Below, one piece after another: positions 1-64,000 of a stretch of DNA of 64,000 nucleotides. Within the stretch, counting starts at the first letter, position 1, and each line of letters opens with the position of its first letter. The stretch spans positions 2,046,001 to 2,110,000 of the forward strand of contig NZ_CP158281.1 in the NCBI RefSeq assembly GCF_040256645.1. The letters are read 5' to 3'. The stretch comes from Brevibacterium sp. CBA3109 (GTDB taxonomy: Bacteria > Actinomycetota > Actinomycetes > Actinomycetales > Brevibacteriaceae). Both the position numbers and the translations under genes were made by a program. The notes beneath the pieces were generated by a model. That model was not told the origin of the DNA. It ran no database searches and saw only the letters and a list, made by a program, of their open reading frames with translations.

Positions 1-646
1 GCGGGCTCTGCGCATCCGCAAGCTCCGCAGACTGTGCGTCACGTGCGGCGAGCAGGCTCTGAACGAGTTCGAGCACCGAGGTCCCCTCGAGTGCAGCCGG
101 CAGCAGCGCGGGCACCGTTGAGCCCAGTGACAGGTCACGGCACCGTCCCGCATACACTCCCCCAAGCAGCGGGTCGATGAGCGTGTCAACGAGATCAGCG
201 CCGAGGCGGTCCGTCAGGAAATCCCCCAAGGACACATCCCGACCGTCGATCGGACCCGTGATGACCTCATGCGCGACCCGGTCGCTGGCAGCTGCGCCGA
301 GGAGGTCCCTGACCTCGGTCGAGTTGCCGGGCACTCCCATGACTGTGCGTTTGGGAATCGCGTGGAGACGCCCGTTCGACAGGACGCGGGAGCTGTGCGC
401 CGTCGAGGGGAATTCGACGTCCAACCCCAGTTCGGCGGCGAGTTCTTTCGTCTCCCTGCGCCGGTACAGGCTGGCTTCGGCACCGGTGTCGAAACCCACG
501 GGCACAGTCCCGCCCAAGGTCGTCGAGTGCAGGCACCCGCCGAGGCGTGTCTCGGCTTCGAAAAGAGTGACCTGATGCTCGGGTGCAAGGCGATAGGCGG
601 TGACGAGACCGGAGATGCCTCCCCCGACGATCGTGATGTGACTCAT
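1..646 (-). CDS. hemY: Protoporphyrinogen/coproporphyrinogen oxidase, HemY/CgoX type (C-terminus outside window)
   Basis: This is an FAD-dependent oxidase of haem synthesis, expected to oxidise coproporphyrinogen III to coproporphyrin III in the Gram-positive pathway. The frame is open from ATG 646 to the window edge, giving about 215 N-terminal residues. It begins with a Rossmann FAD motif (VGGGISGL), followed by LGGCLHS and, further on, GGVYAG, which is typical of the family. The start lies 4 bp after the hemE stop, so the two form one operon, with hemE transcribed first. The ferrochelatase of the same pathway is at 24.4 kb. Only the 3' part of the gene is missing. Seen: motifs and spacing. 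Inferred: the coproporphyrin rather than protoporphyrin substrate. Confidence 0.93.
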   Translation of the reverse strand, partial: MSHITIVGGGISGLVTAYRLAPEHQVTLFEAETRLGGCLHSTTLGGTVPVGFDTGAEASLYRRRETKELAAELGLDVEFPSTAHSSRVLSNGRLHAIPKRTVMGVPGNSTEVRDLLGAAASDRVAHEVITGPIDGRDVSLGDFLTDRLGADLVDTLIDPLLGGVYAGRCRDLSLGSTVPALLPAALEGTSVLELVQSLLAARDAQSAELADAQSP

Positions 647-650
647 CGTC

Positions 651-1697
651 TCAGGACCGTGCGGAGAGGATCTCTGCGGAGACGCGGTGGACTTCTGCCA
701 CGATCCGCCCGGGCACTTCGGGATCGGTGTCGGGGAGAACACCGTGACCGAGGTTGAAGACGAAGCCTGCCTCATGTTCCAGGCCCTGCCTCACGATCTC
801 CTCGATGCGCGGTGCCAGAGCCTCCCAGGGGGCGAAGAGCAGTGCCGGATCGAGGTTGCCCTGCAGAGGCTGGCCCGGCTGCACCCGTGTCGAGGCATCG
901 GCCAGGTCGACGCGGAAGTCGACGCCGACCGCTGTGGAACCGGCTCGTGACATGGAGGTCAGGAGCTCACCTGTCTGGACACCGAAGTGGATGCTCGGCA
1001 CCTCGTGATGGCGCAGCGATTCGAAGACCGCGCTGGAGTGCTCGAGGACGTGGGCTTCGTAGTCACGCCGGGACAGATATCCGGCCCATGAGTCGAAGAG
1101 CTGGAACGCGGAGGCTCCGGCGCTCAGCTGTACGTCGAGGAATGTCGATGAGATCCGAGCGAGCTTGCTCAGCAGCAAGGAGAAGATCTCCGGGTCTGCA
1201 GCCATGAGGGACTTGGTCTTCTCATGGTTCTTGCTGGGCCCGCCTTCGATGAGGTAGCTGGCCAGGGTGAAGGGAGCACCAGCGAAGCCGACGAGCGGAG
1301 TCGCCTGGCCCAGCTCCTCGAGGATCCGACCGATCGATTCCGCTATGTCAGGGATCTGGTCGGGTTCGAGTTCGGCCAGTGCTTCCACATCGGCGCGGCT
1401 GCGGATCGGGTTCGCGATCACGGGCCCTGTGCCGGGGACGATTTCCACATCGACACCGGCGGCCTGCAGAGGGACCACGATGTCGGAGAAGAAGATCGCG
1501 GCGTCCACGCCATGCCGCCGCACCGGCTGCAGGGTGATCTCTGAGACGAGTTCGGGGGTGCGGCAGGCATCGAGCATCGCAGTGCCTGCACGCAGCTGCC
1601 GATATTCGGGAAGTGATCGTCCGGCCTGCCGCATGAACCAGACCGGCGTGTGCGCAATCTGCTCTCCCCGCAGGGCGGGCAACAAGGTTGAAGTCAT
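651..1697 (-). CDS. hemE: Uroporphyrinogen decarboxylase
   Basis: HemE decarboxylates the four acetate side chains of uroporphyrinogen III to give coproporphyrinogen III in the cytoplasm. The 348-residue protein has the family signatures FMRQAGRSLPEYR (about residues 21-33), the FFSDI motif containing the catalytic aspartate, and NLGHGVLPDTDPE near the C-terminus. I chose ATG 1697 because a GGAGG sequence lies just upstream; an in-frame start 21 bp further out would add only seven residues and lacks that site. It is the first gene of hemE-hemY and is divergent from the DUF3000 gene. An inverted repeat lies in the shared promoter region (1747-1765). Confidence 0.97.
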   Translation of the reverse strand: MTSTLLPALRGEQIAHTPVWFMRQAGRSLPEYRQLRAGTAMLDACRTPELVSEITLQPVRRHGVDAAIFFSDIVVPLQAAGVDVEIVPGTGPVIANPIRSRADVEALAELEPDQIPDIAESIGRILEELGQATPLVGFAGAPFTLASYLIEGGPSKNHEKTKSLMAADPEIFSLLLSKLARISSTFLDVQLSAGASAFQLFDSWAGYLSRRDYEAHVLEHSSAVFESLRHHEVPSIHFGVQTGELLTSMSRAGSTAVGVDFRVDLADASTRVQPGQPLQGNLDPALLFAPWEALAPRIEEIVRQGLEHEAGFVFNLGHGVLPDTDPEVPGRIVAEVHRVSAEILSARS

Positions 1698-1746
1698 GTC
1701 CCCATCCTCCCATCCCACACGATTCGATGCCCACCGGTTTCCGGTT

Positions 1747-1765
1747 TCAAGACGCTGTGTCTTGA
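1747..1765. promoter_or_regulatory. Inverted repeat between hemE and the DUF3000 gene
   Basis: A perfect inverted repeat TCAAGAC-N5-GTCTTGA lies 50 bp upstream of the hemE start, in the 141-bp divergent intergenic region. Its dyad shape and position fit a repressor or activator site for hemE and/or the DUF3000-rnd pair. The regulator is unknown; the repeat itself is seen, the function is inferred. Confidence 0.4.
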
Positions 1766-1838
1766 TCGCAGACGCGGGTGAAAACTCTTGGTCCCACCAC
1801 GGCGTGGACGGTTCACCTCTACCGTGGCCTGATCTATC

Positions 1839-2462
1839 GTGGCGAGTGTGGTCAACACCTCACCTCTCAATCGCATTCCGTCGGAGTTCTCCGCCGTGAC
1901 CTCGGTTCTGCGCGAAGCGCGGAACACGAACAACGTCTCGATCTCCGAAATACCGGCACCGGCCCGCTTGGCGCCGTATTCCTATGCTCTGGGTGCCGAG
2001 GTCAGCGCCGATGAGACCTTCCTGCGCGCCAGTGGTGAAGCCATCGACGAATTGGCCACCGGCCGCATCGTCGTCCTCTACGATCCCAGCTCCCCCGATG
2101 AGTGGGAGGGCCAGTTCCGAGTCGTGTCCTACATCCGCGCCGAGCTCGAGCACGAACTCGGCAATGAGACGATGCTCGGTCCGGTCGCCTGGACCTGGCT
2201 CGAAGAGGCGCTTGAAGCAAATGACTGCGAGGTCGTCGCCGCTGGAGGTACGACTACCCGCGTCCTCTCAGAGAGCTTCGGCACTCTTGCCGATCGGTCA
2301 TCCACGATAGACTTGGAGCTGCGCGCTTCATGGACCCCTGTGATCGCGGAGCCGGAACTGATCGGCGATCACTTCGAAGCCTGGATCGATCTGCTGTGCA
2401 CAGTTGCCGGACTGCCACCGCTTCCTGAAGGAGTTTCAGCCCTGCCCGGGCGACGTCGATGA
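1839..2462 (+). CDS. DUF3000 family protein
   Basis: A 207-residue conserved actinobacterial protein of unknown function, always found next to ribonuclease D in related genomes. It starts with GTG at 1839; another GTG nine bases later is possible. The sequence is acidic, soluble and without transmembrane segments. Its stop overlaps the rnd start by 4 bp (ATGA), so the two proteins are probably translationally coupled. Family assignment rests on the sequence pattern (for example PYSYALGAEV and WEGQFRVVSYIRAELEHE) and on the neighbourhood. No biochemical role can be given. Confidence 0.85.
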   Translation: MASVVNTSPLNRIPSEFSAVTSVLREARNTNNVSISEIPAPARLAPYSYALGAEVSADETFLRASGEAIDELATGRIVVLYDPSSPDEWEGQFRVVSYIRAELEHELGNETMLGPVAWTWLEEALEANDCEVVAAGGTTTRVLSESFGTLADRSSTIDLELRASWTPVIAEPELIGDHFEAWIDLLCTVAGLPPLPEGVSALPGRRR

Positions 2463-3634
2463 CAACCGAACTACCGCTCTTGGCCACACCCGCTCATGGC
2501 GTTCCGCCTCTCGTCGACTCCTCGGCCGAATTCTCCGCGGCTTGTCACGAGCTCGCACATGGATCCGGTCCCATCGCCATCGATGCTGAGCGTGCATCGG
2601 GCATCAGATATGGCCAGCGTGCCTTCCTGGTTCAGCTGCGACGCTCGAGCGCAGGCACCATCCTCCTCGACTCGGAAGTGCTTGAGGACCTCAGCCCCCT
2701 CAACACCGCATTCGGCGGAGACGAATGGGTCATACATTCAGTGACTCAGGATCTGCCCTGTCTGCAGGAGCGCGGGATGCGACCGGAGCTGCTCTTCGAC
2801 ACCGAGCTCGCTGCCCGGATCCTGGGGTGGGACAAGTTCGGTCTGGCCGCCGTGGCCGAGAGAACTCTCGGTGTTCGCCTGGCCAAGGAGCATTCGGCGG
2901 CCGACTGGTCGAAACGACCGCTGCCGAAGGAATGGCTCAACTATGCCGCCCTCGACGTCGAGGTCCTGCTGCCCATTCGCGACATCCTCCACGAAGCACT
3001 CATCGAAGCCGATAAGTGGGAGTTCGCTCGGCAGGAGTTCGAGCATCTGCTCGATTTCCAGCCCAAGCACTTCGCCGAGCCCTGGCGCCGGACCCACGGA
3101 TTGACCAAGCTCAAGTCACGCAAGGACATCGCCAAGGTGCGGGAGCTGTGGACGGCCCGTGACGAAATGGCCTCCGAAGCTGACATCGCCCCCTCCCGCG
3201 TCCTGCGCGATCGGGATCTCGTCGCCCTGGCTCAATCCCGGGTGCACTCAAGCGACGACATCATGGCGATTTGGCCCAAACTCTCCCGCGCAGACTCCGG
3301 CCGGCTCTTCCGGGCCTACCGCAAAGCGACTCGGCTCACGGTTGACGAGCTGCCTGCACGGAAGGAAGCGAACGCAGTGGTGTCGCGGACGCCGTTCAGC
3401 CACACAGACATCAAGGACAGAGTCGCAGCACTCAAGGCTGCAATGGCAGAGCTGGCCGAAGAGCACGCAATTCCTCACGACGTGCTGTTGCAGCCCGCCA
3501 TCGTCAAGGCCCTCGGTGCTCAGTCGCGGGTCGACGTCGAGGAGTTCCTCGTCGAACGCGGGGCCAGGCAGTGGCAGGTGGAATTGAGCGCTCCGGTGCT
3601 CAGACGCACCATCGAGACCCTGCCCACGGCCTGA
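2459..3634 (+). CDS. rnd: Ribonuclease D (DEDD 3'-5' exoribonuclease with HRDC domain)
   Basis: A 391-residue 3'-5' exonuclease for tRNA and other RNA processing. The N-terminal DEDD domain shows IDAE (D42, E44), then the HSVTQDLPCL region (second Asp) and YAALDVEVLLPI (final Asp, with the Tyr of DEDDy types upstream). The C-terminal part, about residues 215-300, matches the HRDC arrangement, including the segment RVLRDRDLVALAQ. The start overlaps the DUF3000 stop by 4 bp. It converges on dxs, leaving 33 bp between the stops. Confidence 0.93.
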   Translation: MTTELPLLATPAHGVPPLVDSSAEFSAACHELAHGSGPIAIDAERASGIRYGQRAFLVQLRRSSAGTILLDSEVLEDLSPLNTAFGGDEWVIHSVTQDLPCLQERGMRPELLFDTELAARILGWDKFGLAAVAERTLGVRLAKEHSAADWSKRPLPKEWLNYAALDVEVLLPIRDILHEALIEADKWEFARQEFEHLLDFQPKHFAEPWRRTHGLTKLKSRKDIAKVRELWTARDEMASEADIAPSRVLRDRDLVALAQSRVHSSDDIMAIWPKLSRADSGRLFRAYRKATRLTVDELPARKEANAVVSRTPFSHTDIKDRVAALKAAMAELAEEHAIPHDVLLQPAIVKALGAQSRVDVEEFLVERGARQWQVELSAPVLRRTIETLPTA

Positions 3635-3667
3635 GGCCTTCGGACTCAGACTGGAGGCCGCTGGGAG

Positions 3668-5608
3668 TCAGACGGCTCTGCGCGATTCCTGCTGGGCTCG
3701 GTTCCTGACCTCTGCGGGCAGAATATGAACGATCTCGGACACCATTGTGGCCACGTCGAGTCCTGCATACTCAAGGATCTCGTCGCGGGTGCCCTGCGGC
3801 AGGAACTCATCGGGGGCTCCGAGCTCAAGGACTCCGATACGTGAGTCCGCGGCCCGCAGATCGCTGCGGATCTGCGAACCGATTCCACCGATCTTGACGC
3901 CGTCCTCGATCACCGCGACGAGACTGTGCTCAACGGCCATGTCGATGACTCCGCCTGGCACAGGCAGTACCCAGCGCGGGTCGAGGATCGTCGACGCGAT
4001 GCCCTGGTCCGCCAACTCTTCAGCGACTTCCTGGGCGCGTCCGGCGAATGGACCGACGGAGACGATGAGCACGTCCTTGGCGGAGCCCGCAGGCACCTCT
4101 CGCAGAACGTCGACACCATCATCGAGGCGACGCAGTGCTGGAATGTCCGCTCCCACGCTTCCACGTGGGAACCGGATCACGGTAGGTGCGTCCTCGATGG
4201 CGACGGCTTCGGCCAGTGCCTCCGTCAGGCGCGCGGCATCACGAGGAGCTGCCAGTTTGAGACCGGGAACGATGCGCAGCATCGCCATGTCCCAGATTCC
4301 GTGGTGGCTGGCACCATCGGGTCCGGTGATTCCGGCACGGTCGAGGACGAAGGTGACCCCCTGGCCGTGCAGGGCCACGTCCATGAGCAGCTGGTCGAAG
4401 GCGCGGTTGAGGAACGTCGCATAGATGCACACGATGGGATGCAGTCCGCCGTAGGAGAGCCCCGCTGCGGATGCCACTGCGTGCTGTTCTGCGATGCCGA
4501 CGTCGAAGACCCGCTCCGGGTAGGCCTCGGCGAACTTCGCGAGGCCTACGGGCAGAAGCATTGCCGCGGTGACGGCGACGATGTCATCGCGCGTCTGTGC
4601 GATCTCAAGCACCTCTTGGCCGAAGACGGATGTCCATGAGGTCTGCTTCGACGGTGTCGACTTACCCGTCAGCGGGTCGATGACGCCGACGGAGTGGAAC
4701 TGATCGGCGTCATCGTTGAGAGCCGGGTCGTAGCCCTGGCCCTTCTGGGTGATCATATGGACGATGACGGGTCCGCCGTCGTATTGTTTGGCCCGCTGGA
4801 GCGCCTTCTCCACCATCGGCAGGTCGTGCCCGTCGACTGGTCCGAGGTATTTGATCCCGAGTTCGTCGAACATTCCGGCCTGCTCCGCGCTGACCATGTC
4901 CTTGAGGCCTCGTTTGACACCGTGGATGGCGCTGTAGGCGGCCCGTCCTGGTGCGCCCGACTGCCGGAGGGTCGATTTGCCCCAGGTCAGCAGCTTCTCG
5001 TATCCGGTGGTGGTGCGCAGTTCGTCGAGGTGTTCGGCGAATCCGCCGACCGTCGGCGCGTAGGAGCGACCGTTGTCATTGACGACGATGATGAGCTTGC
5101 GCGGCGGAGTCGATTTGTCTGCCGCGATCGTGTTCAGTGCTTCCCAGGCCATCCCGCCGGTCAGTGCTCCATCGCCGATGACGGCGACAACGTGGCGATC
5201 GCTTTCGCCCTTGATCTGGTGAGCCTTGGCGATTCCGTCGGCCCAGGACAAAGAGGCCGAAGCGTGGGAGTTCTCAATCACGTCATGTTCGCTCTCGGCC
5301 CGACTGGGATAGCCCGAGAGACCGTCGCGCTGGCGCAGACTCGAGAAGTCCCCCATGCGTCCGGTGAGGAGTTTGTGCACGTAGGTCTGGTGACCGACGT
5401 CGAAGAGGATCGTGTCGTGAGGAGACTCGAACACGCGGTGCAGACCGACAGTGAGTTCGACCACGCCGAGGTTGGGGCCGAGGTGCCCACCTGTGCCCGC
5501 AACCGTAGTGACCAGGTAGTCCCTGATCTCCTTCGTCAGCACTTCGCATTCGGCTGCGTCGAGATCACGCAGCTGTGATGGCGAGTTCATCGACTCGAGG
5601 AATGTCAT
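3668..5608 (-). CDS. dxs: 1-deoxy-D-xylulose-5-phosphate synthase
   Basis: DXS condenses pyruvate and glyceraldehyde 3-phosphate to DXP, the first step of the MEP isoprenoid pathway; DXP also feeds thiamine synthesis. The 646-residue protein has the N-terminal motifs GGHLGPNLG and [15 protein letters not shown], the thiamine-diphosphate motif GDGALTGG, the transketolase glutamate in VGIAEQHAV, and [16 protein letters not shown] chose ATG 5608 because an AGGAG lies nine bases before it; a start 60 bp upstream lacks support. In related actinobacteria acnA lies directly upstream. Here the accessory island separates the two, leaving only a fragment of the acnA tail and its terminator upstream of dxs. 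Confidence 0.97.
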
Positions 5609-5770
5609 TCGGCCTCGCTCCTGAATGCAAAGTAGATGGTCTGAAACGGCACTTTCTGCTCGAATCATCTTAACGCCTCACGACGCAGAGTTCGTCCACC
5701 CCCAGGTTCGACTAGGGCCGATTGTGTCTGGTTCCACTTTCATCGACCCACCCATGGCGCCTGGGTACGG

Positions 5771-5803
5771 CGAAGGCCGGTGGGTTGAACCCACCGGCCT
5801 TCG
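5771..5803 (-). terminator. Strong hairpin, probably the original acnA terminator
   Basis: A perfect 14-bp stem (CGAAGGCCGGTGGG and its complement) with a 5-base loop. It lies 55 bp beyond the stop codon of the leftover acnA tail at 5858-5890. It now has no complete gene to terminate, which supports its origin as the native acnA terminator left behind when the island integrated. Confidence 0.75.
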
Positions 5804-5857
5804 TCCCTCAGCGCTGGAGCTGATCGGAGCCGTCGTCACTGAGACGACGGGCCCGGA

Positions 5858-5890
5858 TCACGCTGTTGCGAGCTGACGCAGCACGTACTG
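5858..5890 (-). pseudogene. acnA: Detached 3' end of acnA (original aconitase tail)
   Basis: Read on the minus strand, this encodes [10 protein letters not shown] followed by TGA, against [10 protein letters not shown] and TGA at the end of the intact acnA at 13133. Over the shared QYVLRQLA codons the two copies are identical at the first nine bases except one, and every difference is a synonymous third-position change. Upstream of the CAG codon the similarity stops abruptly. It is a 33-bp remnant, not a gene, and marks the left boundary of the island. Confidence 0.8.
5871..5890. repeat. Left attachment-like repeat (attL)
   Basis: Twenty bases matching 13146-13165 at 16 of 20 positions and in the same orientation. 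The last eight (ACGTACTG, 5883-5890) are identical. The four mismatches fall at third codon positions of the aconitase tail. Confidence 0.7.
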
Positions 5891-6152
5891 AGACATGCTT
5901 CGAAGTTCAAATCTGCCGAAAACACAATGTACATTTCAGAAAACGCCTGGTCAGAAGGTTAGCGGTTACGCAATAATCGCTACCGCTCAGTTGATGAAGC
6001 ACGTCAGTCGACATGCTTCCATTGCGGTACTTAACGGCGAACCGGCATCTCTCGACTTGTGGACGTCGGCCCCGTGATCGAGTAGTCACGATCACCAGCA
6101 ATGCGCCGACCTAGCTGCCGTGTCCGGCACCGACGGCCGGATCGCCGGAATG
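5891..6152. other. Left end of the island, no convincing gene
   Basis: An AT-richer stretch between the left junction and the broken gene. The hexamer pair AGCGGT/ACCGCT brackets about 5962-5990, and ACATGCTTC occurs twice (near 5893 and 6018). These could be recombinase arm sites or chance. The short minus-strand frame ending at 5907 has no recognisable features. Confidence 0.4.
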
Positions 6153-6846
6153 TTACGCCGTGCCGTTCTGACGAACTGGCGGTCCATCGGAAACGAACTC
6201 TGCGGCCTCGTCCCGCAATCCCTTGATCGCCGAGCTGATCGAGCCACTGGGCGATCTGCTGTGCGTCCGGTGCTCCCTCCACTTGGCTGAGCCATTCGGG
6301 GATGTCCATCCGTGCCGATGCGGCACCGAGCCGGTCCTTGTACCGCATCCCGGCAGTGGACATGGATCCGTCGATGATCGCCCGACGTTCATCAGCGTGC
6401 CCGACCACGATTTCGAAGTGCGCGGGTAGCACAGGCTCCAATGGTTCTGTTCTGGTGAGGAGACGTGGCACGGCCTGTGTCCGCACCTAGTCAGCGATCT
6501 CCGCAATCACCGTCATGAGGACAGGCCAATGATCGGTGCCCGGCAGACTGACGCCGACGGAGGGAAACAGCGTGGTCATCACCTGCTCGCCCATCGGCGT
6601 CTCGGCGATGGCCTCACCGACCAACAGCGGTTCCTCCGGTCGCAACGAGCTGCCGCGAAGCATCGTGGGTATCTGCCCCTCGGTGGACATCGTGATCAGA
6701 CGTACCGCGGTGACCGCAGGCGAGCGGTGCCGTTCCCAAACGGAAGGTTCAAAGCCATGCGGTGTGAGCGGGAATCGGTCCGGCGAGGAGGGGATTCCGA
6801 TTGTCGTCTGGGGATTGACGAATCGACAGTGCCGTTGGTCAGTCAT
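6153..6846 (-). pseudogene. Degraded gene of unknown family
   Basis: From ATG 6846 a frame runs 119 codons to an in-frame TAG at 6487-6489 and then continues open in the same frame with protein-like sequence (HFEIVVGHADERRAI, MDIPEWLSQVEGAPDAQQIA). Near 6225-6245 the protein-like character moves to another frame, which reads AIKGLRDEAAEFVSDGPPV and stops at 6153. One nonsense codon plus one frameshift would explain this. I do not recognise the family. A second possibility is two short genes, with the second starting at GTG 6486, but the abutting same-frame arrangement argues for one broken gene. Further fragments may lie upstream to about 7000. Confidence 0.5.
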
Positions 6847-7059
6847 TCACTGATTCTAGGTCGCAGTTTGCGCACCGGAGTACCGCGTCTGCTTGAGACC
6901 ACGGTTACAGAGCTTGAGTTTCATCGTCCATGGCATGAATGGTGTCCCCGATCCACCCAGAGCCGATGAAGAAAATTGATTCTGAGCGAGCAAGCGTCTG
7001 CTAGTTCCAACCCGTGATGCGGTACGTTTGAAATGCGAGGGTCGATGGAAAGGGAAAGC

Positions 7060-8544
7060 ATGACGACGGTCCTGGATGTCATTGACAATTTCTTCTATCG
7101 AGACGACGACATACGGGCGATGCCCGCATCTCGCATCCTGGAACTGGGCGACGAGGTCCGTAAATTCACATCGAGCAACGATCCGACTGAGCGTTTGCGC
7201 GAAGACGTTCAGTACCTCGGAGGGTGGCCCTCGGCAGACTCACTGAGAATCGGTTCGGGCGTAGTGCGATCGAGTCTCCTATTCACAGAGCAGGTCCTGG
7301 TCAAGGATCAGATCGCCGACTGGTTCAGCAACGAAGCTCGCCTGAACGATCAGTACCTGTCGTCCGCTCCAGGGTGGTACCTACCCGGAGAGGGCCCCAA
7401 GATCGCCGAGACGCGCGCATTCTTGGCGCGAGTCGTACCTGCCCTCCGGGAGGCGCGACCGCTTATCGAGGGCGGAATCATGGTGCTCGCTCCCATGGAG
7501 ATCCAATACCACCAGCAGCAGGACGAGATCGAGAGACTTCGAGACGAGCTTGCTGACTCGCTTTTGACCGAACCCGTTGCCCTTGCCCGGAGGTTCCAAC
7601 CCGAGGACTTGGCCAAGCACGACGGGGAACGAGGCATGTTCGTCTTCGCTGGCGGAGCATGGGAAAAGCAAACTCGTAAGACGTTCCTAGACGCATTGAC
7701 TTATTTTTCTCGCGAGTACGTCTCTGCAAACGCCTATGGAAGTACCTACTGCGCTCCGTTCGAGTACGAACGATTCGTGTGCCGCGAGGGAATGGGAGCC
7801 AGGACCTCAAAATCCGATCTCGTTCGAGAATGCCTCATACGGTCCGAGCTACCGGTGTTCTCGGGACTAACCTCGGAGAAATTGAGCCGAGTTCACAACG
7901 ATGACAGCTTCGGCGAGTTCAGGCGGCAACTCTTCGAAATCTATTCCGAAGCTCCCGTAGAGGCGACCAAAGAAGAGTTCGAAGCATACCTCCACGAGCA
8001 GGAGCAGGTTATGCTCCGGCCGATTCTGGAAGACACTAGAAAGGAAGCCGATCGCGGTCTCCTCTCTAAGATGGGGCTCTCTCTTCGCCAGAACTCGTTT
8101 CAGATTCTCGCCGGACTTGGAATCGGCGCGGCCACGGGTAGCATGGTTCCACCAGTAATTACAGGTCTAGCCGCAGCAGCGGATCATTTCACGAGTGGGG
8201 CGCGAAATCGGCGCAACCGCACTTCGTGGACTGCACTCGTCAGCCATTCCGCTTCCCTAGAAGAGGAAATGCCAGCCGCAGAGAGATGCGTAGGCACATT
8301 CGATTCACCTGCACGGGCAGACGATGACCATCCGTGGGGCATTCCGCGCGAACCGACGAACTCCGTCCTAGTGACCAGAGGTACGATTCACGCCAGTTGG
8401 TTCCCACCGTTTCCTCTCGCCACAGTAGACGACGGTGTCGATGGCTACCGCGAACGACCATATCAGCCCTGCCCATGCGGAAGCACCCGACGCTACAAGT
8501 TCTGTTGCCAGGAAGTCGATCGAGCCTTCGGAGTCGCGAAGTAG
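7060..8544 (+). CDS. SEC-C motif protein of unknown function
   Basis: A 494-residue protein with a C-terminal SEC-C zinc motif: CPCGS, then YKFCC, with ligand cysteines at about residues 471, 473, 482 and 483. The motif is known from SecA tails and from many uncharacterised and defence-associated proteins. The body is unfamiliar: an N-terminal region rich in charged helices, a short coiled-coil-like stretch near residues 150-170 (QQQDEIERLRDEL), and one hydrophobic, glycine- and alanine-rich segment near residues 346-376 that could be a single membrane helix. I chose ATG 7060 because GGAAAGGGA precedes it; the frame stays open 27 bp further up. It is the only plus-strand gene of the island. 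A role as sensor or effector in defence is only a guess from context. Confidence 0.75.
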   Translation: MTTVLDVIDNFFYRDDDIRAMPASRILELGDEVRKFTSSNDPTERLREDVQYLGGWPSADSLRIGSGVVRSSLLFTEQVLVKDQIADWFSNEARLNDQYLSSAPGWYLPGEGPKIAETRAFLARVVPALREARPLIEGGIMVLAPMEIQYHQQQDEIERLRDELADSLLTEPVALARRFQPEDLAKHDGERGMFVFAGGAWEKQTRKTFLDALTYFSREYVSANAYGSTYCAPFEYERFVCREGMGARTSKSDLVRECLIRSELPVFSGLTSEKLSRVHNDDSFGEFRRQLFEIYSEAPVEATKEEFEAYLHEQEQVMLRPILEDTRKEADRGLLSKMGLSLRQNSFQILAGLGIGAATGSMVPPVITGLAAAADHFTSGARNRRNRTSWTALVSHSASLEEEMPAAERCVGTFDSPARADDDHPWGIPREPTNSVLVTRGTIHASWFPPFPLATVDDGVDGYRERPYQPCPCGSTRRYKFCCQEVDRAFGVAK

Positions 8545-9079
8545 GACTGAGCGAGTTTCTGGTCCTTTTACCGCCGATAGGGATCGCCCAGTGGCTGACG
8601 AGATGCACCCGCCTGGCGGGCCATAGCGTGGCTGTCGGCGTTGCGTGTCCGGCTCTCTCCATATGCTCGGTCAAGTGTTCACACCCAACCTTAAAGCGCA
8701 CGAGGAATGGCTGAGTTGGCACGTAGGGCTCTGGGTGTTGCCCCTCCGCACCAAGTACAGAAACGGCAACTTGACTCTCGGACACAGCGAAGAAGCTGAG
8801 GGCATTGGGGTGAAGATCATTCTTCCCTACCGCACTCACAGCCCAAGCCTCCGTGAGTGGCTCAGCGGGGAGAAGCCGAATGCCACCGCCGGATGATGCT
8901 ACTGAGGCGCTCCCGTGGAGGGCATGGCCACATCAATGTGTCCTAGTTGGTGATCAACTATCGAAATCGCCACGGATTTGAACTTGGACTGGGAACCGTT
9001 CTCCCGGTCGACCTCCCGAACACCGTCGAATCAGCCGTTGTACTCCGATGAGGTGTTCCTTAGCCATGAGCTCTTGCCG
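8545..9079. other. Spacer without a supported gene
   Basis: This 535-bp stretch lies between the SEC-C gene and the converging nuclease-like gene. Short frames exist on both strands (for example 8645-8896 plus and up to 8839 minus), but none has a convincing ribosome site, motif or codon pattern. It may contain gene remnants. Confidence 0.5.
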
Positions 9080-9901
9080 TCAGTCTCGGCTATATACTAG
9101 ACCATCGGACCAGGCAAATCCCGGTTCGTTACCGTGCTTCTCAGCCAGCTCCTTAAGATACGCTGATTCCGCCTCGGCAAACCCAGAGTCGGACGTCGAA
9201 TGCTCCGAACTTGCCGCGACGAGGTACCGCACCCAGCATCTGTGCCGTTGTGACCAACGCGCGATCAAACCGGGGTAAAACATTAGCCACAGCCCCTCGA
9301 TTTCGAGAGTTTGATTGACGGCCGGAAGCCCTGCATGCAGCGCAACGCGCGGATTCGCTGAAAGCCCTATATCGGTTGCGAGATCTAACGGATGGATAGT
9401 CAAGAAGACTTCGCGGGACCGATGCCCGACCGCATGTTTTGAATTGAGCTGTGTTTCCGCCTTCAGTACTGCTTCCTCCAGCTTTATCAGCGCATCCTGG
9501 TAGCGCTCGATTTGAACACTATGCACATCTTCGGGCCCACCTTTGCTGTGGAATTCGCGCCAATCACCGCCTGCCGACTTTACCTCGACAATTGCATATC
9601 TCTTCCCATCGAAAAGGCGGTCTGCATCGTCGGACAGCTCGAAATCGAAGCCTCCGTCGGTATCCAGAACATTTATCGTACTGCCGTACGCTCCCAAAAC
9701 AATCCCAGCCAGGTGCTCCCCCGATTTGACCTTCAGGTTCGGCGCATCAGGGAGCGTTGCTAGCTCCTTGGCCGCTGCCACCAATGTGTCTCCCGCTATT
9801 ACCTTGACGCGAGGGTTTCGTTCCGGCGCTACCTGCAACTCCTTGGTGTTTTCATTCAACGCCCATACTGGACGCGACGCTCGAACACTCTCTTTTGACA
9901 T
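9080..9901 (-). CDS. PD-(D/E)XK nuclease-like protein
   Basis: A 273-residue soluble protein. Residues 82-110 show a predicted strand GGFDFEL (D86), a turn, and then the strand YAIVEVKSAG with E106 and K108. This D-x19-E-x-K layout on hydrophobic strands is the core of the PD-(D/E)XK nuclease fold. A helix-like region containing GEHLAG precedes it, as the fold's first helix would. The C-terminal half (about residues 150-270) is not recognised. I chose ATG 9901; a TTG 18 bp upstream is possible. It lies on the same strand as the AAA_13 ATPase gene, 458 bp downstream of it. It might be a restriction-like effector; the nuclease activity is inferred from the motif only. Confidence 0.6.
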   Translation of the reverse strand: MSKESVRASRPVWALNENTKELQVAPERNPRVKVIAGDTLVAAAKELATLPDAPNLKVKSGEHLAGIVLGAYGSTINVLDTDGGFDFELSDDADRLFDGKRYAIVEVKSAGGDWREFHSKGGPEDVHSVQIERYQDALIKLEEAVLKAETQLNSKHAVGHRSREVFLTIHPLDLATDIGLSANPRVALHAGLPAVNQTLEIEGLWLMFYPGLIARWSQRHRCWVRYLVAASSEHSTSDSGFAEAESAYLKELAEKHGNEPGFAWSDGLVYSRD

Positions 9902-10359
9902 GTGACCAGGATAGGCCAACCCCGCCCCTGTCGCGGCCGCACATACGCCCGCCCCTATGTCCTGGTCAACCTAAGCCACGCTCGTATCGACGACGAGGAT
10001 CGCGGCCATGACCGCGCTCACGAGGGCCGCTCCGAGCAGCCTGATCACGACAATGTCGCCAAGGTCACGCGAAGGACGCTTAGCCCGTCCTTGCCGAGCG
10101 TACCGCGCTTCCAAAATCTATAGAACGCCCGACAGATGCGTAAACGCTGCCAGGAACCATCCGGCGAAGATCGCGATTCCGCAATAAGACCGTCAGAGGA
10201 GCTGATTCTTCACCCGAACATGACGCTGCGCACGAGAATCGCAGCCAGAACAAGTTCCATCGACCTCATCGAGGAAGACGAATGGAGCCTGCCCTTCCTC
10301 CAGAATTCCAGACTGAAGAGAAATGAAGAATCGGATCGTGTTCTAGTGGCCGACCGTCG
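9902..10359. other. Spacer between the nuclease-like and ATPase genes
   Basis: A 458-bp region. Apart from the possible membrane peptide at 9971-10114 and its broken upstream half, I see no supported gene, hairpin or repeat. It presumably holds the promoter of the nuclease-like gene. Confidence 0.4.
9971..10114 (-). pseudogene. Possible small membrane peptide, or remnant of a membrane protein
   Basis: From a TTG at 10114 the frame encodes 47 residues: a basic stretch (LEARYARQGRAKRPSRDL) and then one hydrophobic helix ending in VVDTSVA. Just upstream in the same frame, interrupted by TAG at 10118-10120, is a second hydrophobic stretch (GIAIFAGWFLAAFTHL) open from 10192. The pattern suggests a two-helix membrane protein broken by a nonsense codon, or a real short peptide. 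There is no good ribosome site and no recognised family. Confidence 0.3.
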
Positions 10360-12711
10360 TCAGTTTTGGCCAGCGGGAACCGGCGCTCGCGAGAGCACGA
10401 CCGAAGGTGAGAGTTCGAGAGCTGCGCACATCTCGTTGAAGTGGTCTGCGTCGACGGCTTCGATGAGCTCGAACACTGATCTGAGGACAGTAACCGATTC
10501 GCCTATGCCGACTGGCCTGTCGATGTTAGCTTCTTCGTTATGCGACTGGCGGTGCACGAAGCGAGTGATCCGTTGTCGAATCGGATCGGATACGCTCTGA
10601 TCCTGGAATGCTCGACGCATTGATCCCTCGAAATCTCCGAGTTTGCTTGGGTACTTGAACGCGAGGAACGCTTCGAGCATCTGTCGGGCAGCGTTCGGAA
10701 TGACAGCAGTTGCCTCCATCTCTTTGGCGAGGTCGCCGTCCGAATCTTCTTCTCGAAGGACGTCAGCGATTCTCCAGAAGAGGTAGTGGTACTGCGACCT
10801 CAGCTTCGTGCGAAGTTTCTTATCCGTCCACGAGAGGAGCACCGGTGACCGGCGGGCGCTCCCGTCGAGGACCTCTTTATAGCGAGCTCGAAGCTCATAG
10901 ATGGAGTACGGGCACAATTTCTTCAATTGCGGCGGAAGTCGATCCAGCTGGTTGCTCCACATGCGGAACAGCTCGAAACTGTGTGTAAGGAGGAGCACCT
11001 GGTGTTTCGCGCCGTTGCCGACGAGAGCGCCCCACAGGTGGCTCGACGCCCCGACCAGAATCTCCTGATCCAGGCTGGACACGGGATCGTCGATGATTAC
11101 TGTCGCATCGAGGTCCTTGGTTCGCTCATCTCGGAGGCTGCAGAGGAAGTACAGCAGCGAAATCGCTGTCCGCTCGCCTTCGCTCAGTGCAGTCGCCGGC
11201 TCCCCATGGCGCTCGATCGAGTATTTCCCATCCTGGTTCGCGAAAACGAGCTCGTCGCGCCCGAGGAGACCGGCGACGTCCCGGGTCAGCTCTTCTGCAA
11301 GCGGCGATGCGTCCAGCTCCGTCACGTTCAGACTCGTGCGTTCCTGCTCGAGACGCTCCTGCTCACCCTGAAGCATCTCTGCCAGCTCTGAGTTGGTCTG
11401 CGCTCGCTTCTGAGATTCTCGGTAAGTGTCCGCGATGGCTGCGAGTCGCCCAGATTCGACCCGCCGGGCCGCAGCCGCGACGACTTTCTGGTAGTCAGCA
11501 GAACGCGCGTTGTGCTGACTTAGCAGTTCATTAACCTGCTCGAAGGATAGCTCCGCCCGGCCGGGAAGCGCACTTAGACGGACGACGCTGAAGGGCGACG
11601 CTTGCTTTTCCGCGAGGGCGGATCTCAGGGAAACGACGCGCCTTTGGTACTCGACGATAGCTTCTTCCTGGAGCCGCATCCCCTTGTCGTGGTTCTCATG
11701 AAGGTCTGAGTAGAGGCGGCCGCGGTCCGGCGCGGAGGTAAGCGGCTCGGCGACCGCGGCATGTTCGGACTCGAGGCTGCGGTCGAGAGCACTTACTCGG
11801 TCCTGAAGGCGTTTGAAACTCTCATCGAAGTGCTTCTCGAGCGCACGGCGACGTTCGGGAGTGACCGGGCTGGCGCAGAAAAGGCATTCATCGCGATGCT
11901 CGTGGAGCTGCAGCCCTCGCTGGACCCAACGTTCCGCGCTCGCGTCTCCCACAAGCTCGTCGAGCGCGGTGCTCGTGATCGTTTGCCCTAAAACCTCAGA
12001 GACCTGCTCTTCGAGACCCCTCAGGTCGAACCTAACCGGCTGAATCAATCCTACGGGCTCCATGCGCTGGCCCTGGACGACGCGTAAATCGGCAGCCATC
12101 TCGGAGTCGGATCGGCTGTCAGCCTCTGGATCGATCGAGAGAAGAGCTTCCTTTAGCCGTCGTGCGTCGTACTTACGCGATTCGTATCGACCGCCGGCTG
12201 GCTGCAGCTCCTGGCTAATGGTTCTGGCCGTGTCCGTGGCGAGCTTGTTCGCGGCTCTCGTCGCTTCCGTCGAAGCCTTCTGGGCCCCGGATAACTCACC
12301 GGGGATCGCCTCCAGACGTGGGTTGATCTCGGCCAACCGTTTGTCCCGCTCCACGTTCGGCTCGCCCAAGACCAGGAGTGGAAGCACGTCACTACGGCCT
12401 TCGACGTCGAACAACAAATTCCGGCTCACGAAATCCTTGTTGAACACCCTCACACGCGACCAGAAACTGTCCGCGCGATCTATGACGCGACGCGTCGTCC
12501 TGTCCGGTCCGGACTCATCCAACTGGACCTCTAGGTCAGTGAGGTCCCGTCCAGACATCTGGGCGAACACGCGCGCAAGCGTGCTCTTACCGCTTCCGTT
12601 GCCCCCGTAAATGACGTTGACACGAGCAAAGTCGTCGGTCCACTCAGACATAGACCACCCGTCCAGGATGCCTGCGCCTCGGGCACCGCTGACCTTGCGA
12701 ATCCTCCGCAT
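10360..12711 (-). CDS. AAA_13/RloC-like ABC ATPase, candidate tRNA anticodon nuclease
   Basis: A 783-residue SMC/ABC-type ATPase. In order: Walker A GGNGSGKST (residues 36-44); a long coiled-coil middle with CLFC (C276, C279), like the zinc hook of RloC; ABC signature LSEGE (509-513); Walker B VIIDDPVSSLD (538-548); and the switch histidine in LLLTHSFE (H577). The C-terminus has R676-x3-E680 followed by histidines at 720 and 724. This order resembles the Arg-x3-Glu...His triad of the anticodon nucleases PrrC and RloC, although the Glu-His spacing is a little longer than in PrrC. Known members cut tRNA when phage attack or DNA damage is sensed. The nuclease role is inferred; other AAA_13 proteins share this C-terminal pattern. 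The start was chosen at MRRIRKVSG, the usual N-terminus; GTG 12777 would add 22 residues. No restriction-modification genes adjoin it. Confidence 0.7.
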   Translation of the reverse strand: MRRIRKVSGARGAGILDGWSMSEWTDDFARVNVIYGGNGSGKSTLARVFAQMSGRDLTDLEVQLDESGPDRTTRRVIDRADSFWSRVRVFNKDFVSRNLLFDVEGRSDVLPLLVLGEPNVERDKRLAEINPRLEAIPGELSGAQKASTEATRAANKLATDTARTISQELQPAGGRYESRKYDARRLKEALLSIDPEADSRSDSEMAADLRVVQGQRMEPVGLIQPVRFDLRGLEEQVSEVLGQTITSTALDELVGDASAERWVQRGLQLHEHRDECLFCASPVTPERRRALEKHFDESFKRLQDRVSALDRSLESEHAAVAEPLTSAPDRGRLYSDLHENHDKGMRLQEEAIVEYQRRVVSLRSALAEKQASPFSVVRLSALPGRAELSFEQVNELLSQHNARSADYQKVVAAAARRVESGRLAAIADTYRESQKRAQTNSELAEMLQGEQERLEQERTSLNVTELDASPLAEELTRDVAGLLGRDELVFANQDGKYSIERHGEPATALSEGERTAISLLYFLCSLRDERTKDLDATVIIDDPVSSLDQEILVGASSHLWGALVGNGAKHQVLLLTHSFELFRMWSNQLDRLPPQLKKLCPYSIYELRARYKEVLDGSARRSPVLLSWTDKKLRTKLRSQYHYLFWRIADVLREEDSDGDLAKEMEATAVIPNAARQMLEAFLAFKYPSKLGDFEGSMRRAFQDQSVSDPIRQRITRFVHRQSHNEEANIDRPVGIGESVTVLRSVFELIEAVDADHFNEMCAALELSPSVVLSRAPVPAGQN

Positions 12712-13132
12712 CACGAAAGGACCCGTGACGCGTCGGCGCGCACGAACAGGACAGGTCGTCGGAATTGCAAGCGGCACATCTTCATCGAGGTCCCTGACCG
12801 ACAGGAGCCCAAGCTCACCGTCTAACTATTCGGAAACAACATAATCCCCCAATGATCCCAGATGAAGTGCTGCCTTGCCGGGCGACACACGCACGAGACC
12901 GCAGCACGAACAGGTGACAGTCTGAGTGTGAGTCCGCGAGGTTGACAATCGAGTGTTGGCGACCGGGCGAAGGACTGACTACAACCGCCCCTCACCTTCC
13001 ACCCGTCGGCCATCCCCTTGAACACCAGATCGCCCCACCCAGCAACGCTGAGTGGGGCGATCCTCTAGACTGTTCCGACTCCGCAGCATCTAGTCGTGCC
13101 GGCCTCGAAACCAATCCCTACCAGGGGCCTTC
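12712..13132. other. Right end of the island, no gene seen
   Basis: A 421-bp stretch between the ATPase gene and the acnA stop. It holds a hairpin (13028-13062) but no supported reading frame. An integrase would normally sit next to an attachment site, but none is encoded here. Confidence 0.5.
13028..13062 (-). terminator. Hairpin downstream of present-day acnA
   Basis: An 11-bp perfect stem (GATCGCCCCAC with GTGGGGCGATC) and a 13-base loop, 71 bp beyond the acnA stop. No clear T-tract follows on the minus strand. It probably serves as the replacement acnA terminator supplied by the island. Confidence 0.5.
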
Positions 13133-15817
<2,685 letters not shown>

Positions 15818-15910
15818 CGTGATTCTCCTGTTTCATCCGACACTCATCCAAGAAACCGGGCCAGCCCGTGAGCCGCGCACCGATTTACGCGACACAAATG
15901 TTTCCAAAAG

Positions 15911-15939
15911 TATCTTGACGTCAAGATAAATTCTATCTT
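15911..15939. promoter_or_regulatory. Palindromic operator cluster upstream of acnA
   Basis: A perfect 18-bp palindrome TATCTTGACGTCAAGATA (15911-15928), followed by a third half-site TATCTT (15934-15939) that forms a second inverted repeat AAGATA-N5-TATCTT with the first. It lies about 95 bp upstream of acnA. On the minus strand the palindrome contains TTGACG, a good -35 hexamer, so a bound protein would block the promoter. The regulator is not encoded nearby; a TetR- or MarR-type repressor of aconitase is plausible, since AcnR plays this part in Corynebacterium. Confidence 0.6.
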
Positions 15940-16092
15940 ATTTGCTCGCCCTTGACCACCTTCGGACAGTGGTCTGTCGGCGAACTGAGAATCGGGTTTT
16001 CCCCAGATGACGGTCCGGACAACTCCAGCGCGGATCGGCGTGTCGAGACCCTAATCTGGAGTCACATCAGCAGCTGCGAACAAGGAGCTTTC

Positions 16093-16284
16093 ATGGACCC
16101 GTTCACCCTCGGAGCCGGATTCGGATTCGGTGCACTCCTCGTCGGCATCATATTCGCCGTCCTCTGTCGAACGTTGGCCGATGAGAAGGGCCGCTCCTCA
16201 GGATGGTGGGGCCTATGGGGCTTCCTCACCACATTCATCGCTCTCATCGTCCTCGTCCTCCTCCCCCAGAGGGGGCGAGTCTGA
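16093..16284 (+). CDS. Small two-helix membrane protein
   Basis: A 63-residue protein with two hydrophobic segments (about residues 8-25 and 44-58) joined by a charged loop containing RTLADEKGRSSGWWG, and a basic C-terminal end. The start ATG 16093 is preceded by AAGGAG seven bases away, a strong ribosome site that rules out the longer upstream frame. It is divergent from acnA. The family is not recognised; the layout resembles short actinobacterial membrane proteins related to phospholipase_D-nuclease N-like or small transporter fragments, but no function can be given. Confidence 0.7.
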   Translation: MDPFTLGAGFGFGALLVGIIFAVLCRTLADEKGRSSGWWGLWGFLTTFIALIVLVLLPQRGRV

Positions 16285-16356
16285 CACCGCCTACCGCCGA
16301 GGTGGACACGAGTTCAGCTCTGTCCCTCGCCGAGGCGGCCCGAAGTCCCGATCCGG

Positions 16357-17670
16357 TCATCGCCTGAGGACGGTGACCGTTTCCAAGTGGGCAGTCAGTG
16401 GGAACAGGTCGTAGCCGCGCAGGCTTTCGATGGCGAATCCCCCGTCGACCAGGACCGCTAAGTCCCGAGCCAGGGTGGCCGCGTCGCAGGAGACATAGAC
16501 GATCGTCTTCGCATTCGATTCGAGCAGCGCTCGGGTGACTGCCTTGCCAGCGCCGGAACGCGGAGGATCGAGGATGATGACATCCGAGTTCGGAATCGTC
16601 ACGCGATCTGCCCGTGACGCGTCGAATTCTGCCTTGAGGCCCTTTGCGTTCACCTTCGCGTTCTCGATCGCTGGCTTCGCGCCCTCGACCCCGTAGAGTC
16701 GGGCACCGATGGCTCTGCCAGCGCTGATTCCCAACAGCCCCACACCGCAGTAGAGATCCGTGATCATCTGCGTCTTTTCACTCAGCGCATCGTTGACCTG
16801 CGCGCTCAGCAGCTGCGGAGCCTGTTCGTGGACCTGCCAGAAACCATCGGCCGCGACCCGGTAGTCACGTCCGGAGACCGTTTCGATCAGGTGGTCCTCT
16901 CCCCTGACCACGGACAGCTTGCTGTGTCCGCCTTTGGTGCCGACTCTCTTGCGAGCAGTTCCGTTTCGCGTATCTGCGAGCACCGACCACTGCGCAGGCA
17001 GAGCCTGGACGAGGTCGGTGAGCGCCGCGGGATCACAGGCACCGCGCACGATGGCTGCGCCCCGCTCCCCTGACCAGGCGAACTCGAGTCGATCAGCACC
17101 CGGCAGACGCAGCGAGGACAAGGCAACCTCGGCGATGGCAGATGTCGCCAGCGGAGCCGAGGCCAGAGGCACGACATCGTGTGAACGCGGTGCCAGCATG
17201 CCCAGGCGGCCGCTGCCATCGACGGCCAGCTGGACCCGGGTCCGCCAGTTCAGTCCGGTGGTCTCCCCCGGTGCGGCCGCGACGTCGACGCCGCGGTCGA
17301 TATGGCCGATGCGGGAGAGCTGATCGCGCAGGACTTCGGCCTTGAGCTCACGACTGTGGGCGAGATCGACATGGGCGAACTCCATCCCACCGAAGAGATG
17401 CGAGCCTCTGACATCCTCGGTGAGGAACTGCCGGCGTCGGTCTCCAACACGGAATTCCGAGGCCTCGAGGACCTCGGTGACGTCAGCGCGCAGGAACTTA
17501 GCAGCCGGTCCCGCTTCGGTGCGAGCACGCACGGTCTCGCCCGGAATCGCCCCGGTGACGAAGACGACCTGTCCCTCGTAGCGAGCAATGCTGCTGCCGC
17601 CGGCGGCAGGGCTCTCAACGTGCAGGGTCAGATCCATGGCCGGGATCTCTTCGGCAGAAGGTGCGCTCAT
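16357..17670 (-). CDS. TRAM-domain class I SAM-dependent RNA (uracil-5-) methyltransferase
   Basis: A 437-residue TrmA/RlmCD-type enzyme that methylates uridine C5 in tRNA or 23S rRNA. An N-terminal TRAM-like beta domain (about residues 12-70) is followed by the SAM-binding motif DLYCGVGLLG, ILDPPRSGAG, and the catalytic cysteine in VYVSCDAATLARDL; the general-base glutamate is in HLETV near the end. The cysteine set of an N-terminal iron-sulphur cluster, common in this family, is not evident. It starts 6 bp after the permease stop, so the two are likely co-transcribed. Whether it is TrmA-, RlmC- or RlmD-like cannot be told from the sequence. Confidence 0.9.
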   Translation of the reverse strand: MSAPSAEEIPAMDLTLHVESPAAGGSSIARYEGQVVFVTGAIPGETVRARTEAGPAAKFLRADVTEVLEASEFRVGDRRRQFLTEDVRGSHLFGGMEFAHVDLAHSRELKAEVLRDQLSRIGHIDRGVDVAAAPGETTGLNWRTRVQLAVDGSGRLGMLAPRSHDVVPLASAPLATSAIAEVALSSLRLPGADRLEFAWSGERGAAIVRGACDPAALTDLVQALPAQWSVLADTRNGTARKRVGTKGGHSKLSVVRGEDHLIETVSGRDYRVAADGFWQVHEQAPQLLSAQVNDALSEKTQMITDLYCGVGLLGISAGRAIGARLYGVEGAKPAIENAKVNAKGLKAEFDASRADRVTIPNSDVIILDPPRSGAGKAVTRALLESNAKTIVYVSCDAATLARDLAVLVDGGFAIESLRGYDLFPLTAHLETVTVLRR

Positions 17671-17676
17671 CTGTGC

Positions 17677-19686
17677 TCAAGCCTGTCTGTACAGTGGATT
17701 GTCGTTGTCGGGTCCGTCGCCGCCGTACTGCCGGGAGAAGGACCGCAATCGCCAGGGCACGGAGACCACGACGACGTTGGGGACCAGCAGCAGACGAGTG
17801 CGCAGCTTCAAGGCTACTTGGTTGTGCAGGAGGTGTTCCCACCAACGTCCCACGATGTACTGGGGAATATAGACGATGACGAGGTCACGCGGGGATCTGC
17901 GGCGGATCGCGAGCACATGTGCCAGCAGCGGCCGGACCAGCTCCCGATAGGGCGAGTCGAGGACCGTCAGCGGCACTGGCAGCGCCATCTCGTTCCACTG
18001 CCGCTGCAGTGCGGAGGCAGATTCCTCGTCTACGGCCACGGTGATGGCCTCGAGCTGGCTGGAGCGTGTCACCCGGGCATAGGACAGGGCCCGCAGTGTC
18101 GGCTTGTTGATCTCGTTGACGACGACGATTGCGTGGGTGTTCGACGGGATGGTGTGGGAGCCGCCGCCCGCCTCCGGTGCCAGTTCCCGGGCGACGCGAG
18201 AGTAATGACGATGAATCGCACCCATGACCAGGAACAGCCCGGCCATCGCCACGACCGCGAGCCAGGCACCGGCGAGGAATTTGGAGACGATGACGACGAG
18301 CAGCACACCCGAAGCGATGATGCAGCCGGCTCCGTTGACGAGTCGGTTGAGGTGCATGCGCGCCCGCGCCTTCGAGTCGATGACCAGCCGCAGGCGCTTG
18401 TTCCAGTGCAGGACCATGCCTGCTTGGCCGACGACGAAGCTGGCGAAGACACCGACGAGGTAGAGCTGAATCAGCGTCGTCGCCGAGGCTCGCGTTGCGA
18501 TGACGAGCAGGATCGCAGCGAAGGCCAAGAGCAGGATGCCGTTCGAAAACGTCAGCCGGTCGCCCTTCGTCGCCAGCTGCCTGGGCAGGAAGCCGTCGCG
18601 CGCCAACCGAGAGGCGAGGCCGGGGAATCCTTCGACCGCGGTGTTCGCGGCCACGAGGAGCACAAGAGCCGCGACGAGCACCACGAGATAGAACATCGCC
18701 GGTGCATTGTCGAAGATGGCATGGGCCAGCTGCGCCAGCACCGGCTCCTGTTCGTATTCGGCACTGACCGCGCTGCCATCGGGTCGCACCAGGTAGAGGT
18801 GCGGATCGTCGACGTATTTGACCCCGGTCACCGAGGCCAGATATGTCAGACCTGTGAGCATCAGGGCCGCCAGCAGACCCGAGAGCAGCAGGGTGTTGCC
18901 GGCGTTCTTGCCGCGTGGCTTCTTGAACGCGGGCACCGCCGTGGCCACCGTCTGCACACCGGCCAATGCCACTGAGCCCGAGGAGAACGCGCGCAGGACG
19001 ATGAGGACCGTCGCCAGACCGAGCGTGGCTTCGTCGTTGATTCCGCCGTGGACAATGGTGTAGTCGGCCGTCTCAGCTTGCGGGAGGTCTCCGGCGCCGA
19101 CCCGCAACAGGCCCACGCACATAGTGAGGAAGACAGCACCCAAGAACAGATAGGCGGGGACCGCAAGCAGCACCGGCGTGGCACGTGAACCGCGCAGTCC
19201 GGCCAGGGTGATGAGCAGGATCCCGATAATCGCCACCGGGACGCGGTATGGAGCCAGAAGCGGAAAGGCCGTCGTAATGTAAGCCGCGAAGACCGTCATC
19301 GACACGGCCAGGGTCAGCACATAGTCAACCAACAGTGCCGCAGCGACGACCAGACCGGCACGGGGCCCGAGGTTCTTCGAAGCGACCTCATAGTCACCGC
19401 CTCCGGACGGGTAGGCCTTGACGTTGATGCGGTAGCAGGCGACGATCACCAGGATCACCGCGCCGACGGCCACGCCGATCCAGGGCGCCACGGTGAGAGC
19501 GACGAGAGATGTCAGAGACAGTGCCAGCAGGATCTCGTCGGGGGCATAGGCCACGGACGAGAGCATGTCGGAGGCGAAGACAGGCATTGCGATGCGCTTC
19601 TTCAGCGCAGGCGTACGCTTGTCCTCACTGCGGAAGGGCCGTCCAACGAGTAGTCTTTTGACGGCATCAGAAAAACTGCTGGCCAC
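17677..19686 (-). CDS. APC-family permease, possibly KimA-like potassium transporter
   Basis: A membrane transporter of about 669 residues. The first two thirds hold about 12 transmembrane segments, with the APC motifs MPVFASDMLSSVAYAPDEI and YPSGGGDYEVA; the last 200 residues are soluble and contain THAIVVVNEINKPTL and DLVIVYIPQYIVG. This architecture matches the KimA (YdaO) subgroup, potassium importers with a cytoplasmic domain. Two TrkA-type potassium regulators are divergently transcribed next to it, which supports a potassium rather than amino-acid substrate. The start is uncertain: GTG 19686 leaves room for divergent promoters, while ATG 19725 would overlap the trkA start. Confidence 0.85.
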   Translation of the reverse strand: MASSFSDAVKRLLVGRPFRSEDKRTPALKKRIAMPVFASDMLSSVAYAPDEILLALSLTSLVALTVAPWIGVAVGAVILVIVACYRINVKAYPSGGGDYEVASKNLGPRAGLVVAAALLVDYVLTLAVSMTVFAAYITTAFPLLAPYRVPVAIIGILLITLAGLRGSRATPVLLAVPAYLFLGAVFLTMCVGLLRVGAGDLPQAETADYTIVHGGINDEATLGLATVLIVLRAFSSGSVALAGVQTVATAVPAFKKPRGKNAGNTLLLSGLLAALMLTGLTYLASVTGVKYVDDPHLYLVRPDGSAVSAEYEQEPVLAQLAHAIFDNAPAMFYLVVLVAALVLLVAANTAVEGFPGLASRLARDGFLPRQLATKGDRLTFSNGILLLAFAAILLVIATRASATTLIQLYLVGVFASFVVGQAGMVLHWNKRLRLVIDSKARARMHLNRLVNGAGCIIASGVLLVVIVSKFLAGAWLAVVAMAGLFLVMGAIHRHYSRVARELAPEAGGGSHTIPSNTHAIVVVNEINKPTLRALSYARVTRSSQLEAITVAVDEESASALQRQWNEMALPVPLTVLDSPYRELVRPLLAHVLAIRRRSPRDLVIVYIPQYIVGRWWEHLLHNQVALKLRTRLLLVPNVVVVSVPWRLRSFSRQYGGDGPDNDNPLYRQA

Positions 19687-19723
19687 GGGCACCAATGGTA
19701 GATCAATATGGAGAGGATTACCC

Positions 19724-20395
19724 ATGCACTTCGTGATTATGGGCTGCGGCCGAGTCGGAGCGTCCTTGGCCAAAGCGCTCGATGCCAATGGGCACTCGGT
19801 GGCAGTCGTCGACCGCAACCCCGATGCGTTCCTCAAGCTCGGCAGGGAATTCAGCGGCTCCACAATCACGGGCATCGGGTTCGACCGCGAGACTCTCTCC
19901 CAGGCGAAGACTTCGGATGCCTACGCCTTCGCCGCCGTGTCCAGCGGCGACAATTCCAATATCCTCGCCGCGCGTGTCGCCAGGGAGACCTTCGGTGTGG
20001 TCAACGTCGCGGCCAGAATCTACGATCCTAACCGTGCTCAAGTGTTTGAACGTCTGGGCATTCCGACAGTTCCCACAGTGAGGTGGACGGCCGACCAAGT
20101 GATGCGCAAACTCGTTCCGCAGGGATCCATCACCGAATTCCGCGAACCCTCAGGCAGACTCGTGCTCGCCGAAGTCCATCTGGATCCCGGCTGGGTGGCC
20201 AGGCCGATCAGGGAGATCGAGACCAGGACCAAGGCGCGGGTCGCCTACGTCACCCGACTGTCCGAGGGCATCCTCGCTCACGAGGATCTGCTCCTCCAAG
20301 ACGGGGACCTGGTCCATCTGATGTGTCCGGTGGACGGCCTCGGCGAGATCGAGAAGATACTGGACCAGCCGGTGCGAGCAATGGAGGAGAAATGA
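19724..20395 (+). CDS. trkA: TrkA-type potassium uptake regulator, first copy
   Basis: A 223-residue cytoplasmic regulatory subunit of a Trk/Ktr potassium channel. The N-terminal RCK_N domain has the nucleotide-binding motif MGCGRVGASLA and the acidic strand end VVDRN; a C-terminal RCK_C domain covers about residues 140-215. ATG 19724 is preceded by GGAGAGG. It overlaps the next trkA by 4 bp (ATGA). The paired arrangement corresponds to ceoB-ceoC of mycobacteria. No membrane Trk channel is present in this window apart from the divergent permease. Confidence 0.92.
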   Translation: MHFVIMGCGRVGASLAKALDANGHSVAVVDRNPDAFLKLGREFSGSTITGIGFDRETLSQAKTSDAYAFAAVSSGDNSNILAARVARETFGVVNVAARIYDPNRAQVFERLGIPTVPTVRWTADQVMRKLVPQGSITEFREPSGRLVLAEVHLDPGWVARPIREIETRTKARVAYVTRLSEGILAHEDLLLQDGDLVHLMCPVDGLGEIEKILDQPVRAMEEK

Positions 20396-21057
20396 GAGTC
20401 GTCATCGCAGGGGCCGGGTCCGTCGGTCGTTCAGTGGCCCGGGAGCTCATCGACAAGAAGCACGAGGTCCTGCTCATCGATCAGAGCAAGGAGGCGCTGG
20501 ACCATGAGCGGATACCAGGAGCCGAATGGCTGCTCTCGGATGCGTGCGAGCTGGCGGGATTGGGTGAGGCCAAACTCGAGGAGGCCGATGTTGTCGTCGC
20601 CGCGACTGGTGACGACAAGACCAATCTCGTTCTGTCTCTGCTGGCGAAGACGGAATTCGGTGTTCCGCGCACCGTTTCACGAGTCAACAACCCGAAGAAC
20701 GAATGGCTCTTCGACGAGAATTGGGGCGTCGATGTGGCAGTGTCGACTCCACGTCTGATGACCGCATTGGTCGAGGAGGCCGTCGAGGTGGGCGGCCTTG
20801 TGCATCTGATGAGCTTCGAACGCGGTCAGGCGGGTCTGATGGAGTTCACAGTCCACGAGTCGTCTGGGCTCGTCGCCTCCCGAATCGGTGACATCGCGTT
20901 CCCGCTCGACACCGTGCTCGTCGCGGTCATTCGCAACTCGCGGGCATTCGCGCCCAGTTCCGATGACGTGATCGAGGCCGGAGACGAACTGTTCTTCCTC
21001 TCCTCACCGGATCAGCAGGGTGCCCTGCTCGAACTGCTGCAGTCTCCCACTCAATGA
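20392..21057 (+). CDS. trkA: TrkA-type potassium uptake regulator, second copy
   Basis: A 221-residue paralogue of the preceding protein, with AGAGSVGRSVA and LLIDQS at the RCK_N nucleotide site and an RCK_C domain at about residues 135-215. The two copies probably form a hetero-octameric gating ring. Its start overlaps the stop of the first copy and is preceded by GGAGG within that gene, so translation is likely coupled. Confidence 0.92.
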   Translation: MRVVIAGAGSVGRSVARELIDKKHEVLLIDQSKEALDHERIPGAEWLLSDACELAGLGEAKLEEADVVVAATGDDKTNLVLSLLAKTEFGVPRTVSRVNNPKNEWLFDENWGVDVAVSTPRLMTALVEEAVEVGGLVHLMSFERGQAGLMEFTVHESSGLVASRIGDIAFPLDTVLVAVIRNSRAFAPSSDDVIEAGDELFFLSSPDQQGALLELLQSPTQ

Positions 21058-21083
21058 GTTCACGCTTGACCCAATGTCCTCGA

Positions 21084-21120
21084 ACTCTGCTCTCGGGACT
21101 CTGCTCTCGGGACTCTGCTC
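21084..21120. repeat. 14-bp tandem repeat
   Basis: ACTCTGCTCTCGGG occurs twice in direct succession (21084-21097 and 21098-21111), followed by nine bases of a third copy. It lies in the gap between the converging trkA and OB-fold genes and is non-coding. Confidence 0.8.
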
Positions 21121-21138
21121 ACGTGTGGTCAGCTCTGC

Positions 21139-21513
21139 TCACTCCTGGTCGTCCCGGGTGTGGATCAGCTCGTAGACCGGATTGTGGGCCTTCAGCGCCC
21201 CGTCGTGAGCGCAGAAGCGCCCTTCGAGGACGATCAGTGCTCCCGGCCTGATTCCGCTGATCTCTCGGCGGCCCAGGAACTGTGCGTGGACCTCCCCGGT
21301 CCCATCGGCAACGGTGATGTGCAGACGGGGGCTGTCACCGCTGCATGACTGCGTCACCGCACTGACGACACCAGCGATCCTCGACATCTGTCGTGGGGCG
21401 AGGTCCTGCACGCTGACGACGCCGGGGATCTGGGACAGCAGTCTCAGATCGGCCCGCGCCTCGGCGTCCCTCGACCCGAAGTCACGCACGAGGCGTGTGA
21501 TGAGATCCAGCAT
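21139..21513 (-). CDS. OB-fold nucleic-acid-binding protein
   Basis: A 124-residue protein whose middle part (about residues 38-110) reads as an OB-fold of the tRNA_anti/RecG-like type: SRIAGVVSAVTQ, LHITVADGTGEVHAQFLGR, then GALIVLEGRF. It follows DUF3710 with a 5-bp gap, and the pair is conserved across actinobacteria. The role is unknown; single-strand nucleic-acid binding is expected from the fold. Confidence 0.85.
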   Translation of the reverse strand: MLDLITRLVRDFGSRDAEARADLRLLSQIPGVVSVQDLAPRQMSRIAGVVSAVTQSCSGDSPRLHITVADGTGEVHAQFLGRREISGIRPGALIVLEGRFCAHDGALKAHNPVYELIHTRDDQE

Positions 21514-21518
21514 GGAAC

Positions 21519-22364
21519 TCAGCGGACCTCGGTGATTTCCGGACCGCGTTCGAACGGGTTGAGCTCGTCCTTGTCCCCATCCTCAGTCTCAGAATCTGCG
21601 TCGACCTGAGGGGCAGTGAGCACGATGAGCTCACGCGGAGCCATCGCCTCTTGTCCTCTGTCGACGATGATGCCACGAAAGAGTGCGCTGAGTTCGGACC
21701 GGATCTCTTCGTCGGTGACGGCCTTGCCGGAGAACACCGCACGGACGAACCAGCGTGGCCCATCGACTCCTGCGAAGCGCATGGCACGCTTCCCTGGTCG
21801 GCCGTCCTCGGTCTTGGCTGGAACCTCGACAGCCAGTTCTCTGCCCAGCGAGGTATGCAGCTCTGCAGCTTCGCCGCCTTGTGATGCGACTCCGGTCGCC
21901 AACTGATTGCGAACGGTGTTCCACAGTCCTTCTGACCGTGGTGTCGCGAAGGCCTGCAGCTGGATTCCGCCGCCTTCATGGATGAGTGTCACCGCCAGCA
22001 CCCGCTGCGAGTCGTCGTCCGTGTCCAGGCGCACCTGCATGCCGTCGACGACGGGCACCTTGAGAGCGCCCAGGTCGAGCCTGTTGAGCTCGGGGAAATC
22101 TTCGCCAGCGTCGAACGGGCCCTTCTCAGAACGGTCGTAGGGAGCGGACTTCTCGAGCACGGCCTCCTCGTCGAGCTCGTCGACGTCTTGGTCGTCAGCC
22201 GAGTCCGCAGACTCGCTCGAGTCGGTCTCGTCCGTGTCAGCTTCGGTCGAGTCTTCGGCGTCGGTGTCATTTGTCACAGCGTCATCGACGCCGCGCTCCT
22301 CATCGACGGTGTCGTCGATCTTCTCATCGGAAGATTTCTTGGAGAATCGGGAGAACAGTCCCAT
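21519..22364 (-). CDS. DUF3710 family protein
   Basis: A 281-residue conserved actinobacterial protein. The first 80 residues are a highly acidic, low-complexity tail (runs of D, E, S and T), followed by a globular DUF3710 domain (VDGMQVRLDTD, LQAFATPRSEGLW, GPRWFVRAVFSG). It starts 6 bp after the dut stop, so dut, DUF3710 and the OB-fold gene form one operon. No function is established for the family. Confidence 0.9.
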   Translation of the reverse strand: MGLFSRFSKKSSDEKIDDTVDEERGVDDAVTNDTDAEDSTEADTDETDSSESADSADDQDVDELDEEAVLEKSAPYDRSEKGPFDAGEDFPELNRLDLGALKVPVVDGMQVRLDTDDDSQRVLAVTLIHEGGGIQLQAFATPRSEGLWNTVRNQLATGVASQGGEAAELHTSLGRELAVEVPAKTEDGRPGKRAMRFAGVDGPRWFVRAVFSGKAVTDEEIRSELSALFRGIIVDRGQEAMAPRELIVLTAPQVDADSETEDGDKDELNPFERGPEITEVR

Positions 22365-22370
22365 GGTCGT

Positions 22371-22844
22371 TCACACCTCTTTCTCGGTCAGGCCTGCTTG
22401 TACTCCACCGGTGGAGCCGAAGCCCCCTGCACCGCGATCGCTGTCGTCCAGCGAGTCGACCAGGGTGAAGTCTGCTTGTTTGATTTTTTGGATGACGAGC
22501 TGGGCGATGCGGTCTCCACGCGAGACGCGCAGAGGGGTGTGCGCATCGAGGTTGATAAGCGGCACCTTGATCTCGCCTCGATAACCGGCGTCGATCGTGC
22601 CCGGAGCATTGATGACAGTGACTCCGTGTTTGCTCGAGAGTCCCGATCGAGGATGGACGAATCCGGCGGAGCCGACCGGCAGGGCGATCGCGATGCCGGT
22701 GGGCACGACCTTCCGCTCGAATGGCTCGAGGACGAAGTCGATCGCCGAGCACAGGTCGGCACCCGCATCGGTCGCGTGTGCGTACGAGGGAGGAGTCATG
22801 CCTGCGTCGAGCAGTTTGAGATCAATCTTCAGGGTTTCTACCAC
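22371..22844 (-). CDS. dut: Deoxyuridine 5'-triphosphate nucleotidohydrolase
   Basis: dUTPase converts dUTP to dUMP, keeping uracil out of DNA and supplying the dTMP precursor. The 157-residue protein contains the five trimeric-dUTPase motifs: DAGADL, PRSGLSSKHGV, GTIDAGYRGE, RGDRIAQLV and the C-terminal arm GAGGFGSTG. It is the first gene of the dut-DUF3710-OB operon and divergent from the DUF3093 gene. Confidence 0.97.
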   Translation of the reverse strand: MVETLKIDLKLLDAGMTPPSYAHATDAGADLCSAIDFVLEPFERKVVPTGIAIALPVGSAGFVHPRSGLSSKHGVTVINAPGTIDAGYRGEIKVPLINLDAHTPLRVSRGDRIAQLVIQKIKQADFTLVDSLDDSDRGAGGFGSTGGVQAGLTEKEV

Positions 22845-22908
22845 AAAGAAGCACTCTAGTGCCGAAGCCTGAGCGCTTCCAAAAAGTCCGCTATGGGAGA
22901 ATGGCCCT

Positions 22909-23364
22909 ATGGCAACGACTCAACCCGAAACACGCGTGGTCTACACGGAAAAACTCGGCCCATCCATCGGCATGTGGATCCTCATTGTGATCGCCGCGGC
23001 TTCTACCGCTCTCATGGTCTTCCCGGTGTGGACGGCAGGCGCCATCATCCTTCCGGTGGTCAGCTTCGTGCTCCTGGCCTGGTGGCTGCGTTCGCTCGGG
23101 ATCTCAATCATCGTCACCGAACGACAGCTCTACGTCGGTGACGCACATATCGATCGCCGGTACGTCACCGATGCCACCGGCTACGACGCCGAAGATGCAC
23201 GGGCCGCCCGCGGGCCGGGTCTAGACGCTCGGGCCTTTCTCATGCTGCGCCCCTGGGCCAAGTGCGCGGTGCGGATCGACATCCACGATGAGTCTGACCC
23301 AACCCCCTACTGGCTGGTTTCGAGCAAGCGGCCAATGGAGCTCGCCGAGGCACTCAGGACCTGA
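22909..23364 (+). CDS. DUF3093 family membrane protein
   Basis: A 151-residue protein with two adjacent transmembrane segments (about residues 20-60), then a soluble domain ending in YWLVSSKRPMELAEAL, which is typical of DUF3093. ATG 22909 follows GGGAGA at a suitable distance. The family is restricted to actinobacteria and sits next to dut; its role is unknown. Confidence 0.88.
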   Translation: MATTQPETRVVYTEKLGPSIGMWILIVIAAASTALMVFPVWTAGAIILPVVSFVLLAWWLRSLGISIIVTERQLYVGDAHIDRRYVTDATGYDAEDARAARGPGLDARAFLMLRPWAKCAVRIDIHDESDPTPYWLVSSKRPMELAEALRT

Positions 23365-23429
23365 GGCTGCCGCCCTGAGCAATTGCCTCCATGAAGCTGA
23401 GCCCGGAACCGAACCAGCCGAGACACAGA

Positions 23430-23453
23430 AACGCGCCCCGACAAGGGCGCGTT
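23430..23453. terminator. Bidirectional terminator between the DUF3093 and DUF4193 genes
   Basis: A 9-bp perfect stem (AACGCGCCC with GGGCGCGTT) and a 6-base loop, followed by TCTTGTAT on the plus strand. It lies midway between two converging stop codons. Confidence 0.75.
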
Positions 23454-23475
23454 CTTGTATCGTTCGACAGCAGCT

Positions 23476-23775
23476 TCAGCCAGCACAGTCCGTGCAGATG
23501 GGGACTCCACCCTCTTCACTGGCCAACTGCGAGCGATGGCGAACCAGGAAGCATTCCATGCAGGTGAACTCGTCATTCTGCTTGGGCAGCACTCGAACGG
23601 AGAGCTCTTCGTTCGACAAGTCCGCACCGGGCAGTTCGAACCCTTCCGCAACCGCGGTCTCATCTTCGTCAATCTTGCTAGCCTGCGCCTGCGAGCGTGA
23701 AGCCTTCAGCTGTTCAATCGAATCGCTTTTGATTTCATCGTCTTGCTTACGAGGTGCGTCGTAATCCGTTGCCAT
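23476..23775 (-). CDS. DUF4193 family zinc-ribbon protein
   Basis: A 99-residue protein with the standard start MATDYDAPR, an acidic middle, and a C-terminal pair of CxxC motifs (CMEC and CTDC) that should bind zinc. The family is highly conserved in actinobacteria and proposed to be important for growth; its biochemical role is not known. ATG 23775 fits the family length; ATG 23784, nine bases upstream, is also possible. Confidence 0.9.
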   Translation of the reverse strand: MATDYDAPRKQDDEIKSDSIEQLKASRSQAQASKIDEDETAVAEGFELPGADLSNEELSVRVLPKQNDEFTCMECFLVRHRSQLASEEGGVPICTDCAG

Positions 23776-24061
23776 ATGGCTCATCGCTCTCTGTCGGGTG
23801 TGCTGAAGAGGATTTTCAACCCCTCTCGCCAAACGTGTCCCCAGCATTGTGCACTGTATGGTTGCGGTTGGCAAGATCAGATCGTCCATGTTCGCAGTGA
23901 TTCTCGTCACTCATGTGTCGCTGCGTGACGGTTCGCACATACGACTCTCGAAAAGCTCTGCGAGAATACATGAGTCGAATAGCGCCGATAGCATTTTGTC
24001 GGTGAATGAAACGGGCATCGCCCCCTTCGTGGGACACGACCCGAGGAAGGACGGATACACG

Positions 24062-24289
24062 ATGAGTGAATTCGCAAATCAACTCGATAACAGGATCGAC
24101 GATGTCCGTCATCGCATTCATGAAGCCCGGTCCGATGGGGACGACTACCTCGTCGAGACCCTGATCGACGAACTGCAGAATCTCTTGGAACTTGCCGATC
24201 GCAACGATGTCGACACCGGTCCGATCGTTGCAGTCATCACAGCAGAGACCGGAGCGATTCCGGTCATTCCCGCCCCGGAAGAGTCCTGA
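24062..24289 (+). CDS. Small acidic helical protein of unknown function
   Basis: A 75-residue protein: an N-terminal amphipathic helix (NQLDNRIDDVRHRIHEAR), a second helix (YLVETLIDELQNLLELAD), and a hydrophobic tail rich in V, I and P. ATG 24062 is preceded by AAGGA, and the gene ends in a large inverted repeat. It has no cysteine or membrane segment. The family is not recognised. It occupies the place where related genomes carry other small genes next to DUF4193. Confidence 0.6.
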   Translation: MSEFANQLDNRIDDVRHRIHEARSDGDDYLVETLIDELQNLLELADRNDVDTGPIVAVITAETGAIPVIPAPEES

Positions 24290-24290
24290 C

Positions 24291-24363
24291 TCCTCAGGAA
24301 GATCGATACCGAGAATCCCTCCCCTACGCAACCGGCAGAGGAGGGATTCCTGCTTCCTGAGGA
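24291..24363. terminator. Nested inverted repeat, bidirectional terminator
   Basis: Two stacked stems: an outer one (TCCTCAGGAAG at 24291-24301 with CTTCCTGAGGA at 24353-24363) and an inner one (GAATCCCTCC at 24313-24322 with GGAGGGATTC at 24340-24349). It begins just after the small-protein stop and ends 20 bp before the converging ferrochelatase stop. Confidence 0.75.
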
Positions 24364-24382
24364 ATGTTCGGGGACGCCTCGT

Positions 24383-25489
24383 TCAGGCTGGCCAATTGGG
24401 TTCGGTAGTCCGCTCGATGCGTCCGCGACAGCACTCGATGCTGCACGCACCGCTGCCGGGAACCAGCGCAGTGGAGCCGGGAATAGTCGGAGCAGTCGTC
24501 TCATCGCCGCGAAGCTGTGCGATTCTCTCTTCGACCAGGTCAACGAGTCCCGATACGAACAGTGGGTGCGTCCCGACAGTTGCAACGCGGGTGAAGGCGA
24601 AGCCGAGTTCGGCAGCCGTCTCCTTCGCCTCGGTATCGAGGTCGAAAGCGACCTCCATGTGATCGGAGATGAATCCGATCGGAACGAGGATCACACCGCT
24701 GACCCCATCTGCGGCAAGTTCTGTCATCCGATCGTTGACATCCGGTTCGAGCCATGGAACCTCTGGCGACCCCGAACGGGAGCAGTACACCAGCTCTGCC
24801 GGAAGCGCCTCGGACGCAGGCAACCCATTCAACAGGTGGGTCATGAGCTCTTCGTGCTGTGCGCGATAGCCGCTGGTCTCCACAGCGGAAGCGTCCTGCA
24901 TGACGTTGGGGATCGAATGTGTGACGAAGAGGATCCGATGCTTCTCCGCATCAAGGGCACCGACCTGCTTCGTGAAATCGGCGACCCCCTCTCTCAGGAG
25001 GAGAGCACACGCCTCGGCATAGCCGGGGTGGTTGTAGAACTGCCGGATCTTGTCGATCGTGACGGTCATGCCCTCGGCTGACAGTGCGCCAATCGTCTTG
25101 GCGAAGTCCTCACGATATTGGCGGCAGGATGAATAGGACGAGTACGCCGAGGTGTCGATGGACAGGAAACGAGTCCGCCCGGACTGCGCCTCGGCACGCA
25201 ATTCGTCGGTCAGATACGGTTCCCAGTTGCGATTGCCCCAGATGATCGGAGTCTCGATCTCACGATGGTCGAGCTCTTCGCGCAAGGCCTGCAGGAGGGC
25301 CTTGTTCTGATCGTTGATGGGCGACTTCCCGCCGAATCCGTAGTAATGTTCACCGACTTCTTCGAGTCGCTCCTCCGGTATTCCGCGGCCGGCGGTGACG
25401 TTCTTGAGGAAAGGGACAACTTCTTCTGGAGCCTCCGGTCCCCCGAATGACATGAGGACGAGAGCGTCAATGGGTGCAGTTTTATTCAC
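24383..25489 (-). CDS. hemH: Coproporphyrin (proto-type) ferrochelatase
   Basis: It inserts iron into the porphyrin; in Gram-positive bacteria the substrate is coproporphyrin III, and the enzyme is also called CpfC. The 368-residue protein opens with LVLMSFGGPEAPEEVVPFL and contains FYNHPGY, the catalytic histidine in LFVTHSIP, and the SPEVPWLEPDVNDR region. Near the C-terminus are three cysteines (GACSIECC), which with C in SSCRQY may ligate the [2Fe-2S] cluster reported for actinobacterial ferrochelatases. The start is uncertain: GTG 25489 suits the family, while the frame is open to ATG 25597. The upstream haem genes hemE and hemY are at the window start. Confidence 0.94.
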   Translation of the reverse strand: MNKTAPIDALVLMSFGGPEAPEEVVPFLKNVTAGRGIPEERLEEVGEHYYGFGGKSPINDQNKALLQALREELDHREIETPIIWGNRNWEPYLTDELRAEAQSGRTRFLSIDTSAYSSYSSCRQYREDFAKTIGALSAEGMTVTIDKIRQFYNHPGYAEACALLLREGVADFTKQVGALDAEKHRILFVTHSIPNVMQDASAVETSGYRAQHEELMTHLLNGLPASEALPAELVYCSRSGSPEVPWLEPDVNDRMTELAADGVSGVILVPIGFISDHMEVAFDLDTEAKETAAELGFAFTRVATVGTHPLFVSGLVDLVEERIAQLRGDETTAPTIPGSTALVPGSGACSIECCRGRIERTTEPNWPA

Positions 25490-25696
25490 AGTTCCTGATT
25501 TTACAGCTTGCAGAGAGTCTGCGCCCGTTGTCCGCACACTGAGCCAGTTCCACTCACCGTTGAGAGCGGCCATCCATCGAACAGACCGGCCACGCACCCA
25601 TGAGAGCGGTCATTTCACGACTCGCGCGCAAATCTGCCCTGCGCGCGGCGCCGGACGTGACACGATGCAGGGAGACGCGATAAAGGAGCTTAAGGC

Positions 25697-26770
25697 ATGC
25701 GTGAACTGATCTTGAACGGAGTCGACGCCGACGGCACTCATCTGCTGCTGAACGACGAAAACGGGCTGCAGTATCGATTGGCTCTCGACGAAGCTCTGTA
25801 CGCCGCTGTCCGCAAGGACCGCACCACAGTCAAGCCCGAGACCCCCGTACGCCCTCGCGACATCCAGGCGATGATCCGTGGCGGGATGAGTGCAGAGGAG
25901 GTCATCTCCTCCACGGGCGCCGATATCGAACAGGTCCGCACCTATGAGCGACCTGCTCTGGCCGAACGCGCACACACGGCGTACACAGCCAGTCAGCATC
26001 CGATCTATTCCGACCATGACCCCAATGGCGACCCGACTCCTCTGGTGGAACTGTGCCAGACTCGTCTGGCGATGCGCGACGTCGACATCGAAACGATGGA
26101 CTGGGATGCGTGGAAGCAGCAGGACGGCAACTGGTACATCCAGCTCAGCTTCACCGCCGCGGATCGGACTCGCACGGCTGGATGGAACTACTACCGCCGG
26201 TCGTTGACTCCCATCGACGACGAGGCGAAATGGCTAGCCGATTCGGGACCTACCGACACCGGACCCATCCCGAACTACGGAACCGGTGCGCAACGCCAGA
26301 AGAACACCGAGGAGATCGACGCCCCGACCGCGCCTCCAACTCAGACCGAAACGTCTCCCGCTGCCCGGGACCACCAGGCAGAGACCGGGCGGATCTTGGA
26401 GAATCTGCGCAAACGTCGTCGTCATGAAGACGACGACGAGCCCCGTGGCAGGCTCCGCGCTGTCACCGAGGACCCGGAGACTCACCCTCAGGGCGCCCAC
26501 ACCGCGCCAGGACGGCCCGAAGAGGCCACCGATGACGAGGTCTTCGCATTCGAGGACCCGGCATCTGTCGACCCGGAAGAACCTCAGGAGCCGACACAAG
26601 AGGTCGGCAGATTCGACGATGAGAATCAGCTGTCCCTGCTCAATGAACCTGGTGTCAGTGAAGAATCGAATCAGTTCAAGGACACGGAGTCGAAAGCGAA
26701 GTCGAAGAAGAACAGTCGCGCATCGATCCCCAGCTGGGACGAGATCATGTTCGGCTCGAAGCGCGACTGA
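25697..26770 (+). CDS. sepH: Septation protein SepH (FtsZ-associated, DUF3071)
   Basis: A 357-residue cell-division protein. The N-terminal DUF3071 domain (about residues 1-175) starts MRELILNGVDADGTHLLL and includes a helix-turn-helix-like part (PRDIQAMIRGGMSAEEVI). The rest is a long, charged, proline-rich linker with a short basic C-terminus ending WDEIMFGSKRD. In Streptomyces and Mycobacterium SepH binds FtsZ and stimulates its assembly; the FtsZ gene is at 54 kb here. Its last 26 bp overlap the converging cydDC gene. Confidence 0.93.
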   Translation: MRELILNGVDADGTHLLLNDENGLQYRLALDEALYAAVRKDRTTVKPETPVRPRDIQAMIRGGMSAEEVISSTGADIEQVRTYERPALAERAHTAYTASQHPIYSDHDPNGDPTPLVELCQTRLAMRDVDIETMDWDAWKQQDGNWYIQLSFTAADRTRTAGWNYYRRSLTPIDDEAKWLADSGPTDTGPIPNYGTGAQRQKNTEEIDAPTAPPTQTETSPAARDHQAETGRILENLRKRRRHEDDDEPRGRLRAVTEDPETHPQGAHTAPGRPEEATDDEVFAFEDPASVDPEEPQEPTQEVGRFDDENQLSLLNEPGVSEESNQFKDTESKAKSKKNSRASIPSWDEIMFGSKRD

Positions 26771-29700
26771 GTTCGCCACCCAACTCGACCAGTCGATCGT
26801 CGTCTGCGATCAGACTGCGATCATGAGTGACCATCACAACGGCGTGTGAGCCCAGGCTCTTCCGCAGATCATTCACCAACCGGTGTGCCATCTCATCGTC
26901 GAGGTGCGCCGTCGGTTCATCGAGCACGAGCACTTCAGCTCCGCTCAGCAGCGTCCTGGCCACGGCCAGACGCTGACGCTGCCCTCCGGAGACCTCTGCT
27001 CCGTGATCGCCGACCCAGAGGTCGAGGCCGGCTTGATCAGCCCATTCGCCCAAGCCCGCGCTGGTCAACGCCGCGCACATCTCCTCGCTGGTGGGCGCCT
27101 CTCTGCGCGCGATCGCCAGATTGCCCCTCACCGTCGACCGGAAGATATGTGCCTCCTGCGGGCACCAGGCGATTCTGCCGGCAAGGTCCGCTGGTGTCAG
27201 ACCGAGCACGTCCGTCTCGTGGCCTGCCTCGTCTTCGGCTCGGTAGGAGCCTGACCACGGGTCCAGGAAGCGCAGCAGCACGCTCAGCATCGTCGATTTT
27301 CCGGTGCCGCTGTCGCCATGCAGGACGGTCCATCGACCTCTCTGAGCTCGCAGATCCACATGCTCGACGACTGGACTGGCCTCCCACCCGACAGTGATGC
27401 CTTCGAGCTCGAGGCCAGTAAGCGCCGTCGCGTCGGGATGTTTGCCACTGTGATCGCCGGCCGGAGGACCCGACGGGGCGGGTGACAAAGCGGGGATGCG
27501 ATCGAGGACAGCACCGAGGGTCGGCAGCGCACGAAATGCAAGCAGAGACTGTGAGAAGACATCTGCAGAGCCCAGTGCGATGAGAACGACGACGGCCCGG
27601 ATCTCGGTCGGCGCCGACGATGTCATCGCAATGAGCATTGCAGCGCCCACCGTGCTCAGCTGCAGCCAGAGCTGCGCGAAGCCCAAGTGGTGTGAGGAGC
27701 GACGTTGAGCACGCTGCAGCTCCTGCTCTTCGCGACTGAGCACCGTGAGCACCGTGCCGTCTGCTCGATTCGCCCGCAGGTCTGTTTTGGCATTCAACGC
27801 GCGTGCCAGGACAGAGAGTATCCGGTTGCGGACAGTTCGGACGCGGCGGGCGAGGCCGCTTTCACTCCTGATCACTGCCGCTGGCAGCAGAACCAGGTTG
27901 AGAGCGCCGAGGCCCAGAAACACCGGCAGCGTCGTAGGATCGAGGGCCCAGGCGGCGATGAGCACGGCAAGGAAAACCAGGCATGAGGCGACAGGAGCGA
28001 ACAGAGTCCGCGGAATCAGATCCCGAACGTCATCAGCATCGGAGACCATGGTGCGCAGTGCGGCATCCGAGGTCAGCAGCTTCCGATCCCCCATACCGAC
28101 CGCTGCGAAGTGCTCCCAGAGACGAGAGCGCAGTCGGCCCAACGATGCGAAGATCGCCGAGTGCAGTTTGAGGCGACTGAGGTAGAGCAGCACTGATCGG
28201 CTCAGCCCGAAGAACCGCACACCGACGATGGCAACCATGAGAATCATGATGGGAGGCTGGTAGGAAGCTTCGACGATGAGCCACGCGGAGACTGCGGTCA
28301 GCGCGATCGCAGCCAGGCTGGAGGCGCAGGACGCGAGCAGAGCAATCATCATGTTCGGGGTCACAAGTGGCATGCTCGACCGCAGGAGCGACCATCGGCG
28401 ACGTAGCGTCGCGATCTGTACCTTTATTGACGAACTGTGGTCCTCGCTCACCATGTCCGCGCTCTGTGATCTGCCCGTCGGGACAAGGCCCGAGGGTACC
28501 GCCGGCACGGTGCCCACAGCGGGGTCGGCGTGTGTCGCTGGGTCGGCGTGTGTCGCTGGGTCGGCGAGCGTCGCTGCCGCAGCACGATTCCGCAGATCCG
28601 CGTCCGAAGCTGCGTCCTGGCCACGCTCCTGCACTGACGCTGCTGCGTGCGTGCTCACACTGGTCTTTCTGGGGACGATCTCGTCCTCAGCCAGTGCGAC
28701 TACCCGGTCATCATGGCTGGCTAGGACGACACGCACACGTGCTGCCGCCTCGACGATCATGTCGATGATGATCGCAGCGTTGTCATCATCGAGGTGAGCG
28801 GTCGGTTCGTCGAGGACGAGTGCCTCGGCCTCGCCCTCAACCAGGTGCACCACCCGGACGAATGCGAGTCGACGAAGCTGGCCGGGACTCAGCGCAGACG
28901 TCGACAGCATCGAGTCCTCGGGCAGACGGGCTCCGCGCAGAGCAGTCCCCTGCTGTGAGTGCGGGAGACCGTAGGCGTCGAGCTCAGCGCCGATCGTCGC
29001 ACCGAAGATACGTGGACTCTGAGGGACGAATGCGACCCGGTGCGGTGTCGTTGTGGTTGTGGCCCGGTCGGGCAGCTGCCCGGTCAGCGCTGCCAGAATC
29101 GTCGATTTTCCTGCGCCCGAGGCACCCCGAACTGCCGTGATGCCGGGAGCGGTCGGGAAGTCACCGTTCCACTCGATCGTCGTTCCGTTCGGGTAGATGA
29201 CGCGGTGCTGGGCGCCTGCGGCATCGTCACGAGCCGCATCGTCGCAGTCGAACCCTTTCCGTGACGCACTGTCTGTGCCTGCGATCAGCGCATGGGCACG
29301 ATCGCGTGCCTCACGACCGTTCTCGCTGGCATGGTAGCCAGCCCCGAGTTCACGCAGCGGAGTGAAGCACTCAGGAGCCAGAAGCAGGACGAAGAGCCCG
29401 GAACTCAAGTCCATGGTTCCGGAGACGAGTCGCAGCCCGATGACGACGGCGACCAGGGCCACGGAAATCGTGGCGATGAGTTCGAGGGCGAGGCTCGAGA
29501 GGAATGCGATGCGCAGCGTGGCGAGGTTGGCGCTGTGGTATTTCTCTCCCAAGGTGCGCAGGGCACGTGCGTGGTCTTTGGAACGCCCGAGCCCGATGAG
29601 CACGGGTAGTCCTTCTGCCAGCTCGGCGAGGTGATCGGACAGACGCTCGAGAGCTGTGGTGCTGGCGGCCGTTGAAGCCTCGGTGAATCGGCCGATGAGA

Positions 29701-30188
29701 ATCATGAAGACCGGCACCATCGGCAGGCACAGCGCGATGATGATCGCGGAGAGGACATCGGTGAAGAGGATTCGTATCAGCAGTGTCAGGGGAACCACCG
29801 CTGCGGCACTCAGCGCCGGCACCACGGTCGTGAAGTAGTCGTCGAGGTCGTCGATGCCGCGTGTGACGGTGACTGCGGTGTTCATTCGCGGCTGGCCGGG
29901 CCCGGTGAGCAGCGACCTCAGAATCGAAAACCTCAGCCGCTGTTTGTGCGCGGCGGCCAGGGATGTCCCCAGACTGTGGTCCGTCCAGAGGCTCGCCCCC
30001 CGCAGTGCCGCTCCCAGAAGCCCCAGCACCGCCCAGACCGCGACGGGGCTGGAGCCGACGATCAATCGCACCAGAGCCTCGGCGATGAGTACGATGCCGA
30101 CTGCGCGCGACAGAGCGCTGAACAGAGAGAGACAAAACCCGCGCTGGCCACCCGGCAGTTCGAGCAGAATCCGCAGCGGGGACTTCAT
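26745..30188 (-). CDS. cydDC: CydDC fusion: heterodimeric ABC exporter for cytochrome bd assembly
   Basis: A single 1147-residue chain combining CydD and CydC, exporting glutathione or cysteine (or binding haem) as needed to assemble cytochrome bd. Order: membrane domain 1; ABC domain 1 with GASGAGKST, a degenerate signature LSPGQ and VLDEPTAHLDDD; a low-complexity linker with repeated DPATHA; membrane domain 2; ABC domain 2 with GDSGTGKST, SGGQRQR and VLDEPTAHLDDE. The LSPGQ site makes one ATP site asymmetric, as in many exporters. ATG 30188 overlaps the cydB stop by 4 bp. The fusion is common in actinobacteria. The 3' end overlaps sepH. Confidence 0.95.
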   Translation of the reverse strand: MKSPLRILLELPGGQRGFCLSLFSALSRAVGIVLIAEALVRLIVGSSPVAVWAVLGLLGAALRGASLWTDHSLGTSLAAAHKQRLRFSILRSLLTGPGQPRMNTAVTVTRGIDDLDDYFTTVVPALSAAAVVPLTLLIRILFTDVLSAIIIALCLPMVPVFMILIGRFTEASTAASTTALERLSDHLAELAEGLPVLIGLGRSKDHARALRTLGEKYHSANLATLRIAFLSSLALELIATISVALVAVVIGLRLVSGTMDLSSGLFVLLLAPECFTPLRELGAGYHASENGREARDRAHALIAGTDSASRKGFDCDDAARDDAAGAQHRVIYPNGTTIEWNGDFPTAPGITAVRGASGAGKSTILAALTGQLPDRATTTTTPHRVAFVPQSPRIFGATIGAELDAYGLPHSQQGTALRGARLPEDSMLSTSALSPGQLRRLAFVRVVHLVEGEAEALVLDEPTAHLDDDNAAIIIDMIVEAAARVRVVLASHDDRVVALAEDEIVPRKTSVSTHAAASVQERGQDAASDADLRNRAAAATLADPATHADPATHADPAVGTVPAVPSGLVPTGRSQSADMVSEDHSSSIKVQIATLRRRWSLLRSSMPLVTPNMMIALLASCASSLAAIALTAVSAWLIVEASYQPPIMILMVAIVGVRFFGLSRSVLLYLSRLKLHSAIFASLGRLRSRLWEHFAAVGMGDRKLLTSDAALRTMVSDADDVRDLIPRTLFAPVASCLVFLAVLIAAWALDPTTLPVFLGLGALNLVLLPAAVIRSESGLARRVRTVRNRILSVLARALNAKTDLRANRADGTVLTVLSREEQELQRAQRRSSHHLGFAQLWLQLSTVGAAMLIAMTSSAPTEIRAVVVLIALGSADVFSQSLLAFRALPTLGAVLDRIPALSPAPSGPPAGDHSGKHPDATALTGLELEGITVGWEASPVVEHVDLRAQRGRWTVLHGDSGTGKSTMLSVLLRFLDPWSGSYRAEDEAGHETDVLGLTPADLAGRIAWCPQEAHIFRSTVRGNLAIARREAPTSEEMCAALTSAGLGEWADQAGLDLWVGDHGAEVSGGQRQRLAVARTLLSGAEVLVLDEPTAHLDDEMAHRLVNDLRKSLGSHAVVMVTHDRSLIADDDRLVELGGELSRASSRT
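28522..28575. repeat. 18-bp tandem repeat inside the cydDC linker
   Basis: Two exact copies of an 18-bp unit (GGGTCGGCGTGTGTCGCT) and a third, degenerate one. The length keeps the reading frame and encodes ADPATH-type hexapeptides in the linker joining the CydD and CydC halves. Repeat number is likely to vary between strains. Confidence 0.85.
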
Positions 30189-31207
30189 GATCTGATCGCC
30201 ACCGGCACACGGTGTGCCTCGGGGATGTGCGTCTCGGCAATCCTGCCCAGGAACATGCGATAGCTGAAAATCTGGTAGCCGATGATGATCGGCAGGCAGA
30301 TCGCGGTCACCACCAGCATCACGGTGAGGGTGTAATCCGACGAGGACGCCGAGGCGATGGTCAGCGAGTTCGCCGAGTCCAGAGTTGACGGCAGCACGTT
30401 GGGATAGGCTCCGGCGAACACAGCGAAGAGCCCGGACACCAGGTAGATCCCGTGCAGCACGAAGGCTGCCTTCTCCGCCCCGGAACGCACAGCAAAGTAC
30501 GCCGCCCCCAGAGCGATCACCGCTGCAACGACCACGGCGACAAGCCACGGGCGCTGGGCGATGGAGAGGCCGAACCAGACGAGGAAGCCGATCGAGGCGG
30601 GCAACAGCAGCCTCCGGGCCCAGCGCTGCGCCTTCTCTCGTATGTCACCCTGCGTCTTCAGACCCAGGAAGATGAGGCCGTGGACGAGGGCGAAGCCGAC
30701 CCCTCCCAGACCACCGAAGACTGCAGGCCACCCCATCCAGGCGAAGGCCCCACCCACGATGTCCCCGTTGCTATTCAGCGGCAGTCCGCTGGAGGTGATG
30801 GCGAGCATGGCACCGATGAAGAACGCGATTCCAGCCGATCCGGCTGCCATCGCCCAGGTCCAGAAGGACTTCCACGCCTGGCTGTGTCCCTTGCCGCGGT
30901 ATTCGATGGCGACGGCGCGGAAGATCAATGCCAGCAGACACAGTGTCAGCGGTATGTAGAGGGCGCTGAACAGGGAGGCATACCAGTGTGGGAAGGCGGC
31001 GAAGGTCGCCCCGGCCGCGGTGATCAGCCATACCTCGTTGCCGTCCCAGGTCGGCCCGATCGTGTTGAGCAGCACCCGCTTCTGCCGTTCGGTCCGGCTC
31101 AGCACCGGCATCAGCATTCCGACTCCGAGGTCGAAGCCGTCGAGGAACAGGTACCCCATCCACAGCACGATGATGAGGACGAACCAGATCGTGGCAAGAA
31201 TTTCCAT
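30185..31207 (-). CDS. cydB: Cytochrome bd ubiquinol/menaquinol oxidase subunit II
   Basis: A 340-residue integral membrane protein with about nine transmembrane helices that pairs with CydA. Family sequence is clear at the N-terminus (WMGYLFLDGFDLGVGML) and in GPTWDGNEVWLI and FRAVAIEYRGK. AGGAG precedes ATG 31207. It lies 12 bp after cydA and overlaps cydDC by 4 bp, so the order cydA-cydB-cydDC is one operon. Confidence 0.97.
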   Translation of the reverse strand: MEILATIWFVLIIVLWMGYLFLDGFDLGVGMLMPVLSRTERQKRVLLNTIGPTWDGNEVWLITAAGATFAAFPHWYASLFSALYIPLTLCLLALIFRAVAIEYRGKGHSQAWKSFWTWAMAAGSAGIAFFIGAMLAITSSGLPLNSNGDIVGGAFAWMGWPAVFGGLGGVGFALVHGLIFLGLKTQGDIREKAQRWARRLLLPASIGFLVWFGLSIAQRPWLVAVVVAAVIALGAAYFAVRSGAEKAAFVLHGIYLVSGLFAVFAGAYPNVLPSTLDSANSLTIASASSSDYTLTVMLVVTAICLPIIIGYQIFSYRMFLGRIAETHIPEAHRVPVAIRS

Positions 31208-31219
31208 CGTGTCTTCTCC

Positions 31220-32791
31220 TCAGTACGCGAACGACAGGACGTCGTCTTCGTCGTTCGTGATCCGCGGGGTGTGGTTGGTCTTCGTGACCTCGGGCATCGC
31301 CGAGGCGACTCCTCCCCTGATGTAGACGATGAGCAGCCGCAGTTCGACGACCATGAGAATGCCGTAGACGAGGCTGAGGCTGATCAGCGAGAACAGCAGC
31401 ATTGCTGGCGTGAGTTGGGGCGACAGTGCTGCCTGGGTGAACATGTACACACCGTCGAGTTGAGCAGGATTCGGCGCGACCACGAACGGCTGGCGCCCCA
31501 TCTCGGTGAAGATCCAGCCGGCGGAGTTCGCGATGAATGGTGCAGTCACGGACAGGAGCGCACCGCGCATCAGCCAGGGCGAGGCAGGAACGGTGCCCTT
31601 GCGGGTCAGCCACAGCCCCAGAGCGCTGACTCCGGCGGCGATCATGCCGAACCCGATCATCATCCTGAATCCCCAGTAGGTGACGATCATGATTGGCTGG
31701 TAGTCGATCTTCTCGCCGGAGTGCTGCCCGTAGCGTTCGTCCTCGGGCAGGTGGGTACCGTACTTATCCTGATAGTCAGGAAGCAGTGTCGTCACTCCGT
31801 GGACCGGAGTGTTGAAGTCGCCCTTGGCGAGGAAGGACAGCAGGCCGGGGATCTCGAACACGTTCTCAACTCCATCGCAGTCGTTGGAGGAGGGATCTCC
31901 GATCGTGAGCACCGAGAACTCTGTCCCATCGTGGCAAGCAGCCTCGGCTGAGGCCATCTTCATGGGCTGCTGTTCGAACATGAGCTTCGACTGGATGTCG
32001 CCGGTGATCGCCAGTCCGAGGAATGCGACGATGCCGACTACCGCACCGATGCGCAGGGACCGGATCCACACCTGGTGGTCAATGGCATCTCTTCCGGGCA
32101 CATCGGGGGCGGAGCCGACGAGGACCTTCCCGTCGGGCCCGATCGCGTCAATGCCGTCCTTGCGTCGGCGATACAGGTGATACCAGGAAATTCCGAGCAG
32201 GAAGCTGCCGCCGACCGCGAGTGCACCGCACAGCGTGTGAGTGTAGGCAGCAATCGCCGTGTTGTTCGTCATCACCGCCCAGACGTCGGTCATCACTGCT
32301 TGGCCGTCAACCAATTCGACCCCGACCGGGTGCTGCATCCAGGAGTTCGCAACGATGATGAAGTAGGCGGAGATCCATGATCCGATCACGGCGCACCAGA
32401 GGCTGCCCAAGTGAACCGCACGCGGGAGCCTGCCCCAGCCGAAGATCCAGAGTCCGAGGAATGTGGACTCCAGGAAGAACGCGAGCAGCGCCTCCAGCGC
32501 CAGCGGCGCACCGAATACGTCCCCCACGAACCGAGAGTATTCGCTCCAGGCCATACCGAATTGAAACTCTTGGACCAGACCCGTCGCCACGCCCATGATG
32601 AAGTTGATGAGGAAGAGCTTCCCGAAGAACTTGGTGCTGCGCAGGTACATCTCGTTGCCCGTGCGGTGGTACATGGTCTGCAGTATCGCGACCAGCATGC
32701 CGAGACCGAGGGTGAGCGGGACCATCCAGAAGTGATAGACGGTGGTGATGCCGAATTGCCAGCGCCCGATGAGAACCGGATCCAGGTCCAT
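31220..32791 (-). CDS. cydA: Cytochrome bd oxidase subunit I
   Basis: The haem-bearing subunit of the high-affinity terminal oxidase that reduces oxygen with quinol. The 523-residue protein starts MDLDPVLIGRWQFGITTVYH, where H20 corresponds to the haem b595 ligand; GRQPFVV marks the haem b558/Q-loop end. Nine transmembrane helices are expected. The Q-loop appears to be the short type usual outside the proteobacteria. It is the first gene of the operon, and two BlaI-like operators lie 28-61 bp upstream of its start. Confidence 0.97.
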   Translation of the reverse strand: MDLDPVLIGRWQFGITTVYHFWMVPLTLGLGMLVAILQTMYHRTGNEMYLRSTKFFGKLFLINFIMGVATGLVQEFQFGMAWSEYSRFVGDVFGAPLALEALLAFFLESTFLGLWIFGWGRLPRAVHLGSLWCAVIGSWISAYFIIVANSWMQHPVGVELVDGQAVMTDVWAVMTNNTAIAAYTHTLCGALAVGGSFLLGISWYHLYRRRKDGIDAIGPDGKVLVGSAPDVPGRDAIDHQVWIRSLRIGAVVGIVAFLGLAITGDIQSKLMFEQQPMKMASAEAACHDGTEFSVLTIGDPSSNDCDGVENVFEIPGLLSFLAKGDFNTPVHGVTTLLPDYQDKYGTHLPEDERYGQHSGEKIDYQPIMIVTYWGFRMMIGFGMIAAGVSALGLWLTRKGTVPASPWLMRGALLSVTAPFIANSAGWIFTEMGRQPFVVAPNPAQLDGVYMFTQAALSPQLTPAMLLFSLISLSLVYGILMVVELRLLIVYIRGGVASAMPEVTKTNHTPRITNDEDDVLSFAY

Positions 32792-32818
32792 GGGTACTCC
32801 GTTCGTGGAAGACCAATT

Positions 32819-32852
32819 TTCTACAACGCGTAGAATTCTACATCGCGTAGAA
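32819..32852. promoter_or_regulatory. Two abutting 17-bp inverted repeats upstream of cydA
   Basis: TTCTACAACGCGTAGAA (32819-32835) is immediately followed by TTCTACATCGCGTAGAA (32836-32852). Each has perfect 6-bp arms TTCTAC/GTAGAA around five bases. The pair lies 28 bp upstream of the cydA start and shares the TAC...GTA core of known BlaI/MecI operators. A blaI-family gene is divergently encoded 230 bp away. Repression of cydA by that protein is inferred. Confidence 0.75.
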
Positions 32853-33081
32853 ACATTTGCGGCAATATTCTGCCGGCTGAGATCTGCCGTCCCAGATTCC
32901 GCGTCAGTGCCCGCTAGCGTTCACTCCACTTCCACGTGGCGTGCACATCCCCGGTGTGACCAAAAGGTGCTACACCAGCGGCCACGAAGCGGATCACGGG
33001 CGGTTTCACATGGAATTCGACAGCCAGTAGAGATAGACTGAACTGGCAAGAAGAGCCATCTCTTCGAAGGACAAGGACACC
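32853..33081. other. Divergent promoter region between cydA and the blaI-like gene
   Basis: A 229-bp gap without a reading frame. The tandem operators are at its cydA end. At the blaI end I see no exact TTCTAC/GTAGAA pair, so autoregulation is not evident from the sequence. Confidence 0.45.
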
Positions 33082-33444
33082 GTGGGAACACTGGGCGAAC
33101 TCGAACGCAGCGTCATGGACGCCATCTGGGTACATGATGATGGATTGAGCGCGGCCGAACTCCGCGATGTGCTGGCAGCACGCGACCTCGCACTGACCAC
33201 CGTCCACACCGTCCTCACCCGGCTGGAGAAGAAGGGCTTCGTCACTCGCGACCGCAGCATCCGCCCACATCGCTACCTCGCGGTTTCGACGCGCGAAGAC
33301 CATGTCGCAGAGCTGATGACCGAAGTCCTGTCACAGGCTCCGGATCGCCAGGCCGTTCTTGCCCGATTCCTCGGCACCGTGTCGGAGGCCGATACGAAGG
33401 CTCTGCGCAATTTGCTGGGACGCAATCACTCGACCAACTCCTGA
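33082..33444 (+). CDS. BlaI/MecI/CopY family transcriptional repressor
   Basis: A 120-residue winged-helix protein. The N-terminal half carries the family pattern LGELERSVMDAIW, AAELRDVL, TTVHTVLTRLEKKGFV and the wing VTRDRSIRPHRYLA; the C-terminal half is the short dimerisation helix pair. It starts with GTG 33082 behind AAGGACAAGGA. An M56 peptidase follows by 18 bp, the classic BlaI-BlaR pairing in which the peptidase relieves repression. The nearest matching operators are upstream of cydA, not of a beta-lactamase. Confidence 0.93.
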   Translation: MGTLGELERSVMDAIWVHDDGLSAAELRDVLAARDLALTTVHTVLTRLEKKGFVTRDRSIRPHRYLAVSTREDHVAELMTEVLSQAPDRQAVLARFLGTVSEADTKALRNLLGRNHSTNS

Positions 33445-33462
33445 AGCAGGTCGTTTTCGAGC

Positions 33463-34356
33463 ATGAGCATCGTGGGATCCGTCCTCGCGGTACTTGCATT
33501 TCTCTTAGCGTGGCCGGTTCCGGCCGCGCTCTCCCGTTTTCGGGGAGACCCTATTTCGAAGGTCATCTTGTGGCAGGCCGTCGGCCTTTCCGGTGGCCTC
33601 TCACTCATCGGAACAGCGCTGGCTTTCGCTGTTGCCCCCGCCTCGCGCAGCCTGCCTGAGGGGCTTTGGCAGCTTGCCAGAGGACAGTCGCACGCTCATC
33701 TCACTGTCTTCGCCTGGATTTTCCTCATCATCGCGGTGGCACTCATCGGACGACTGTTGGGATGCCTCGCCCTGACGTTCTACTCCGCGCGCAAGACTCG
33801 AATTCGCCATGATGAGATCCTGCATCTGCTCAGCGAACCGTCCGCGACGTACTCGGATACGCGGATCATCACGACCGATGAGGCTGTCGCCTATTGCCTG
33901 CCCCAGGGTCCGCGCAAAGGCACTACGGTGCTCTCAACCGGGTTGCTCGAAGTCCTCAGCGAGGACGAGCGCACGGCCGTCATCGCCCATGAGAGAGCTC
34001 ATCTGGACTTCCGCCACGACGTGCTCGTGATTCCCTTCGCCGCGTGGCACCGTGCTTTGCCGTTCTTCTCGGCCACCGCGATCGGCCTCAACTCCGTCAA
34101 TGGCCTGATTGAACTCATGGCCGATGACCAAGCGCGCGAAGATGTCGATCCGGCGATTCTGTCGCTGGCAGTGCGTGAAGCGGCACGCATCAGCCCCGAA
34201 CATCGCAGCGATCTCTCGGACCAGCGGATCGACCGTCTCTCACGGCCCCTGGACCCTGCGCGGGTGCCGGTGCGCGTGACGTCGACCCTCGTAGCATTGG
34301 GCTTGCTGCTCGCCCCCAGCCTGTTGCTCTTCGTCCCCATCGCTCCCGGATTCTGA
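33463..34356 (+). CDS. M56 family membrane metallopeptidase (BlaR/MecR-like protease part)
   Basis: A 297-residue integral membrane zinc peptidase. There are three to four transmembrane segments (near residues 5-25, 40-60, 80-105 and the C-terminal 275-297) and a cytoplasmic catalytic site HERAH (in VIAHERAHLDFRHD), with a downstream glutamate candidate in NGLIELMADDQA. Unlike BlaR1 it has no penicillin-binding sensor domain, so the signal is unknown. It forms an operon with the repressor gene. Confidence 0.9.
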   Translation: MSIVGSVLAVLAFLLAWPVPAALSRFRGDPISKVILWQAVGLSGGLSLIGTALAFAVAPASRSLPEGLWQLARGQSHAHLTVFAWIFLIIAVALIGRLLGCLALTFYSARKTRIRHDEILHLLSEPSATYSDTRIITTDEAVAYCLPQGPRKGTTVLSTGLLEVLSEDERTAVIAHERAHLDFRHDVLVIPFAAWHRALPFFSATAIGLNSVNGLIELMADDQAREDVDPAILSLAVREAARISPEHRSDLSDQRIDRLSRPLDPARVPVRVTSTLVALGLLLAPSLLLFVPIAPGF

Positions 34357-34370
34357 CTCGCCGCGCCACT

Positions 34371-34412
34371 CCGGTGGACCCTCCGGAGCCCACCGGTTCG
34401 ACTCCCGGAGGG
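34371..34412. terminator. Hairpin region between the M56 and parE genes
   Basis: CCGGTGG (34371-34377) pairs with CCACCGG (34390-34396), and CCCTCCGGAG (34379-34388) can instead pair with CTCCCGGAGGG (34402-34412) with one bulge. It lies between converging stop codons and probably terminates both genes. Confidence 0.45.
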
Positions 34413-34426
34413 CTCACATGCTTGAC

Positions 34427-36538
34427 TCAGCTATCGATGCGTTCGGCGTCGAGAACAGCGGCTCCCGAGACGATGAAGTCTTTTCGCGGGCCGACAGACG
34501 AGCCCATCAGAAGCTCGAAGGTGTTCTCTGCCGCCTCGGCGTCGGCCATTGTGACCCGACGCAGTGTGCGCATGCTCGGGTCCATCGTGGTCTCCGCCAA
34601 CTGGTCGGCATCCATCTCGCCAAGTCCCTTGTAGCGCTGGATGGGTTCCTTGTACGTCTTCTTCGACTTCTCCAGCTTCTTCAGCAGTGCATGGAGTTCT
34701 GCCTCGCTGTACGTGTAGATGACGTCGTTGCGCGTGCCCCGCTTCGTGACCACCTCCACACGGTGCAGGGGCGGCACAGCCGCGAACACTCGTCCCTGTT
34801 CGACCAGTGGCTTCATATAACGGAAGAACAGGGTCAGCAGCAGGGTGCGGATGTGAGCGCCGTCGACGTCAGCATCGGTCATGATGATGACACGTCCGTA
34901 GCGGGCCACATCAATGTCGAAGCTGCGGCCGGACCCGGCCCCGATGACCTGGATCAGAGCAGCACATTCGACGTTGGCCAACATGTCCGACAACGACGCC
35001 TTCTGCACGTTGAGGATCTTGCCGCGGATCGGAAACAGTGCCTGATGGTCGGAGTTGCGAGCAGCTTTCGCGGTTCCCATCGCGGAGTCACCCTCGACGA
35101 TGAACAACTCCGTGTTCTCCACCCCGTTGTCACGGCAGTCGTAGAGTTTGGCTGGCAGAGACGACGCTTCAAGCGCAGTTTTGCGACGCTGGTTCTCTTT
35201 GTGTGTGCGGGCCGAGATGCGCGACTTGAGCTCTGCAACCACCTTCTCCATGAGGACGGCAGCCTGTTGCTTCTCTGCGCGCTTGGTCGAAGACAGGATT
35301 TCGCCCAGCTGCTTCTCAACCGTTTTTGCCACGATCTGTTTGACCGCAGCCGTACCCAGGACTTCCTTGGTCTGCCCTTCGAACTGAGGCTCGGCCAACT
35401 GCACCGTGATCACAGCGGTCAGACCGGCCAGGACGTCGTCTTTCTCGAGCTTGTCCTTGCCCAGCTTGAGTTTGCGGGCGTTGGCCTCGACGGCCTTGCG
35501 CATGGCCTTGAGGCTGGCCTGTTCGAAGCCTGCCAAGTGGGTTCCGCCGTGGGGAGTGGACACGACGTTGACGAAGGACTTGACCTTCGTGTCATAGCCC
35601 GTCCCCCACCGCAGGGCGATGTCAACGCCGACTTCGCGCTCGACCTCTTTCGAAACCAGGTGACCCGAGGAGTCGAGCACCGGTACTGTCTCGCTGAACT
35701 TTCCAGTGTCCTGCAGACGCCAAGTGTCAGTAATCGGAGGGTCAATCGAGAGATGGTCGACGAATTCGGTGATGCCGCCGTCGAAGCGGAAAACCTCGAG
35801 GCGTTCGGCGATAACCTCGCCAGTCTCGTCACGAGCGACTCCACGACGGTCTTCGATCCGCAGCTCGAGCCCAGGTACGAGGAACGCCGTCTGGCGTGCA
35901 CGCTCGACGAGGTGCTGGTAGTCGAACTGGGCTTTGGACAGGAAGATCTGCGGGTCAGCCCAATACTGAACGCGGGTGCCCGTGACTCCCCTCTTCGCCT
36001 TCCGGACGACGTCGAGTCCGGTCGGCTCCTGAAATTCTTCGAACGGGTTGTCGGGGCCGGGCTGGCCGGAGGAATCGTCGAAACGTCCCGGCACACCTCG
36101 ATGGAAGGACATCTTGTGAACCTTCGATCCGCGTGTGACTTCGACATCGAGCCGGGCGGAGAGTGCGTTGACGACGGAGGCACCGACGCCATGGAGACCA
36201 CCGGACGCGGCATAAGAACTGCCACCGAACTTGCCTCCGGCATGGAGTTTGGTCAGGACCACCTCGACGCCGGTCAACCCGGTCTTGGGCTCGATGTCCA
36301 CGGGGATGCCCCGTCCGCTGTCCGTGACCGCCACCGAACCATCAGGTTCGAGTTCGATGAGGATCGACTTGCCGAAGCCGCCCAGAGCCTCATCGACGGC
36401 ATTGTCGATGATCTCCCACAGGCAGTGCATCAGCCCTCGGGAATCCGTGGTCCCGATGTACATGCCCGGGCGTTTGCGAACTGCCTCGAGGCCCGACAAC
36501 ACCGACAGATGCCTGGCGCCGTAACTTTCCTCTTCCAC
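34427..36538 (-). CDS. parE: Type IIA topoisomerase B subunit (topoisomerase IV ParE / GyrB-like)
   Basis: The 703-residue ATPase subunit of a type IIA topoisomerase. The GHKL ATPase domain has RPGMYIGTT, EIIDNAVDEA, DSGRGIPVD and GGLHGVGASVVNAL; the TOPRIM domain has EGDSA and DADVDGAHIRTLLL with PIRGKILNVQKA between. It starts with GTG behind AGAGGAAG. The location beside sigA, away from dnaN-recF-gyrA, supports ParE rather than GyrB, as in many actinobacteria. The A-subunit gene is not in this window. Confidence 0.9.
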   Translation of the reverse strand: MEEESYGARHLSVLSGLEAVRKRPGMYIGTTDSRGLMHCLWEIIDNAVDEALGGFGKSILIELEPDGSVAVTDSGRGIPVDIEPKTGLTGVEVVLTKLHAGGKFGGSSYAASGGLHGVGASVVNALSARLDVEVTRGSKVHKMSFHRGVPGRFDDSSGQPGPDNPFEEFQEPTGLDVVRKAKRGVTGTRVQYWADPQIFLSKAQFDYQHLVERARQTAFLVPGLELRIEDRRGVARDETGEVIAERLEVFRFDGGITEFVDHLSIDPPITDTWRLQDTGKFSETVPVLDSSGHLVSKEVEREVGVDIALRWGTGYDTKVKSFVNVVSTPHGGTHLAGFEQASLKAMRKAVEANARKLKLGKDKLEKDDVLAGLTAVITVQLAEPQFEGQTKEVLGTAAVKQIVAKTVEKQLGEILSSTKRAEKQQAAVLMEKVVAELKSRISARTHKENQRRKTALEASSLPAKLYDCRDNGVENTELFIVEGDSAMGTAKAARNSDHQALFPIRGKILNVQKASLSDMLANVECAALIQVIGAGSGRSFDIDVARYGRVIIMTDADVDGAHIRTLLLTLFFRYMKPLVEQGRVFAAVPPLHRVEVVTKRGTRNDVIYTYSEAELHALLKKLEKSKKTYKEPIQRYKGLGEMDADQLAETTMDPSMRTLRRVTMADAEAAENTFELLMGSSVGPRKDFIVSGAAVLDAERIDS

Positions 36539-36665
36539 ACGCTTCCTCTCGTTCGATTAAATTCTAATCGCTCAACCCGATCTGTCGATGCCATTGCGAG
36601 CCGTGTCTCGCTCCGATTGCGCCGAATGCCACCGTTGGCGGCATATTTGCTGGAACAATGGCACC

Positions 36666-37487
36666 ATGTCTCCACCTCGCCGCGCTCTGATCCCCGTCCT
36701 GTGCGCCATTCTCGCACTGCAGGGGCTGGCCGGGTGCGGTTCGAACCCGCCTCCACCCGACTCATCCACTCCGGTGGCGCCCGAAGGGATGTCTGACCCC
36801 AAGGGCTCTGAAGCCCGGGACGCCCCGACGACACAGCCCGGAACCGATCTCAGCGGTCGCACCGTCGCCATCGACCCCGGCCACAACGGCGGCAACGCCT
36901 CGCACCCGAACACGATCACTCGCCCGGTGCCCGATGGACGAGGCGGGACCAAGGCGTGCAACACCACGGGAACGGCAACCGACTCCGACTACCCTGAATC
37001 CGACTTCACCTGGGGCGTCGGTCAGAAACTGAAGCACGACCTAGAAGATGCCGGCGCCGAGGTTGTCATGAGTCGCGATGACAACGACAGTGTAGGCCCC
37101 TGCGTCGACGAACGCGGTACATTCGCCGATGACGCCGACCTCATGATCAGCATCCACGCCAACGGAAGCGAATCGACGAAGGCCAAGGGCTTCCATGTCA
37201 TCGTCGCGCAGCCGGGCAGGTCCGAAACAGTCGAAGACGACTCGAACCGCCTCGCCGATGCCATGAGCAAGGCCATGGCTGACCCGTTCACCCCCAACAC
37301 CGCATATGGGAAGAACGCAATCAGCCGGCGCCCCGACTTGGCGGGACTCAACAACGCCTCTGTTCCTGCCGTCATCGTCGAATGTGGTGAGATGCGCAAT
37401 CCCGACGAAGCCAAGACGATGGAATCGAAATCCGGTCAGCAGAAGTACGCTGAAGCGCTGATGCAGGGCATCGTCGACTGGTACTGA
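36666..37487 (+). CDS. N-acetylmuramoyl-L-alanine amidase, lipoprotein
   Basis: A 273-residue zinc amidase (Amidase_3) that cuts the lactyl-peptide bond of peptidoglycan outside the membrane. A signal peptide ends in the lipobox LAGCG with the lipid-carrying C22, then a proline-rich linker to about residue 60. The catalytic domain has DPGHNGG (zinc His), SIHANG (second His) and VIVECGEM (Glu). ATG 36666 is the start that gives a proper lipoprotein signal. It is divergent from parE and converges with sigA. Confidence 0.9.
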   Translation: MSPPRRALIPVLCAILALQGLAGCGSNPPPPDSSTPVAPEGMSDPKGSEARDAPTTQPGTDLSGRTVAIDPGHNGGNASHPNTITRPVPDGRGGTKACNTTGTATDSDYPESDFTWGVGQKLKHDLEDAGAEVVMSRDDNDSVGPCVDERGTFADDADLMISIHANGSESTKAKGFHVIVAQPGRSETVEDDSNRLADAMSKAMADPFTPNTAYGKNAISRRPDLAGLNNASVPAVIVECGEMRNPDEAKTMESKSGQQKYAEALMQGIVDWY

Positions 37488-37563
37488 ACGGTCCTCGAGT
37501 GGTCCTGAGTTTGCGTCGAGCGAACCTGAACGCGTCGGGCTGCACAGGTCATGCAATAGCCAA

Positions 37564-37601
37564 ATCGCCTGCGGTCGCGACAGTTCGCGTCCGCAGGCGA
37601 T
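37564..37601. terminator. Bidirectional terminator between the amidase gene and sigA
   Basis: An 11-bp stem (ATCGCCTGCGG with CCGCAGGCGAT) encloses a second 5-bp stem (CGCGA with TCGCG) and a 4-base loop. It lies between converging genes. Confidence 0.7.
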
Positions 37602-37655
37602 CATGGTCACCGGGCTCATGCCCTGAGGCCGCAGCCATGGCAGGAGACAGTTGTC

Positions 37656-39062
37656 TCAGTCGAGGTAGTCCCGCAGAACCTGTGAGCGCGAAGGGTGTCG
37701 CAGCTTCGCCATGGTCTTGGACTCTATCTGGCGGATACGCTCACGCGTGACTCCGTAGACCTTCCCGATCTCATCCAGAGTCTTCGGCTGGCCGTCGTTG
37801 AGGCCGAAGCGCATCGACACGACACCGGCTTCACGTTCCGACAAGGTGTCGAGAACCGAGTGCAGCTGTTCCTGCAGCAGGGTGAAGCTGACCGAGTCTG
37901 ACGGTACGACCGCTTCGGAGTCCTCGATGAGGTCACCGAACTCCGAGTCACCATCTTCACCGAGCGGCGTGTGCAGCGAGATGGGCTCGCGGCCGTACTT
38001 CTGAACCTCAACGACACGTTCAGGTGTCATGTCGAGTTCCTTGGCGAGTTCCTCCGGGCTCGGCTCACGTCCGAGATCCTGCAGCATCTGACGCTGGACA
38101 CGAGCAAGCTTGTTGATGACCTCGACCATGTGCACGGGAATGCGAATGGTGCGAGCCTGATCGGCCATGGCACGGGTGATAGCCTGACGGATCCACCACG
38201 TGGCGTATGTCGAGAACTTGAAGCCCTTCGTGTAGTCGAACTTCTCGACTGCACGGATGAGGCCCAGGTTGCCCTCCTGAATCAGGTCGAGGAAGAGCAT
38301 TCCACGACCGGTGTAGCGCTTAGCCAACGAGACGACGAGACGCAGGTTCGCCTCGAGGAGGTGGTTCTTCGCAATGCGACCGTCGTGGATAATCCACTTG
38401 TAGTCCATAGACTCACGCGGTTCGGTGATGCCACCGGCATCGAGAAGATGCTCGGCGTACATTCCGGCTTCGATGCGCTTGGCCAGATCGACCTCTTCGG
38501 CCGCATTGAGCAGTGCGACCTTGCCAATCTGCTTGAGGTAGTCCTTGACCGGATCGGCGGTGGCTCCCGCCGAGACGACCTGCTGTGCAGGAGCATCTTC
38601 TTCGTCGGCGTCGGAGACGATGAAGCCGCCAGCTTCTGTAACAGCGGCGTTCTTCTCTTTCTCTTCGGAGTTCTTCGTCTCGGTCGCCTCAGCTGGGCTC
38701 TGCTCAGTCCCGAGAGTGTCGGTTGCCGGCTCGACTGCCTCGCCCGCTTCGAGCGCGTCATCGGACTTCTTCTTCGCCCCCGCGGCCTTAGTGGGCTTCG
38801 CAGCCGTCTTTTTGGCACCGGTGGTCTTCGCCACCTTTGCGGCGGTCGGTTTCGTCGCGGCAGTTTTGGCGGTCGCCGTCTTTCGGGCCGCGGTGGTCTG
38901 CTTGGTCCCGGTTTCCGCAGCGGTCGCTGAAGCCGATGTCTTCGTCGTCTTCGTGGCTCCCTTCGACGCCGCAGTGGTCTTGGATCCAGCGGTGGAGGTC
39001 TTGGCGGCCGTTCCCTCCGACTTTTCCGTCACCGTCGTGGATTCCTTGTCGACTCTCGGCAC
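37656..39062 (-). CDS. sigA: Principal RNA polymerase sigma factor (sigma-70 / RpoD group 1)
   Basis: The housekeeping sigma factor of 468 residues. The first 130 residues are an alanine-, lysine- and threonine-rich tail of low complexity. Then region 1.2 ([15 protein letters not shown]), region 2 ([27 protein letters not shown] and [18 protein letters not shown]), region 3, and region 4 with the helix-turn-helix [14 protein letters not shown]. Start GTG 39062 follows AAAGGTG; the frame stays open 66 bp further upstream. The basic tail is typical of actinobacterial SigA/HrdB and may bind nucleic acid or the polymerase. Confidence 0.97.
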
Positions 39063-39298
39063 GTGTTCACCTTTCGCGAGCGTTGAAACTTCTCGAATGC
39101 ACCAGGACATTACTAAGACCCATGTCAAGAGGTCCAGGTATCGGGCCCGGGGGGAACACAGAGTTCGCCCATGATGCTATGACAGGGTCAACACCCAATT
39201 TTCGCACGATATTCCCGGCTTGGCGAATTGAGCCCTTGACGCTGGCTCCGGCCCGCGCGCCGAGGTCTTCCCTGAGAGCCGACACCGCATCGTAGAGC

Positions 39299-40486
39299 TC
39301 ATCCGGGGCCGCGTCGTGCTGACATCAGCCAGCGTGGGAGATACCCCTGTTCAACCGCGTCCAGGATCAGGGTGGCCATCGCGTGGTCAGCGTCGAGTTC
39401 GAGTCCTGCCTGGGCGTACTGCTCTGCCATCGTCGAGCCTCCCAACGACCATTCGAACCATGCGATCACAGCATATGCGGTGGCGCGGACGTCGGGATGA
39501 CCCAGGGGTATGTAGGCCCTGAGGAACTCGATGCCCAGCTGAACATCGCGAGGGAGAGGAGCACGCGGAGAGAGCCCCACCATGTGCTGTGCAGCCTGCG
39601 GAGACAACGCATATCTCTGCGCGCGAAGGTGGAGCTGACCCGGACCGCACGTCTCAATGTCAGCCGGCGCGAAATTCGGGTGATCAAAGCTGAGGATCAT
39701 TTCGAGTGCGTCCCGAGACCATTTTTCGCTGAGGATCGCGTCGACTGACTTGATCGTCTGCAGCGTCATCAACTCTGCCACGGCAGCCCGGTCGATGGTG
39801 TCCTCCCCTTCCCTTAGGCGGGCCAGCCGCGGGTACAGGTTGGAAAGGACGTCGAAGCCATCGGCGATGGTCAGCCAGGTGTCGCAGTGACCGTTGCGAC
39901 TCACAGTGAATTCTGCTCTCGACACGGGCCTGACGACGAGTTCCTGCGGTGATGCTGCAGGAGAGGAACCCGCCGCGACGAGTTCGGTTGCACAGGCCGA
40001 TGTCGAGGCGGCTTCAAGCAGTGTGCTGATCTGCGCATCGCCGTCGATGCGGCCAAATCGCTCCTCGCTGACCCACCATGCGCTCAGCGTGTCGATGCCT
40101 CGCTCTTCCAGCGACAGCGCAATCTCATCGATGGCCGCCCGGATGAGATCTCGATGGACGCGCGGGTACTCATCACCGAGTGCCCCGACTCCCGCGCGAA
40201 TCGCCTCTGGCGTGCCGCACTGGTAGTCCGAGTCGTAGAGAACGAGGAACACCCCCGTTGCAGTGCACGCTCCAGTGATGAGATCGCTGTACCACTGCCC
40301 GCCCTCGGCCACGAGATGGGCGGCAGTCTCCAAGTCGAAGTCGATGCGCAACGTCGTCGCACATGTCTGGGTGCCGCGTTCGTCGGGTCCCACGATGACA
40401 GCCACGAGGCTCTCCCGTGGAATGTAGCCAAGAGTGTGGGGCACGATTCCGATGATGTCTTCTGCTGTCTTCGCTGTGGTCTCCAT
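39299..40486 (-). CDS. DUF4192 family protein
   Basis: A 395-residue actinobacterial protein of unknown function. It opens with IIGIVPHTLGYIPRESLVAVIV, the hallmark of DUF4192, and has a helical C-terminal part (AYAVIAWFEWSLGG, AQAGLELDADHAMATLILDAVEQG) reminiscent of TPR-like helices. It is upstream of sigA on the same strand, 236 bp away. A second open frame continues past its stop in another phase (39067-39295), so a frameshifted longer C-terminus is conceivable but unproven. Confidence 0.88.
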   Translation of the reverse strand: METTAKTAEDIIGIVPHTLGYIPRESLVAVIVGPDERGTQTCATTLRIDFDLETAAHLVAEGGQWYSDLITGACTATGVFLVLYDSDYQCGTPEAIRAGVGALGDEYPRVHRDLIRAAIDEIALSLEERGIDTLSAWWVSEERFGRIDGDAQISTLLEAASTSACATELVAAGSSPAASPQELVVRPVSRAEFTVSRNGHCDTWLTIADGFDVLSNLYPRLARLREGEDTIDRAAVAELMTLQTIKSVDAILSEKWSRDALEMILSFDHPNFAPADIETCGPGQLHLRAQRYALSPQAAQHMVGLSPRAPLPRDVQLGIEFLRAYIPLGHPDVRATAYAVIAWFEWSLGGSTMAEQYAQAGLELDADHAMATLILDAVEQGYLPRWLMSARRGPG

Positions 40487-40650
40487 GGCATCACTTCAGC
40501 TCCGGAACTGCCGGATTGGCCAGAGTGAGCTGAGCGCATGTGGAAACACCTGAGGTGTCCACAGCCCAAACGCACTCAAGTGTGGGCCGATATCCCCACG
40601 CAATGTCGCGCAGAATTGCCACCACGGCTCAACTGGCATACAAGTGAGGG

Positions 40651-41442
40651 GTGGCAAAACGACGGATATACACAGCACCTGGCTCACAAGTCGTCGAAAT
40701 CTCGACCGGCACCGCGCGCCTGGAGAAGGTCGACGGGGAGGCCGACAGCTATGTCCTCCATGTCAATGGCGTGCCGTCCTCGTCGATCACTCTGAGCGAG
40801 CCGACTCGTCTGGACTTTGAATATCTGGATTGGATGTCGCGGATCATCGATGTCCAGTTTGCGGCCGGCCCGCTGCGAGCAGTCCACATCGGTGCTGCCG
40901 GATGCGCACTCGCCCGTGCCCTCCATGCCCAGCGACCGGGTTCGAAGCAGACAGCGATCGACATCGACTCAGCTCTCCTCGACTACTCTCGCACCTGGTT
41001 CGATCTTCCGCGAGCCCCTGGGCTGGCTCTGCGTGCCGGAGACGGCGCTGTCGAAGCGGAGAAGTTCCGTCCCGACACTCTTGACGTGCTCATCCGTGAC
41101 GCCTTCGACCATGACTCCGTGCCGCCAACCCTCCAGACCTCGGAGTTCTTCACCACCTGCGCGCGGATCCTCAAAGACTCAGGCATCTATATCGCCAACG
41201 TCCCCGATTCTGGCAACCACCGCGTCCTCAGAGCCGAGCTTGAGCTGCTGAAACCTGCTTTCGAACATGTCGCGGCGGCTGCCGAGCCCGGAATTCTCAA
41301 AGGTCGCAGACGCGGGAACGTGGTCGTCATCGCCTCGAACTCCCCACTGCTCGCGCCCGACCTCGATAGAAGTCTGCGCACTGCGGCGACAATGGCGACA
41401 TTCCTGACGGGGCAAGGCCTGATGTCGAGACTGGGACTGTGA
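40651..41442 (+). CDS. Spermidine-synthase-like class I methyltransferase-fold protein
   Basis: A 263-residue protein with a Rossmann SAM-type core: VHIGAAGCALARAL (motif I region), AIDIDSALLDYSRTWF, RAGDGAVEAEKF, and DVLIRDAFD followed by LQTSEFFTTCARILKDSGIYIANV. These match the spermidine/spermine synthase family found beside RNA polymerase genes in actinobacteria. The true substrate is unknown; polyamine synthesis is not shown. The GTG start at 40651 directly abuts a GAGGG, so the exact start is uncertain. The HelD-like gene follows on the same strand. Confidence 0.8.
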   Translation: MAKRRIYTAPGSQVVEISTGTARLEKVDGEADSYVLHVNGVPSSSITLSEPTRLDFEYLDWMSRIIDVQFAAGPLRAVHIGAAGCALARALHAQRPGSKQTAIDIDSALLDYSRTWFDLPRAPGLALRAGDGAVEAEKFRPDTLDVLIRDAFDHDSVPPTLQTSEFFTTCARILKDSGIYIANVPDSGNHRVLRAELELLKPAFEHVAAAAEPGILKGRRRGNVVVIASNSPLLAPDLDRSLRTAATMATFLTGQGLMSRLGL

Positions 41443-41528
41443 CGGAACACACCAGCAGTGAATCTTTGCTTCCAACTACTCCCGGTGAGAAAAGTTCGGC
41501 ATAATGGAATGCCGATTGGGAAGGTGAG

Positions 41529-43739
41529 ATGACCGAGACTTCAGAAATACGCGTCGAGCAGATCAAGCTTGACGAGCTCTATGCACGACTCGACGAATTG
41601 CGGGATGAGGCAACGGCCCGACTGGGTACTGTGAGGATCTCCGAAGTCGGCGGCAATCATCAGCACCGGAGTGAACGGGATGCGTTCGCCACCCTGTATG
41701 AGGACCAGCTGATCCGGCTCAACAGCGCCGAGGACGGCCTGTGCTTCGGTCGTCTGGATCTGCAATCAGACGCCGAGCCCAGCTACATCGGACGGATCGG
41801 GCTCACCGATGCCAACCGACAGCAGATTCTCATCGACTGGCGTGCACCGGCATCGGAGCGCTTCTACCAGTCGACTGCCGCCAACCCGGCGGGAGTCGTC
41901 CGTCGACGCCATCTGGTGACGAAGAACCGCACGGTCACAGATCTCGAGGACGATGTGCTCGACATCGAGGCTCTCGACGATGCGCAACGATCGAACCTGC
42001 AGGGCGAGGGCGCGCTGATCGCGGCACTGACTAATCACCGGACCGGTCGAATGGGCGATATCGTCGCGACCATTCAGGCAGAACAGGATGCCATCATCCG
42101 CCAACCGCTCCAAGGTGTGCTCGTGGTACAGGGCGGCCCCGGTACAGGAAAGACGGCGGTGGCACTCCATCGCGCGGCCTTCCTCCTCTATCGGCATCGG
42201 GAGCGCATCGCCAAATCAGGTGTGCTCCTGGTCGGACCCTCCGCAGTGTTCCTCAAGTACATCGAGAAGGTCCTGCCCAGCCTCGGTGAGACGGGTGCGC
42301 TTCTGCTCACACCGGGCCAGCTGTACCCAGGTCTCGAGACCGAGCTGACCGACGACACGAATGTGGCAGTGATCAAGGGCCGGTCCGAGATGGCTGCGGT
42401 GCTGAAGAATCACATCGCAAACTACGAGCGGATCCCCGACCAGAACGAAGAGCTGCGCGTCGGCTCACACACCATCTGGCTGCGCCGCCGCGACGTGCGC
42501 GGTGCCCGCGATCGAGCCCGCCGGAGCGGGGATGCTCACAACGCCGCCCGGAACGGCTTCGTCTCCGGTCTGCTCAAGACCCTCGCAGAGGATTTGGCAC
42601 GGCAGATGGGGCTCGACGGTGCCGGTGAGAGACTGCCGGAGCTGATGGACGAGCTGCGTTCGAGCGTGGACGTGCGCCGAGCACTCAATCTCGCCTGGTT
42701 CCCGATCAGTCCCGCTGCGGCGCTGCGTGCACTGCTGTCCAAACCACACAAGTTGCAGGCCGCTGCCAGACACCTGCTCTCGCCAGAGGATCAGAAGACG
42801 CTGATCCGCCCGGCCAATGCCGAACTCACCGTTGAAGACGTTCCCCTCCTTGATGAGCTCGCCGAGCTGCTGGGCAGCAGTCCACAGCAGACCGCGGCTC
42901 GTGACGAGTCCGCTCGTGAGTATGCCGAAGCGGTCCTCGATATGACGGACACCTCGGCCCTCATCGATGCCGAGACGCTCGCCGCCAGGTGGGAGGAAGA
43001 GGGCCCGACGGTCACCCTGGCCGAGCGGGCGCTCGACGATCGCGAATGGACCTACGGCCACCTCGTCGTCGACGAGGCTCAGGAGCTTTCACCCATGCAG
43101 TGGCGGGTGCTCTTCCGGCGAGTTCCGTCAAAATCCGCGACTGTGGTGGGTGACCTGGCACAGTCCTCACACGTGGACAACACCCGGACATGGAATTCCA
43201 TCCTGTCCGAGTTCGTCGGGGACCGCTACGCTCTGCAGGTGCTCACCGTGTCCTATCGGACACCTCAGTCGGTGATGGACCTGGCCAACCGATACCTGCA
43301 CCGTCATTTCCCTCAGCTCGAACTCGTCGAGTCCGTCCGACAGGGCGGCCCCGACCCCCGGATGGAATCGTTCGCTTCGTCTCAGGAAGTGGTCAATGCT
43401 CTCGTTCCTACTGTCAGAGACGAGGTCGAATCGGTGGAAAGCGGCAAGATCGCTGTGATCGCACCTGTCGATCTCATCGATTCCGTCGCCGAGGTGCTCA
43501 CCGGCTTCGACATCGGCCGTTCGGTCACCGGCCTCGACCATCAGATCGCGGTCATCACTGCACAGCAGGCGAAGGGTCTGGAGTTCGATTCCGTCGTCAT
43601 CGTCGAACCGGGGCTGATCGCCCCCGCCGGTCATGAGGATGGGGTCGGCGCACTCTATGTGTCGCTGACGCGCACCACAGATCGGCTGCGGATCCTTGCC
43701 GCTGCATCGACCGAACTGAGCGAGCTCATCGCCGACTGA
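41529..43739 (+). CDS. helD: HelD-like UvrD/PcrA-family ATPase (RNA polymerase-recycling factor)
   Basis: A 736-residue superfamily 1 helicase-like protein. Walker A is VVQGGPGTGKTAVALHRAAFLLY (first 15 residues of the motif at about 200-215), Walker B-like VVDEAQELSPMQWRVL, motif III ATVVGDLAQSSH, and the C-terminal motifs TVSYRTPQSVMDLANRYL and TAQQAKGLEFDSVVIVE. The N-terminal coiled coil (about residues 1-60) and long insertion fit HelD, which removes RNA polymerase from stalled complexes and in actinobacteria can protect against rifampicin. ATG 41529 follows AAGGTGAG. A strong terminator follows the stop. Confidence 0.88.
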   Translation: MTETSEIRVEQIKLDELYARLDELRDEATARLGTVRISEVGGNHQHRSERDAFATLYEDQLIRLNSAEDGLCFGRLDLQSDAEPSYIGRIGLTDANRQQILIDWRAPASERFYQSTAANPAGVVRRRHLVTKNRTVTDLEDDVLDIEALDDAQRSNLQGEGALIAALTNHRTGRMGDIVATIQAEQDAIIRQPLQGVLVVQGGPGTGKTAVALHRAAFLLYRHRERIAKSGVLLVGPSAVFLKYIEKVLPSLGETGALLLTPGQLYPGLETELTDDTNVAVIKGRSEMAAVLKNHIANYERIPDQNEELRVGSHTIWLRRRDVRGARDRARRSGDAHNAARNGFVSGLLKTLAEDLARQMGLDGAGERLPELMDELRSSVDVRRALNLAWFPISPAAALRALLSKPHKLQAAARHLLSPEDQKTLIRPANAELTVEDVPLLDELAELLGSSPQQTAARDESAREYAEAVLDMTDTSALIDAETLAARWEEEGPTVTLAERALDDREWTYGHLVVDEAQELSPMQWRVLFRRVPSKSATVVGDLAQSSHVDNTRTWNSILSEFVGDRYALQVLTVSYRTPQSVMDLANRYLHRHFPQLELVESVRQGGPDPRMESFASSQEVVNALVPTVRDEVESVESGKIAVIAPVDLIDSVAEVLTGFDIGRSVTGLDHQIAVITAQQAKGLEFDSVVIVEPGLIAPAGHEDGVGALYVSLTRTTDRLRILAAASTELSELIAD

Positions 43740-43785
43740 GTCAGCGCAGTCTCCCTCACGTCCACCGGACCTGATCGGAGGCAGA

Positions 43786-43823
43786 CAGAGGGCGCATCGG
43801 AATCATCTCCGATGCGCCCTCTG
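43786..43823 (+). terminator. Terminator of the HelD-like gene
   Basis: A perfect 15-bp stem (CAGAGGGCGCATCGG and complement) with an 8-base loop, 46 bp after the helD stop. A short T-containing run (TTGCACT) follows. Confidence 0.85.
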
Positions 43824-43885
43824 TTGCACTCCGCGCAGACTTCTGGCCGATGATCAGGCTTTTGGGTCCTCGCGGAAAAGTAAAG

Positions 43886-43928
43886 GGCCGCTTAACGGTT
43901 CGGCTTCCCCTCCGAACCGCAAGCGGCC
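43886..43928 (-). terminator. Terminator of the hisD-nrdR operon
   Basis: A two-part stem: outer GGCCGCTT (43886-43893) with AAGCGGCC (43921-43928), inner CGGTTCGG (43896-43903) with CCGAACCG (43912-43919). On the minus strand it is followed by CTTTACTTTT, a T-rich tract. It lies 84 bp beyond the nrdR stop. Confidence 0.8.
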
Positions 43929-44012
43929 GCGCGCCAGAAGCGCGCACTGTCAATGTTACACAAGAATCGGTGCGCTGGACTACTCCGCTCACAGAATTCT
44001 GAGGTGATTTTC

Positions 44013-44510
44013 CTAGGGTTGGAAATCTTCGGGGGTCGCCTGCCTGGCGTCACCCGACTTCAGTGCCGCATCCGCACGCAGTGAGTCGATCGCCGTCTCA
44101 AAGTCTTCGAGGGAATCAAAGCCCTGGTAGACGCTGGCGAATCGCAGGTAGGCGACCTGGTCGAGCTCCCGCAGGGGCTCGAGGATACTCAGACCCACCT
44201 CGTCGGCGTCGATCTCAGCAATTCCCTTGGAGCGGATGTCCTCTTCGACCTTCTGTGCCAGCTTCGCCAGGTCGTCGTCGTTGACGGGCCGTCCCTGGCA
44301 GGCCTTGCGCACACCCGACATGATCTTCTGACGGGAGAACTCTTCGGTCACGCCGGAGCGTTTGATCACCGACAGGCTGGTCGCTTCCATGGTGGTGAAG
44401 CGGCGCCCGCAATGACGGCACTGACGCCTGCGACGGATCGCGGCACCATCTTCGCTGGTCCGCGAATCGACGACTCTGGAATCTGATTCACGACAGAAGG
44501 GACACCGCAT
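44013..44510 (-). CDS. nrdR: Transcriptional repressor NrdR
   Basis: A 165-residue repressor of ribonucleotide reductase genes that senses ATP/dATP. The N-terminal zinc ribbon has MRCPFC and CRHCGRRF, followed by the ATP-cone (about residues 46-136: [19 protein letters not shown] to the region ending [10 protein letters not shown]). It starts 2 bp after the hisD stop. The linkage to hisD is unusual in function, although seen in some actinobacteria; nrdR is more often near lexA or nrdJ. Confidence 0.96.
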
Positions 44511-44512
44511 AT

Positions 44513-45823
44513 CTACTCCTCGAACCTGATGCTGACGGCCCGACCGTGGGCAGGGAGCTGTTCGCTGTCCGCCAGCACCTCGATGTGTTCGGCAACCTCG
44601 GCGAGGGCCGAACGGTCATAGTCGATGACCTGGCTGACCTTGATGAATGAGTGCACACCCAGCCCAGATCCGTGGGCGGCCGTTCCCATCGTGGGCAGGA
44701 CATGATTCGATCCTGCGCAGTAGTCGCCCAGGGACACCGGCGCCCAGTCTCCGACGAACACCGCTCCCCCGTTGGTGATCCGTGCGGCAACAGAAGGAGC
44801 GTCGGCGGTGTGGACCTCGACATGTTCTCCGGCGTACCCGTTGACGACGTTGATGCCCGCGTCCAGATCATCGACGAGGACGATGGCGGACTGCTTCCCC
44901 GCCAGGGCGATGCCGATCCGCGCCTCATGGGCTGCGGCGGGGACCTGGGCTGCGAGTTCTGCCTGTACTCGCTCAACCAACTCAGTCGAATCGGTGACGA
45001 GGACGGAGGCAGCCAGTTCGTCGTGTTCGGCCTGACTGATGAGATCGGCGGCAACGAACGCTGGATCTGCTGTCGAATCGGCGAGCACGATGATCTCGGT
45101 GGGTCCGGCTACCGCGTCGATGCCCACCTGTGTTCGCATGAGAGATTTCGCGGCGGCGACGTAGGCATTGCCTGGGCCGGTGATGAGGTCAACGGGTTCC
45201 AGCTGCTCCTCATCGTCAAGGCCGTAGGCGAGAGCACCGATTGCTTGGGCACCGCCCATGGCCCAGACTTCATCGACGCCGAGGATATGGGCTGTGGCGA
45301 GCACCGTGGGGTGGGGCAGTCCATTGCTCTGGGGCGGGCTGGCAATGGCCAGTGAGGCAGACCCTGCCGCCTGTGCCGGCACGACGTTCATCACGACGGT
45401 CGATGGATACACGGCAAGTCCGCCGGGCACATAGAGGCCGACTCGTTCAATCGGCAGGTGCCGTGTGGTCACGTGCGCTCCGGAGGACAGCTCTGTGCGG
45501 ACGTCATTGGGGCGCTGGTCGTCGGCGACCTTCCTGGCCCGCGAGATCGATTCGACCAGGGCCGCTTTGACGGAAGGATCCAATTCATCTTCGGCGCGCT
45601 TCAGCTCGGAGACGGACACACGCAGAGACTCGAGTTCGACCGAGTCGAATCTCGCAGTGAATTCCTTCACGGCACGACTGCCCCCGGCCTGCACCTGGCT
45701 CAGCAACTCGGCCACCCGTCGTTCGATACCGGCATGCGTGTCGGCGGCACGGGGCAGCCGCTGCTTGAGGAATCTCTTGCTCAGTTTCTCACCGCGGAAG
45801 TCCAGTATGTTCACTCGCACCAT
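44513..45823 (-). CDS. hisD: Histidinol dehydrogenase
   Basis: It catalyses the last two steps of histidine synthesis, oxidising L-histidinol to L-histidine with NAD and zinc. The 436-residue protein has the family motifs [40 protein letters not shown] and the zinc/catalytic region GSNHVLPT, with [12 protein letters not shown] at the end. ATG 45823 is assumed; a GTG three bases in would give the same protein minus one residue. The other his genes are not in this window. It forms an operon with nrdR. Confidence 0.96.
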
Positions 45824-45883
45824 TCTAGGCCCCTTCCCTTCACCGATTGCCTCTGCTTCCGTTTCGGGCGACCAGGCAGTGCC

Positions 45884-48800
45884 TCAGGCGCTCAGGCAGC
45901 GAGACCCCAACAGTGCCTTGAGATCACCGTAGAGGCTCGGGTTGGGGTCGACGCGGATAGCGCGGTCGAGTCGCATCACCGTGTGTCTGCCGGGCTGCGA
46001 GAGGACCAGGTGCACATCGGTCTGCCCCTTGTGTGATTCGAGGACCCGGAGCAGCTTGGATGCCATCTCCTCCGTCGCCTTCTCCATCGGCAGCATCAGG
46101 TTGAGGGGCCGGTCCTTCGGATCGGTGACGTCAGGGATCGTCATCGACATCGCCATCATCGAGGTCGGCCGATCATCGGAGAGGCGGATGCGTCCGGTCA
46201 GGCTGATGACGAGATCGGTGGCCAGCAGGCTCGCCACTGGTTCGTAGGTGTCGCCGAAGAACATGACCTCTATCTCGGCTTCGAGGTCCTCCACAGTCAC
46301 AATCGCATACGGTTTGCCCGAGTTCTTCGAGACCTTGCGCGCAACCTGGGTGATCATGCCGCAGATCTTCACCTGAGAACCGTCGTGGCGATGGGTCTCC
46401 GGATCCACCACATCGGCGATGGAGGCCTCCGATTCGGCGGCGAGGACGCCCTCAAGGCCGTTGAGGGGGTGGTCGGAGACATAGAGGCCGATCATGTCGC
46501 GCTCGAATGCCAGCTTCTCCTTCTTCTCCCATTCGGGTCGATCGGGAATCGCCACGGAGAAGCTCGGTTCGTCATCGTCGCCGCCGAGCCCGGCGAACAG
46601 GTCAAACTGTCCATTGGCTTCTTGACGCTTGACGCCGATGACGGAATCCACTGCTTCTTCGTGCACTTCGACGAGTGATCGCCGGGTCTGTCCCAATGAG
46701 TCGAAGCCGCCGGCCTTGATGAGCGATTCGATCGTGCGCTTGTTGCATACGTGGCTGGGCACCTTGTCGAGGAAATCCGTGAATGAGGTGAATGCCCCCT
46801 TCTCTTCACGTGCTTCGACAATGCCGTCAACGACGTTGGCACCAACGTTGCGCACAGCACCCATGCCGAAGCGAATATCCTCACCGACTGGTGTGAAGTG
46901 CAGAGCCGAATCGTTGACATCTGGTGGCAGCACTGTGATGCCCAGCCGACGGCACTCGTTGAGGTAAATGGCAAGTTTGTCCTTGTTGTCGCCCACCGAG
47001 GTGAGCAAGGCTGCCATGTACTCCGCCGTGTAGTGAGCCTTGAGGAACGCGGTCCAGTAGGACACGAGACCGTAGGCGGCCGAGTGGGCCTTGTTGAACG
47101 CATAGTCAGAGAAGGGCAGCAGAATGTCCCATAGTGCCTGAGCCGCTGCCTCGGAGAAGCCGCGTTCCTTCATTCCTCCGAAGAAGCCCACCTGCTGTTT
47201 GTCCAGCTCGGACTTCTTCTTCTTGCCCATCGCACGACGAAGAATGTCTGCTTGACCCAGCGAATACCCGGCGACCTTCTGCGCGATCGCCATCACCTGC
47301 TCCTGGTAGATGATGAGTCCGTAGGTGGTGCCGAGGATGTCCTCGAGCGGCTCTTCGAGCTCCGGGTGGATCGGCGTGACGTCCTGCAGTCCGTTCTTGC
47401 GCAGTGCGAAGTTCGTGTGGGAGTCGGCTCCCATCGGGCCCGGACGGTAGAGCGCAATCGTCGCGGAGATGTCTTCGAAGTTGTCCGGCTTCATCAGCCG
47501 CAGCAGGGCACGCAGTCCGCCACCGTCGAGCTGGAATACACCGAGGGTGTCACCGCGAGAGAGCAGATCATAGGCGCCTCGATCGTCGAGGTCGAGGTGT
47601 TCCAAGTCGAGATCGTCATCGCGGTTTGCCTTGATGTTCTCCACAGCGTCGGAGATGATCGTGAGGTTTCGCAGCCCCAGGAAGTCCATCTTGATCAGTC
47701 CGAGGCCCTCGGAGGTGGGGTAGTCGAACTGGGTGATGACCTGGCCGTCTTGGAACCGGCGCATGATCGGGATCACGTCGATGATCGGATCCGAGGACAT
47801 GATGACTCCGGCTGCGTGGACTCCCCACTGCCGTTTCAGACCCTCGATGCCCTTTGCGGTCTCGAAGGTCTCACGGGCATCCGTGTCCGAGTCGACGAAT
47901 GCTCTGAACTCCCCTGCCTCGTTGTGGCGCTTGGATTCGGTGTTCTCGATATCGGCCAGCGGAATGTCCTTGGCCATCTCGGCTGGTGGCAGCGCCTTCG
48001 TCAGGCGCTCCCCCATGGAGAACGGTTTGCCGAGGACTCGTGCGGAGTCCTTGAGCGCCATCTTCGTCTTGATCGTGCCATAGGTGACGATCATCGCAAC
48101 CCGTTCGTCGCCGTATTTCCGTGTCACATAGTCGATGACTTCGCCGCGGCGGCGATCATCGAAGTCGACGTCGAAGTCGGGCATGGAGACACGGTCAGGG
48201 TTGAGGAAGCGCTCAAAGAACAGTCCGTGCTTGAGCGGATCGAGATCGGTGATGCGCATCGCGTAGGCGACCATGGAACCGGCACCCGAACCGCGCCCCG
48301 GACCCACACGGATGCCGTTGTCCTTGGACCAGTTGATGAAGTCGGCGACGACGAGGAAATAGCCGGGGAAGCCCATTGAGATGATGACGTCGAGTTCGTA
48401 GTCGGCCTGCTTGCGCACATCGTCGGGAATTCCTCCCGGATACCGATACTCGAGCCCGGTCTGGACCTCTTTGACCAGCCAAGAGGTTTCGTCCTCTCCG
48501 GGCGGGCAGGGGAACTTCGGCATATAGTTCGCAGACGTGTCGAAGGAGACTTCGCACTTCTCAGCGATCTCGAGCGTGTTGTCGCAGGCTTCCGGGAACT
48601 CGGAGAACAGCGCCCGCATCTCCGCGGGTGATTTGAGATAGTAGCCGGATCCGGAGAAGGCGAAGCGCGAGCCGCCTTGGTCATAGGTGGGTTCGATCAG
48701 CTTCGACCCGGATTGGATGGCCAGCAGCGCCTCGTGCGCCTTCGCATCTGACTCATGTGTGTAGTGCAGGTCGTTGGTCGCAACCAGCGGGATGTCCATC

Positions 48801-49441
48801 TCCTTTGACAGACGGATCAGATCCTTGGTCACTCGTTTCTCGATGGAGAGCCCATGATCCATGAGTTCGACGTAGTAGTTGTCTTTGCCGAATATCTCAC
48901 GGTACTTACCGGCCGCAGCCTTGGCCTCTTCGTACTGTCCCAAGCGCAACCGCACCTGGATCTCCCCCGATGGACAGCCTGTGGTCGCGATCAGCCCGTC
49001 AGAATAGGTTTCAAGCAGGTCTTGGTCGATGCGCGGCCATTTGCTGAACACCGAATCGAGGGAGGCGTAGGACGAGGCCTTGAACAGATTGCGCATGCCC
49101 GTATTGTTGCGAGAGAGCAGCGTCATGTGGGTGTAGGCACCACCGCCGGACAGGTCGTCGCGTTTCTGCGACTCGTCCGTGCGCCATTTCACCCTCGTCT
49201 TGTCACGGCGATCCGTGCCCGGGGTGACATAGGCTTCAACACCGATGATGGGCTTGATGCCGGCGGCAGTCGCCTGTGACCAGAAGTCGAAGGCTCCGAA
49301 CAGGTAGCCGTGATCTGTGGTCGCGATGGCCGACATTCCGGAGGCTTTGGTCGCGGCCATCAAGTCCGTGAGTCGGGCTGCTCCGTCCAACATCGAGTAT
49401 TCGGTGTGGACGTGAAGATGGACGAAATCGTCTTTCGGCAC
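45884..49441 (-). CDS. dnaE: DNA polymerase III alpha subunit
   Basis: The 1185-residue replicative polymerase. Domains in order: PHP (HVHTEYSMLDGAA to about residue 290), polymerase core with catalytic PDFDVDFDD (aspartates near residues 420-424) and GRGSGAGSMVAYA, finger region, helix-hairpin-helix (NVGANVVDGIVEAR), and an OB-fold near residue 1020 (VKICGMITQVARKVSKNSGKP). It is of DnaE1 type in size and start, so it is probably the main replicase. It lies 60 bp upstream of hisD on the same strand. Confidence 0.97.
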   Translation of the reverse strand: MPKDDFVHLHVHTEYSMLDGAARLTDLMAATKASGMSAIATTDHGYLFGAFDFWSQATAAGIKPIIGVEAYVTPGTDRRDKTRVKWRTDESQKRDDLSGGGAYTHMTLLSRNNTGMRNLFKASSYASLDSVFSKWPRIDQDLLETYSDGLIATTGCPSGEIQVRLRLGQYEEAKAAAGKYREIFGKDNYYVELMDHGLSIEKRVTKDLIRLSKEMDIPLVATNDLHYTHESDAKAHEALLAIQSGSKLIEPTYDQGGSRFAFSGSGYYLKSPAEMRALFSEFPEACDNTLEIAEKCEVSFDTSANYMPKFPCPPGEDETSWLVKEVQTGLEYRYPGGIPDDVRKQADYELDVIISMGFPGYFLVVADFINWSKDNGIRVGPGRGSGAGSMVAYAMRITDLDPLKHGLFFERFLNPDRVSMPDFDVDFDDRRRGEVIDYVTRKYGDERVAMIVTYGTIKTKMALKDSARVLGKPFSMGERLTKALPPAEMAKDIPLADIENTESKRHNEAGEFRAFVDSDTDARETFETAKGIEGLKRQWGVHAAGVIMSSDPIIDVIPIMRRFQDGQVITQFDYPTSEGLGLIKMDFLGLRNLTIISDAVENIKANRDDDLDLEHLDLDDRGAYDLLSRGDTLGVFQLDGGGLRALLRLMKPDNFEDISATIALYRPGPMGADSHTNFALRKNGLQDVTPIHPELEEPLEDILGTTYGLIIYQEQVMAIAQKVAGYSLGQADILRRAMGKKKKSELDKQQVGFFGGMKERGFSEAAAQALWDILLPFSDYAFNKAHSAAYGLVSYWTAFLKAHYTAEYMAALLTSVGDNKDKLAIYLNECRRLGITVLPPDVNDSALHFTPVGEDIRFGMGAVRNVGANVVDGIVEAREEKGAFTSFTDFLDKVPSHVCNKRTIESLIKAGGFDSLGQTRRSLVEVHEEAVDSVIGVKRQEANGQFDLFAGLGGDDDEPSFSVAIPDRPEWEKKEKLAFERDMIGLYVSDHPLNGLEGVLAAESEASIADVVDPETHRHDGSQVKICGMITQVARKVSKNSGKPYAIVTVEDLEAEIEVMFFGDTYEPVASLLATDLVISLTGRIRLSDDRPTSMMAMSMTIPDVTDPKDRPLNLMLPMEKATEEMASKLLRVLESHKGQTDVHLVLSQPGRHTVMRLDRAIRVDPNPSLYGDLKALLGSRCLSA

Positions 49442-49585
49442 TGGCAGCCTTCCCTCAGATATGACCGTTGTTGCGACACCCAGCTTAGACCATCGAAGGC
49501 TCGCCCAGCGGAGCCTCGGCGGCCGACAAACGGGAAGTCGTCGAGGTCATGATGCGGCCTTCTGGGTGCTCACTGGCGCCTGGGC

Positions 49586-50509
49586 TCAGGGTGTGCGGAT
49601 GCGGTCGATCGCGTACTGCAGATCGTCGGGGTACCCGCTCTCGAATTCGACCCACTCGTTCGAGTTGGGATGATGGAACCCGAGTTTGACAGCGTGCAGC
49701 CACTGACGTTCCAGACCAAGATCCTTAGCCAGGACCGGATCAGCCCCGTAGGGAAGATCACCGACGCAGGGGCGTTTGAGCGCGGAGAAATGAACTCGAA
49801 TCTGGTGGGTCCGCCCGGTTTCGAGATGAACTTCGACCAGGGAGGCTCGGCGGTGCGCTTCGAGCACCTCATAGTGGGTGATCGCGTTCTTCCCTCCGCT
49901 GTGGACCGCATAGAGGCCGTCATGTCGCGGGTTGCGAGCGATGGGCGCGTCAATTGTACCGAGGACGGGATCCGGCAGTCCTTGGACCACCGCGTGATAG
50001 GTCTTCTCAACGGTGCGTTCCTTGAACGCACGTTTGAGCACGCTGTAGGCGTACTCGCTCTTCGCGATAACCATCAGGCCCGAGGTGCCCACATCCAGGC
50101 GCTGTACGATCCCCTGACGTTCAGGCGCACCCGAAGTGGCGATCCTGAAACCGGCGGCGGCGAGTCCACCCACGACGGTCCTTCCCTTCCACCCCAGTGC
50201 CGGATGTGCGGCCACGCCAACGGGCTTGTCGACCACGACGAAGGAATCTTCGTCATGGACGATCTTCATCCCCGGCACCGGATCGGCAACGACTTCCAAG
50301 GGGCGCGGAGGCTCAGGCATCATGATGTCCAAGCGTGCACCGGCTTCGACGCGGTCTGATTTCGCCACGACGTGTCCGGACAGCTGCACGCCCCCTTCTG
50401 CGCAGATGTCGGCAGCTGCTGTACGGGAGAGTCCCAACAGCTTCGACAGCGCCGAGTCCACCCGCTGGCCGTCGAGGCCCTCGGGTACCAGGATTGAGCG
50501 TTCAGCCAT
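49586..50509 (-). CDS. rluD: RluD-family 23S rRNA pseudouridine synthase
   Basis: A 307-residue RluA/RluD-type enzyme. An S4 RNA-binding domain ([28 protein letters not shown]) is followed by the catalytic domain with the active aspartate in [27 protein letters not shown] and LPYGADP. ATG 50509 overlaps the lspA stop by 8 bp, the usual lspA-rluD arrangement. The exact modified site in rRNA is not shown by the sequence; RluD in E. coli modifies helix 69. Confidence 0.94.
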
Positions 50510-51056
50510 GTGTGTCCTCTCCGACCGTGCTCGCGTGCTTCGAGTCCGATCCGTCCAGTTCAATGCCTTTGAGGCTTGCCACCACGAGGGTGACCGCCGC
50601 TGCGGATATCGCAATGTCGGCGACATTGCAGATGAAAAACGATAGGTCGATGAAATCGACGACGGCGCCGTGGAGGAAACCAGGCTGCCGGAACAGCCGA
50701 TCCACGAGATTGCCGAACAGTCCGCCCAACAGCAGTCCGAGTCCGATGGCCCACGCCACAGAACCCAACTTCCTCGACAGCATGATGATCGCTGCGAACA
50801 CAGCGATCGCGATGAGGGGGAAGATCCAGGTCACACCAGACCCGAGGCCCAGCGCCGCTCCGGGATTCCGATAGAAGTTGAAGCCCGCCAGAGCACCGAT
50901 GACTGAGATCGGCTCCTGCCCTTCGAGGAACCTGACCGCGAGGAACTTGGTGAACTGATCCACCACGAGGACGATCACGGCTATGCCGAACAACGCCCCG
51001 AGCATTCTGCGCCGCCGGGGTCTCGTGTCAGTGGCATCATCGTTCATTTGGCTCAT
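50502..51056 (-). CDS. lspA: Lipoprotein signal peptidase (signal peptidase II)
   Basis: A 184-residue membrane aspartic peptidase that removes signal peptides of lipoproteins such as the amidase at 36.7 kb. It has four transmembrane segments and the catalytic aspartates in GNLVDRLFR and CNVADIAIS. The conserved start region [11 protein letters not shown] is present, and [10 protein letters not shown] matches the family NxGAAFG-like motif. The first 18 residues are a charged cytoplasmic tail. Confidence 0.95.
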
Positions 51057-51125
51057 TCTAACTTACTGTCTCAGGACACGAAGGCGCTGGCTGCGAAGCT
51101 CTGCTCCGACGCACGGGAGCACGAA

Positions 51126-51161
51126 CAAGGCCCGGGATCTCCATAGAGTTCCCGGACCTTG
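51126..51161 (-). terminator. Terminator downstream of wag31
   Basis: A 12-bp stem with one G-U-type mismatch (CAAGGCCCGGGA with TCCCGGACCTTG) and a 12-base loop, 19 bp after the DivIVA stop on the minus strand. It separates wag31 from the lspA-rluD pair. Confidence 0.7.
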
Positions 51162-51179
51162 CGTGTCTGCTGTGACGAA

Positions 51180-52016
51180 TCAGAGTTTGTGATTCGACGA
51201 CGAACCGAAGGTGCTCCCGTCCAGGGTCTCCGGTGCCAGACTCGTTGAGTTTTCGAGGTCGCGCAGCTGATCGTTGAGGTAGCTCTTCAGACGCGTCCGG
51301 TACTGACGCTCGAAGTTCGACAGCTGGTCGATGGAACGCTCGAGAGTCGACTTCTGCGTTTCCAGAGTCGACAGGATCTCATCGCGCTTCGTCTCGGCCT
51401 TGCCGACGATGTCCTTGGCTTCGGTTTCAGCGCTCTTGATGAGCTCGTCGCGACGGCGTTCGCCCTCTGCCACGTGCTCGTCGTGGACGCGCTGAGCAAG
51501 AGCGATGAGCCCGTGGGCGTCGCCGTCTCCACTGCCCAAGGTCGATCCGAGCCCGAGTCCAGCGGCACTGCCTGTTGCTGCAGGTGCAGCACTGTCCATG
51601 GCTGGAGCAGATTCCTTCGAAGCTGGCGCCTGCGCAGCGGGAGCTGCTTCCTTGACTGCAGGTGCTGATGGCTGCTCGGTCGCTTCCGACACAGCAGGAG
51701 CTGCGGGAGCCTTCTCCTGCTCCGGCGCCTCGGTCTCCTTCGGCGAAGAGGGAGCCGGCACCGCTGCAGGCATTGCCTGGGTGGCGTCGGTATCCTCAGC
51801 AGGTGCGGCAGGAGATGCCCCGCCAGCGTCGAGTTCCTTGACGCGCTGTTCCGCGGTGGACAGCTTCTGACGAAGTTCGTCGTTCTCCTGGTAAAGGCGG
51901 CGAATCTCTACGACAACCTCATCGAGGAAATCGTCGACTTCATCCTGGTCGTACCCGTCGCGGAACTTCACATGCTGGAACCGCTTGTTTACTACGTCTT
52001 CAGGCGTGAGCGCCAT
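51180..52016 (-). CDS. wag31: Cell-pole and septum organiser DivIVA/Wag31
   Basis: A 278-residue coiled-coil protein that directs polar growth in actinobacteria by binding curved membrane. The N-terminal DivIVA domain reads MALTPEDVVNKRFQHVKFRDGYDQDEVDDFLDEV (first 20 residues are diagnostic), with a coiled coil to about residue 65. A low-complexity alanine- and proline-rich linker (about 65-155) follows, then a second coiled coil (about 165-250). The C-terminus ends SSNHKL. It is the first gene of the dcw region on the left side of this window's cluster. Confidence 0.95.
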   Translation of the reverse strand: MALTPEDVVNKRFQHVKFRDGYDQDEVDDFLDEVVVEIRRLYQENDELRQKLSTAEQRVKELDAGGASPAAPAEDTDATQAMPAAVPAPSSPKETEAPEQEKAPAAPAVSEATEQPSAPAVKEAAPAAQAPASKESAPAMDSAAPAATGSAAGLGLGSTLGSGDGDAHGLIALAQRVHDEHVAEGERRRDELIKSAETEAKDIVGKAETKRDEILSTLETQKSTLERSIDQLSNFERQYRTRLKSYLNDQLRDLENSTSLAPETLDGSTFGSSSNHKL

Positions 52017-52304
52017 GAGGTCACCTTTGGTCGATCTACATTCATTACGCTGCCGCCATCAAGACGGCTTCAACGTCACATTAGCGTAACACCTGCAGTT
52101 TTGTCCTGCAGAAATGCCGTGTCACGTATTCATTGACAAAATTTCCCGCATCGAGCCTAACAACACCTGGAACCATTCGGCCAACTGAGACTCAGATCCA
52201 GTAGGTGACTGCCATGTCGGCAATAGGCCCAGAACGGAGTGAGAGCAGGGGCCGGAGGTGATCCGGACTCACTGTTTCAGGCTGTCAGATTCCTACGCCC
52301 AGAT
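52017..52304. other. Promoter region of wag31, no gene
   Basis: A 288-bp gap between yggT and wag31. CTGCAG occurs twice seven bases apart (about 52090 and 52103). I see no supported reading frame; promoters for wag31 are expected here but no single pair of hexamers stands out. Confidence 0.4.
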
Positions 52305-52604
52305 TCAGGCCGTCACCCTCGAGAAGTTGAACAGCACCGATGCGAGAATCTGAATACCGATCAGCAGCACGATGAAGCCCAGATCCAGTGAGATCTGTCC
52401 CAACCGCAAGGGTGGAATCACCTTGCGCAGCAGACGCAGTGGCGGATCGGTCAGTGTGTACACGATCTCGGCCAGCACGAGGAAGAAGCCGGCGGGCTTC
52501 CATTCGCGCGAGAAAACCTGCACGAGGTCGAGGACCACCCGTGCCAGGAGAACATAGACGTAAAGACTGAGTGCTGTGCCGAGGATGTAGAAGATGATGG
52601 CCAC
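52305..52604 (-). CDS. YggT family membrane protein
   Basis: A 99-residue protein with two long hydrophobic regions (residues 1-27 and 68-94) and the loop motif LTDPPLRLLRKVIPPLRLG that defines YggT. It lies between sepF and wag31, the standard place in actinobacterial dcw clusters. A role in division or osmotic tolerance has been suggested; the mechanism is unknown. Confidence 0.93.
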   Translation of the reverse strand: MAIIFYILGTALSLYVYVLLARVVLDLVQVFSREWKPAGFFLVLAEIVYTLTDPPLRLLRKVIPPLRLGQISLDLGFIVLLIGIQILASVLFNFSRVTA

Positions 52605-52706
52605 GTGTTTCCTCGTGCCTTTCTTTGGTGCTTAGCTGTCGATACCCAGCGTATACGTCCGAGCTGAGGATGAGATAAGAACGACCTCAATTGAAGGTCG
52701 GAGCAC

Positions 52707-53195
52707 TCAGCTCTGGTTGAAGAAGCTCGCCTGGGTGTCCGGATCCGACTCGTTCTCTCCGCTGACCTCGATGTTCTCGGGGGTGAGGAGAAACACCTTG
52801 TTGGTCACGCGCTCGATGGAACCGTGCAGGCCGAAGATCAGACCGGCAGAGAAGTCAACGAGTCGCTTCGAGTTGTTCTCGTCCATCTCGGAGAGATTCA
52901 TGATCACCGGTGTTCCCTCGCGGAACGCGGCACCGATCACCATTGCGTCATTGTAGCTGCGGGGGTGGATTGTCTTGATGCGGTTCATGGAGATTCCTGG
53001 CGCGGGAGAGTCAACTGGGCGAATCGGTGACGGATGGATCGGCGTCACTTGGGCAGGGGGCCGTTCCTCGTCCTCGACATGGTCGTCGACGGGCTCTTCG
53101 TAGGTGTCGATGATCTCACGGTCACGACGTTCCATGGGCTCGTCCTCTTCTTCGACGAAACCCAGGTATTCCAGCGTCTTCTTTATTGCTGACAT
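52707..53195 (-). CDS. sepF: Cell division protein SepF
   Basis: A 162-residue FtsZ-membrane anchor. The N-terminal amphipathic helix MSAIKKTLEYLGF binds membrane, an acidic linker follows, and the C-terminal SepF domain (about residues 65-150) has IHPRSYNDAMVIGAAFREG, MDENNSKRLVDFSAGLIFGL and NKVFLLTPENIEVS. ATG 53195 follows AGGAG. Actinobacteria lack FtsA, so SepF is expected to do its job for the FtsZ encoded 0.8 kb upstream. Confidence 0.96.
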   Translation of the reverse strand: MSAIKKTLEYLGFVEEEDEPMERRDREIIDTYEEPVDDHVEDEERPPAQVTPIHPSPIRPVDSPAPGISMNRIKTIHPRSYNDAMVIGAAFREGTPVIMNLSEMDENNSKRLVDFSAGLIFGLHGSIERVTNKVFLLTPENIEVSGENESDPDTQASFFNQS

Positions 53196-53271
53196 TTTTC
53201 CACTCCTCGGCCTTCGGCACTTCCTCGCCTGCCGCCAAACTATCTCAACTGACCAGCTTGGCTGGTGAGTC

Positions 53272-54030
53272 TCATGGGTGTGTCGTGGGGTTTTCTTCCT
53301 GCAGCCAGACCACGCCTGCGAATCGGCCGGTGCTGCGTTGTCTCCGGTAGGAGAACAGATCCTCGGATTCCCGTGTGCAGGTACGGGAGAAATGGTCGAT
53401 GCACGCACCTGCGCGTCGCAGCTGTTCGGCCACTGCCCCCGCGACGTCGATCGCTGGGGTCCCGGTCACGGACACCGAGGCGGCCACAGGCTCGATCGCG
53501 GCAACTTCTTCCCGCAGCGCGGCGGGAACTTCGTAGCAGCGCGGGCACACTGACGGCCCGATGATCGCATGAATGTCAGTCGCGCCCAGGTGTTGCATTT
53601 CAGCGATCGTCTCCGGCACGACCCCTGCTGCCATGCCGGGGCGTCCGGCGTGAATCGCGCCGATGACACCAGCCTCCGGGTCCGCGAGCATGATCGGTGT
53701 GCAGTCTGCCACCATGATCGCCAATCCGATACCGGCGCGTGTCGTGACCTGCGCGTCTGCCGTCACAGGATCGTCCCGCAGCTGCTCTGGCGAATCGATG
53801 ATGGCCACATCGGTTCCGTGGACCTGGGAAACGAAGCTCAGTCGCTCACCGCTCAGCCCGAGAACCTGGGCCAGAGCGGCGCGGTTTGCGGCGACGAGCT
53901 CATTGTCATCCCCGACGTGTCGGGCGAGGTTGAACGATGACAGGTCACCCCTCGAGTAGCCGCCGTGCCGGTCGGTGAACGCCACATGTGCGTTCAGCCT
54001 TCCGGGAACGACGAATCTCGAGTGCAGCAT
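53272..54030 (-). CDS. pgeF: Multicopper polyphenol oxidase/laccase-domain protein (YlmD/PgeF family)
   Basis: A 252-residue protein of the DUF152 family. The zinc/active-site motifs are FVSQVHGTDV, VADCTPIML and IGAIHAGRPG, with CPRCYEV towards the middle. Family members act as purine nucleoside phosphorylase/adenosine deaminase, and in some bacteria edit peptidoglycan precursors (PgeF), which would suit its place between ftsZ and sepF. It starts 1 bp after the ftsZ stop. Which activity it has is not determined by sequence. Confidence 0.9.
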   Translation of the reverse strand: MLHSRFVVPGRLNAHVAFTDRHGGYSRGDLSSFNLARHVGDDNELVAANRAALAQVLGLSGERLSFVSQVHGTDVAIIDSPEQLRDDPVTADAQVTTRAGIGLAIMVADCTPIMLADPEAGVIGAIHAGRPGMAAGVVPETIAEMQHLGATDIHAIIGPSVCPRCYEVPAALREEVAAIEPVAASVSVTGTPAIDVAGAVAEQLRRAGACIDHFSRTCTRESEDLFSYRRQRSTGRFAGVVWLQEENPTTHP

Positions 54031-54031
54031 C

Positions 54032-55201
54032 TTACTTCAGGAAATCCGGGATATCGAGATCGTTGTCGAGGCTCGAGTTGCTGCGCTCGCTGGGCAGGGA
54101 GGTCGGGATCTGATGCTCGTCGCGGCGAGATTCGGGCTCGCCGTCTCCTGCTGTCTCTGCCTGTTCCGCTGGCGCTGATTCGACATCTGCCGGGTTCGTC
54201 GCCATCGGAATCGAGGCGGGGGCAGCTTCAGCTGGGGCTGAATCCTGGCCGGCGACCGTGTTGTCGAACCCTGCTGCGATCACGGTGACTCGGCATTCGT
54301 CGCCGATGTTGTCGTCGATGACTGCACCGAAGATGATGTTGGCTTCGGGGTGTGCCGCTTCCTGCACCAGTCGGGCTGCTTCGTTGACTTCGAACAGGCC
54401 GAGGTCTGCACCGCCCTGGATGCAGAACAGTACGCCGTGGGCACCGTCGATGCTGGCCTCGAGCAGCGGTGAGGCGATGGCGGACTCGGCTGCCTGTACG
54501 GCGCGGTCATCACCGGTGGCCGCTCCGATGCCCATCAGGGCGGTGCCGGCATCCTGCATCACGGACTTCACGTCGGCGAAGTCGAGGTTGATCAGTCCCG
54601 GGACGGAGATGAGGTCGGTGATGCCCTGGACGCCGGAGCGCAGAACCTCATCGGCCGAGCGGAACGCGTCGACGACGGACACGCTGCGGTCTGAGATGGA
54701 GAGCAGTCGGTCGTTCGGGATGACGATGAGGGTGTCGACCTCTTCGCGAAGCGCGGCGATGCCAGCCTCGGCCTGCGCGGAACGGCGGCGCCCCTCGAAC
54801 GTGAATGGGCGTGTGACGACGCCGATCGTCAGTGCTCCCAGGGAACGTGCGACACGGGCGACGACCGGGGCCGCACCTGTGCCCGTTCCTCCGCCTTCAC
54901 CGGCGGTGACGAAGACCATGTCGGCACCCTCGAGGGCGTCGCGGATGGCTTCTTCGCTGGAGTCTGCAGCCTTGCGGCCGATCTCCGGGTCAGCACCGGC
55001 GCCGAGTCCGCGAGTCTGGTCGCGGCCGATCTCCAGCTTCACATCTGCGTCCGAAAGCACGAGGGCCTGGGCATCGGTGTTGATCGCGATGAACTCCACG
55101 CCGCGCAGTCCGACGTCGATCATCCTCTGAACAGCGTTGACACCGCCGCCGCCGGTACCGGCAACTTTGATATCCGCTCCGGATTGTGGGAATTCAGCCA
55201 A
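54032..55201 (-). CDS. ftsZ: Cell division GTPase FtsZ
   Basis: The tubulin-like protein of the division ring, 389 residues. The GTP-binding tubulin signature is [13 protein letters not shown]7-loop region [11 protein letters not shown]. The C-terminal tail is a long variable linker ending in DLDIPDFLK, the peptide that binds SepF. The start is TTG 55201 with AAGAGG at the right distance; the frame continues 132 bp further without a plausible start. The first glycine-rich loop reads [13 protein letters not shown] instead of the usual KVVGVGGGG. Confidence 0.97.
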
Positions 55202-55391
55202 GTCGGTTCCTCTTTCGGCGCATCGTCCACGCATCATCTGCGTGCAAATTCGAAAAGTCTTCTTTGCCCTGAGGCTATTGTCCGGGGCAACACCACTGCA
55301 ACCATTCTCCCCGGAGTGTCGGACATCGGCCAAACTTCAGCCCCGGTGTGTCGGCGGCAATGACAGCCAACTCACCCGGTTTCGCGGGTTT

Positions 55392-56147
55392 TCAGTTCGT
55401 CACGGGCACCGAGGGGACGGAGACGTCGATATCGGTGCGGCCATCAGCCGCCAGCTGCAGTGCGGTGCGCATCTTCAGGCTTGCGTTTGTGCTGTCACCG
55501 AAGACGACTTTCGCCTGCGACTTTCCCGTGTCGATGACCCCTGCGAGGTTGTTTTCGTCCTTGGCATGAATCGAGGCCAAATCGGAACGCAGCCCTGGTC
55601 GAAGTTCCGCCATGAAGCGGATCACTGCGGCCACGGTCTTCTGGTCTGGTGCACCGCCGGAGTCTTTGAGCACGGTCACGCCCTTGGGTGCTTTCTCAAC
55701 GGTGCCCAAGTTGACGGCTTCATCGTCGAAGAGTTTGAACCCAGCCGCCGTTGTGATCGCCAGAACCGGGTCCCTGTCGGTGATGACGATGCTCAGGCTG
55801 CGCGGTCCCGAATAGTGTACCGAGGCTTCTTTCGCGCGGGGAAACTCCTCGAGTACGTTCTTCTCCACCGTCCCTGGGCGCACCCGGGGCAGCGGTTTGC
55901 CGCCGTCGGCGCTGAGCACCGAATCCGAAACCTGTTCATGGTCGATCAGCTCGCTGCCTTTGACGCTGACCTTGTCGAGAGCCAACAGCGGTGAGAACCA
56001 GAGCACGGCAGCGATGACGAGGACGGCCGCGATTGCACCGATGAGCATGAGGCGCTGGCGCCACACCTGTTTCCGGCGTGCCCGGATGACGCCGGTGAGG
56101 TCCGCAGTCGAGTTGTCGTCGGTGCGCGGTTCGGGAAGGGGCACCAC
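55392..56147 (-). CDS. ftsQ: Cell division protein FtsQ
   Basis: A 251-residue bitopic division protein. A 33-residue cytoplasmic tail is followed by one transmembrane helix (about residues 34-53), a POTRA domain (LDKVSVKGSELIDHEQV, 58-127 approximately) and the FtsQ beta domain. It links early and late division proteins. It begins 5 bp after the murC stop, and 190 bp without a gene separate it from ftsZ; that gap probably holds ftsZ promoters. Confidence 0.93.
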   Translation of the reverse strand: MVPLPEPRTDDNSTADLTGVIRARRKQVWRQRLMLIGAIAAVLVIAAVLWFSPLLALDKVSVKGSELIDHEQVSDSVLSADGGKPLPRVRPGTVEKNVLEEFPRAKEASVHYSGPRSLSIVITDRDPVLAITTAAGFKLFDDEAVNLGTVEKAPKGVTVLKDSGGAPDQKTVAAVIRFMAELRPGLRSDLASIHAKDENNLAGVIDTGKSQAKVVFGDSTNASLKMRTALQLAADGRTDIDVSVPSVPVTN

Positions 56148-56152
56148 TGTGT

Positions 56153-57553
56153 TCAGGCCTCCAGAGCGGTGAGCAGTTCAGGGCCGAGGATCGTCACATC
56201 CCCGGCGCCAAGGGTGAGCACAAGGTCGCCGGGGCGCACACGCGCTGCAACATACGGCACCGCTTCGTTGAATGATTCGACGAAGGCCACATTTTTGTGT
56301 GGGACACGATCGGCGATCAGCGCACCGGTGACACCCGGTACCGGATCCTCCCTGGCTGGGAACACATCGAGGACGACGACCTCGTCGGCCAGTCCCAGCG
56401 CCTCACCGAACTCGGCTCGGAACTCCATCGTCCGCGAATACAGATGCGGTTGGAAGATCGCCCACACCCGGCCCTCTTCGGTGACGACACCGCGAGCCGC
56501 GCTGAGAACCGCTCGCAGCTCCGTCGGGTGGTGAGCGTAATCGTCGATGACACGGACACCGGCGGCGATTCCCCGTTCCTCGAAACGACGCCGAGTGCCT
56601 CCGTAGCTCCCGAGACCACTGGCCGCCTTGGCAACATCGGCGCCGAGGCTGTGGGCGACGGCGATCGCCGCCGTCGCGTTGAGTGCGTTGTGGGTGCCCG
56701 GTTGCCGCAGTGTCACCGGCAGCGGCTCCGTCCGTCCCGGTACATCGAGAACGAACTCCGAGACCAGACCCGAACGGAGTTCGCGCAGGCGGACATCGGC
56801 GGATTCGGAGGCTCCGTAGAGGATGACGGAGGTTCCCTGCGCCCGGGCCTGCTCGGCGACGTCGAGTGAACCTGGATCATCAGCGCAGGCGATGACGGTA
56901 CCGCCGTCGGCGCCGATGCCGGCACAGAATTCGACGAAGGCTTCCCTCACCTTCTCCGGTGTCCCGTAGTAGTCCAGGTGATCCGCTTCGACGTTGGTGA
57001 GGATGCCGATCGCGGGTTCGTAGAGCAGGAACGAACCGTCGGATTCGTCGGCTTCTGCGACGAAGACGTCTCCGGTGCCCAGATGGGCGTTGGTGCCCGT
57101 GGTGGACAGGACTCCCCCGATGACGAATGAGGGGTCGAGCCCACAGGCTTGCAGCGCCACTGTCGTCATGGAGGTCGTGGTGGTCTTGCCATGAGTGCCG
57201 GCCACCGCCACGGCTCGCTTGTCGGCCATCAGCGAGGCCAGTGCACCTGACCGGTGGAGAATCCGCAGGCCCTTGCGTTCGGCTTCGACGAGTTCGGGAT
57301 TGTCCTTGCGAATGGCTGAGGAGATGACCAGTGAGTCCGTCTCGCCGAGGTTGTCCGCCGAGTGCCCGATCTCAACTCTGGCACCCAGTGTCCGCAGGAC
57401 GTCGACGACTGCTGATTCCTTCGCATCTGAGCCTGAGACGGTGACACCGTTCATGACCATGATCCGTGCGATCCCGGACATGCCCGAACCGCCGATTCCG
57501 ATGAAGTGGACGGCGCCCAGTTCTGTGGCTGGGACGATTTCAGCTGTGCTCAT
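56153..57553 (-). CDS. murC: UDP-N-acetylmuramate--L-alanine ligase
   Basis: It adds the first residue, L-alanine, to UDP-MurNAc. The 466-residue ligase has the N-terminal VHFIGIGGSGMSGIARIM, the ATP loop GTHGKTTTTSM, EADESDGSF and DDYAHHPTELRA. I chose ATG 57553, with GAGAGG seven bases before it; TTG 57559 is a weaker alternative. It starts 2 bp after the murG stop. Confidence 0.97.
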   Translation of the reverse strand: MSTAEIVPATELGAVHFIGIGGSGMSGIARIMVMNGVTVSGSDAKESAVVDVLRTLGARVEIGHSADNLGETDSLVISSAIRKDNPELVEAERKGLRILHRSGALASLMADKRAVAVAGTHGKTTTTSMTTVALQACGLDPSFVIGGVLSTTGTNAHLGTGDVFVAEADESDGSFLLYEPAIGILTNVEADHLDYYGTPEKVREAFVEFCAGIGADGGTVIACADDPGSLDVAEQARAQGTSVILYGASESADVRLRELRSGLVSEFVLDVPGRTEPLPVTLRQPGTHNALNATAAIAVAHSLGADVAKAASGLGSYGGTRRRFEERGIAAGVRVIDDYAHHPTELRAVLSAARGVVTEEGRVWAIFQPHLYSRTMEFRAEFGEALGLADEVVVLDVFPAREDPVPGVTGALIADRVPHKNVAFVESFNEAVPYVAARVRPGDLVLTLGAGDVTILGPELLTALEA

Positions 57554-57555
57554 GT

Positions 57556-58656
57556 TCAACCTCTCAGAGCGCGAGTGACGATAGTGGCCATGGTGGCGGC
57601 GGCATTGGTCGGATAGTGCAGCTCGAGGGCCGCCTCGCTCATGGCATCCAAGCGGGCTTGGTCCCTGACCAGGGGCAGGATCTGATCGATCACGGTCGAC
57701 GGGGTGAAGTCCGCGTTGTCGACGAGCAGCGAGGCTCCGGCTCTGACGCTGCCGGCCGCGTTGAGACGCTGTTCACCGTTGCCGATGGCCAATGGTACGT
57801 AGAGCGCCGGAACCCCGACGACGGTGGCCTCGGAAACGGTCGCTGCACCGGAACGTGCCACGAGCAGATCAGCGACCGCGTAGGCCCTGTGCATTCCGTT
57901 CACGTAATCGACGACGTGGTAGTCGGACAACTCTGCCGCAGCTTCCCGCAGGGCCTCATCCTTGCCGGCACCGGTGATGTGCAGGACCTGTACCCCGTTC
58001 TCCTGGCACAGCGGCGCCGCTGCGAGGAATGCGTCGTTGATGCGCTGCGCCCCAGAGGACCCACCGGTCACCACGAGCACGGGTTTGTCGTCGCTCAGGC
58101 CGAGGTCTTCTCGCCATTCCTGTCGCTGGGCGAAGTCGCTGCGGTCGAGTGCGGAGATCTCGGTCGGCATCGGCATGCCGACCAATTCCGAATTGCGCAG
58201 CTTCGTATCGGGGAAGGTGACTCCGACCATTCCCCGTTTCGTCAGGACGGCGCCGAGGCGGTTGGCCATTCCGGGCTTGGCGTTGGCTTCGTGGACGAGC
58301 AGAGGGATGTTCGCCTGTTTGGCTGCGATGAAGGCGGGTGGGCAGACATAGCCGCCGACGCCGACGACGGCTTTGACATCTCGCTCGGCGATGATCTGTT
58401 TGACGCGCGAGACGTTGGCGGCGAAGCGTTTCGGAAATTTCAACGCGGCGGGGCTGATCGAACGTGGCATGGGCACCTTGTCGATGGTGAGGAGTTCGAA
58501 GCCGGCTTTCGGAACGATATCTGCTTCGAGCCCATCTGCGGTGCCGAGTGCGAAGACGTCCCAATCGGGATGGATCTCGCGCAGCTCACGGCCGATCGCC
58601 AACATGGGCGATATATGGCCGGTGGTGCCTCCACCGGCAAGGAGAATGCTCGTCAT
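57556..58656 (-). CDS. murG: Undecaprenyl-PP-MurNAc-pentapeptide GlcNAc transferase
   Basis: It adds GlcNAc to lipid I to make lipid II on the inner membrane face. The 366-residue GT-B enzyme shows GGGTTGHISPMLA, VGVGGYVCPPAFIAA, VVTGGSSGAQRIN and the UDP-binding RSGAATVSEA with an IGNGEQRLNA loop. It starts 1 bp after the ftsW stop. Confidence 0.97.
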   Translation of the reverse strand: MTSILLAGGGTTGHISPMLAIGRELREIHPDWDVFALGTADGLEADIVPKAGFELLTIDKVPMPRSISPAALKFPKRFAANVSRVKQIIAERDVKAVVGVGGYVCPPAFIAAKQANIPLLVHEANAKPGMANRLGAVLTKRGMVGVTFPDTKLRNSELVGMPMPTEISALDRSDFAQRQEWREDLGLSDDKPVLVVTGGSSGAQRINDAFLAAAPLCQENGVQVLHITGAGKDEALREAAAELSDYHVVDYVNGMHRAYAVADLLVARSGAATVSEATVVGVPALYVPLAIGNGEQRLNAAGSVRAGASLLVDNADFTPSTVIDQILPLVRDQARLDAMSEAALELHYPTNAAATMATIVTRALRG

Positions 58657-58657
58657 C

Positions 58658-60295
58658 TCACTTCTTTCTCTTTCTGGCCAATACTGCGAACGACGATCTC
58701 ACGCGGTCTTTGTGCAATTTGATCGCGGCGGGAGCTCCTTCCTCTGTTCGGGCAAAGGACAGAATCACCCCGACCGCCAGCAGAGACGCGACTATCGAGG
58801 ATCCGCCGTAGGACACGAAGGGCAGGGGCAGCCCGATGACCGGCAGGAGTCCGGTCACAACACAGATGTTGATTGCGGCCTGGCCGATCAGCCAAGCGAA
58901 GAGGCCGGCCGTAGCGACCTGGACGAACCTGGATTTCGAACGCAGGATCACCCGGACCATGCCGCAGGCCAACGCCACGAACATCAGTATCACCGCCAGC
59001 GACCCGAGCAGGCCGAGCTCCTCTCCGATGATGGCGAAGATGAAGTCATTGTGGGCTTCGGGCAGCCAGGACCATTTCTCTCGACTGGCGCCGAGGCCCA
59101 CACCCAACCAGCCTCCGGAGGCCAAGGAGAACAGACCGTGGTTGGACTGCCAGGCCTGACCGGTGACGTCGGACGCTGTCTGGTCGGCGTGGCCGGTGAG
59201 CGCGGCGGTGATGCGTTGGAGCCGGTTCTGCGAGCTGAAGACGAAGAATGCGGCGACGGCTCCCAGGGAGCCGAAGAGCAGCAGGAAGTACTTCCACGGG
59301 AAGAAGCCGATGAACAGACAGACGAGGGCCATGGCCATGAGTACCAGACCCGTGCCGAGGTCATTGCCGCCGACGACGAGACCGACAGCGAGGATGATGC
59401 CCGGGACGACGGGGATCATGGCGTGGCTGAAGGTTGTCATCTTTCCGTATTTGCGGGCCAGGATGGCACCCAACCACACAGCCAGGGCAACCTTGAGGAA
59501 CTCTGAGGGCTGGAGTTGGAACCCTCCGAACTGGATCCAGTTCGCGTTGCCCTTCGTTGACTTGCCGACACCCGGGAGGAAGACAGCCGCCTGCATGAAG
59601 ACGCCGAGCAGCAGCGCGGGCCAGGCCAGCTTGAGCCACCAGTTCAGCGGGACGAACGTGGCCGCGACCATGAGGGCGATGCCCATCGCGACGAAGCCTG
59701 CCTGCTTGTTGAAGTAGGCGAAGGATGATCCCGCTCCTCCGTCGTAGGAGGTGATCGAGGACGCTGAGAGGACCATGACGAGTCCGAGTGACGTCAGGGC
59801 GAGGACCGAAACCAGAATCAGGTAGTAGGTCGTCAGCGGGTAGGCAGAGACTCGGGCGAATTCACGCCGCACAGTGGCCAGCACTGCCCGCGCAGCTCCT
59901 GTCCGAGGCTGATTCTGAGCGTGGGTCGTTTGGGCGCTGTGGACGCTCGCTGACTGTCTGCCGCTGCGAGCCGAGCTCGTGGCCCTGGTCTTCTTCGCAA
60001 CGGTTTTCTTCGCGCCGGTCTTCTTCGCGCCGGTCTTCTTCGCAGCGGTTGTCTTCGCGCCGGCCTGTGTCGAAGCAGCACTCTCCGCACCGGCCTTGTG
60101 CGGCGTGGCCGGCCTCTTCGCGGTCGACGACCTCGCGCTCGCAGCCTTCTTCGTGGTCGGCGACTTCGCGCTCGGCTTCGCTGCGGCCTTCTTCGCTGCG
60201 GCCTTCGTGTCTCCAGCGCGGCCTACGGCCGGTTCGGCCGACATGGTCGATCGAAGACGGCGTGACTGAGATTTCGCGGTTGTCTGCCGTCCCAT
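58658..60295 (-). CDS. ftsW: Lipid II polymerase FtsW with a long basic N-terminal tail
   Basis: The SEDS glycosyltransferase of the divisome, 545 residues. The membrane part (from about residue 155) has ten transmembrane helices, NWIQFGGFQLQPSE with the catalytic-region glutamate-containing motif, and GLPLPFVSYGGSS. The first 150 residues are unusual: an alanine-, lysine- and serine-rich cytoplasmic tail with AKKTGAKKTGAKKTVAKKT-like repeats. The start ATG 60295 lies 1 bp beyond the murD stop, so the tail is inside the gene and not an artefact of a wrong start, although later starts within it cannot be excluded. Confidence 0.94.
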   Translation of the reverse strand: MGRQTTAKSQSRRLRSTMSAEPAVGRAGDTKAAAKKAAAKPSAKSPTTKKAASARSSTAKRPATPHKAGAESAASTQAGAKTTAAKKTGAKKTGAKKTVAKKTRATSSARSGRQSASVHSAQTTHAQNQPRTGAARAVLATVRREFARVSAYPLTTYYLILVSVLALTSLGLVMVLSASSITSYDGGAGSSFAYFNKQAGFVAMGIALMVAATFVPLNWWLKLAWPALLLGVFMQAAVFLPGVGKSTKGNANWIQFGGFQLQPSEFLKVALAVWLGAILARKYGKMTTFSHAMIPVVPGIILAVGLVVGGNDLGTGLVLMAMALVCLFIGFFPWKYFLLLFGSLGAVAAFFVFSSQNRLQRITAALTGHADQTASDVTGQAWQSNHGLFSLASGGWLGVGLGASREKWSWLPEAHNDFIFAIIGEELGLLGSLAVILMFVALACGMVRVILRSKSRFVQVATAGLFAWLIGQAAINICVVTGLLPVIGLPLPFVSYGGSSIVASLLAVGVILSFARTEEGAPAAIKLHKDRVRSSFAVLARKRKK

Positions 60296-60296
60296 G

Positions 60297-61832
60297 TCAG
60301 CTCCCCAGGTGAGCGTGGACAGCCTGAGTGAAGAGTTCACCCCGAGTGTTGTAGTTGAGGAATTGGTCCATGCTGGCTGCCGCGGGAGCCAGCAGCACGG
60401 TATCGCCGGCGTGGGCAATGCCTGCGGCAGCTTCCACTGCGGCAGCGACCACGGCTTCACCCCGGCGACGGGGAACTCCCGAGTCCACACCGAGCGCGGG
60501 TTCGATCCGGATCACGTTAAGGTCTGGAATGCTCGCAGCGATAGCCTCGCGGAAGGCAGCATCATCGGCTCCGATGAGCACGAGTGCTCGAAGACGATGG
60601 CCGTGGTCGGTGAACAGTGACGTGAAATCCGCGCCCTTGGGCAGTCCCCCGGCGATCCAGACGATCGAGTCGAAGCTGCTGAGCGAAGCGTTGGCCGCGT
60701 GGGTGTTCGTCGCCTTCGAATCGTCAACCCAGCTGACACCGTTGCCTTCAGCGACAGTGACCATGCGGTGCGCACCGAGCGAGTGATTCCTCAGGCCTTC
60801 GGAGATCGCCTGACCGGGAACTCCGATGCTGCGGGCCAGAGCGGCAGCGGCGAGAGCATTTGAGACTTGGTGGTCTGCCGGCTCTCGGCCGGGAACTCCT
60901 GTCGCTATGGCCACGTCATTCATGGAAGCGAGCTCCGCGGCCGAAGAGTAGCGCTGTGGGATGAAGGCGCGGTCAACCAGCATGTCCTCGACGACGCCCA
61001 ACTCTCCCGGTCGTGGGATGCCCGTGGTGAAGCCGATGGCTTTGGCACCCTCGACAACGTCGGCGTCTTCGACCATGCGCAGCGTCACCTCGTCACCGAC
61101 GTTGTAGATGCACGCGGTCTTGGCCTGGTGATAGATTTTGGCCTTATCGGCCTCATAGGCATCTGCGCTGCCGTGCCAATCCAGATGATCAGGGGCGATG
61201 TTGAGCACAGTGGCAGCATCAGCACTCAGCGAATACTGCCAGTGGAGCTGGAAACTTGAGAGTTCGATCGCCAGCACCTCGAGTCCGGGTTCGAGTACCG
61301 CTTCCAGAAGCGGTGCACCGATGTTGCCGCAGGCCTTGGCCTTCAGACCGTCGGCCAGGAGCATGGATTCGAGCATGGTCGTAGTCGTCGTCTTGCCGTT
61401 GGTGCCGGTGATGGCCAGCCACTTGGCATCGTTGGTGCCACGGATCCGCCATGCCAACTCGACCTCGCCGATGACGGGAACGCCCGCCTCGGCGGCGGCC
61501 AGGAGCAGCGGGTGGTCGGGACGCCAACCAGGTGATGTCACGACCAGATCGAGCGGTTCCTCGGGCAGTGTCGAGACATGATCGGCGCCGCGGCGTATAT
61601 CGACGTCGAAGACCTCGAGGATCTGTGCCTTCTCGCTGACATCCGCCTGATCATCGCCGTCGACGACGATCACGTCGGCACCGCGTTCGCCGAGGTGGAC
61701 AGCTGCGGGAAACCCAGTCACGCCGAGACCGGTGACGAGGATCCGCAGCCCGTCCAATGACGAGCTGGGCCCCACGAGTGCGGCCGGGATCGCCTCGGCG
61801 TTCGGATAATCAGTCAGGGGATTCTCAGCCAA
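60297..61832 (-). CDS. murD: UDP-N-acetylmuramoylalanine--D-glutamate ligase
   Basis: It adds D-glutamate to UDP-MurNAc-L-Ala. The 511-residue ligase has the N-terminal [21 protein letters not shown], the ATP loop [24 protein letters not shown], and [11 protein letters not shown] in the C-terminal domain. It overlaps mraY by 8 bp. It is longer than E. coli MurD (438), mostly by insertions in the middle domain, as in other actinobacteria. Confidence 0.96.
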
Positions 61833-62913
61833 GGCGAGACACCCATTCGGCGTAGAAGAGACAGATTCCGGCGATGACGAAGAGTGCGGCGATGATCCAG
61901 AAGCGCACCACGATCGTGACTTCTGCCCAGCCCTTGAGTTCGAAATGATGTTGGAGCGGCGCCATTCGGAAGACGCGTTTTCCGGTGGTCTTGAACGAGA
62001 TGACCTGGATGATCACGGACAGGGTGATGATGACGAAGAGTCCGCCGAGAGCGACGAGCAGAAGCTCGGTCCGCGACATGATCGCGAGGCCAGCGATTGC
62101 GCCGCCGATGGCCAGCGACCCCGTGTCGCCCATGAAGATCTTCGCGGGCGACGTGTTGAACCACAGGAAACCGAAACATGCTGCAGCCATGGCGCCCGCG
62201 ACCATTGCGAGGTCACGCGGATCGCGCATGTAATAGCAGGCGCTCGTGGCGTCTGTCATCAGATTGCAGTTCTGCGTCGACTGCCATGTGCCGATGACGA
62301 CGTAGGCGGCGAATACGACCACCGAAGCGCCCGCGGCCAATCCGTCGAGGCCGTCAGTCAAGTTCACCGCATTGGATACTGCGGTGACGATGAGGTTGGC
62401 CCAGATGACGAACAGGATGAGACCGAGCACTGCGGATCCGAAGGCCAGGTCGAGATTGGTGTCGCGAATGAACGACACCTTCGTCGACGCCGGGGTCTCT
62501 CCGAATGAGTTCGGGAACTGCAGTGCCATCACCGCGAATGAGATCCCGACGAAGGCCTGACCAAGGAGCTTGGGCAATGGTCGCAGTCCAAGAGAGCGCT
62601 GCTTCTTGATCTTGATGAAATCGTCGAGGAAGCCGACCACGCCGAGTCCCGCGGCCAGCCATAGGACGAGAAGTCCTGAAGCGGTGGGGACGGACCCTGT
62701 GAACAGGTGACCGAGCAGGTAGGCCAGGATGGCGGCACCGATGATGACGACGCCGCCCATGGTCGGAGTCCCGCGCTTCGTGGCGTGAGAGGTCGGACCG
62801 TCATCACGGACGAACTGGCCGTAGCTTCGTTTGACGAGGACGCGGATGAACAGCGGTGTGCCGACCATCGCCAGGATCAGTGCCAGGCAGGCGGCGAGCA
62901 GTACGGCGATCAT
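61825..62913 (-). CDS. mraY: Phospho-N-acetylmuramoyl-pentapeptide transferase
   Basis: It transfers phospho-MurNAc-pentapeptide to undecaprenyl phosphate, making lipid I. The 362-residue protein has ten transmembrane helices and the loop motifs [17 protein letters not shown] (catalytic aspartates), [13 protein letters not shown] and [12 protein letters not shown], with a PLQHHFEL histidine loop near the end. It overlaps both murF (4 bp) and murD (8 bp). Confidence 0.97.
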
Positions 62914-64000
62914 TGGGCCCCCGATACACCGGCGATTTCATCTCCGAGATAGCGCAGGCCGGCATCTCTGGAGGATTTGAACAGGACGATATCCCCGGGA
63001 GCCAATTCCGCACTCAACAGGTCCTTCGCTTCGGCAGCGGTTGCGACCCACGCCGCTTCGTTGCCCCAGGAACCTTCGAGGTTCGCAGCGTTGAAGATAG
63101 GTTTTGCTCCGTCACCGACGACGATGGTGCGGGTGATGTTCAGTCGCACGACGAGCTCGCCGATATCGGAGTGGGCTGAGATCGATTCGTCGCCGAGCTC
63201 CAGCATTTCGCCGAGGACAGCGAAGGTCCGGCGTGGCCGACTGTCCTCGTCGCCGCGGCCCATCGATGCCAGCGTCTTCAAGGAGGCGCGCATTGATTCC
63301 GGGTTCGCGTTGTAGGCGTCATTGAGCACGGTCACGCCCGACGGGGAGTCGATGAGCTCCATCCGCCAACGGCTCGCGGCAGAGGACGTTGCGAGTGTGG
63401 TCACGATGGACTTCACTCCCACCCCACAGGCATGGGCAATGGCCGCGGAGGCCAAGGCGTTGCCGACGTGATGTTCACCGATCAGAGCCAGACGGACGTC
63501 CTGAGGCTCTTCTCCCGGCAAGATCAGTGAGAAGGCTGCGTGCCCGGAGGCGTCAGTCGAGACACCAGTGCCGCGGACAACGGAGTCCTCGCCCGCGACC
63601 CAATCGGGAAGCGATTCCCGTTGCGAGAACCACAATGTGTCGACCTCGGGTGAGAGCACCTCACGCATCCCGGCCACTCGAGGGTCGTCGGCGTTGAGAA
63701 TCGCAACGGACCCAGCGGTGAGAGACTCGACGAGTTCGGCCTTGGCACGGGCGGTGTTCTCAATCGAACCGAACACGCCTGAATGGGCGGTGCCGACAGC
63801 GAGTTCGACAGCAATGTCAGGACGGACCAGGCTGGTGAGGTAGGCAAGGTTGCCGATGGAACGAGCACCCATCTCAAGGACCAGGAAACGCGTGGTCTCC
63901 CCTGCCTGCAGAGCCGTCAGCGGCACTCCGACCTCATTGTTGTAGGAGTTGGGCGGCCACACTGTCTCGGCCTCGCCGGCGAGCAGATCGGCTGCAAGAT
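62910..64000 (-). CDS. murF: UDP-MurNAc-tripeptide--D-Ala-D-Ala ligase (N-terminus outside window)
   Basis: It adds D-Ala-D-Ala to the UDP-MurNAc tripeptide. About 363 C-terminal residues are present; the frame is open to the window edge, and the N-terminal domain and ATP loop lie outside. Visible motifs are [33 protein letters not shown] and [18 protein letters not shown] 63962 is internal and not the start. The 3' end overlaps mraY by 4 bp. Confidence 0.95.

Follow-up and report, generated by a model that had tools for sequence, protein, structure and literature searches.

A BlaI-type repressor and a sensor-less BlaR1-like protease appear to control genes of oxygen-using respiration in Brevibacterium and other actinobacteria

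In Brevibacterium, and in other soil and cheese actinobacteria, a BlaI-type repressor and a BlaR1-like protease that has no sensor domain appear to control genes of oxygen-using respiration. BlaI and BlaR1 are known as an inducible beta-lactam-resistance switch; the parts of that switch, minus the drug sensor, appear here to govern aerobic respiration in the Micrococcales and the Geodermatophilales. We put at roughly 75% the probability that this BlaI represses a dispersed respiratory regulon, and that the linked protease, most likely, inactivates BlaI when oxidase capacity is short. The operators, their conservation, the membership of the regulon and the co-occurrence of operators with blaI are read directly from the DNA.

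The cydA-blaI locus and its operators

The locus lies within a stretch of 64,000 nucleotides, which we call the window. The genome falls into one species with the genome that contains the B. antiquum CNRZ 918 contig. It has one copy of cytochrome bd, whose genes are arranged in the order cydA (subunit I; 31220..32791, minus strand; PF01654, E 1e-148), cydB (subunit II; 30185..31207, minus strand; PF02322 and TIGR00203) and a fused cydDC (26745..30187, minus strand). The last encodes an ABC exporter with the CydD half followed by the CydC half (matches above cut-off to both TIGR02857 and TIGR02868; the start codon was assigned by eye), so that one reading frame holds both cydD and cydC. Divergent from cydA are the genes of a 120-aa BlaI-type repressor (33082..33444, plus strand) and of a 297-aa BlaR1-like membrane metalloprotease (33463..34356, plus strand; PF01435/PF05569). 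The divergent blaI-type gene had been named in a preliminary description of this DNA, and the assignment holds: residues 4-112 of the product match PF03965 (Penicillinase_R) with an E-value of 1.7e-23 and 83.6 bits, against a cut-off of 22.6. The closest solved structure to the repressor is that of Mycobacterium tuberculosis BlaI (2g9w; E 4e-18). Residue F96 of the window repressor is invariant in 8 orthologues. Its alignment with MecI spans the N-terminal domain only; partner proteases of the BlaI/MecI family cut the repressor within its C-terminal dimerisation domain.

Upstream of cydA, two perfect 17-bp dyads with the consensus TTCTAC-N5-GTAGAA stand end to end at 32819-32852. Dyad 1 is TTCTACAACGCGTAGAA (32819..32835) and dyad 2, which abuts it, is TTCTACATCGCGTAGAA (32836..32852); both are exact matches, neither is assigned a strand, and the junction between them, GTAGAATTCTAC, is palindromic in its own right. 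Between the tandem dyad and the cydA start codon, whose first base is 32791 on the minus strand, are 27 bp. Within the window the exact 17-mer is found twice and the 34-bp composite a single time, and neither appears in 100 dinucleotide shuffles. The two exactly abutting repeats of the preliminary report are confirmed. The whole genome (3.67 Mb) contains 8 exact dyads and no match to a reversed control pattern. A chance palindrome was considered and ruled out, based on the shuffles and on the 195 exact dyads vs. 3 reversed controls found in 41 Brevibacterium genomes (summed from a per-genome table).

The same description placed the two dyads on one face of the helix, which does not survive measurement: their centers are 17 bp apart, or approximately 1.6 helical turns, and so the window dyads do not share a face. 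The spacing between neighboring dyad centers is likewise 17 bp for 26 of the core loci in Brevibacterium, and is mostly 21-26 bp in other lineages, to which a same-face arrangement would be better suited than to the window. A sigma-70 consensus scan of the locus found no promoter match. Toward cydA, a possible promoter runs across the dyads with the arrangement TTGCCG-N19-TAGAAT; this arrangement is not conserved.

A third dyad, overlooked in the preliminary description, is the variant TTCGAC-N5-GTAGAG (33016..33032, no strand assigned), which differs from the consensus at two positions. It sits between a candidate -35 hexamer for blaI, TGGAAT (33011-33016), and a candidate -10 hexamer, TAGACT (33034-33039); the hexamers are 17 bp apart and were read by eye, the consensus scan having given no match. 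The variant is kept in all 28 core Brevibacterium loci, 63-84 bp ahead of blaI. Because it lies between the candidate promoter hexamers, it is a probable autoregulatory operator, through which blaI probably controls its own expression.

Conservation of the operators

Scanning a BlaI alignment against 84,980 species genomes gives 80 loci, which span the Brevibacteriaceae, Micrococcaceae, Microbacteriaceae and Geodermatophilaceae; the genera are Brevibacterium, Sediminivirga, Sinomonas, Arthrobacter, Psychromicrobium, Renibacterium, Acaricomes, Nesterenkonia, Agromyces, Okibacterium, Schumannella, Planctomonas, Klenkia, Blastococcus and Geodermatophilus. The M56 gene adjoins blaI in 80 of 80 loci, and cydA is divergent in 78, the exceptions being one locus at a contig end and one in Nesterenkonia. 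In Nesterenkonia haasae (L166:6976), blaI-M56 is found apart from cydA, with a second dyad close to a SURF1-like reading frame.

The preliminary description had proposed to judge its reading by whether the motif is conserved ahead of cydA in relatives that keep blaI. This is what we find, with an exact dyad at 76 of the 80 loci and dyads with a 6-bp spacer at two more. Among the dyads at these loci the spacer measures 5 bp in 154 and 6 bp in 6, and spacers of 3, 4, 7 or 8 bp do not occur. In 28 close Brevibacterium loci, from as many species, the information content is 1.98 bits per column over the operator arms, vs. 0.87 for the spacers and 0.70 for the flanks, and 22 of the 24 arm columns of the tandem are invariant, with spacers and flanks variable. 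Conservation so concentrated in the arms matches a protein footprint, and does not match general sequence conservation.

Two sets of loci depart from this pattern. The first comprises Planctomonas deserti and one uncultured Microbacteriaceae (L169:3600-4000 and L171:3600-4000), where all three cydA-blaI operators have the 6-bp spacer, and no further 6-bp-spacer sites were found elsewhere in these two genomes; we read this as a naturally occurring change in operator geometry. The second comprises B. luteolum and B. gallinarum (L126, L128), which keep blaI-M56-cydA; in these species the exact dyad is absent both at the locus and in the genomes searched, where a degenerate ATCTAC-N6-GTAGAG at the locus is all that remains.

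Co-occurrence of the dyad with blaI

Within Brevibacterium, dyads are absent from the genome that has no blaI match (G009) and from the two that have distant paralogues only (G004 and G026). Many Brevibacterium genomes that lack the second BlaI-M56 pair of the window genome still carry 4-8 dyads, and those in which this second pair is the only one carry none; dyad presence does not track the second pair, which was ruled out as the binder. This second BlaI and M48/M56 protease pair (L093:1627-2999; G000 2909126-2910498) is located near thiol-disulphide genes (DsbA-like, by eye).

Outside the genus, dyad counts were set against a BlaI search in 60 hand-chosen genomes, with blaI scored as present at E 1e-28 or better. 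Four large genomes of family f15 with intermediate BlaI matches were left out, so that 56 were compared. The dyad occurs in 31 of the 32 genomes with a blaI orthologue and in 1 of the 24 without (Fisher p 2e-13, which is indicative only, since the genomes are hand-chosen and related). The single genome with the dyad and without this blaI is G226. Within one genus, the dyad is found in 3 of 3 genomes with blaI and in 0 of 9 without.

These comparisons bear on the alternative that another regulator binds the dyads, and that the blaI-M56 pair is merely its neighbor or target. Two species keep blaI with degenerate sites, which would leave room for such a regulator. We nevertheless consider it quite unlikely, because dyad presence tracks this blaI in the within-genus comparison, sites occur at the putative blaI promoter, and in one lineage all of the operators at the locus shifted spacer length together.

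A dispersed set of respiratory targets

The 8 exact dyads of this genome comprise the two at cydA and single sites upstream of the flavohaemoglobin gene hmp, a Caa3_CtaG gene, an operon that encodes a PCuAC copper chaperone and a Dyp peroxidase, each of two universal-stress genes, and a gene for a membrane protein without a Pfam match. The hmp site is paired with a one-mismatch dyad. Directly upstream of hmp (L014:3592-6360) is a gene for a protein of 922 aa that has a membrane part at its N terminus, a cupredoxin and multicopper-oxidase domains (nitrite-reductase-like), and the tandem dyad falls between this gene and hmp. Other one-mismatch dyads are found at ccsB in the resB-ccsB cluster, an ABC gene upstream of ctaA, ctaB/tkt and the gene for a protein with a DnaJ-homologue domain (DJC28); three more fall inside coding sequence and are probably due to chance. 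The sites do not extend to every respiratory gene: in this genome hemQ has no upstream site, and ctaC has no exact site, only one with two mismatches.

A further 60 dyads from 11 other genomes were picked regardless of function, with several of the gene assignments made by eye from similarity to a Pfam-tested member. For about 30 of the 60, the gene that follows has to do with respiration, haem, copper, NO or the molybdenum cofactor (hmp, hemQ, ctaA, ctaB, ctaC, SURF1, CtaG, CopC, PCuAC, TlpA/ccs, sdhC, and MobA-like with an MFS transporter). The others are found at universal-stress genes (7), pyridoxamine-oxidase-like genes (5), blaI (1), recurring small membrane proteins (12) and elsewhere (5). 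In several genomes of Brevibacterium a dyad stands approximately 9 bp ahead of the start of a conserved membrane protein of ∼165 aa without a Pfam match (L011:3248-3739, L212, L216 and L232), for which a respiratory role is possible. The switch for the respiratory oxidase that had been proposed from the window is upheld with respect to the conserved cydA operator, but was drawn too narrowly, as the sites at hmp, CtaG, PCuAC and the universal-stress genes indicate a regulon that extends beyond cytochrome bd.

Several targets handle copper (PCuAC, CopC, CtaG and ctaC), and the repressor has a weak match to the NCBIfam model CopY_TcrY, as might be expected if it were a CopY-like regulator that itself senses copper and whose regulon tracks copper supply. 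The match is only 37 bits against a cut-off of 122, however, which places the repressor outside the CopY/TcrY family; the repressor contains no cysteines, and the cyd, hmp and universal-stress targets are not copper proteins. We consider direct copper sensing improbable, although a copper shortage that acts through oxidase failure could be compatible with respiratory control.

The BlaR1-like protease

The protease carries the zinc motifs HExxH (residues 176-180, HERAH) and ExxxD (217-221), and H176, E177, H180, E217 and D221 are invariant across 28 homologues, in agreement with the zinc site of BlaR1 and MecR1 (BlaR1 motifs taken from PMC9834060). Its AlphaFold model (mean pLDDT 92) has the four-helix membrane part and cytoplasmic gluzincin domain expected of such a protein, and aligns with residues 1-291 of S. 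aureus BlaR1 over 196-212 residues (Z 9.5-11.0). ZMPSTE24 and Ste24p give similar Z scores to BlaR1, mostly across the protease part alone, and Foldseek E-values are weak (best 1e-3), so that the likeness to BlaR1 depends on a second structural aligner. The chain ends after its last helix (H267-290), at the point where the BlaR1 sensor would start, and a Pfam search of the 297 residues found no transpeptidase or beta-lactamase domain. For lack of a sensor domain we call the protein BlaR1-like, not BlaR1; in its predicted structure it corresponds to BlaR1 minus the sensor. It had been described initially as an M56 peptidase without a beta-lactam sensor, and the missing sensor is confirmed by the search and the model. 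The Pfam profile score is better for M48 (1.9e-9) than for M56 (6e-6, which is below the cut-off, 26 vs. 31), but the predicted structure aligns with BlaR1.

Both proteins nonetheless belong to the BlaI/BlaR1 families, and two papers link M. tuberculosis BlaI to the beta-lactam response as well as to the ATP synthase operon (PMC12565901, PMC8265638). The locus might accordingly be read as an ordinary BlaI/BlaR1 response to beta-lactams or cell-wall damage, with cydA as a side target. We consider this very improbable, given a protease without a sensor domain and, among the genes flanking the inspected dyads, no beta-lactamase or PBP gene; the original suggestion that the system serves something other than beta-lactam resistance is in line with both observations.

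Proposed mechanism

In the respiratory switch that we favor, BlaI dimers would occupy the tandem dyad and block transcription of cydABDC, while dimers on the variant dyad would control the expression of blaI and of the M56 gene. This BlaI would also govern haem a synthesis, the assembly of cytochrome oxidase and cytochrome c, and copper delivery, and in addition cytochrome bd, flavohaemoglobin and the universal stress proteins. A shortfall in terminal-oxidase function would lead the sensor-less protease to remove BlaI, resulting in derepression; BlaR1 has been shown to cleave BlaI directly (PMC9834060). The steps that we infer are direct contact of BlaI with the DNA, a repressing effect, cleavage and the nature of the signal. 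The M56 protease probably lifts repression once terminal-oxidase function, or oxygen, is insufficient, and candidate triggers would be low oxygen, failure of the aa3 branch, limitation for copper or haem, and NO. This choice follows from the content of the regulon, namely an alternative oxidase, haem a and copper assembly, cytochrome c maturation, NO detoxification and stress proteins.

More tentatively, and at slightly worse than even odds, a BlaR1-type protease may serve as a sensor of the respiratory chain (of quinol, oxygen, haem or electron flow), destroying BlaI and thereby setting the entire terminal-oxidase program in several actinobacterial families. For groups that include Arthrobacter and Brevibacterium, the pair offers a candidate sensor of respiration, and it can serve as a test case for the signal that a sensor-less BlaR1 protease reads.

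Comparison with known systems

In the open-access literature we found no description of this regulon or of BlaI control of cydA, cytochrome bd or terminal oxidases, and the respiration switch suggested here would, to the extent of that search, be a new one. The system shares with BlaI/BlaR1 and MecI/MecR1 of S. aureus the winged-helix repressor family, a linked membrane zinc protease with HExxH...ExxxD, and dyad operators, and differs from them in its targets and in the absence of a beta-lactam sensor from the Brevibacterium protease. The operators also differ, as the dyads here contain TAC-N5-GTA, whereas those of staphylococcal BlaI/MecI are TAC-N4-GTA (TACA-N2-TGTA). Bacillus subtilis ResDE and mycobacterial DosR have overlapping classes of targets (ctaA, cytochrome c biogenesis and hmp, with universal stress proteins for DosR), but are two-component systems with no homology to the BlaI-protease pair.

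Similar in physiological logic is the sigma-C regulon of Corynebacterium glutamicum, in which cydABDC is also a target. Sigma-C activates cydABDC, and is proposed to respond when the aa3 branch fails, as it does when copper is withheld or the insertion of haem a is disturbed (PMC7337898). The parts are unrelated, however, since sigma-C is an ECF sigma factor and an activator, rather than a repressor with a protease.

M. tuberculosis BlaI (Rv1846c) provides the closest solved structure to our repressor, and the BlaR1 homologue of that organism is likewise described as having no sensor domain (PMC9834060). The two repressors are distant in sequence, and the targets that we found named are beta-lactamase, Rv1303-atp and ftsQ, with cydA not found among them. 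Through repression of Rv1303-atp, M. tuberculosis BlaI reaches bioenergetics (PMC12565901), and the respiratory regulon described here may give a context for why it controls ATP synthase. Its repression of the ATP-synthase operon is a real precedent for bioenergetic control by a BlaI, and the closest that we found (PMC12565901).
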